Source: Flavobacteriia bacterium
GTDB lineage: Bacteria > Bacteroidota > Bacteroidia > Flavobacteriales > Flavobacteriaceae
NCBI GenBank assembly: GCA_013298525.1
Contig: JAAFHW010000022.1
Location: 1 to 37,478 of the forward strand
Length of the DNA: 37,478 bases
Direction of reading: 5' to 3'
How positions within the stretch are numbered: the stretch's first letter is position 1; each line of letters begins with the position of its first letter. The notes under the pieces were generated by a model. The model did not search any database and was not told where the DNA came from. It saw only the letters and a list, made by a program, of their open reading frames with translations. Both the position numbers and the translations under genes were made by a program. Shown one piece after another: positions 1 to 37,478 of this stretch.

Positions 1-2703
1 ATTGCCGACTTAAAATCACAATATAAAGATAACTTTTGGGAAGTACTTCCTGTTGAGCGAATGCAAATTACTCAAGACCAAATGCTTCCTGGTCAAGCTA
101 AAAACGCAAACTTTGAAAGAGCCGAAACTAAAGCAACAAAAGCCATTCAAAAACACTCAATGAATATCGAAGGCGGTGAAAAGAATCCGCAAATGGATGA
201 AGCGCATTTAATGTTGGGAAAAGCACGTTACTACGACCAAAGATTTGTTCCAGCATTAGAAGCATTTAATTATGTTTTGTACAAATATCCAAATAGTGAC
301 AAGATATATGAAGTAAAAATTTGGAGAGAAAAAACTAACATGCGTATGGATAATGACGCATTAGCTGTTACTAATCTTAGAAAACTTCTAAAAGAAATCA
401 AATTTAAAGATCAAATTTTTGCTGATGCAAATGCAACATTAGCTCAGGCTTTTCTGAACTTAAAAGAACAAGACAGCGCGGTTGCGAAATTGAAATTGGC
501 TACAGAATTTACAAAATCTAACGAAGAAAAAGCAAGATATCAGTTCATTTTAGGACAAGTATATGAACAAATGGGCCATAAGGATAGTGCGTTTGCTAAA
601 TATCAAGATGTAATTGATATGAAGAGAAAAGCAGCAAGACAATATGTAATTCAAGCCCATGCTCGTCAAGCACAACAATTTGATTTTGAAAAAGGAGACA
701 CTTTATCCTTTATAAAAAAATATAAAGATTTATTGAAAGATAGAGAAAATCGTCCTCATTTAGATGTTCTTAATCATCAAATGGCCTTATTTTATGACAA
801 ATCAAAAAAGCCTGAAGTTGCTAAAAAATATTACAATAAATCATTAAAATCTAGATCTCAAGATGAATATTTGATAGCTTCTAATTATAGAAATTTAGCA
901 GAAATTTATTTCAACAAAGCTAAATATGTAACAACAGGAAAATATTTTGATAGCACTTTAACTGTTTTAAATTCAAGAACACGTGAGTTTAAATTGATTA
1001 CAAAAAAGAGAGAGAATCTAGAAGATGTAATTAAATTTGAAGGAATTGCGCAACGTAATGATAGTATTTTGAAAGTGGCATCAATGTCATCTTCTGAAAA
1101 GGAGAATTATTACAAACAGTTTATTGATGAACTTAAAAAAGAAGAAAAAAGAAAACAAGAATTGGCTGAGAAAGAAGCGAAAATTAAAGAGTTAGCTGCT
1201 TTAAACTCATCTGATGGTGATGTTTTAGGAAAAAATGGAGCAAAAGAATTAGCCCAACCAGAAAACATGACGTCTAAGCAAGTAGCTCCTAAAGCAATTG
1301 CACCAAAACCTTCAATTTCAAGTAATTCAAGCACATTTTACTTTTACAATCCATCAACTGTCGCTTTAGGTAAAGTAGAGTTTAAGAAAAAATGGGGAAA
1401 TAGACCTCATGTAGAAAATTGGAGATGGTCAAAAGACATTATCAAAGACGATAAAAATCCTGATGACAATAACGAAGTTGCCGACAATGGTGATAAAAAA
1501 GAAGAAGTAGATGAACGTTACACTACTGATTTCTATTTGAAACAAATTCCTTCTTCAGATAAAGATTTGGATAGTATTGCTAAGGAAAGAAATTTCGCCT
1601 ACTATCAATTGGGTGTTATCTACAAAGAGAAATTTAAAGAGTACAAAAGAGCTGCTGAAAAACTTGAAAAACTACTTCTAAACAATCCAGAAGAGCGATT
1701 AGTGCTTCCTTCAATGTATAACTTATACAAGATTTATGAAATTATAGATCCAAGTAAAGCGCAAGCGATGAAAGCTAAAATTACGGCTCAATATCCAGAT
1801 TCTCGTTATGCACAAATTATAAATAATTCATCAAATTCTGGTCAATTAGGTTCTACACCTGAAGTAGCTTATGATTTACTTTATAAAGATTATGAAAAAG
1901 GATTGTATAGAGAAGTGCTGCCAAAAACCGAACTTGCAGTAGAGCAGTTTACAGGTGAGGAAATGGCATCAAAATTTGAATTACTAAAAGCCAATCTTTT
2001 AGGAAAACTTAAAGGATTGAGTGAATTTAAAAAAGCACTTAATTATGTAGCGTTAACATATCCTAATAGTGAGGAAGGAAAATCTACTGAAGTGTTTTTG
2101 GCTAAAAAAATGCCTTACTTAGAATCTCTTTCTTTTAATTCGGAGTTTCCTCTATCTTGGAATATCTTGTATAAAGCAGATAACTTAGAAGACAAAAATA
2201 CTAAAGCATTGTTAGAAAAGTTAAACAAGTTTGCCAAAGAAAGAACAATAGAAAAATTAACAATATCAACAGATATTTATACCATTGACAAAAACTTCAT
2301 TGTGATTCACGGAATCAAATCTTTAGATAACGCAAAAGGAATTGCTCAGGTTTTAAAAGAGTTTAAAGAATACAAAATTGCAGAACCAGCTATTGTTATA
2401 TCGAGTGAGAATTATAAAGTAGTTCAGGTTAAAAAGAACATCGACGAATATCTTTCAGGCGATTGGTTAAATAAAGATATAATTCCTATTCAGAGAACTC
2501 TTGAATTAGACCAACCTAAAGAAGATGCAAAAAAGAAACCAGAGCTCACAAAAGAAGATGTTTTAAACAAACTCAACCAACAAGCTCCTCCAGAAAAAGG
2601 TAGATCAAATCAAGCACCAAAAGGAGTTAATTCAATAGAAACTGATGACGCTCCACCAAAAGGAATGATGCCTCCAACACCTGAATTACCTAAAAAACCA
2701 TAA
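1..2703 (+). CDS. TPR-repeat gliding motility/T9SS-associated lipoprotein, SprE/PorW-like (5' truncated by window)
   Basis: The frame is open upstream of the listed ATG at 61 (IADLKSQYKDNFWEVLPVERMQ...), so the gene starts outside the window. Helical TPR-like repeats, size and position upstream of bactofilin/ATP synthase fit SprE/PorW. Confidence 0.72.
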   Translation: MADLKSQYKDNFWEVLPVERMQITQDQMLPGQAKNANFERAETKATKAIQKHSMNIEGGEKNPQMDEAHLMLGKARYYDQRFVPALEAFNYVLYKYPNSDKIYEVKIWREKTNMRMDNDALAVTNLRKLLKEIKFKDQIFADANATLAQAFLNLKEQDSAVAKLKLATEFTKSNEEKARYQFILGQVYEQMGHKDSAFAKYQDVIDMKRKAARQYVIQAHARQAQQFDFEKGDTLSFIKKYKDLLKDRENRPHLDVLNHQMALFYDKSKKPEVAKKYYNKSLKSRSQDEYLIASNYRNLAEIYFNKAKYVTTGKYFDSTLTVLNSRTREFKLITKKRENLEDVIKFEGIAQRNDSILKVASMSSSEKENYYKQFIDELKKEEKRKQELAEKEAKIKELAALNSSDGDVLGKNGAKELAQPENMTSKQVAPKAIAPKPSISSNSSTFYFYNPSTVALGKVEFKKKWGNRPHVENWRWSKDIIKDDKNPDDNNEVADNGDKKEEVDERYTTDFYLKQIPSSDKDLDSIAKERNFAYYQLGVIYKEKFKEYKRAAEKLEKLLLNNPEERLVLPSMYNLYKIYEIIDPSKAQAMKAKITAQYPDSRYAQIINNSSNSGQLGSTPEVAYDLLYKDYEKGLYREVLPKTELAVEQFTGEEMASKFELLKANLLGKLKGLSEFKKALNYVALTYPNSEEGKSTEVFLAKKMPYLESLSFNSEFPLSWNILYKADNLEDKNTKALLEKLNKFAKERTIEKLTISTDIYTIDKNFIVIHGIKSLDNAKGIAQVLKEFKEYKIAEPAIVISSENYKVVQVKKNIDEYLSGDWLNKDIIPIQRTLELDQPKEDAKKKPELTKEDVLNKLNQQAPPEKGRSNQAPKGVNSIETDDAPPKGMMPPTPELPKKP

Positions 2704-2707
2704 AGTT

Positions 2708-3112
2708 ATGTTTGATAAAAAACCAAAATCATACACAGACCTTTTAGGAAAAACTAATAGAATAGTTGAAGGAACCACAATTAAAGGTGATATTTCTTCC
2801 CCAGCTGATTTTCGTTTAGACGGACATTTAATTGGTAATTTCGAGTCAAAAGGCAAACTAGTTATTGGACCTGCAGGAAGTGTAAAAGGCGATATCATTT
2901 GTAAAAGTTGTGATATCGAAGGTAAATTTGACGGAAAAATTCAAGTTTCAGAAATTTTGAACTTGAAATCTAAAGCAATAATTCATGGAGAAGTAGTTTG
3001 TGGAAAACTAGCCGTTGAACCAGGAGCAGAGTTTAGTGCCACATGTGTTATGAAACCTCATGTAAAAAATCTTCCACAAAATGGACAACCAGTCGAAGAA
3101 AAAACAGCGTAA
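2708..3112 (+). CDS. Bactofilin / polymer-forming cytoskeletal protein
   Basis: 134 aa with beta-helical pattern (VEGTTIKGDISSPADFRLDGHLIGNFESKGKLVIGPAGSVKGDIICKSCDIEGKFDGKIQVSE). Confidence 0.9.
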   Translation: MFDKKPKSYTDLLGKTNRIVEGTTIKGDISSPADFRLDGHLIGNFESKGKLVIGPAGSVKGDIICKSCDIEGKFDGKIQVSEILNLKSKAIIHGEVVCGKLAVEPGAEFSATCVMKPHVKNLPQNGQPVEEKTA

Positions 3113-3308
3113 CAAGTGGTTGGCTTTGATAAATATACCTATTCAAATGGGAGTAATTATTTATTTGTTTTCCCTCTTAGGTAATTGGCTTGATCAAAAA
3201 TATATAAATGAACATGGTTTATTTGTAAAAATCCTTACATTAATAGGTGTAGCTATTGCCTTTTACAATCTTAATAGACAACTAAAAGACATTAATTCCT
3301 CTCAATAA
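3081..3308 (+). CDS. AtpZ/AtpI-family F0F1 ATPase accessory protein
   Basis: 75 aa, two TM segments, directly upstream of atpB; overlaps the bactofilin 3' end. Confidence 0.75.
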   Translation: MDNQSKKKQRNKWLALINIPIQMGVIIYLFSLLGNWLDQKYINEHGLFVKILTLIGVAIAFYNLNRQLKDINSSQ

Positions 3309-3706
3309 TGAAGTCCAATCCATACAAATCTATTTTTATTTCTTTTTTTGTAGCTCTAGTTCTATTTGCTATTCACAAATCGGCCTTTCTTTTATTTGCA
3401 CCAGAAAAATTTGAATCGAGTTTCGTTTATTCAACAGAACTTCTTTATGCCTTCTTTTTTGTTTTCGCCGCAATCATATTATTTATCTTGATCAAGATTA
3501 ATCAAAAGAATATAAATAATGTAGGTTTTTCGTTTATGTTCTTAACGAGTTTAAAAATGGCAATTGCCTATTTTTTTATGCAACCTATTCTCAATTCTCA
3601 AAGTATTTATGCAGGATCAGAAAAAATCAATTTCTTTGTTATTTTCATTCTGTTTTTAATAATAGAAACTGTTGTTACCATAAGAATATTGAACAATAAA
3701 CAATAA
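3308..3706 (+). CDS. Small integral membrane protein (DUF6168-like)
   Basis: 132 aa, about 4 hydrophobic segments, in the ATP synthase locus; AtpI-like position. Confidence 0.6.
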   Translation: MKSNPYKSIFISFFVALVLFAIHKSAFLLFAPEKFESSFVYSTELLYAFFFVFAAIILFILIKINQKNINNVGFSFMFLTSLKMAIAYFFMQPILNSQSIYAGSEKINFFVIFILFLIIETVVTIRILNNKQ

Positions 3707-3774
3707 ATAGTTCAAAAATCGACAATTTCATCAAAAAAAATAAAAGTAATACTTTTTAATATTAATTTAAATTG

Positions 3775-3782
3775 TACTTTTG
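3775..3782 (+). promoter_or_regulatory. Bacteroidetes-type -7 box (TACTTTTG, TAnnTTTG) upstream of atpB
   Basis: TACTTTTG about 40 nt upstream of the atpB ATG (3823) in a 116-nt intergenic region. Confidence 0.55.
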
Positions 3783-3822
3783 CACCAAATTTCAGAAAAT
3801 AAATTAAAGATAATTATCAGAT

Positions 3823-4989
3823 ATGGTGTTTTCAAACAAACCACTCCAATTTATAGTAGCCGTTTTAGTCGCTTGTCTTCCCTTATTTAGTTCTGCAAAT
3901 ACTGCAACTGATTCTGTTCATGCAAAAGCAGAGGCAACTCATGCTGAAGCAACTGCTCACTCAGAAAAAGCAGCTCACGGAGAACATGCTGAACCAACTG
4001 ATTTAAAGTCAAAAATCAACGCATATATCAATCACCACGTTTTGGATGCTCACGAATTTTCATTATTTGAAGATGAAGCAGCCGGAAAACATTATGGATT
4101 TCCACTTCCAATAATCCTTTGGGATAAAGAAAGCGGATTACATATATTTTCTTCATCTAAATTTAATCATGGTCATGATGTTGCAGAATCTAAAGGTGCT
4201 TACTTTAAATTAGGTCACGACGAAAAAATATACAAAACAGATGCAGCAGGAACTTTAACAGGTGACGAGCATCACCCAACAAATGTAAAACCACTAGATT
4301 TATCGATTACTAAAGCGGTTTTTTCAATGTTACTTGTAGCTATTTTAATGTTTTTCTTATTCAAAGGTTTAGCTAAATCTTATGTTAAGAATGGCGGAAT
4401 CGCTTCAGGAGTTGGAAGATTTTTTGAACCAATTGTATTGTATGTTCGTGATGATATTGCAATTCCAAACATTGGTGAAAAACACTATAAAAAATACATG
4501 AGTTTCTTATTGACAGTATTTTTCTTTATTTGGTTCTTAAACATTATTGGTTTAACACCACTTGGAATTAATGCTACTGGAAATATTACAGTAACAGCTT
4601 GTCTAGCAATTATTGTTTTCTTCATTACAAATCTTACAGCTAATAAAAATTATTGGGGACACATTTTCTGGATGCCAGGAGTTCCAACACCAATGAAATT
4701 TATTTTAGCTCCAATCGAATTATTAGGTGTAATCATTAAACCATTTTCATTAATGATACGTCTTTATGCAAATATTTTTGCAGGACACATTGTATTAATG
4801 AGTTTGATTGCATTAATGTTTATTTTCAAAAGCTGGTTAGGAAGTAGTTTATCTTTCTTACTATCATTTGCAATTTCATCAATCGAAATATTAGTAGCTT
4901 TGCTACAAGCATATATTTTTACAATGTTATCTGCCTTGTTCTTTGGAGCAGCAGTAGAAGAGCATCATCACGAAGAGGCTCATCATTAA
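3823..4989 (+). CDS. atpB: F1Fo ATP synthase subunit a with long His-rich N-terminal extension
   Basis: Conserved C-terminal region (PIELLGVIIKPFSLMIRLYANIFAGHIVL) plus signal peptide and His-rich N-terminus. Confidence 0.95.
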   Translation: MVFSNKPLQFIVAVLVACLPLFSSANTATDSVHAKAEATHAEATAHSEKAAHGEHAEPTDLKSKINAYINHHVLDAHEFSLFEDEAAGKHYGFPLPIILWDKESGLHIFSSSKFNHGHDVAESKGAYFKLGHDEKIYKTDAAGTLTGDEHHPTNVKPLDLSITKAVFSMLLVAILMFFLFKGLAKSYVKNGGIASGVGRFFEPIVLYVRDDIAIPNIGEKHYKKYMSFLLTVFFFIWFLNIIGLTPLGINATGNITVTACLAIIVFFITNLTANKNYWGHIFWMPGVPTPMKFILAPIELLGVIIKPFSLMIRLYANIFAGHIVLMSLIALMFIFKSWLGSSLSFLLSFAISSIEILVALLQAYIFTMLSALFFGAAVEEHHHEEAHH

Positions 4990-4994
4990 TAGTC

Positions 4995-5014
4995 AATAGA
5001 TAGCAATATCTATT
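4995..5014 (+). other. Small RNA hairpin with GCAA (GNRA) loop between atpB and atpE
   Basis: aatagata-gcaa-tatctatt, 8-bp perfect stem. Confidence 0.5.
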
Positions 5015-5048
5015 TTAAAAAGAATGTTTAATTTTTAATACATATATT

Positions 5049-5249
5049 ATGGACATCCCAAGAATTGTTGGAGCAGGTTTAGTTGTTATTGGAGCTGGTA
5101 TTGGTATCGGTAGAATCGGTGGTTCTGCAATGGACGCTATTGCTCGTCAACCAGAAGCATCTGGAAAAATCCAAACAGCTATGCTTATTGCAGCTGCACT
5201 TATTGAAGGAATTGGTTTCGCTGCATTATTTGCTGTAGCTGAAAACTAG
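5049..5249 (+). CDS. atpE: F1Fo ATP synthase subunit c
   Basis: 66 aa, Gly-rich helix 1 (GAGIGIGRIGG), RQPE loop, Glu in helix 2 (LIEGIGFAALF). Confidence 0.96.
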   Translation: MDIPRIVGAGLVVIGAGIGIGRIGGSAMDAIARQPEASGKIQTAMLIAAALIEGIGFAALFAVAEN

Positions 5250-5260
5250 TAGAAAAAATC

Positions 5261-5289
5261 AAAAGCTATAACGGTTGGTTGTAGCTTTT
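5261..5289 (+). other. RNA hairpin (attenuator/stabiliser candidate) downstream of atpE
   Basis: aaaagctataac-ggttg-gttgtagctttt, 12-bp stem with one U-G pair; no strong downstream U-tract. Confidence 0.6.
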
Positions 5290-5336
5290 GTTTCTAAATT
5301 AAAAAATTACATTACATACTATAATTACATCATAAT

Positions 5337-5837
5337 ATGGATAAGTTAATAAATGATTTTGGTTTCGGATTGTTCTTTTGGGCATTAATTATTTTTGTAG
5401 GACTAGTTCTTCTATTAAAAAAATTCGCTTGGAAACCAATTCTTGATGCTGTAAACGAAAGAGAAGAAGGAATCAAAAACGCATTACTTTCTGCTGAAAA
5501 TGCAAAAAAAGAAATGCAAAACCTTAAATCAGATAATGAAAAATTATTAGCTGATGCAAGAGCTGAAAGAGACTTGTTAATGAAAGAAGCTCGTGAAATC
5601 AAAGAAAAAATGATTAACGATGCTAAATCTGAAGCTCAAGCAGCTGGAGAAAAAATGATTTCTCAAGCTAAAGCAGCTATCGAAAGTGAAAAAAATGCAG
5701 CGATGACAGAATTGAAAAATCAAGTTTCTTCTTTGTCATTAGAAATTGCTGAAAAAGTATTAAGAGACGAATTATCTAACAAAGAATCTCAAACTAAATT
5801 AGTTGAGAAAATGTTAGGTGATGCTAAATTAAACTAA
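5337..5837 (+). CDS. atpF: F1Fo ATP synthase subunit b
   Basis: N-terminal TM followed by long charged helix, WKPILDAVNEREEGI. Confidence 0.95.
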   Translation: MDKLINDFGFGLFFWALIIFVGLVLLLKKFAWKPILDAVNEREEGIKNALLSAENAKKEMQNLKSDNEKLLADARAERDLLMKEAREIKEKMINDAKSEAQAAGEKMISQAKAAIESEKNAAMTELKNQVSSLSLEIAEKVLRDELSNKESQTKLVEKMLGDAKLN

Positions 5838-5842
5838 TCATT

Positions 5843-6370
5843 ATGTCTAGAGCAGCGATTAGATACGCAAAAGCAATTTTAGATATTGCTCAAACTTCAG
5901 GAAAAGCTGAAGCAGTTAATAATGATATGAAATCTATCATTACAGCTGTAGCTGAAAGTACAGAGTTGAAAGATTTTTTATCAAGTCCAGTTATCAAAAT
6001 GGATGTGAAAAAATCAGCTATATCTGAAATATTTTCAAATGTTCAAGCTGAAACTCAAAGTTTGTTCAACTTGTTGTTTGAAAACAAAAGATATGAAATT
6101 CTTGAATCAATAGCCGTTCAATACACTAAGTTGTATGATGTAAGTAATGGAGTTGAAGTTGCCAAAGTAACAACAGCTTTCCCAATTACTGCTGAATTAG
6201 AAACTAAAGTATTGGCTAAAATTGCAGAATTTTCAAAAAATAAAATTACGATTGAAAATATAGTAAATCCTTCAATCATTGGTGGATTTATTCTAAGAGT
6301 TGGCGATCAGCAGTATAATGCTTCTGTAGCAGGTAAGTTAAGTGAATTGAAACGTGAATTTGCAAATTAA
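5843..6370 (+). CDS. atpH: F1Fo ATP synthase subunit delta
   Basis: Delta/OSCP C-terminal motif GGFILRVGDQQYNASVAGKLSELKREF. Confidence 0.95.
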   Translation: MSRAAIRYAKAILDIAQTSGKAEAVNNDMKSIITAVAESTELKDFLSSPVIKMDVKKSAISEIFSNVQAETQSLFNLLFENKRYEILESIAVQYTKLYDVSNGVEVAKVTTAFPITAELETKVLAKIAEFSKNKITIENIVNPSIIGGFILRVGDQQYNASVAGKLSELKREFAN

Positions 6371-6371
6371 G

Positions 6372-6839
6372 ATGAAGCATATACTAATCATATTTTTATC
6401 AGGTTTTTCTTTTTTAGGATTTAGTCAAGATATTGATTTTAAGAAAGGAATTATTTCTGTAGACGGAAAAGAATGCATGAAATACGATTCTGATGCAAAT
6501 ACTGTTACTTATCAAAACCTAAATGGTGACGATATAATGATATTAAAGTATATGAGACCAGACGGTTCTCAAGCATCTTTATATACCAAAGTAATTTTCA
6601 TTGAATCTCGTCGAGAATTCACATCTCAAAATTATATTTTTACAAAAAAAGCGTTGATTGAAAAATTAATAAAGTCTAATGCTTTAGTTGAATGTGTTTT
6701 AAATGATGAAAAACTAGAAAATTTTATTTTAAAATATGATGAAAAAGTTGAAGATAGATTAAAAGGAAATTCAACTAACACAATAATTATAAAAGAAGAG
6801 CCAAGAAGATCAGGCGTTAATATAAACATAGGTAGATAA
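6372..6839 (+). CDS. Small secreted protein of unknown function inserted between atpH and atpA
   Basis: Signal peptide [19 protein letters not shown] at ATG 6372 (preferred over the listed start 6354, which overlaps atpH). Confidence 0.75.
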
Positions 6840-6850
6840 TCATAAATATT

Positions 6851-8428
6851 ATGGCAGAAATTAAACCTGCTGAAATTTCAGCAATATTAAAAAAACAATT
6901 ATCTGGTTTTGAATCAGGTGCATCGTTAGAAGAAGTAGGAACTGTACTTCAAGTGGGTGATGGTATCGCTCGTGTTTACGGTTTATCAAATGCTCAATAC
7001 GGAGAGTTAGTACAATTCGAAAACGGATTGGAAGCTATCGTATTGAACTTAGAAGAAGACAACGTAGGAGTTGTACTTTTAGGACCATCTACAGGAATTA
7101 GAGAAGGTTCTACAGTAAAACGTACTCAACGTATTGCTTCTTTAAAAGTTGGTGAGCAAATCGTTGGTCGTGTGGTAGATACATTAGGTAACCCAATCGA
7201 TGGTAAAGGACCAATCGGTGGAGAACTATATGAAATGCCATTAGAAAGAAAAGCTCCTGGAGTTATCTTTCGTCAACCAGTAACAGAACCATTACAAACA
7301 GGTATCAAGTCAATCGACGCGATGATTCCAGTTGGTAGAGGTCAACGTGAGTTGGTTATTGGTGACCGTCAAACAGGTAAAACAACTGTTTGTATCGATA
7401 CTATCTTAAATCAAAAAGAATTTTATGATGCTGGTCAACCAGTATTTTGTATCTATGTTGCAATTGGACAAAAAGCTTCAACTGTTGCATTAATTGCAAA
7501 AACATTAGAAGAAAAAGGTGCAATGGCTTACACAGTTATCGTTGCTGCAAACGCTTCAGATCCAGCTCCAATGCAAGTATACGCTCCAATGGCAGGTGCT
7601 GCAATTGGTGAATATTTCCGTGATTCAGGTCGTCCTGCTTTGATTATCTATGATGATTTATCAAAACAAGCGGTTGCTTACCGTGAGGTGTCTCTTTTAT
7701 TAAGAAGACCACCAGGTCGTGAGGCTTATCCAGGAGACGTTTTCTACTTACACTCTCGTTTATTAGAAAGAGCTTGTAAAGTAATTGCTGATGATGATAT
7801 TGCAAAAAACATGAACGATTTACCAGACAACTTGAAAGGTATCGTAAAAGGTGGTGGTTCGTTAACTGCTTTACCAATTATCGAAACACAAGCTGGTGAC
7901 GTATCTGCATATATCCCAACAAACGTAATTTCGATTACAGACGGACAAATTTTCCTTGATGGAGATTTGTTTAACTCTGGAGTTCGTCCTGCAATTAACG
8001 TAGGTATTTCGGTATCTCGTGTTGGAGGTAACGCACAGATTAAATCAATGAAAAAAGTTGCTGGAACATTAAAATTAGACCAAGCTCAATTCCGTGAATT
8101 AGAAGCTTTCGCTAAATTTGGTTCTGATTTGGATGCGGTTACTTTAAACGTAATTGAAAAAGGTAGAAGAAACGTTGAAATCTTAAAACAAGCAGTAAAC
8201 GATCCTTATACAGTAGAAGACCAAGTAGCAATTATCTACGCTGGTTCTAAAAACTTGTTAAGAAACGTTCCTGTAAATAAAGTTAAAGAATTCGAAAACG
8301 ATTATATCGAATACTTAAACAACAAACACAGAGATACGCTTAACGCTCTTAAAGCTGGTAAGTTAGATGATAACATTACTGACGTTTTAGAAAAAGCAGC
8401 TAAAGAAATTTCAGCGAAATATAATTAA
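6851..8428 (+). CDS. atpA: F1Fo ATP synthase subunit alpha
   Basis: Walker [34 protein letters not shown]. Confidence 0.98.
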
Positions 8429-8439
8429 TTATAAGTGAA

Positions 8440-8480
8440 AAGTGAATAGTGATTAGTAAAAAGCTAATTACTATTTACTT
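8440..8480 (+). other. 17-bp intergenic RNA hairpin between atpA and atpG
   Basis: aagtgaatagtgattag-taaaaag-ctaattactatttactt; pairs completely if two G-U pairs are allowed. Confidence 0.6.
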
Positions 8481-8501
8481 ATTACTAATTACTAGAAAAA
8501 A

Positions 8502-9362
8502 ATGGCAAACTTAAAGGAAATCCGTAATAGAATCACTTCCGTTTCATCAACGATGCAGATTACTTCTGCGATGAAAATGGTTTCTGCTGCAAAGTTGAAA
8601 AAAGCACAAGATGCAATTACAGCTATGCGACCTTATGCCGAAAAATTAACCGAATTATTGCAAAATTTATCTTCAACTCTTGATGGTGAAGTTGGCGGAA
8701 GTTATACAAAACAACGTGAAATCAATAAGGTTTTAGTAGTTGCAATTACTTCAAACAGAGGTTTGTGTGGTGCATTTAATACTAATGTTATCAAACAAGC
8801 TAAAGTTGTTGCAGAATCCTATAATGGTAAACAAGTAGACATCTTTGCAATTGGCAAAAAGGGTAATGATATTTTAGTTAAAACAAACACTGTTATTGAA
8901 AATCATAGTGATATCTATGATAATTTGACTTTTGATAATGTGGCAACTATTACAAATATCTTAACAGATAAATTCATTTCTGGAGATTATGATAAAATAG
9001 AAATAGTTTACAATCAATTTAAAAATGCAGCTACACAAATCGTTCAAACAGAACAATTTTTGCCATTAGCACCAGTTAAATCTGACAAACCAGTTTCAAC
9101 AGGAGATTATATTTTCGAACCTTCTAAAGAAGAAATTGTTGAAACATTAATTCCAAAAATGTTAAAAACACAATTGTATAAATCAATTCGTGATTCATTT
9201 GCTTCAGAGCATGGTGCTCGTATGACAGCTATGCACAAAGCAACTGATAACGCTACAGAATTAAGAAACCAATTGAAATTAACTTACAACAAAGCACGTC
9301 AAGCTGCAATTACTAACGAAATCTTAGAAATCGTTGGTGGAGCAGAAGCTTTGAAAGGATAA
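8502..9362 (+). CDS. atpG: F1Fo ATP synthase subunit gamma
   Basis: N-terminal MANLKEIRNRITSVSSTMQITSAMKMVSAAKL and C-terminal TYNKARQAAITNEILEIVGGAEAL. Confidence 0.97.
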   Translation: MANLKEIRNRITSVSSTMQITSAMKMVSAAKLKKAQDAITAMRPYAEKLTELLQNLSSTLDGEVGGSYTKQREINKVLVVAITSNRGLCGAFNTNVIKQAKVVAESYNGKQVDIFAIGKKGNDILVKTNTVIENHSDIYDNLTFDNVATITNILTDKFISGDYDKIEIVYNQFKNAATQIVQTEQFLPLAPVKSDKPVSTGDYIFEPSKEEIVETLIPKMLKTQLYKSIRDSFASEHGARMTAMHKATDNATELRNQLKLTYNKARQAAITNEILEIVGGAEALKG

Positions 9363-9441
9363 GGAAAAAATTTTAATTTTTTCAAATCTTCAAAAATGCG
9401 AAGCATTAAAAGGATAATTTAATTCAAAATAAAATTAAGGA

Positions 9442-9470
9442 AGAGTCAACATTTGTTGACTCTTTTTTTG
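9442..9470 (+). terminator. Intrinsic terminator of ATP synthase operon
   Basis: agagtcaac-attt-gttgactct followed by T-run. Confidence 0.85.
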
Positions 9471-9498
9471 TTATTTTTATATCTGAATATAATTAAAA

Positions 9499-9936
9499 AT
9501 GAAATTGCAAGTTTTAACATCAGTCCAAGAAATGCTTTCGCAGATAGAGACCATAAAATTTCTATATCCAAATATGACTATTGAACGATATGAAGGTTTC
9601 CTATCAGATATGATTCCAAAAAGCTATAAACAAGTTGCCGTTTTTGATGGAGAAACCTGTGTAGGATTAACTGGTTTTTGGTTTGGCACCAAATTATGGA
9701 CAGGTAAATACCTAGAAATTGACAATTTTATAGTCCATCCTGAATATCGAAAAAAAGGTATCGGAAAGTTATTAACGCAATTTATTGACGAAAAAGCCAA
9801 AGAATTAAATTGTACTTGTATCGTTCTAGATGCATTTACAGGAAATTTTGAAGCGCATAAATTCTATTACAACCTAGGTTACGTTCCAAGAGGTTTTCAC
9901 TTTATAAAAACAATTGACGAAAATGGATTTTCTTGA
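9499..9936 (+). CDS. GNAT-family N-acetyltransferase
   Basis: Acetyl-CoA motif region IDNFIVHPEYRKKGIGKLLTQFIDEKAKEL. Confidence 0.88.
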   Translation: MKLQVLTSVQEMLSQIETIKFLYPNMTIERYEGFLSDMIPKSYKQVAVFDGETCVGLTGFWFGTKLWTGKYLEIDNFIVHPEYRKKGIGKLLTQFIDEKAKELNCTCIVLDAFTGNFEAHKFYYNLGYVPRGFHFIKTIDENGFS

Positions 9937-10050
9937 TTTTAAAGAGATTCTTACAAATTTTAAAATTTCTATTTAAAAATTAGTAACTTTTTAATCATAT
10001 ATTCGTATAACTTTAACATTACCTATTTATCTAAAAATAAAATCTAACAA

Positions 10051-10716
10051 ATGGCAAAAGAAAGTTTTAATTGGAAAAGTCTTTTTGTAAATGAAGAAGC
10101 AGACAATACTTCAAAAAAAGAAACAGAAAACACACCAATTTCCAATGTAAATAAATTTCCAGAAAGTCCAACTACATTTCAACCAACCGAAAGCGCAACC
10201 AACAATCCTTTTCTAAACGAAATTTTTGGTGTTTATGAAAAAGGTTTTGAATCTTTAAATCAAACAGGTTTTGACTTTTATGAAATGTATAAATCGGTAA
10301 TTTCTGTTGGAGCAACCAATCCGCAAAGCTATCAAATGGCTTTTACGATGGGAAAAACTATCAATCCGCAACTTTCTAAATCATTTCTTTTAGAAAAAAG
10401 TAAATATTACGCAGAAGAAATTGAAAAAGTTCATGCTAAATATGATGCTACAGGAAATTCTAGAAAGAAGGATTTAAACGATGCAATCACTGCCGAAAAA
10501 GGAAACTTGACACGAATGATTAGTGATTTAGAATCTAAAATCGCTCAACTTCAAAATGATTTGCAAAAGAATAAAGCCGAACTTGAAAAGATAGATTTCA
10601 AAAACAAAGAACAATTCAGTGAAATTCAATTAAAAATTGAAGCTAATGATTTGGCAAAAAAGAAAATTTTAGATTCAATTAATACAATCGTAACCGGTAT
10701 CAATCAATACTTATAA
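10051..10716 (+). CDS. Cytoplasmic coiled-coil protein of unknown function
   Basis: 221 aa, no TM or signal, long C-terminal coiled coil (NLTRMISDLESKIAQLQNDLQKNKAELEKI). Confidence 0.75.
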   Translation: MAKESFNWKSLFVNEEADNTSKKETENTPISNVNKFPESPTTFQPTESATNNPFLNEIFGVYEKGFESLNQTGFDFYEMYKSVISVGATNPQSYQMAFTMGKTINPQLSKSFLLEKSKYYAEEIEKVHAKYDATGNSRKKDLNDAITAEKGNLTRMISDLESKIAQLQNDLQKNKAELEKIDFKNKEQFSEIQLKIEANDLAKKKILDSINTIVTGINQYL

Positions 10717-10721
10717 AATCA

Positions 10722-11843
10722 ATGGATAAATTTGCACAAGAAAAAACAACACTTTTAGAACTTCCAATTCTTAAACACTTTGACGAATCTAAAGGTGAAA
10801 TTGCGTTAAGTTCAAACACATTAAAAAAAGGCGAAAAATCTATCTTTTGGATTCTCGCTTTAGGACTTTTAGGAGTTGGTGGTTACCTAACTTGGACTTA
10901 CATTATTCCACCATTATTTACAATGTTGGGTCAAGCCATAGCACTTTCGGCGACTGGAGTTTTCCTAATTTTTTTAGTGATGATGTTTCCAGTTATTATG
11001 AAAGGATTACGTTTTATGACTAAAAATTTGCACAAAGCATTAATTCAGAGTAATCCTTTTAATGAATTAGAAGAGCAAAAACAGAAAATGGTAAAAAACC
11101 GTGAAGTTTTTAAAAACACCAAAGCCAAGCTTAAGGGTTTGAAAAACGAAATGGAAATTGAAGCTACTAAATCTGAAAAAGAAGCCAAGTCATTTCAAGA
11201 GGATGTTTTGAGTTTGCAACGTCAATCAGAAAAATTGAAATCTGCAATGGACGAAATGGTTCGATTAAATGGTGCAGCAGCAAAAGATACAGACGAATAT
11301 GTAGCTTTACAAAGTGAATTAGCTAGAAAACTTTCAGATTCACAACGAATTTCAAATCAATATGAGCAAAGCAAAAGTTTTATCCAGAAATATGGTGTAA
11401 GAGCGAATGTTCTTGGTAAAATGGACAGAAAATTAACCCTTGCCGGAACTGCAATTGACATAAAAATTGCGGATTTTGATGCGACAGTAGTAATGCTTAA
11501 AAAGGAATTTGAATTCGCTAAAAATGCGAAAGAAGCAACGGAAAGCGCCAAAAGTGCGATGATGTTCACTAAAGATTGGGAATTAGAATATGCATTAGAA
11601 GTGGTAACGTCAACAATCGCCTTAGATATTGCACGAACTTCTGAAAACCTAATTGATATTGATGCATTGACCTCTAAATATTCTGTAGATAATGACGAAC
11701 TGTATTCAAGATTAGATTCATTGGCAGATCAAATTAAAACTGGCGATAACACCATTCCAGATTCTACAAAATACACAAGTCCAAATTATAAAATCACTAA
11801 AGACGACAAGTTGAATAGTGGTGGCTTTGGGGATATTTTTTAA
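10722..11843 (+). CDS. Membrane-anchored coiled-coil protein of unknown function
   Basis: 373 aa, two adjacent TM helices followed by a long coiled coil and C-terminal tail NSGGFGDIF. Confidence 0.78.
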   Translation: MDKFAQEKTTLLELPILKHFDESKGEIALSSNTLKKGEKSIFWILALGLLGVGGYLTWTYIIPPLFTMLGQAIALSATGVFLIFLVMMFPVIMKGLRFMTKNLHKALIQSNPFNELEEQKQKMVKNREVFKNTKAKLKGLKNEMEIEATKSEKEAKSFQEDVLSLQRQSEKLKSAMDEMVRLNGAAAKDTDEYVALQSELARKLSDSQRISNQYEQSKSFIQKYGVRANVLGKMDRKLTLAGTAIDIKIADFDATVVMLKKEFEFAKNAKEATESAKSAMMFTKDWELEYALEVVTSTIALDIARTSENLIDIDALTSKYSVDNDELYSRLDSLADQIKTGDNTIPDSTKYTSPNYKITKDDKLNSGGFGDIF

Positions 11844-11878
11844 CTGAAAACAAAAACAAATTTAACTTTTAAATACAA

Positions 11879-13693
11879 ATGGGAAAAATTTTAAGAACAA
11901 CCAAATTAACTACTTTTTCTGAACTTTTAATAGTTCTTGGTGGAATTGGAGCAATATTAACAGCAGTTTATTTTATTTCACCAGGTTTAAAAACCGCAGT
12001 TTCTAAACAATTAAACGGAATAGAATTAAACAGCACAGACGTAAACAATGTAACCAATGCGGCCAAAATAGCATTGCCATCTAAAGAAATTTCCACTGAG
12101 GTAAAAGACAAGCCTCTAGTAAGAATAGCAGGTTATGCTTGGAACGGACAATCTGGAATTATAGTTTCTAATGGTGGTCCAAAAACTACTAAAGGATCTT
12201 TAATGGAAAAAAATGGAGTAAATCTTGAAATTATTCGTCAGGATTGGCTTTCAGAACTTCGTAACATGCAAATGAAATTTATTGAAGAATTTGATAAAGG
12301 CGAAGCTTTTCCAACATCAGATAAAAGTGTTTTTGCAATTATGATTATGGGAGATGGAGCGCCATTTTACATCAGTTCTGTACAAAAATCATTAGATGAA
12401 AAATACGGAAAAGACAAATACCACGTACAAGTTATGGGTGTTGTTGGTATGAGTTACGGTGAAGATAAATTAATTGGTCCACCAAGTTGGAAATCAAATC
12501 CAAAATCAATGAAAGGCGCCGTTATTTCTACTGTTCTTGGAGATGGAGATTGGGTAACTACAGTTAATTATTGTTTTGCAAATGGATTAAAAGTAAATCC
12601 AGACCCATCTACATATGATGCTGATGCAGTAAATATTTATCCATCTGAAAATGATGATTACATGAAATCGGCAGAAGAATTAATTAAATCTCAAACAACT
12701 GGATGGACTGTTTCTTTAAAAGAAGTTATAAACGGAAAACTTACAGGAAAATCAGTTAACAGAAAAATTGACGGTTGTGCAACTTGGACACCTGGAGATA
12801 AAACAGTTTTCGATAAACTTACAGGTTTTATTGATATCGTTTCTACAAAAGAATTCAACAACCAAATGCCAACTGCTATAATCGGAGTTAAAGAATGGGC
12901 AGCTAAAAATCCTGAAATTGTAACCAATATTTTAAAATCGGCATTAACGGCTTCTAATCAAATGAAGAATTATGAAGATTGGAAAGTTAGAGCTTCTGAG
13001 GCAGTTGCTGATACGTATCAAATTGAAAATGCAGAATACTGGTACAAAATGTTCAAAGGACAACAAGGAACTAAAAACGGTTTGACTTACAATATGGGTG
13101 GATCAAAAGTATTTAATTATGCTGATGCTATGCAATATTTCGGTTTGTCTGACGGAGTTAACAGATATAAAGCAGTTTACAATCAAGTTGGAACGTATTT
13201 AACAGAACTAAATCCGTTTGGATTTAACGAAAATGTTGGGAAAGTTTCCTCTTATGATGAAGCAGTAAATTTATTTTATTTAAAAAACATCAACGATATT
13301 GAATCGTCTGCTGCTGATAAATCGGATTATTCTGCAAAAGCTACCGAAGTTATGGCCTCTGGAGAATGGCAAATTAATTTTAGCTCAGGAAGTGCCGAAG
13401 TATTAAGCAATTCATCTAAAGATTTAGAGAGAATTTACAACTTGCTTATTCAGGCAGAAAATTCTAAACTTACAATTGTTGGTCATACCGATAATGTTGG
13501 TAATCCTGATTCAAATCTATCATTGTCTAAAAACAGAGCACAATCGGTTGTGGATTATTTAACACAAAAAGGAATTCCATCAAATCGTTTCCAATTAATT
13601 GATGGAAAAGGTCAAAACGAACCAGTTTCTGACAACAATTCTGCTAGCGGAAAAGCTAAAAACAGACGCGTTGTGGTTACCTTCTTAAAATAA
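11879..13693 (+). CDS. Substrate-binding protein (NitT/TauT-like) fused to C-terminal OmpA/MotB peptidoglycan-binding domain
   Basis: N-terminal TM anchor, SBP-like central region, C-terminal VGHTDNVGNPDSNLSLSKNRAQSVVDYL...KNRRVVVTF. Confidence 0.85.
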   Translation: MGKILRTTKLTTFSELLIVLGGIGAILTAVYFISPGLKTAVSKQLNGIELNSTDVNNVTNAAKIALPSKEISTEVKDKPLVRIAGYAWNGQSGIIVSNGGPKTTKGSLMEKNGVNLEIIRQDWLSELRNMQMKFIEEFDKGEAFPTSDKSVFAIMIMGDGAPFYISSVQKSLDEKYGKDKYHVQVMGVVGMSYGEDKLIGPPSWKSNPKSMKGAVISTVLGDGDWVTTVNYCFANGLKVNPDPSTYDADAVNIYPSENDDYMKSAEELIKSQTTGWTVSLKEVINGKLTGKSVNRKIDGCATWTPGDKTVFDKLTGFIDIVSTKEFNNQMPTAIIGVKEWAAKNPEIVTNILKSALTASNQMKNYEDWKVRASEAVADTYQIENAEYWYKMFKGQQGTKNGLTYNMGGSKVFNYADAMQYFGLSDGVNRYKAVYNQVGTYLTELNPFGFNENVGKVSSYDEAVNLFYLKNINDIESSAADKSDYSAKATEVMASGEWQINFSSGSAEVLSNSSKDLERIYNLLIQAENSKLTIVGHTDNVGNPDSNLSLSKNRAQSVVDYLTQKGIPSNRFQLIDGKGQNEPVSDNNSASGKAKNRRVVVTFLK

Positions 13694-13708
13694 TTTTTAT
13701 TCAATAAC

Positions 13709-13742
13709 AAAAAGCTACTCATAATTTTAAGTAGCTTTTTTT
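13709..13742 (+). terminator. Internal terminator/attenuator between SBP-OmpA gene and ABC permease
   Basis: aaaaagctact / agtagcttttt inverted repeat followed by T-rich stretch; permease starts about 15 nt downstream. Confidence 0.75.
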
Positions 13743-13756
13743 AACTCTTTTTTTTG

Positions 13757-14527
13757 ATGTTAAAATATTTTATTCCTTTTGAAAATACAACCAAAATGCA
13801 ACGAACTATCATCTTAGTTTCTTGGGTTGTTTTATTGTTTGCCATTTGGTTTATAGGTTCGTCTGGAACCAAACATTTGTTTCCTACACCAAGCCAAGTA
13901 ATAACTGGTTTTTCAGAATTATACAAAGAAGGTTTAGTTGTTCATATTTTTCAATCGCTTAAACTTTGTTTTTTATCTATTCTTTTAGCAACAATAATCG
14001 CTTTGTTATTTGCTTATTCTTGGCCAATTCCGTTGATGAAACCTGTTGCTGAATTTGTAACTAAATTTAGATTTTTGCCTTTCACAGGATTGTCATTTTA
14101 CATTACATTAATGGTTCATGATGCCAGAAATATGCAAGTTTGGATATTGGTAATTTTCTTGACAACGTTCTTAACAACATCATTGATTGCTGTTATAAAG
14201 GACATTCCTCAAGAAGAATTTGATCATGCCAAAACCCTAAAATGCAGTCGTTGGGAAGTGCTTTGGCAAGTAATCGTTTTAGGAAGAATTGATTATGTAA
14301 TTGATGTAATTCGTCAAAATTTAGCCATAACTTGGATGATGCTTGTAACCGTAGAATCTATCGTAGTTGCTTCTGGCGGCTTAGGATTTTTAATTAAAAA
14401 TTCTGATAAATTCATGAATCACGGTCGTATAATTGCCTTGCAAATTATTATTCTTTTAATAGGTTTAGGATTGGATTGGTTCATCAATTTTTTAAGAAAG
14501 TCAGTATTCAGATATTCAAAAATATAA
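13757..14527 (+). CDS. ABC transporter permease, NitT/TauT (BPD_transp_1) type, divergent EAA loop
   Basis: Multi-TM protein with EAA-like loop EEFDHAKTLKCSRWEVLWQVIVLGRI; ATG at 13757 preferred over TTG at 13754. Confidence 0.85.
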   Translation: MLKYFIPFENTTKMQRTIILVSWVVLLFAIWFIGSSGTKHLFPTPSQVITGFSELYKEGLVVHIFQSLKLCFLSILLATIIALLFAYSWPIPLMKPVAEFVTKFRFLPFTGLSFYITLMVHDARNMQVWILVIFLTTFLTTSLIAVIKDIPQEEFDHAKTLKCSRWEVLWQVIVLGRIDYVIDVIRQNLAITWMMLVTVESIVVASGGLGFLIKNSDKFMNHGRIIALQIIILLIGLGLDWFINFLRKSVFRYSKI

Positions 14528-14531
14528 CGCT

Positions 14532-15362
14532 ATGGAATTCGAATTTAGAGAAACACTTTTATACGTTGAAAATCTTAGCGTAGTTTATGATGACGTGACA
14601 ATTATTAAAGACGTCAGTTTAATTGAAAAAAACGTGGTTAGACCAAAACATGACAATACCGGACAAGTTATTGCTGTTGTTGGAAGATCTGGACGCGGAA
14701 AATCTACATTTTTCAAAACATTAACTGGTTTAGTTCATCCAAATACAGGTAAAATTTTAATTAAAGATTTTGAAAGTAAAGAACTTAATGCAGCAAAACC
14801 TGTAAGAGAAGGAGATATTGGATTTGTAGATCAAAAATATACGTTGTTCCGACACAAAACAGTGAGTCAAACCTTGAAATTTGCTTTGAGAAAAAGTACT
14901 TTATCAGCTCAAGATCAAGATTCTAAAATAGAGAAGTATATCAAAGATTGGGGATTGGAATCGTGTAAAAACAAATATCCAAACGAACTTTCTGGCGGAC
15001 AAAGACAACGAACAGCAATTATAGAACAACTTTTTTCATCTGATAAATTAATTGTTTTAGACGAACCATTTTCTGGTTTAGATATTGGAAACATTGAAGA
15101 AGTTAAAAAATCATTCGAATTATTGAGTTCTACTCATGATCATAACACCGTTATTTTTTCTACACACGATATTGAACTGGCAATTGAATTAGCACAATCT
15201 ATTTATGTGATTGGTTATCCAACAGTTGGCGGCAAAAAGCAAACCTACGGAAGTATTGTTGCCAAATACGATTTACGTGAAATGGGAATTTGTTGGAAGG
15301 AAAAATGCGAAGATCACGATAAATTGTATAAAGAAATTGCGCTTCAAATGATGAATTCGTAA
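14532..15362 (+). CDS. ABC transporter ATP-binding protein
   Basis: Walker A GRSGRGKST, signature LSGGQRQR, Walker B LIVLDEP, H-loop STHD. Confidence 0.93.
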   Translation: MEFEFRETLLYVENLSVVYDDVTIIKDVSLIEKNVVRPKHDNTGQVIAVVGRSGRGKSTFFKTLTGLVHPNTGKILIKDFESKELNAAKPVREGDIGFVDQKYTLFRHKTVSQTLKFALRKSTLSAQDQDSKIEKYIKDWGLESCKNKYPNELSGGQRQRTAIIEQLFSSDKLIVLDEPFSGLDIGNIEEVKKSFELLSSTHDHNTVIFSTHDIELAIELAQSIYVIGYPTVGGKKQTYGSIVAKYDLREMGICWKEKCEDHDKLYKEIALQMMNS

Positions 15363-15363
15363 T

Positions 15364-15915
15364 ATGAAAGAGAATTTACTAGCACTTGGAATATTTATAG
15401 GAATTTTTTTGCTAGTATTTTCTGGATTAATCATACCAATTACTCTATTAAATGATTATTTGATTTATGGTTGCATTTTAATTATTGGTTTAGCAGTTTC
15501 TGGATTTTACATTTTTTACAATAAAGACAAAATTATTGATGTAAAAGAATATATTTATATTCCAGTAAGATGTAGTTTATGTTTGGGTCCAATACTTGTA
15601 TTTTCATTTCTATGGTTAAATTTTTTTTGGAGAGATCAACATTCAACCACTATTAAAATTCCAGTAAAAAGTTTCTTTTTATATAAAGAAAGACATGGAG
15701 GAAAGTACAGCAATAAAGTAACAGTCAAAAGTGCATTTGTTATTGATTATTTTGGACAACGTAAAAATATAATTTGGAATTCTCGATTGGAAGACACTTT
15801 GATGACTTGTGTTGATTCAATTGAAATTACAAAAAGCAAAGGATATTTTGGAATTGATATAATAGAAGATAAAAATTTGATTTTTAAAGATTTTATGCAA
15901 TTTAAGAATAAATAA
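15364..15915 (+). CDS. Small integral membrane protein of unknown function
   Basis: About 3 TM helices then a soluble domain; starts 1 nt after the ABC ATPase stop. Confidence 0.7.
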   Translation: MKENLLALGIFIGIFLLVFSGLIIPITLLNDYLIYGCILIIGLAVSGFYIFYNKDKIIDVKEYIYIPVRCSLCLGPILVFSFLWLNFFWRDQHSTTIKIPVKSFFLYKERHGGKYSNKVTVKSAFVIDYFGQRKNIIWNSRLEDTLMTCVDSIEITKSKGYFGIDIIEDKNLIFKDFMQFKNK

Positions 15916-15937
15916 TTATTCGTATAATAAATACAAC

Positions 15938-17335
15938 ATGGGTTTTACAACAAATTTTTTACAACATTTAGAGCAAGAAACAATTTCAATCTTGGCTATT
16001 TGTAAAGTTTTAAATGCTGATGATTCGTTTATTCAAAAAATAAATGAACTAGTAAAATCAAATGCTTCAAACGGATTACTTTTCAAAGCAGAACATTTTT
16101 TTCTTTCCGATTGTATTTCAGTTTATAGAAAATTAGGCGAAAAAGAAACCGAGAAATCGCAATTTACCTTAGCTTATTATTATGATGTTTTACGCAACAA
16201 TCATTTTGCTGATGTTAAAAATTTAAGTGAATTTGATAAATTGGTTGCTTCACCAAATTTTAAAAATTTCCTAGAAAAAGTAAAAGTAGAAAACACAATT
16301 TCTAATATAAATTCAAGTGATTTTATCAAAGTTTTATCCGAAAATAAAAACCCACAATTAGAAATAGTAATTCAACATTTTTATAAATTTCTATACTTTT
16401 CATTTGATAAATCATTTGAAAATAATGCTGTTGCAAATACATTTTTTCAATCCAATTTAGATAAAAATCAACTTCCAATAGACGATTCATTAGAAAAAGT
16501 TCTTCAAGAATTAAACGAATTAATAGGTTTGGATAACGTTAAGAAAGACGTTTCTGAATTAATAAATCTTTTAGAAATCCAAAAGAAACGAACCTCCGAA
16601 GGATTAAAAAACACTGAAATAACACTTCATACTGTATTTCTTGGACCACCAGGAACAGGAAAAACATCTGTAGCACGATTGTTAAGCAGAATTTTTAAGC
16701 ATTTAGGATTTCTTTCCAAAGGTCAACTAATAGAAACCGACAGAGAAGGAATGATTGCCGGATTTGTCGGTCAGACAGCTTTAAAAGTGGATAAAGTTGT
16801 CGAGGAAAGTATTGGTGGTGTTTTGTTCATCGACGAAGCTTATGCCTTAACTCAAAATTCTTTAGGAAACGATTATGGTGCAGAAGCAGTTAATACTCTA
16901 ATCAAACGAATGGAAGATCATCGTGATGATTTGGCTTTGGTTGTTGCAGGTTATACCGAACCGATGAAGATTTTTGTAGAATCCAATCCAGGTTTACGTT
17001 CACGATTTAATCGCTTTTTTGAATTCGATCATTTCTCACCTTCTGAATTATTACAGATTTTCGAATCAATTGCCCAAAAATCGGATTTTGTAATTACTAA
17101 TGATGCTAAAGAGAAACTCAATGACACATTTGTTTTACTTCATGAAAAGAAAAACGAAAGCTTTGGGAACGCACGTGTAGTAAGAAATCTCTTCGAAAAG
17201 TGCGTTCAAAATCACGCGAACCGAATTATAAAAATCAAAAAGCTCTCCAAAAAAACATTAAAGACGCTTACAGAAGAAGATGTTCCTGAGCCAAATGAAA
17301 CTCAAAATCAAGTAGCTTTTGAAATCAAAGAATAA
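15938..17335 (+). CDS. AAA+ ATPase, CbxX/CfqX (SpoVK-like) family, with novel N-terminal helical domain
   Basis: ELIGLDNVKKDV, Walker A GPPGTGKT, Walker B GVLFIDEAYAL, arginine finger region NPGLRSRFNRFFEF. Confidence 0.92.
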   Translation: MGFTTNFLQHLEQETISILAICKVLNADDSFIQKINELVKSNASNGLLFKAEHFFLSDCISVYRKLGEKETEKSQFTLAYYYDVLRNNHFADVKNLSEFDKLVASPNFKNFLEKVKVENTISNINSSDFIKVLSENKNPQLEIVIQHFYKFLYFSFDKSFENNAVANTFFQSNLDKNQLPIDDSLEKVLQELNELIGLDNVKKDVSELINLLEIQKKRTSEGLKNTEITLHTVFLGPPGTGKTSVARLLSRIFKHLGFLSKGQLIETDREGMIAGFVGQTALKVDKVVEESIGGVLFIDEAYALTQNSLGNDYGAEAVNTLIKRMEDHRDDLALVVAGYTEPMKIFVESNPGLRSRFNRFFEFDHFSPSELLQIFESIAQKSDFVITNDAKEKLNDTFVLLHEKKNESFGNARVVRNLFEKCVQNHANRIIKIKKLSKKTLKTLTEEDVPEPNETQNQVAFEIKE

Positions 17336-17426
17336 AATTTTTTGAAAACAGGTGCCGCATTAAATTCGTGTTAATTAGTGAAAATTTGTATCGAAAACCC
17401 TATTTTTACACCATAAAAAAATCACC

Positions 17427-18884
17427 TTGAGTTTATATAAAAATCTTTTTAAGCAAACACTAATCTATGGTTTGGCAACTGTTTTGCCACGAATGATAAG
17501 TTTTATGCTTAACCCATTGTACGTAAAAAAATTACCAAAACAAGAGTTTGCAGATGTTTCAATAGTTTTTGCTTGGTTGGTTTTTTTCAACGTAATATTG
17601 TCTTATGGAATGGAAACCGCTTTCTTCCGATTTTATAATAAAGAAGAAAACAAGAAAAGTGTAATATCTACTGCTACAGTTTCTATTTTTTGGTCTTCAA
17701 TGTCATTCTTATTTTTTGCTTTAATTTTTAGAAACACATTATCAAATTGGGCAGAAATAAAAGTAGAATACATTACTTATACTATTTGGATTTTGGTTCT
17801 TGATGCGCTTGTAATCATACCATTTTCAAGATTAAGAGCCACTAAAAGACCAATGCAATATGCTATCATCAAAATTGGTAATGTCACGGTTAACATGCTT
17901 TTCAATCTATTTTTTTTAATTGTTTTACCCAAATTAGCAGATGCAAATCCGGAAGGCTTTTTTAATACTATTTATTTTGAAAATTTTAAAGTAGGCTACA
18001 TATTTGTTTCAGGATTGATTGCAAGTTTGTTGACTTTTATTGTTCTTTCTCCAGATTATTTCAAGATTAATTGGAAGTTCGATTTCAATCTTTGGAAGCA
18101 AATGATGAAATATGGTTATCCAATTTTAATTGCTGGTTTAGCATTTGCTATTAACGAACATTTTGACAAAATTCTTTTAGATTGGATGAATGTTCCAAAA
18201 GCTGATATTGGAGCTTATTCTGCTTGTTATAAAATTGGAATGTTTATGGTTTTGTTTCGCACTGCTTACACACTTGGAATCGAACCTTTTTTCTTCAGTC
18301 ATGCTAGTGATGAAAATGCGCCTCAAACCTATGCAACTATCACAAAGTATTTTGTTATTTTTGGTTCATTTATAAGTCTTTTTGTTATTGTTTTTATTGA
18401 TTTATTAAAGCAACCATTAGTTCCAAATGAAGAATATTGGGATGCTATAAAAGTGGTTCCGTTAATAGTTTTAGCTAATTTCTTTCTTGGTATTTATACT
18501 AATTTATCGGTTTGGTATAAGTTAATTGATAAAACAAAAATTGGTGCTTACATATCCATAATTGGAGCAATAGTAACTTTGGCATTGAATTATTTATTAA
18601 TCAAAGAATTCAGTTATTATGGATCAGCAATTGCAACATTGGCAGCTTATGGAACCATGATGATAATATCCTATAAAATGGGTCAAAAGAAGTATCCAAT
18701 TCCTTATGAAATTAATACAATTTTGAAATATTTAGGCTTGTCCATTGCCTTTTCAGCCATTGCTTTTTACATTCCGTATTTGAGAGAAAATTATCTTGTG
18801 AAAATCGTTTTACTTTCGCTATTTTTATATTTCATTTATAGAAACGAAAAGGAAACACTTTTAAAAATCATCAAACGAAAATAA
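17427..18884 (+). CDS. Oligosaccharide/polysaccharide flippase family membrane protein (TTG start)
   Basis: 485 aa, ~12-14 TM, N-terminus LYKNLFKQTLIYGLATVLPRMISFMLNPLY. Confidence 0.9.
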   Translation: MSLYKNLFKQTLIYGLATVLPRMISFMLNPLYVKKLPKQEFADVSIVFAWLVFFNVILSYGMETAFFRFYNKEENKKSVISTATVSIFWSSMSFLFFALIFRNTLSNWAEIKVEYITYTIWILVLDALVIIPFSRLRATKRPMQYAIIKIGNVTVNMLFNLFFLIVLPKLADANPEGFFNTIYFENFKVGYIFVSGLIASLLTFIVLSPDYFKINWKFDFNLWKQMMKYGYPILIAGLAFAINEHFDKILLDWMNVPKADIGAYSACYKIGMFMVLFRTAYTLGIEPFFFSHASDENAPQTYATITKYFVIFGSFISLFVIVFIDLLKQPLVPNEEYWDAIKVVPLIVLANFFLGIYTNLSVWYKLIDKTKIGAYISIIGAIVTLALNYLLIKEFSYYGSAIATLAAYGTMMIISYKMGQKKYPIPYEINTILKYLGLSIAFSAIAFYIPYLRENYLVKIVLLSLFLYFIYRNEKETLLKIIKRK

Positions 18885-18890
18885 TAACTC

Positions 18891-19325
18891 ATGACGATTA
18901 AAATTATAAATAAATCACAACACGAACTGCCTAATTACGAAACCATTGCCTCTGCAGGAATGGATTTACGTGCTAATATTTCAGAACCAATTACCTTAAA
19001 ATCTTTAGAAAGAACTATTGTAAAAACAGGACTTTTTATTGAATTACCAATAGGTTACGAAGCACAAGTAAGACCAAGAAGCGGATTAGCTGCCAAAAAA
19101 GGAGTTACTGTTTTAAATTCTCCTGGAACAGTCGATGCCGATTATCGAGGTGAAATCGGAGTTATTTTAGTAAATTTATCCAATGAAGATTTTATCATCG
19201 AAAACGGTGAAAGAATTGCACAACTAATCATTGCAAAACACGAAAGAGCCGAATGGATTGAAGTTCAAGAATTATCGGAAACTTCTCGTGGTGAAGGCGG
19301 TTTTGGTTCAACAGGCGTAAAATAG
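18891..19325 (+). CDS. dut: dUTP diphosphatase
   Basis: [57 protein letters not shown]. Confidence 0.98.
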
Positions 19326-19334
19326 ATTTCAGTT

Positions 19335-19432
19335 AATTGATAATATAAGCTTTGCGCCTTAGCGCCTTTGCGAGAAATAATAATATAACTTAGTGCACTT
19401 TGTGAAAACTTAGTGTCTTTGTGGTAAAAAAC
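19335..19432. repeat. Degenerate flavobacterial intergenic repeat (CTTAGYG..CTTTGYG type)
   Basis: ctttgcgccttagcgcctttgcgagaaa / cttagtgcactttgtgaaaa / cttagtgtctttgtggtaaaa: three related units. Confidence 0.75.
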
Positions 19433-19439
19433 ATAAAAA

Positions 19440-20450
19440 ATGAAAATAATAGTACCAATGGCAGGGCGTGGTTCAAGATTACGTCCGCACACATTAACGA
19501 TTCCAAAACCATTAATTCCTATTGCAGGAAAACCAATAGTTCACCGTTTGGTAGAAGATATTGCTGGTGTTTTAAATCAACCAATAGAAGAAGTAGCTTT
19601 TGTAATTCACGAAAGTTTCGGTAAAAAAGTAGAAGAAGAATTAATTGCAATCGCCGAAAAACTTGGCGCAAAAGGAACAATTTACTATCAAAATGAAGCA
19701 CTTGGAACTGGTCATGCAATTATGTGTGCCAAAGATTCGTTAAGTGGTCCAGCGGTAATTGCTTATGCTGATACTTTAATTCGAGCTGATTTTGACTTAG
19801 ACCAAAATGCAGATAGTGTAATTTGGGTAAAACAAGTTGATCAACCTGAAGCTTTTGGAGTTGTAAATTTGAATTCCAATGGTGAAATAATCGAATTAGT
19901 TGAAAAACCAAAGGAGTTTGTTTCTGATTTAGCGGTGATTGGAATATACTATTTTAAAGATGTTGCCGTTTTAAAAAATGAGTTGCAATCAGTACTTGAT
20001 AATAACATCATTCATGGAGGTGAATATCAAATTAATGATGGAATCAAACAAATGATGGCAAAAGGCATGGTATTTGTTCCGGGTAAAGTAGATGAATGGA
20101 TGGATTGCGGAAATAAAGATGTAACGGTTGACACCAACAACAGAATGTTAAATTTCCTTCATAACGACGGAATTCATTTAGTTGATTACGATGTTAAACA
20201 AGAAAATTCAACTATCATTCCACCATGTTATATTGGTGAAGATGTTGTTTTAATTAATGCTACAGTTGGTCCAAATGTATCTTTAGGAAAAGGATGCCAT
20301 GTAATTGATAGTACCATTAAAAACAGTTTGGTTCAAACTCACGCTCATATTAAAAACGCAAATCTTGATAATGCGATGATAGGAAATCACGTTAGTTTTG
20401 ACGGTAATTTTACAAGTATTAGTATTGGAGATTATTCCGTTTTAGAATAA
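19440..20450 (+). CDS. Sugar-phosphate (NDP-sugar) nucleotidyltransferase
   Basis: MKIIVPMAGRGSRLRPHTLTIPKPLIPIAGKPIV, C-terminal left-handed beta-helix. Confidence 0.92.
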   Translation: MKIIVPMAGRGSRLRPHTLTIPKPLIPIAGKPIVHRLVEDIAGVLNQPIEEVAFVIHESFGKKVEEELIAIAEKLGAKGTIYYQNEALGTGHAIMCAKDSLSGPAVIAYADTLIRADFDLDQNADSVIWVKQVDQPEAFGVVNLNSNGEIIELVEKPKEFVSDLAVIGIYYFKDVAVLKNELQSVLDNNIIHGGEYQINDGIKQMMAKGMVFVPGKVDEWMDCGNKDVTVDTNNRMLNFLHNDGIHLVDYDVKQENSTIIPPCYIGEDVVLINATVGPNVSLGKGCHVIDSTIKNSLVQTHAHIKNANLDNAMIGNHVSFDGNFTSISIGDYSVLE

Positions 20451-20457
20451 AAATTTG

Positions 20458-21813
20458 ATGAAAAAAATAGTTTTATATAGTTTCCTTTTCGGAATGTTTT
20501 TCATTCCAAATGTTCTTTTGGCTCAAACCGAACCAGAAGACGTTGCTACTGTTTCTGATGAATTTGAAAATTACTACTACGAATCTCTGAAACAAAAAGG
20601 CATCGAAAACTATGACAAAGCTATTGAAGCACTAGAAAAGTGTAAAAATATTCAACCAGAAAATCCAATTGTGTTTTTTGAATTAGGTAAAAATTATCTT
20701 TCTCAAAAAAAGTATAAAGATGCTTACGATAATTTTGAAAAAGTAACCAAAATTGATCCCAAAAACCGTTGGGCTTGGGTTGGAATGTATGACGTTTGTT
20801 ACGACACTAGAGATTTTAATCAGGCAATTATTATTGTTCAAAAATTAGTTGAATTCAAACCCGATTATAGAGAAGATTTGGTTTCATTGTACATGAATAC
20901 ACAGCAATTTGACAAAGCATTAGATTTGATAAACGAATTAAATGAAACAGTAGGAAAATCTGAAAAACGCGAATTATATAAAGCTGATATCTTACGCGAT
21001 GCTAAATACCAAGGTTCTGAAAAAGCCAATCTTATCGATAAAATAAAAAAGAATCCTAAAGATGAAGCTAATTATATTGCTCTAATTTACATGTATTCTC
21101 AAAGCAATCAAGAAGAAAAAGCTTTAGAAATCGCCAAGCAATTAGAAAAAGAAATTCCAACTTCCGATTGGGCTCAAGTTAGTTTATTTAAGTTTCATAT
21201 TAATAATAATGACGGAGATAAAGCAGTAAAATCAATGAATACTGTTTTAGCAAGTGATAAAATAGATAAGAAAATTAAGCATCGTATTTTGAATGAGTTT
21301 TTGATTTTTTCAAAGAATAATCCACAATACGATAAAGATTTAGACAAAGCAATTGGTTATTTTGATAACGATAAAGAAGTAAAAGTAGCAAAGGAAATTG
21401 CCAAATTTTATCAATCTAAAAAAGATTGGACCAAAGCAATAAAGTATTATGAAATGCATCTAAAAAATGCAACAGATGATATGGAAACCATTCTACTTTT
21501 AATGCAAGCTTATACAGAGAATTTGCAGTTTGATAAATTAGCAAAAATATCTGAAGAGCAATTGCAATTGTTTCCAACACAACCTCAGTTGTATTATTAT
21601 AATGGATTGGCAAACAATCAATTAAAAAATTATAAAAAAGCAAAAGATGTTTTAGAATCTGGAATAGATTTTATAATAGACGATACTGTTTTAGAAATCA
21701 ATTTCAACCTTCAATTGGGAGAAGCGTCTAATGGATTGGGAGATATGAAGAAGAAAGATTTATATTTTTCTAAAGCCAACCAATTAATTGAAAAACAAAA
21801 AACAAAAAAGTAA
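20458..21813 (+). CDS. TPR-repeat protein with signal peptide
   Basis: Signal peptide then repeated TPR units; ATG at 20458. Confidence 0.85.
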   Translation: MKKIVLYSFLFGMFFIPNVLLAQTEPEDVATVSDEFENYYYESLKQKGIENYDKAIEALEKCKNIQPENPIVFFELGKNYLSQKKYKDAYDNFEKVTKIDPKNRWAWVGMYDVCYDTRDFNQAIIIVQKLVEFKPDYREDLVSLYMNTQQFDKALDLINELNETVGKSEKRELYKADILRDAKYQGSEKANLIDKIKKNPKDEANYIALIYMYSQSNQEEKALEIAKQLEKEIPTSDWAQVSLFKFHINNNDGDKAVKSMNTVLASDKIDKKIKHRILNEFLIFSKNNPQYDKDLDKAIGYFDNDKEVKVAKEIAKFYQSKKDWTKAIKYYEMHLKNATDDMETILLLMQAYTENLQFDKLAKISEEQLQLFPTQPQLYYYNGLANNQLKNYKKAKDVLESGIDFIIDDTVLEINFNLQLGEASNGLGDMKKKDLYFSKANQLIEKQKTKK

Positions 21814-21837
21814 ACACGCCATTTAGTTGGATTATTC

Positions 21838-22611
21838 ATGAAAAAATACTTTGTCCTTTTAGTTGTTATTTTTCTAGCATCTTGTAAACCTAAAGCAGTT
21901 TTGGCAGAAGGTAGTGCAAATAATACCTTATCTGCAGATAAAATAATAGAAAATCATTACAACAATAAAACAGATTTTTCTACATTATATATTAAAGCTG
22001 GTGCGAGATATGAAGATGAGAAAAACACTCAAAATGTTACAGCAGAAATAAGAATAAAGAAAAACGAAAAGATATTAGTAAGTATTAGAGTTTTAGGGAT
22101 AACTATGGCTAAAGCTTTAATTACACCAACATCAGTTCAATATTATGAAAAGATTGGAAACAAATATTTTGAAGGTAATTATGAAGGATTAAGCCAATGG
22201 CTTGGTACCGATTTAGATTACAACAAGTTAGAAAATATGTTTCTTGGAAAAGCATTGGATGATTTGCATAAAGAAAAATATGCCGTTTCAATCATGGAAA
22301 AACTGTATAAATTAGAATCAAAGCCTGAGGAGAAAACCAATAAATCTTTTTATTTTGAAAGTGAAAATTTTTTAATAAAAAGACAAGAAATCAATCAACC
22401 TTTTCAAGATAGAACGTTGCAAATTGCTTATCCAGATTATAAAAAACACAACGAAATGATTTTACCTTTATCTTTGGCAATTGATGCTCGACAAAAGAAA
22501 GGGAATACAAAAATTGATATAGAATATAAAACGGTTACATTCAACGAAGATTTATCGTTTCCTTATAGCGTTCCTGAAGGATATGAAAGAATTTACATTG
22601 ATAAGATATAA
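21838..22611 (+). CDS. DUF4292-like lipoprotein
   Basis: Lipobox LASC at N-terminus; conserved position between TPR and EnvC genes. Confidence 0.75.
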   Translation: MKKYFVLLVVIFLASCKPKAVLAEGSANNTLSADKIIENHYNNKTDFSTLYIKAGARYEDEKNTQNVTAEIRIKKNEKILVSIRVLGITMAKALITPTSVQYYEKIGNKYFEGNYEGLSQWLGTDLDYNKLENMFLGKALDDLHKEKYAVSIMEKLYKLESKPEEKTNKSFYFESENFLIKRQEINQPFQDRTLQIAYPDYKKHNEMILPLSLAIDARQKKGNTKIDIEYKTVTFNEDLSFPYSVPEGYERIYIDKI

Positions 22612-22616
22612 TGGTT

Positions 22617-23870
22617 ATGCAAAAAAAATTAGTCACATTATTTTTAGTTTTACTTACTTCATTTGCTTGGAGCCAACAAAGTCAGGAAGAACTTGAACAA
22701 AAAAAAGCTAAAATTCAAGAAGAAATTCGTGAAAAAGAACGCATGCTTCAAGAAGTTAGAGGTAAAGAAAAATCGGTGGTAAAATTACTTCAAATTCAAA
22801 AAGAGAAAATCGGATTGAAAGAGAAACTAATCAACACAACAGCTAAGCAAACGAAGTTGTTGAGTAACGATATGTACATCAATCAACTTCAAATAAATAA
22901 GTTGAATAGAGAATTGGTAGTGCTTAAAGATGATTATGCAGAAATGATTTTGAAGTCTTACAAAAGCCGTTCGCAACAGAGTCGTGCTATGTTCATGTTA
23001 TCTTCAGAAAATTTCTTGCAAGCCTATAAAAGATTGCAATACATGAAACAATATTCTAGCTATAGAAAAATGCAAGGTATTGAAATCAAAGATAAAACAG
23101 ATAAACTTGCAGATTATAACTTGAAACTAAGCGGACAAAAAACGGAGAAAGAAAAGCTTCTTGCTGAGCAAGAAAAGCAACGTCAAGATTTAGAAAAAGA
23201 AAAGCAGGAACAAGAAAAAATCGCCAATAGCTTAAAGAAAAATAAAAAGCAAATTACAGCTGAGATTAAGAAAAAGCAACAAGAATACAGAAAAATTGAT
23301 GCTCAAATTCAAAAGTTGATTCGTGATGCGATTGCCGAAGCTAATAAAAAAGCAGCTGCAGCAAAAGCAAAAGCCAATCCAAAAACAACAACTGCTGCTG
23401 AAACAAAGAAAATTGAAACTTCAACCAAAATTGTTTTAACACCAGAAGGACAATTGGTTTCGAATAATTTTAAAGCTAACAAAGGAAGATTACCTTGGCC
23501 AGTAGAAAAAGGAACTATTACTTTAGGTTATGGTGATCAACCACATCCAGTTTATAAATCTTTAATCATTCACAATAGTGGTCTCGAAATAACCACAGAA
23601 TCTGGTTCTAATGCAAGAGCTGTTTTTAGTGGAGAAGTAACTAAAGTAATTGTAATTTCGCCTTTAAACAAAGCTGTTTGTGTGCAACACGGAGATTACT
23701 TTACTATCTATCAAAATCTTGGAAGTGTAAATGTAAGTGCCGGTGATAAAGTATCGACTAAACAAGTGTTAGGAAAAGTGCGAACCAATGCCGAGGGTAA
23801 AACAGTGCTGAAGTTTATGATTTCTCAAAATACAACTTATACCAATCCATCGCAATGGATAAGTAGATAA
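22617..23870 (+). CDS. Murein hydrolase activator EnvC-like, M23/LytM-domain protein
   Basis: Signal peptide, long coiled coil, C-terminal LytM-like domain (GYGDQPHPVYKSLIIHNSGLEI...). Confidence 0.9.
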   Translation: MQKKLVTLFLVLLTSFAWSQQSQEELEQKKAKIQEEIREKERMLQEVRGKEKSVVKLLQIQKEKIGLKEKLINTTAKQTKLLSNDMYINQLQINKLNRELVVLKDDYAEMILKSYKSRSQQSRAMFMLSSENFLQAYKRLQYMKQYSSYRKMQGIEIKDKTDKLADYNLKLSGQKTEKEKLLAEQEKQRQDLEKEKQEQEKIANSLKKNKKQITAEIKKKQQEYRKIDAQIQKLIRDAIAEANKKAAAAKAKANPKTTTAAETKKIETSTKIVLTPEGQLVSNNFKANKGRLPWPVEKGTITLGYGDQPHPVYKSLIIHNSGLEITTESGSNARAVFSGEVTKVIVISPLNKAVCVQHGDYFTIYQNLGSVNVSAGDKVSTKQVLGKVRTNAEGKTVLKFMISQNTTYTNPSQWISR

Positions 23871-23874
23871 AAAG

Positions 23875-23902
23875 AAAAGTCCGCAATTAGCGGACTTTTT
23901 TA
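23875..23902. terminator. Bidirectional terminator between convergent genes
   Basis: aaaagtccgc-aatta-gcggactttt plus T-run. Confidence 0.85.
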
Positions 23903-23903
23903 C

Positions 23904-24413
23904 TTACAAAAACAATGCTTTCAATTCAGTAGCATCATGTGGATTCATTTTTCCTGCTAAAACTAAGCTTAATTGCTTTCTTCTTAAAGCAGCATCAAAT
24001 CTTGATTTTTCTTCCTCAGTTTGCGGTTCTAATGGCGGAACGGCAACTGGGTTTCCTGTTTCGTCAACGGCCACAAAAGTGTAGATGGCTTCATTGGCTT
24101 TAGTTTTATTTCCAGATTCTCTATCTTCAATCCAAACGTCTAGAAAAATTTCCATTGATGATGTAAAAGCTCTTGAAACTTTTGCTTCAATAGTAACCAC
24201 ACTTCCCAAAGGAATAGAACGATTGAAAGCTACGTGATTGACAGATGCAGTTACCACAATTCGTCTAGAATGTCTTCTTGCTGCAATACTTGCCGCTCTG
24301 TCCATTCTGGCTAATAATTCACCACCAAAAAGATTATTTAATGGATTGGTTTCACTTGGTAAAACTAAGTCAGTTAATGTTGTTAAAGAATCTATTGGAT
24401 GTTTAGGAGTCAT
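23904..24413 (-). CDS. Acyl-CoA thioesterase (hotdog fold)
   Basis: NPLNNLFGGELLARMDRAASIAARRHS...; start moved to MTPKHP (24413) because a TACCTTTG -7 box overlaps the upstream ATG. Confidence 0.88.
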   Translation of the reverse strand: MTPKHPIDSLTTLTDLVLPSETNPLNNLFGGELLARMDRAASIAARRHSRRIVVTASVNHVAFNRSIPLGSVVTIEAKVSRAFTSSMEIFLDVWIEDRESGNKTKANEAIYTFVAVDETGNPVAVPPLEPQTEEEKSRFDAALRRKQLSLVLAGKMNPHDATELKALFL

Positions 24414-24425
24414 AGTTTTTTTTTG

Positions 24426-24433
24426 CAAAGGTA
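24426..24433 (-). promoter_or_regulatory. -7 box TACCTTTG of thioesterase gene
   Basis: Reverse complement of caaaggta matches TAnnTTTG. Confidence 0.55.
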
Positions 24434-24467
24434 GTAATTATAGTATTTTAATAAAGGAACAAAAAAC

Positions 24468-24494
24468 AAAAAATCCCGAATAAATCGGGACTTT
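24468..24494 (-). terminator. Terminator of SPOR-domain gene
   Basis: Minus strand gtcccga-tttat-tcgggattttttg. Confidence 0.8.
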
Positions 24495-24495
24495 T

Positions 24496-25440
24496 CTATA
24501 ATTCTTGAATTAATAACCAAGCTTCTGGATTATGCGATTTTTTTATTCTTTGCATTTCATTCTGAGCTTCTGTATAGGAAGAAAAACTCTTGTAAACTAC
24601 AGGAAATAATCCATGTTTATTTTGAGGAATTCTTCTTGCAGGATAACCCAATTTTAGAAGTAAATCATACATTTTCTCAGCATTTTTCTCCATTTGAAAA
24701 GCACCAGCTACAACATGGTAAGGCATTTTTCCTTCAGAAACGGTAAGCGTTACAGCAGGAAGAGGATTGCTAATGATAAAAGTAGCTGTTTGAATTTTTT
24801 GTTCTACTTGCTTTTGAACTTTTGTTTGAACCGCTAAAGTTTCTTGTTGTATTTGATTTTGATAATACTGATTTCCAAAGAAACCACCAGCACCAAGTAA
24901 TCCAGCACCAAGAACAAAAATGGCTGCATATTTTAAGAAATTACCCGAACTTCTTTTTTCTGGAGTAAAAGCAATTGGTGCTTTCTCCTCAAGAACTTCA
25001 ATTTCTTCTTTGTAAACTTCACGTTTTACAGCAGGCGAAACATATGTCGTTAATCCGAAAGAAGAAGTCAAATAATTAACTTGATCAGAAGGAACAAAAA
25101 CTAAATTTCGTTCAGCATTTAAGGAAAGATCACCAATATTTTTAATTGTAATAGCACCAAAATCATTCAACTTAGATTTCCATGTAGCCACTTGATTTTC
25201 AATTATAGTAACAGCTACTTCATAACTCATTTTTTCAGCTTGAGCAATATGATTAGCAAGTAAACCGTCATTATTTTTCAAATAAGCATTGAAAGAAATC
25301 AATTTCTTTGGAGGATAAAACGAATGTGAATCTTGATGCAATTGCGCCGATTGGATTTCGGTCAAAAAAGCACCAAATCCCGGAACAGTTACACATTGGT
25401 AACGATATAATAATTGTGATATGTATTGATCCATCTTCAT
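24496..25440 (-). CDS. HU-CCDC81-like and SPOR-domain membrane protein
   Basis: N-terminal YQCVTVPGFGAFLTE...FNAYLKNNDGLLANHIA, one TM, C-terminal SPOR-like YHVVAGAFQMEKNAEKMYDLL. Confidence 0.85.
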   Translation of the reverse strand: MKMDQYISQLLYRYQCVTVPGFGAFLTEIQSAQLHQDSHSFYPPKKLISFNAYLKNNDGLLANHIAQAEKMSYEVAVTIIENQVATWKSKLNDFGAITIKNIGDLSLNAERNLVFVPSDQVNYLTSSFGLTTYVSPAVKREVYKEEIEVLEEKAPIAFTPEKRSSGNFLKYAAIFVLGAGLLGAGGFFGNQYYQNQIQQETLAVQTKVQKQVEQKIQTATFIISNPLPAVTLTVSEGKMPYHVVAGAFQMEKNAEKMYDLLLKLGYPARRIPQNKHGLFPVVYKSFSSYTEAQNEMQRIKKSHNPEAWLLIQEL

Positions 25441-25558
25441 AATGACAAATTTAATTATTTAATGTGGAATGCAAAATTTTATCAACAAACTTTGTTAACA
25501 ATTTTTATTGTTCTTACTTTTGGAGTCATATTTATACACACCATACAGATTTAATATA

Positions 25559-26662
25559 ATGAACGACACAGAATTACTGCACTTATTGGCATTACTAAAA
25601 GTAGATGGCGTTGGCGATATTGTTGCCAAAAAATTGCTTTCTCATTGTGAAAATGCCGAATCAATCTTCAAAACCAAAGCCTCTAAACTAACTTCAATTG
25701 ACGGAATTGGTAAAACTTTAATTAAAAGTTTGAAAGACAAATCGGTTTTTAAACAAGCCGAAGAAGAACTTCGTTTTATTAAAGACAACAACATTAATTT
25801 GATTTATTATCTAGATAAAGAATATCCAAATCGACTCAAACATTGTATTGATAGTCCGCTTTTAATGTTTTCTTCAGGTAAAATGGATTTGAATAATCAG
25901 AAGATAATCAGTATTGTTGGCACTCGTGAAGTTACTTCTTATGGTACCGAATTTTGCAAAAAATTAATTGAAGATTTAGTACCATTAAATCCAATCATCG
26001 TTAGCGGATTTGCCTATGGAGTTGATATCGTTGCTCACAAGGCTGCAATGGATAATAATTTGCAAACCATTGGTGTGATTGCCCATGGATTGAACCAAGT
26101 TTATCCAAAAGTGCATAAAAAGTATGTTGCCAAAATGGAAGAAAATGGAGGTTTTCTAACCGAGTTTTGGAGTACATCAAATCCTGAAAAGGAGAATTTT
26201 GTGAAACGAAATCGCATTGTCGCCGGAATGAGTGAAGCTACAATTGTAATAGAAAGTGCCGAAAAAGGCGGCTCACTAATTACAGCCAATTTAGCCAATG
26301 ATTACAATAGAGATGTCTTTGCCGTTCCAGGAAGAATTTCTGATAAATTTAGTCAAGGTTGCAATAATTTGATTAAAACCCAACGCGCTCATTTGCTAAC
26401 CTCTGCAGCTGATATTCTTTACATTCTCAATTGGGAATTACAACCCAAAGAAGAAAAAATAATTCAAAAACAACTCTTCGTTTCTCTCGAAAGCGACGAG
26501 CAAAAACTCTACGATTATCTTATAAAAAACGGAAAGCAACTACTTGATGTAATTGCTCTCGATTGTGATTTGCCAGTTTTTAAAACCGCATCTATTTTAT
26601 TGAATATGGAACTAAAAGGAGTTATTCGACCTTTGCCAGGAAAATTATTTGAAGTTGTTTAG
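25559..26662 (+). CDS. dprA: DNA-processing protein DprA
   Basis: ISIVGTREVTSYG, VSGFAYGVDIVAHKAA, FPVPGRISDKFSQGCNNLI-like motif; ATG at 25559. Confidence 0.96.
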   Translation: MNDTELLHLLALLKVDGVGDIVAKKLLSHCENAESIFKTKASKLTSIDGIGKTLIKSLKDKSVFKQAEEELRFIKDNNINLIYYLDKEYPNRLKHCIDSPLLMFSSGKMDLNNQKIISIVGTREVTSYGTEFCKKLIEDLVPLNPIIVSGFAYGVDIVAHKAAMDNNLQTIGVIAHGLNQVYPKVHKKYVAKMEENGGFLTEFWSTSNPEKENFVKRNRIVAGMSEATIVIESAEKGGSLITANLANDYNRDVFAVPGRISDKFSQGCNNLIKTQRAHLLTSAADILYILNWELQPKEEKIIQKQLFVSLESDEQKLYDYLIKNGKQLLDVIALDCDLPVFKTASILLNMELKGVIRPLPGKLFEVV

Positions 26663-26666
26663 AAGA

Positions 26667-29147
26667 TTATTTCAATCCTAAATTCCCATCAAAACTGTTG
26701 AAGTCGTCTTTTAGTTTTGGTTTTACTTTTAATAGTTCCCAAAACTGACTGCAAATCGATTTCAGTTCCACCAAGTTATTGTTTTCTAAAGCTTTTTCAC
26801 CCAATTCGACTAATTTTAAAAACTTGTCTCTGTTAGTAAATTCGTCTTCGTCTTTAAAACGATAATAATAGAAATAATCAATAAAACGAGATTCTTGTTT
26901 TAGATAAACAGAATCAATTAAACTGTCTAATTCCTTAGTTTTTTTACGAATTAAATATTTATTGTTGGATTGTAAAAACTCAACTTCATTTTTAATTATC
27001 TTTTCATATTCTTCCATTTGACGCGGATTCGCTTGTTCTGCATAGGTTTGGAAAACTTCTTTAGAATAATGATATTCGCTCAATTCATTCAAGACATGTT
27101 TGTGGCGCACCAAATCGTCATATTCTTGAATCGTTAAACGTTTCATCTCATCAATTTGATACTTTTTATCTGTTGATTTATCATTAACAATCTCTAAAGA
27201 TTCATTGTATAAAACCGCCAAATGATCTTTTATTCGTTTTAATTTGGCAAGATATTCATAGTTTTCATCTTCTTCGTTATCGTAAATTTCTTCCGAAAGT
27301 TCATCGAGAACTACTTTAATTTCTTCGGTTAATTTAGATAATGAAATGGTTCGCTCATGCGGATTGAACACTTCTTTTATTTCTAAATCTAATGAACTAA
27401 TGTAAACCGTAATACTCAAATCGCGCGATTCAGAAATTTTGAAATTCAGTTCAACATCCATTCCTTTCAATAAATCTTGATGAAAATCTTTTCCGCAAAT
27501 TTCTATGTAACCTATGGTTAAGTTGCTTCCAACCATACTTCCAGCATTACCTTCTACAATGTTGATGATTAATTTATCGTCAGAATTTTTTAGAATATTT
27601 TTAGAACAAGTTTTGTAAATAGTCTTCTTTAGTGGCAGAATATCGTTCTTCCTAAAAATACGTTCCATAAAAGTTTTACCACTTTCTTCATCAACTTCTA
27701 AACAAATATCGTTTGGCAAAGGTTGACCAGAAATGTTGTAAAGTCCATTAGTAATTTGAATGGAAGTATGCTGATACACCTGATTTTGTTGTTGGTCAAA
27801 TAAAAATAATGAGAAGATATTGGTAGCTTTTTCTAAAAGTGGTACAAACTCCGCAATTTTTTTATTTGCAGCAAGCAAACCTGTATCAAAACCGCCATCA
27901 CTTCTAGTAATTCTATAAAATCCATTAAAATCGGTTGGTAAAATAGCAACAATCAATTCTTCTTTATCTTTAGAATGAGGTTCAAAAATAAGTTCAATCG
28001 ATAAAGTTTCTTGTTCAACAACTACTTCTTTTTCAGATTCAATATATTCTGATGGTTTTGAGCCAGCATAAAAACTTGCACCCAAAACCACGGCTGTCGT
28101 TGGATCAATACTAGAATCTACAAGAGTTTGGCTTCTTTTTTCTAATTCTTGTCGGATGTAAGGAATGTACGTAGTTCCGCCAACAAGTATGATGCGTTCA
28201 ATGTCAGAAAATTTCAAGTTATTTTCTTGAATTAACTTATGCGTGAGTTGAAATGATTCTTCAAATTTTGGAGCAACAATAGCTTCAAATTCTGCTTTAG
28301 ATAATTCTAAATCTAAAGATAAATCAAGTTCGTCAAATTCAATTTCTATGTTGGTTTTTTCTTTTAAGGAGAGTTCTTTTTTAGCTTCTTCGGCTTTAAA
28401 AAGTAATTCGAAATACAGTTTTTTATAAATCGCATCTTCGCCGGAAATCATTTTATTCCAAAGGTTGTCTTCTGAAGATTGCGTTTCCATTTTTGGACAA
28501 ATAATTTTCTCTACAAATAAGGTATCAAGGTCAACTCCGCCAAGGAAATTATTCCCTTTATGATCGATTACTTTCAATTCGCGTTCGTCAATTTTTACTA
28601 AAGCAACGTCAAATGTTCCACCACCAAAATCATAAACCAACCATTTTTTCTCAGAAGAAATATCTAAATTTTGAAAATTGGAATAAGCCAAACAAGCCGC
28701 AATGGGTTCTTGAAGCAAAACGACTTCTGCAAATCCAGCTTCGTAACCAGCTTTTTTGGTGGCATTAGTTTGAATGGTGTCAAACGATGCAGGAATAGTA
28801 ATTACCGCCGATTTTGGATTTTCATTTTGAGTAAAATTTATCAACTCTTTCAATACCATCGATGAAAGTTCAATAGGAGCAATTTGTTTGTCCAAATCTT
28901 TTACAAAATAGGTTTCATCAGAACCCATTTTTCTTTTGAAAGAAGCAAAAACATTTTCAGAATTAGACAAAAAATGTTCGCGAGCTTTGTCACCAATTTG
29001 AATACGACCTTTTCTAAAAGAAACCACAGAAGGAATAGTATCTTTAAACCCAACAGGATTTTTGTAGATAGTTACTTTGCCGTTTTCATATTTAGCAATG
29101 GCAGAATTGGTTGTGCCTAAATCAATTCCGATATTAATGTTTTTCAT
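26667..29147 (-). CDS. Hsp70-family protein with extended, divergent C-terminus
   Basis: GIDLGTTNSAIAKYENG, YDFGGGTFDVALVK, ILVGGTTYIPYIRQ; 826 aa. Confidence 0.93.
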   Translation of the reverse strand: MKNINIGIDLGTTNSAIAKYENGKVTIYKNPVGFKDTIPSVVSFRKGRIQIGDKAREHFLSNSENVFASFKRKMGSDETYFVKDLDKQIAPIELSSMVLKELINFTQNENPKSAVITIPASFDTIQTNATKKAGYEAGFAEVVLLQEPIAACLAYSNFQNLDISSEKKWLVYDFGGGTFDVALVKIDERELKVIDHKGNNFLGGVDLDTLFVEKIICPKMETQSSEDNLWNKMISGEDAIYKKLYFELLFKAEEAKKELSLKEKTNIEIEFDELDLSLDLELSKAEFEAIVAPKFEESFQLTHKLIQENNLKFSDIERIILVGGTTYIPYIRQELEKRSQTLVDSSIDPTTAVVLGASFYAGSKPSEYIESEKEVVVEQETLSIELIFEPHSKDKEELIVAILPTDFNGFYRITRSDGGFDTGLLAANKKIAEFVPLLEKATNIFSLFLFDQQQNQVYQHTSIQITNGLYNISGQPLPNDICLEVDEESGKTFMERIFRKNDILPLKKTIYKTCSKNILKNSDDKLIINIVEGNAGSMVGSNLTIGYIEICGKDFHQDLLKGMDVELNFKISESRDLSITVYISSLDLEIKEVFNPHERTISLSKLTEEIKVVLDELSEEIYDNEEDENYEYLAKLKRIKDHLAVLYNESLEIVNDKSTDKKYQIDEMKRLTIQEYDDLVRHKHVLNELSEYHYSKEVFQTYAEQANPRQMEEYEKIIKNEVEFLQSNNKYLIRKKTKELDSLIDSVYLKQESRFIDYFYYYRFKDEDEFTNRDKFLKLVELGEKALENNNLVELKSICSQFWELLKVKPKLKDDFNSFDGNLGLK

Positions 29148-29161
29148 AGCTTTTCTAGAAA

Positions 29162-29449
29162 TTATTCAACAATTACGATACCTTTTTGTAATAAAACATA
29201 ATTGTCATTTTGCATTTTATAAATTACAGGCTTTAAAACTTTGGTGATTTTCTTAGCGCTTGGATTTAGAATATTGGCTTCAATTGAGGCATCTCTTTCA
29301 TCATATTGGTTTCCAATTGGATTAATGATTTTATAACCCAATTCCTCAAGTTCGTGTTGAATCCTGTTCAGGTTACGTTCAAAAATATCTAGATTTTGTT
29401 CGGTTGCTTTCTTTTCGATTTCAAATAATTGGTTGATGATGGCTTCCAT
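29162..29449 (-). CDS. Minimal GrpE-like nucleotide exchange factor
   Basis: 95 aa: helix then GYKIINPIGNQYDERDASIEANI...VLLQKGIVIVE resembling the GrpE beta domain; 14 nt upstream of hsp70. Confidence 0.65.
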   Translation of the reverse strand: MEAIINQLFEIEKKATEQNLDIFERNLNRIQHELEELGYKIINPIGNQYDERDASIEANILNPSAKKITKVLKPVIYKMQNDNYVLLQKGIVIVE

Positions 29450-29536
29450 GAATTATTACTTAATTTGAATAAGTAGGCAATTTACAATTATTTTATTTTT
29501 TTCAATAAAATCAAGTAAAATAAAGCGTTAAAATTT

Positions 29537-29544
29537 TACATTTG
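29537..29544 (+). promoter_or_regulatory. -7 box TACATTTG upstream of 505-aa membrane protein
   Basis: TACATTTG 22 nt upstream of ATG 29567 in divergent intergenic region. Confidence 0.5.
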
Positions 29545-29566
29545 TTTTTCTTCAATTTACAAGCGC

Positions 29567-31084
29567 ATGAATATCATAGAATTATTTGAAAACTTAAATA
29601 TTGATAAATCCTCATTTCTTCAAATTACTTCTGAAGAGATTATTAGAATTGAAAAACATGTAAATGTTGAGAAGAAAATAAACCCTGATATTGATGTTAA
29701 TGTTGCCAATAATTTAATAGAAGCTCTAAAATATTTTCCAACCGAGTTTCAATTTATTGCTAACATTAGAGTTTTATACAATTTTTTCAGTAAGAAAAGT
29801 TACCTAAGAGACGATTTTCCAGCACAAAATATTGAAGTAAATGGTGATAAAGTAAAATTATTTATTGAGAAATACCTTCAAGATGATTTGACTACTTTTT
29901 TTGATAAAAAAATTATTGAAAACAAGTATGAAGAAATGAACGATCTTCTAATTTATAAAGAATATTTTCCAGAAGAGCTGTTGTATAAAGTTGCAAAAAG
30001 AGCTGAAGGGAAATTAGATTTTGTTTTATTTAGTTTGCATGCAAGTAACGTTAATTATTTTCCTTTACTTTTTGTCAAGCAATCTCATTTTTTTACTTTT
30101 TTATCCCATTTTGTTAGTTCAGAATTAGACGATAAGGTGAATCATCTTTTAAACGCAATAGTTGATATTTATAATGTAACCAAAAGTTCAGAATTTGCTG
30201 AAGCCATTATGATTTCAATGTCGAATTACCGTTCATTTGATGAAGAATTGATGGATACAATTGCTTCAAATAAGAGAGTAGTTCTTGATAATATTAATGG
30301 TAGAGAAGGTAGAGGTGAAAAATCTGTTTTTTCGTGGAAAACATTTTTTATCATTTTAGTGATTTTATTAAAAGTTGCTTTTTTCTCAAATAAATGTTCT
30401 TCAGATTCTAATTCAACTTATGATAATTACGATAATAACACCTACGATAATGTCCAAATTGAAGAAACGCCAGCTGAATTAGACCCATATTATACAGAAT
30501 CACAAGCCAAAATAGACACATTCAAAATGTTTTTAACCGATTATGACAAAACAGAGAAGAATAATTTGACTTATAATGATACTATAAAAACAGGTCAAAA
30601 TCCTTTCACTAATGTTTATAAGAAGCAGTTTGTTTCAACTTCCTATAATTACAGGTTGTTTACAAATAAAACAAATTATGATATCATTTTGCTAGAAAAT
30701 GCAGTTGCCTACGATACAATAAATATTTCTAAGCAAGCTTATTATATAAAATCTAAACAGGATTTTAAATTGGATTTAACCAGTGAATTTAAGAGAACAT
30801 TTAATTTTTATGTTGGAAAAAAATTGGCATCTTTTCACAATAGTAAAGAAAAGTTATACATACATGGTAATTCAATTGTTGAACCAAGATTTACAATACT
30901 TGCCAATGGTGCTAAAGAGCTTCTGAATGATGATTATTCTTTTAAAGAAGATGTAATAATAGTTGAGAGAAACGGAAAAATTGTTATTGAGTCTAAAGGA
31001 TTAAGCACAAAAGAGCAAAGCTTTAAGCAAATTCAGAAAGAGCAGGAAGTGATAATAGAAGAAATCAAAAAAAGAAATGAGTGA
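29567..31084 (+). CDS. Transmembrane protein of unknown function, divergent to Hsp70/GrpE-like pair
   Basis: 505 aa: ~255-aa helical N-domain, one TM (FSWKTFFIILVILLKVAFF), Asn/Asp/Tyr-rich linker, C-terminal domain. Confidence 0.75.
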   Translation: MNIIELFENLNIDKSSFLQITSEEIIRIEKHVNVEKKINPDIDVNVANNLIEALKYFPTEFQFIANIRVLYNFFSKKSYLRDDFPAQNIEVNGDKVKLFIEKYLQDDLTTFFDKKIIENKYEEMNDLLIYKEYFPEELLYKVAKRAEGKLDFVLFSLHASNVNYFPLLFVKQSHFFTFLSHFVSSELDDKVNHLLNAIVDIYNVTKSSEFAEAIMISMSNYRSFDEELMDTIASNKRVVLDNINGREGRGEKSVFSWKTFFIILVILLKVAFFSNKCSSDSNSTYDNYDNNTYDNVQIEETPAELDPYYTESQAKIDTFKMFLTDYDKTEKNNLTYNDTIKTGQNPFTNVYKKQFVSTSYNYRLFTNKTNYDIILLENAVAYDTINISKQAYYIKSKQDFKLDLTSEFKRTFNFYVGKKLASFHNSKEKLYIHGNSIVEPRFTILANGAKELLNDDYSFKEDVIIVERNGKIVIESKGLSTKEQSFKQIQKEQEVIIEEIKKRNE

Positions 31085-31091
31085 TGTTTAA

Positions 31092-32063
31092 TCACTCAAA
31101 TCCTAGTTTTACTCTAACTCTTCCTAAAACTTCATTGGCAATTAAATGAGCTTTTTGAGCACCTTTTTGCAACAAAGCATCAACTTCTTCAAGATGGTTG
31201 ATGTAGTAATTATATTTTTCTCTTTCTGTTTTAAATTTCTCGCAGATTAATTCAAACAAAGCTTGTTTGGCGTGACCATAACCATAATTTCCGCCAAGGT
31301 AATTTTGTTTCATGCTTACAATTTGCTCTGCATTAGCTAGTAATTTATAAAGAGCAAAAATTTTGCAAGTATCAGGATTTTTTGGTTCTTCAAGTGGCGT
31401 ACTATCACTTTCAATTGACATTACTTGTTTGCGCAAAGCTTTGTCATCAAGAAAAATATCTATAATATTTCCACGAGATTTACTCATTTTATTTCCGTCA
31501 GTTCCAGGTATGTACATGGTTTCTTCTTGTACTTTTCCTTCAGGAATAACAAAAGTTTCTCCCATTTGATGATTGAATCTTGAAGCTACATCACGAGTAA
31601 TTTCTATGTGTTGCATTTGGTCTTTTCCAACAGGAACGAAGTTTGCATCATATAATAAAATATCGGCAGCCATCAACATTGGATAAGTAAATAATCCTGC
31701 GTTTACGTCTTCTAATCTATCGGCTTTATCTTTAAATGAATGTGCTAATGTCAATCTTTGAAACGGAAAGAAACAACTTAAATACCATGACAATTCTGCC
31801 GTTTGAGGCACATCGCTTTGACGGTAAAAAGTTACTTTATTGATATCTAAACCACAAGCAAGCCATGCTGCAGCAGTACTATAAGTGTTTTTTCTTAGCG
31901 TTTCACCATCTTTAATTTGAGTAATGGAATGTAAATCGGCTATAAACAAAAACGATTGATTATCAGGATTATTAGATAACTCAATTGCCGGAATGATAGC
32001 TCCAAGTAAATTGCCTAAATGTGGTGTGCCTGTGCTTTGTACGCCTGTAAGTATTTTTGCCAT
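31092..32063 (-). CDS. trpS: Tryptophanyl-tRNA synthetase
   Basis: MAKILTGVQSTGTPHLGNLLGAI, KMSKSRGN; start at 32063. Confidence 0.97.
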   Translation of the reverse strand: MAKILTGVQSTGTPHLGNLLGAIIPAIELSNNPDNQSFLFIADLHSITQIKDGETLRKNTYSTAAAWLACGLDINKVTFYRQSDVPQTAELSWYLSCFFPFQRLTLAHSFKDKADRLEDVNAGLFTYPMLMAADILLYDANFVPVGKDQMQHIEITRDVASRFNHQMGETFVIPEGKVQEETMYIPGTDGNKMSKSRGNIIDIFLDDKALRKQVMSIESDSTPLEEPKNPDTCKIFALYKLLANAEQIVSMKQNYLGGNYGYGHAKQALFELICEKFKTEREKYNYYINHLEEVDALLQKGAQKAHLIANEVLGRVRVKLGFE

Positions 32064-32155
32064 AATTGCTGAATTGATTTCAGTATCAAAATTTATTTGA
32101 TGCAAAGTTAAACCTTTGTAGTATAATTTGCATACTATTACTTATTTTTGACGCT

Positions 32156-32893
32156 ATGAGATTGCTAAAAATTATTTTTTGGGTCCTTTGGCGCGTTTGG
32201 TTTTACATTTTAATGGGTGCGCTTATTTTAATAATGTTACCATTTCTGTTACTTTCAATTTTGAAAGAAGAATGGTATCCTTATTTTTTTGTGATGGCAA
32301 GAATTTGGGCTAAAGGCATTCTTTTAGGGATGGGTTTTTATACTAAAATTGAAAGAGAACAAGAGTTAGAAAAAGGTAAAAGTTATATGTTAGTTGCCAA
32401 TCATACCTCAATGACTGATATAATGTTGATGCTTTCTGTCGCTCAAAATCCTTTTGTATTTGTAGGTAAAAAAGAATTATCTAAAATTCCACTTTTTGGA
32501 TTTTTTTACAAACGTACTTGTATTTTAGTAGATAGAAGTAGCCAAAAGAGTAGAATGGAAGTTTTTGCAAGAGCTCAAAAACGATTAAATCAAGGTTTAA
32601 GTATTTGTATTTTTCCTGAAGGCGGTGTTCCTGATGAAGCTGTAATGTTGGATGAATTCAAAGATGGTGCTTTCAAATTAGCAATAGAACATCAAATTCC
32701 AATTGTTCCAATGACCTTTGCTGATAATAAAACAAGAATGTCTTATACTTTTTTAAGTGGAAGTCCCGGAATTATGCGAGCAAAAGTGCATAGGTTTTTT
32801 GATACAAAAGGAAAAACATTAGAAGATAAAAAAGTTATAAAAGACGAAATACATTCCATTATTTTGAAACAATTGGAAGATTATAGTAAATAA
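32156..32893 (+). CDS. 1-acyl-sn-glycerol-3-phosphate acyltransferase family protein
   Basis: NHTSMTD (HX4D) and FPEGG motifs. Confidence 0.9.
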   Translation: MRLLKIIFWVLWRVWFYILMGALILIMLPFLLLSILKEEWYPYFFVMARIWAKGILLGMGFYTKIEREQELEKGKSYMLVANHTSMTDIMLMLSVAQNPFVFVGKKELSKIPLFGFFYKRTCILVDRSSQKSRMEVFARAQKRLNQGLSICIFPEGGVPDEAVMLDEFKDGAFKLAIEHQIPIVPMTFADNKTRMSYTFLSGSPGIMRAKVHRFFDTKGKTLEDKKVIKDEIHSIILKQLEDYSK

Positions 32894-32922
32894 AAAAGAG
32901 CGCCTAACTAAAGCGCTCTTTT
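32894..32922 (+). terminator. Intrinsic terminator after acyltransferase gene
   Basis: aaaagagcgc-ctaactaaa-gcgctctttt. Confidence 0.85.
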
Positions 32923-32976
32923 CCGTTATTACTCGAAAGCAATAACACCACTTAACTAATTTTAACCTAACATGTA

Positions 32977-34614
32977 TTAAAAAGTATAATTTATTCCTGA
33001 GTAAACACCAAACACAAATGGTTTGAAATTTCCTGCATCGTTATTAAATGTATTTATTTGATATTTAAATACTGGTTCGATGCGAGCCTCAAGACGTTTA
33101 AAGAAACCATATTTTAATCCTAATCCTAAATTACCACTAAAGTGAACATTGTTCAAATTGTTTGCTTCGCCGATTTTCAAATTCAATTCTGATGATTGAA
33201 GATAAATCTCATTTCTATTAAGAACTAGTGTACTCATTCCTCCAATTAAATCAATTCCGAAATTTTTATCTAAAATTTTGTAGGTAACTTCAAGAGGCAT
33301 CTCTATGTAACCTAATTTTTGATTTAAACTACCTTCAAATTTTTGAATTGGTCGATTAAATAAAGTGTTTACATTACTCAAGCTTTCAATAACTAAAAGA
33401 GATCCAGGCACATTAGGATTTAATCCACTAAGTTTACTACTTACCGTTGGAGTTTGATAATATAAAATCCCATTAGTATCGTAATCAACATTTAAAATGT
33501 TTATTCCTGTTCTTATTTTTATTTTTTTATTTACTGCATAATTTACACCAATACCATAACTAATATTCTCGGCCGAATAGACCTTATCATTATCTACTAA
33601 TTTGCTGTCAAGTGGCGAACCATTTGAAGTTGAACTGAAATAAATAGGCGCAACATTAGAGGTAACTTGCCACCTATTTATTTTTTGTTCAGTAACTGTT
33701 TGCTTTTCTTTTTCAATTAGCAATTCTTCCAGCGCATTTGGCTCAACACTAGCAATTGATGTTGAGTCAATTTTTTTAATTATTGGTTCATCTGTTTTTG
33801 GTGTTAAAACAGAAGTTTTTCTATCTGATGTTGTATTCTTTACAATAGAATTATTCTCTTTTGATGGATTTACAACTTTATCAATAACACTATTATTTTT
33901 TTCTTTTTCTTTGGTTTCTTGTTGAACTAGAACTTCGTTACTTGACGAATTATTAGTTTTATTTTTTTCTTTTAAATCGTTATTTTTTTCAAAAGCAATT
34001 TCATTAGTAGAATTAATGTTGCTCAATTTCAACGATGTTTTTCTATTCTTATCTTTTTTAGAACCATTGTTTACAAGTTGACTATCTGAATTTGATTTAA
34101 TTTTATCAGTTTCAACCAATGGTTTTTTATTGATTTCAGAATTAGCAACCTGAGTTCCATTATTTGACTTAACGTCAATTTTATTTATTTTAGAATTTGT
34201 TTTATTATTCTTTTCAGATTGCGAATTCGTTTCTTTTACAACAACTACATTATTTACGTTGTCATCAGATGAAATGGTTTTTGAATTATCAGAATTTATG
34301 GTTTTACTTCCGCTTATAACAACTGGATTTGTGTTTTTATTTACAGAATCATTTGAATTTTCTTTATCATTTTTCTCCTGATTTACAACCGAATTTTCAT
34401 TGTCATTAGTTGTGTTCAAACTGTTGTAAGTAAAAAAACCAATTACTAAAGCAGCAGCAATACCCGATAGTTTCCACCAAAACGGAATAACTCTTCTTTT
34501 TTTCTTTTCTTTTAATTTGAGTTCGATGTTTTCCCAGATAAACTCTTCTGGAGTAACCTCATGATTTTCAAATTTTTCTTGAAAGAGATTGTTTATATTT
34601 TTTCTTTCACTCAT
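32977..34614 (-). CDS. Anti-sigma-like protein with TM, long Asn/Ser/Lys linker and C-terminal outer-membrane beta-barrel-like domain
   Basis: N-terminal cytosolic segment, TM (WKLSGIAAALVIGFFTYNSL), low-complexity region, C-terminal amphipathic strands ending SGINYTF; ATGA overlap with sigma gene. Confidence 0.78.
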   Translation of the reverse strand: MSERKNINNLFQEKFENHEVTPEEFIWENIELKLKEKKKRRVIPFWWKLSGIAAALVIGFFTYNSLNTTNDNENSVVNQEKNDKENSNDSVNKNTNPVVISGSKTINSDNSKTISSDDNVNNVVVVKETNSQSEKNNKTNSKINKIDVKSNNGTQVANSEINKKPLVETDKIKSNSDSQLVNNGSKKDKNRKTSLKLSNINSTNEIAFEKNNDLKEKNKTNNSSSNEVLVQQETKEKEKNNSVIDKVVNPSKENNSIVKNTTSDRKTSVLTPKTDEPIIKKIDSTSIASVEPNALEELLIEKEKQTVTEQKINRWQVTSNVAPIYFSSTSNGSPLDSKLVDNDKVYSAENISYGIGVNYAVNKKIKIRTGINILNVDYDTNGILYYQTPTVSSKLSGLNPNVPGSLLVIESLSNVNTLFNRPIQKFEGSLNQKLGYIEMPLEVTYKILDKNFGIDLIGGMSTLVLNRNEIYLQSSELNLKIGEANNLNNVHFSGNLGLGLKYGFFKRLEARIEPVFKYQINTFNNDAGNFKPFVFGVYSGINYTF

Positions 34615-35153
34615 TTTATTGAAGGCATTTTTACACTGCCGGTATTATTTTCAATTTTTTCTTTCAATATCAATTTTGCTCTTGATAAATTCGATTTGGA
34701 TGTTCCTACAGATATTCCTAATGAATCGGAAATTTCTTGATGCGAATAATTCTCAAAAACACTAAGATTAAAAACCAATCGATATCTATCTGGTAATTCT
34801 TGAATAATTTTCATCAAAAAATCCATTGATACACCATCTTCTATTTCAACTTCAACTTCTTCAGCAATATCTTCGTCTATTGGGCTTAAAAAACTTTTAT
34901 TTCTATATTGTTGAAGAACATGATTTACGATTACTCTCTTAATCCATCCATCAAAAGAACCTTTGAATTCAAACGAATTAATTTTATCAAAAACTAATAA
35001 AAATCCATCTTGTAAATTATCTTGAGCCTCTGCATAATTGCGCGAATATTTTAAGCATACTGAGAACATCTTTGGAGCGTATTGCCTGTACAATTGTTCT
35101 TGTGCTTTGATATCATTTTTTTTACAATCATGTATTAATTGTTCTAAACTCAA
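34611..35153 (-). CDS. ECF-type RNA polymerase sigma-70 factor
   Basis: Sigma2 (YRQYAPKMFSVCLKYSRNYAEAQDNLQDGFLLVF) and sigma4 (LPDRYRLVFNLSVFENYSHQEISDSLGISVGTSKSNLSRAK). Confidence 0.95.
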   Translation of the reverse strand: MSLEQLIHDCKKNDIKAQEQLYRQYAPKMFSVCLKYSRNYAEAQDNLQDGFLLVFDKINSFEFKGSFDGWIKRVIVNHVLQQYRNKSFLSPIDEDIAEEVEVEIEDGVSMDFLMKIIQELPDRYRLVFNLSVFENYSHQEISDSLGISVGTSKSNLSRAKLILKEKIENNTGSVKMPSIK

Positions 35154-35163
35154 GAGCTTTATT

Positions 35164-35571
35164 TTAATGGTCTACTACTACATCATATTCTAAATAATGA
35201 TCTGCACCTTGTGTATCTGTTCCTGTCCAGAATTTAAAATGATACGTTCCTATAGCATTTGGAAGAAACTTCAACGGCATTTCTAAAACAGTTTCGTTAT
35301 CTGTTTGACAATTATCTTGTTCAACTTTAATATTCTCTATTGCAACACTTCTTTCAAAGCCATAGGATTCATAATAGAATTTACTAAATAAATGACATGA
35401 TGAAGGTCTTTTATATTTTACGGTAATATTCGTTATACTATCCTTGGCAAATTCTGTAGGCATAATAACCTGATAAACAGGGTTTATTTCATAAGTATAA
35501 GTTTGTTCTTCACTCACATCGCATGAGAAAAACACAAACGAAAACGCAATTAAAAAAACTATTTTTTTCAT
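35164..35571 (-). CDS. Lipoprotein of unknown function in sigma/anti-sigma operon
   Basis: MKKIVFLIAFSFVFFSCDVS lipobox; stop 10 nt upstream of sigma start. Confidence 0.75.
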   Translation of the reverse strand: MKKIVFLIAFSFVFFSCDVSEEQTYTYEINPVYQVIMPTEFAKDSITNITVKYKRPSSCHLFSKFYYESYGFERSVAIENIKVEQDNCQTDNETVLEMPLKFLPNAIGTYHFKFWTGTDTQGADHYLEYDVVVDH

Positions 35572-35635
35572 AATAAAATGATTCATTTATTGTTAGATGC
35601 AAAAAAGATAAAAAGGTTGCGTATAAATATAAAAA

Positions 35636-35656
35636 AAAATCCGCCGAAGCGGATAA
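35636..35656 (-). terminator. recA terminator with UUCG loop
   Basis: Minus strand atccgc-ttcg-gcggat followed by T8+. Confidence 0.85.
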
Positions 35657-35663
35657 TTTATTT

Positions 35664-36668
35664 TTAAGCGTTATTTTCTTTAATCAATGCTTTGATTTTC
35701 AGTTCTAATTCGTCAGCCAATTCTGGATTGTCTTTTATCAATGCTTTAACTGCATCTCGACCTTGTCCTAATTTGGTTTCACCATAGCTAAACCATGAAC
35801 CAGCTTTTTTAATTATTTCAAATTCTACAGCTAAATCAAGTATTTCTCCTGTTTTTGAAACACCTTCTCCATACATGATGTCAAATTCAGCAGTTTTAAA
35901 TGGTGGCGCAACTTTATTTTTAACCACTTTCACTTTAGTTCGGTTTCCGATAACATTTTCACCATCTTTAATTTGTGAAGAACGACGAATGTCTAAACGA
36001 ACAGAAGCATAAAATTTTAATGCATTTCCTCCTGTTGTAGTTTCAGGATTTCCAAACATTACACCAATTTTCTCTCTCAACTGATTGATGAAGAAAACAG
36101 TACAATGTGTTTTGCTAATTGTTCCTGTTAATTTTCTAAGTGCTTGTGACATTAAACGAGCGTGTAATCCCATTTTAGAATCACCCATTTCTCCTTCAAT
36201 TTCACTTTTTGGTGTCAAAGCAGCAACCGAGTCAATAACTACAATATCAATAGCACCTGAACGTATAAGATTTTCAGCAATTTCTAATGCTTGTTCGCCA
36301 TTATCTGGTTGAGAAATAATTAAATTTTCAATATCAACACCCAATTTTTCTGCGTAATTTCTATCAAAAGCGTGTTCTGCATCAATAAATGCTGCAATGC
36401 CACCTGCTTTTTGAGCTTCTGCAATAGCATGAAGGGTTAAAGTAGTTTTACCTGAAGATTCTGGGCCATATATTTCTATAATTCTTCCTTTTGGATATCC
36501 GTTTACACCTAAAGCTAAATCTAAACCTAACGATCCTGAAGAAATAGTTTCTACTTCTTCAACGGCTTTATCGCCCATTTTCATTACGGTTCCTTTTCCG
36601 TAGGTTTTGTCTAATTTGTCAAGCGTAAGTTGTAACGCTTTTAATTTTGCATCTTTTTCTGAACTCAT
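35664..36668 (-). CDS. recA: Recombinase RecA
   Basis: [60 protein letters not shown]; start corrected to MSSEKDAKL at 36668. Confidence 0.98.
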
Positions 36669-36801
36669 CTTTTCTATATTTTTGGCTTTTAAGTTGTAAA
36701 AATAAATAAAAAAACCTTGTAAAAGAAGTTTATAGAAATGAGTTTTAAACAATTCCATCCAAAATATATTTATTACTTTAGCCAACAATTTTTTTCAACT
36801 T

Positions 36802-37478
36802 ATGGAAAAGCTAATTTCTTATCCAATTTCGGTTATTTATTACTTATGTTTTGGATTGTGTTTGGTAATTTTTCATCCAATTCAATGGATATGTTTCAAT
36901 GTGTTTGGCTACCAAGCGCACAAAAAAAGTGTAGATTATCTTAATTTTTGCCTAGTAAAATGTACCAATCTATTGGGAACTTGGTTTCAATTTAGAAACA
37001 TTAATAAAATCCCTAAAGATGTTCCAATAATTTTTGTTGCCAATCACCAAAGTATGTATGATATTATTGGGATGATTTGGTATTTAAGAAAATTTCACGC
37101 CAAGTTTGTAAGTAAAAAAGAATTAGGAAAAGGAATTCCAAGTGTGTCTTACAATTTGCGTCATGGAGGTTCGGTATTAATTGATAGAAAAGATCCAAAA
37201 CAAGCTATTCCAACCATTAAGGGTTTATCAGAATATATTGAAACACACAAACGTTCGGCAGTAATTTTTCCGGAAGGAACTAGAAGTAAAGACGGAAAAC
37301 CAAAAGAATTCGCACAAAGTGGATTGAAAATATTATGTAAATACGCACCTTCTGCCTATGTTGTGCCAATTTCTATAAATAATTCGTGGAAAATGGTTAA
37401 ATTTGGTGCTTTTCCAATGGGTTTAGGAAATCGATTAGAATTTATCATTCATGATCCAATAGCGGTAAAAGATTTTTC
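36802..37478 (+). CDS. Second 1-acylglycerol-3-phosphate acyltransferase family protein (truncated at window end; absent from ORF track)
   Basis: ATG 36802 gives MEKLISYPISVIYYLCFGL...FVANHQSMYDIIGMI...VIFPEGTRSKDGKPKEF; open to end of window. Confidence 0.88.
   Translation, partial: MEKLISYPISVIYYLCFGLCLVIFHPIQWICFNVFGYQAHKKSVDYLNFCLVKCTNLLGTWFQFRNINKIPKDVPIIFVANHQSMYDIIGMIWYLRKFHAKFVSKKELGKGIPSVSYNLRHGGSVLIDRKDPKQAIPTIKGLSEYIETHKRSAVIFPEGTRSKDGKPKEFAQSGLKILCKYAPSAYVVPISINNSWKMVKFGAFPMGLGNRLEFIIHDPIAVKDF

Follow-up and report, generated by a model that had tools for sequence, protein, structure and literature searches.

What is the purpose of a run of genes in which coiled-coil proteins, the parts of an ABC importer, a peptidoglycan-binding domain and an AAA+ ATPase are found side by side? 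Such a run lies at positions 10051 to 17335 of the window, the whole 37,478-nucleotide stretch of DNA analysed here, which makes up one of the 181 contigs in the draft genome of a Flavobacterium-like bacterium (G000). The original prediction had described seven consecutive genes on one strand, and all seven open reading frames were indeed present, nearly contiguous and with gaps of 1-60 nt. They are referred to by letter:

A, 10051..10716, + strand: 221-aa cytosolic protein with a C-terminal coiled coil, without a known family, co-conserved with B in order
B, 10722..11843, + strand: 373-aa protein with two N-terminal TM helices and a long helical hairpin, apparently a distant relative of PspA/IM30 (ESCRT-III-like) via divergent orthologues
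C, 11879..13693, + strand: 604-aa fusion of a TM anchor, a solute-binding protein (SBP) and an OmpA domain
D, 13754..14527, + strand: ABC importer permease of the NitT/TauT type
E, 14532..15362, + strand: ABC ATPase with Walker A, LSGGQ, Walker B and H-loop intact
F, 15364..15915, + strand: 183-aa small membrane protein, G+C 24%, outside the conserved unit
G, 15938..17335, + strand: AAA+ ATPase of the SpoVK/EccA/CbxX type with an N-terminal region of its own, accessory

The core genes and their companions

The operon is flanked by atpG and a GNAT gene on one side and by a polysaccharide flippase gene and dut on the other. The same placement between atpG and the flippase gene is found in the isolates Flavobacterium sp. 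270 (G008) and F. pectinovorum (L041), and relatives without the operon have atpG, the GNAT gene and the flippase gene near each other at several loci, which constitutes an empty site; on these two grounds an assembly chimera was ruled out. The insertion site is variable, because a genome of the same genus with a 94% identical flippase (G063) has an unrelated 395-aa open reading frame upstream of the flippase gene. A promoter scan gave sites no more numerous than in shuffled sequence. In the gap between C and D (13694-13753), inspection by eye revealed an inverted repeat with a T run behind it (AAAAAGCTACT...AGTAGCTTTTTTT), which resembles a partial terminator and could hold C in excess over D and E.

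A comparison of gene neighbourhoods, which had been proposed as a check on the prediction, came out in its favour. Among 80 bacterial loci the order was ABCDEG in 36, GABCDE in 20, ABCDE in 9, CDE in 13 (a few of these being contig fragments) and something else in 2, with A-B-C-D-E kept in order in 65 of the 80. Four divergent Bacteroidota genomes (G796, G581, G489 and G666), in which C is just 34-36% identical, have the same five genes in the same order. C was found in 35 of 400 Flavobacterium genomes, of which 34 also carry B, the sole exception being a genome in 1,050 contigs, and G was found at high identity in all 35, partial or broken in two fragmented ones; seven other Flavobacterium genomes yielded AAA-domain paralogues only in the search for G. 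Co-occurrence to this degree greatly exceeds chance. Saprospiraceae in which C-D-E stands apart were considered as carriers of these three genes only and rejected as such, since genome searches located A-B pairs or B genes elsewhere in the genome. Outside Flavobacterium, the recurring neighbours are G and, often next to it, a gene of 166 aa, and nothing else. Six of the seven genes are a real co-inherited unit, in which A-E are the core and G is accessory, because the order of A-E recurs while G is absent from several carriers.

The prediction of one operon of seven genes was upheld by a gene order conserved across dozens of genomes, with the exception of F, which is not a member because its occurrence is limited to the window and one other contig (L073) and its G+C is 24% vs 31% for the window. 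No relatives of F were found in Pfam, NCBIfam or PHROGs. A different gene, of 243 aa, occupies the position between E and G in other Flavobacterium (L067). As to spread among bacteria, a Pedobacter C sequence falls within the Flavobacterium clade of the tree of C, which suggests transfer between bacteria, and no plasmid carriage of C was found. Two MAG contigs labelled Limnohabitans (L073) and Thermoanaerobaculia (L101) have cassettes of the Flavobacterium type and the Saprospiraceae type, respectively, and these taxon labels are probably the result of contamination.

G had been predicted to be a CbxX-type ATPase, and the domain search did find AAA and AAA_lid_6 domains of the SpoVK/EccA/CbxX type; the scores against the three NCBIfam models (267, 246 and 221 bits) were all below the cut-offs (423, 467 and 459), and the gene turned out to be accessory. 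It is linked to the cassette in Flavobacterium and in marine Flavobacteriaceae/Cytophagia, and absent from the six Chitinophagaceae-type genomes and three divergent genomes tested, as well as from 10 of the 10 phage records tested, some of which are fragments. As many A-E carriers are without G it cannot be essential, and the fact that phages and bacteria lacking it have retained the five other genes points to a core that can function in its absence. Long double-AAA proteins are found in place of G in two Saprospiraceae-type genomes. These proteins (G814:C36, G814:C66 and G820:C1), of ~900 aa and with two CbxX-type AAA domains, are possible functional counterparts of G.

The predicted tethered importer and the coiled-coil proteins

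The domain search matched C to OmpA (6.9e-20), D to BPD_transp_1 (2.6e-6) and E to ABC_tran (2.3e-27), and assigned no known family to A, B or F. Hydropathy gave C one N-terminal TM helix, and in its AlphaFold model (pLDDT 86) the TM helix (12-33) is accompanied by a solute-binding domain, which spans ~80-450, and by an OmpA domain at 499-603. Foldseek matched the model to TauA (target TM 0.70-0.72), NrtA, CmpA and SsuA, to the Thi5 class and to OmpA-type domains, and among 19 members of the C family OmpA was matched in 19, NMT1_2 in 6 and NMT1 in 5. The TDN..N..LS..RA motif of the OmpA-like peptidoglycan-binding domain is present, Asp and Arg included, and D538, N546, L549, S550 and R553 are invariant in an alignment of 24 C sequences, with D538 and R553 at the known peptidoglycan-binding motif of the OmpA family. 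The SBP residues are also highly conserved in the alignment. D, which probably starts at ATG 13757 rather than TTG 13754, is not degenerate and keeps the features of an importer permease, and the ABC motifs of E are invariant across the members aligned. The attributes of a NitT/TauT importer, namely a TauA/SsuA-type SBP, a BPD permease and an ABC ATPase with all motifs, are all found in C-D-E. Judged by sequence and fold, D and E are an intact ABC importer pair and C is the SBP, of the taurine/nitrate/sulfonate class, predicted to be bound to the inner membrane by its TM helix with the peptidoglycan-binding OmpA domain at the other end. The original prediction of importer parts reused for a role other than transport is not borne out, the SBP fold, the permease and all ABC motifs being intact.

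These parts could also belong to an ordinary specialised importer, in which C-D-E would take up some nutrient in short supply (sulfonate, oxyanion, pyrimidine or cofactor-like) with A and B as a mere scaffold or regulator and no remodelling. This is in keeping with the TauA/NrtA/SsuA/Thi5-class SBP and its conserved residues, with the intact permease and ATPase and with the fact that C-D-E can occur apart from A-B. However, as the original prediction had noted for the window, there are no obvious metabolic genes, and no metabolic or substrate-linked neighbour recurs in the 24 loci compared; furthermore, a wall tether is unusual for the SBP of an importer, and A-B stay in the genome even if unlinked. 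We regard this account as somewhat unlikely.

A has no TM helix by hydropathy, a K-x-LF motif in its N-terminal part, a GxDF motif and a coiled coil in its C-terminal part; it was tried as a PspA homologue and dropped, as profile comparisons gave no signal. B has two TM helices by hydropathy and a hairpin (H114-189/H191-280) directly after an NPF motif (111-113), at which position divergent orthologues have DPIGIM..YI. The two TM helices agree with the architecture predicted for B, and a Foldseek search with the window B model (pLDDT 65) was uninformative, as no match reached E<=0.001 and those returned were generic coiled coils. The comparison with PspA-type systems that had been drawn from the window was borne out in the divergent orthologues of B: the one from a gut phage (L173) matches Pfam PspA_IM30 at 7.8e-11, with 42.4 bits vs a cut-off of 33.9, and another (L148) does so at 4.2e-8, slightly below the curated cut-off. 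In profile comparisons, divergent B matched PspA at 95.8% (reversed control 0.05%) and window-type B matched divergent B at 99.4%, the direct match of window-type B to PspA being 0.15%; larger sequence sets left this picture unchanged. As reversed coiled-coil controls peaked at 36%, the chain from B to PspA is credible though indirect, and the cytosolic hairpin of B may be called distantly PspA/IM30-like, for the window copy by way of the divergent orthologues only. The parallel comparison with XpaC/TelA was abandoned: of the Pfam families shown at E values up to 1 for A, for B and for the orthologues of B, none was XpaC or TelA.

The predicted layout from cytoplasm to peptidoglycan is consistent with A lacking TM helices, B having two and C combining one with an OmpA domain. 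The explanation that we favour, and to which we give about an even chance, is that of a chromosomal operon of the PSP-type class, in which a dedicated, wall-tethered ABC importer is coupled to B as a PspA/ESCRT-III-like membrane-maintenance protein. The tethered SBP of C would capture one conserved small, probably anionic, ligand for delivery to D/E, and B, aided by A as an adaptor, would assemble on the cytosolic face round the transporter, where it could stabilise or remodel the membrane. In genomes that have G, this ATPase might disassemble or reset the B assembly, by analogy with Vps4 and ESCRT-III. The same layout could instead serve a solute- or tension-sensing envelope complex, in which a ligand or wall tension acting on C changes the ABC cycle and thereby signals to B, transport being minor. 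C does span from the membrane to the peptidoglycan and the partner systems of PSP are often sensors (PMC11237479), but every importer motif is kept and no regulator or sensor kinase is part of the unit, which makes sensing as the main function improbable.

The core in very large phages

A tblastn search of phages yielded a copy of C, 62.5% identical, in a genome of 462 kb, and an IMG/VR scan found 29 contigs, up to 429 kb in length, with C at 56-68% identity. A-B-C-D-E stand in order on 24 of these 29, the remainder being mostly broken by contig ends. More divergent copies with the order kept are found in a 735-kb phage (L004), in Lak-B4 (L005) and in L035-L037, and C is present in all 15 of the 15 Lak records. 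In Bacillus phage G the genes are rearranged: gp243 is D, gp245 is E, gp246 is A-like (a weak call, at 43% by profile), gp247 is B-like and homologous to the L173 B (1e-30), and gp249 and gp250 are both C. The latter are two tandem SBP-OmpA genes (L172:7824-11029) in a phage with a Gram-positive host, and in gp249 the Asp of the OmpA motif is replaced by Asn. Terminase genes confirm the phage nature of several cassette contigs. At least three phage lineages possess the A-E core and lack the AAA+ gene (Lak, 735-kb, 462-kb and, rearranged, Bacillus phage G).

The tree of C has a single clade of 23 phage sequences, which is sister to the Flavobacterium clade and lies within Bacteroidota. Because its C clade nests among Bacteroidota, the 462-kb phage lineage is likely to have obtained the genes from bacteria, a reading of direction that is confined to this lineage. 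In a wider tree of C, with the caveat of long branches, the phage label requires at least three changes. The dN/dS values, 0.01-0.17 for all five genes in the phage pairs measured, indicate purifying selection. Tentatively, and with some doubt, A-E can be seen as a module that recurs among the largest phages (Lak, 735-kb, 462-kb and phage G) and was acquired more than once, and with which a phage may install a wall-tethered importer and a PspA/ESCRT-III-like guardian without the AAA+ disassembly ATPase. The huge phages that acquired the core would presumably thereby keep the membrane of the infected cell tight and the cell supplied during infection.

Several irregularities were seen near the phage copies. 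In L036:12391-14443 (IMGVR_UViG_3300029268_000006), the ABC ATPase gene is split within Walker A by an intein-like insert (GKSGCGK/CFTMDSI...HN/STILRY, slashes marking the junctions). In Lak-B4 (L005:15225-17867), endonuclease-like open reading frames that contain TAG codons come after an ATPase gene, as does a C-terminal ATPase piece standing on its own (17562-17867); a mobile element may have inserted here, or this may be a second copy. Pieces of a TnpB-like transposon protein lie at L003:7492-8733, ~1.4 kb upstream of the 462-kb phage cassette.

For phages, and perhaps for their hosts, the genes might also be an exclusion or anti-lysis device that denies the membrane to competing phages. 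Several phage lineages carry them under purifying selection, and Al-Shayeb et al. (PMC7162821), who treat envelope proteins of huge phages in general terms and do not mention the cassette in the main text, suggested that phage-encoded envelope proteins may change susceptibility to other phages. PADLOC, however, returned hits to generic ABC, MotB and AAA domains and none to a defence system, on which account a defence-system reading was dropped, and the bacterial copies lie in unlike neighbourhoods; an exclusion device is very improbable. What counts against the favoured coupling of importer and PspA-like protein is the Gram-positive host of phage G, the Asn for Asp in the OmpA motif, the direct B-PspA match of 0.15% for the window, the Foldseek matches of its B to nothing but generic coiled coils and the many A-E carriers without G.

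Comparison with known systems

Operons of this type were already described by Ravi et al. (2024, mSystems, PMC11237479), who devoted one sentence to operons of PspA/Snf7-TM, an AAA+, an ABC ATPase, a permease and a PBPB-OmpA protein, and proposed ATP-dependent membrane remodelling tied to solute transport, close to the original prediction. Phage copies go unmentioned in the main text of that paper and of the Lak papers, and a literature search for phage carriage of the cassette found nothing; relative to the literature searched, the occurrence of A-E in several of the very largest phages is new, with an earlier notice in supplements possible. The one-sentence remark from comparative genomics becomes a defined module with five core genes, a conserved SBP among their products, and an AAA+ gene as an accessory. 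Phage G, which is grown in the laboratory, gives a direct route to the question of why very large phages should have a PspA-like protein together with an importer, and also of whether PspA-like assemblies can be coupled both to the cell wall and to a transporter.

The SBP fold and the permease and ATPase families are like those of the NitT/TauT importers (TauABC, SsuABC, NrtABCD, CmpABCD), but the SBP of the operon is captive (TM and OmpA), co-occurs with A/B and is without substrate-linked genes. The divergent B orthologues resemble PspA and Vipp1 (IM30) in having a DP-type motif with a long helical hairpin behind it and in their profile match; unlike these, B has two N-terminal TM helices and is without PspF/PspBC/LiaRS partners, with no PspF, PspB/PspC or LiaRS seen in the window operon or as a recurring neighbour. 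G is similar to the SpoVK/EccA/CbxX ATPases in its AAA and lid domains and differs in its own ~180-aa N-terminal region. Compared with the operons of PMC11237479, the kinship of the window's B to PspA is indirect (B has the TM feature, and the PspA match is direct in divergent orthologues and transitive for the window copy), the AAA+ is of the SpoVK/CbxX type and accessory, and gene A is without mention in the passage on those operons. The SBP-OmpA fusion, the ABC ATPase and permease and the AAA+ ATPase are all present in the window, and what the two have in common is an AAA+ ATPase, an ABC ATPase, a permease, a solute/peptidoglycan-binding fusion and, in so far as B is PspA/Snf7-like, a TM-anchored protein of that kind.
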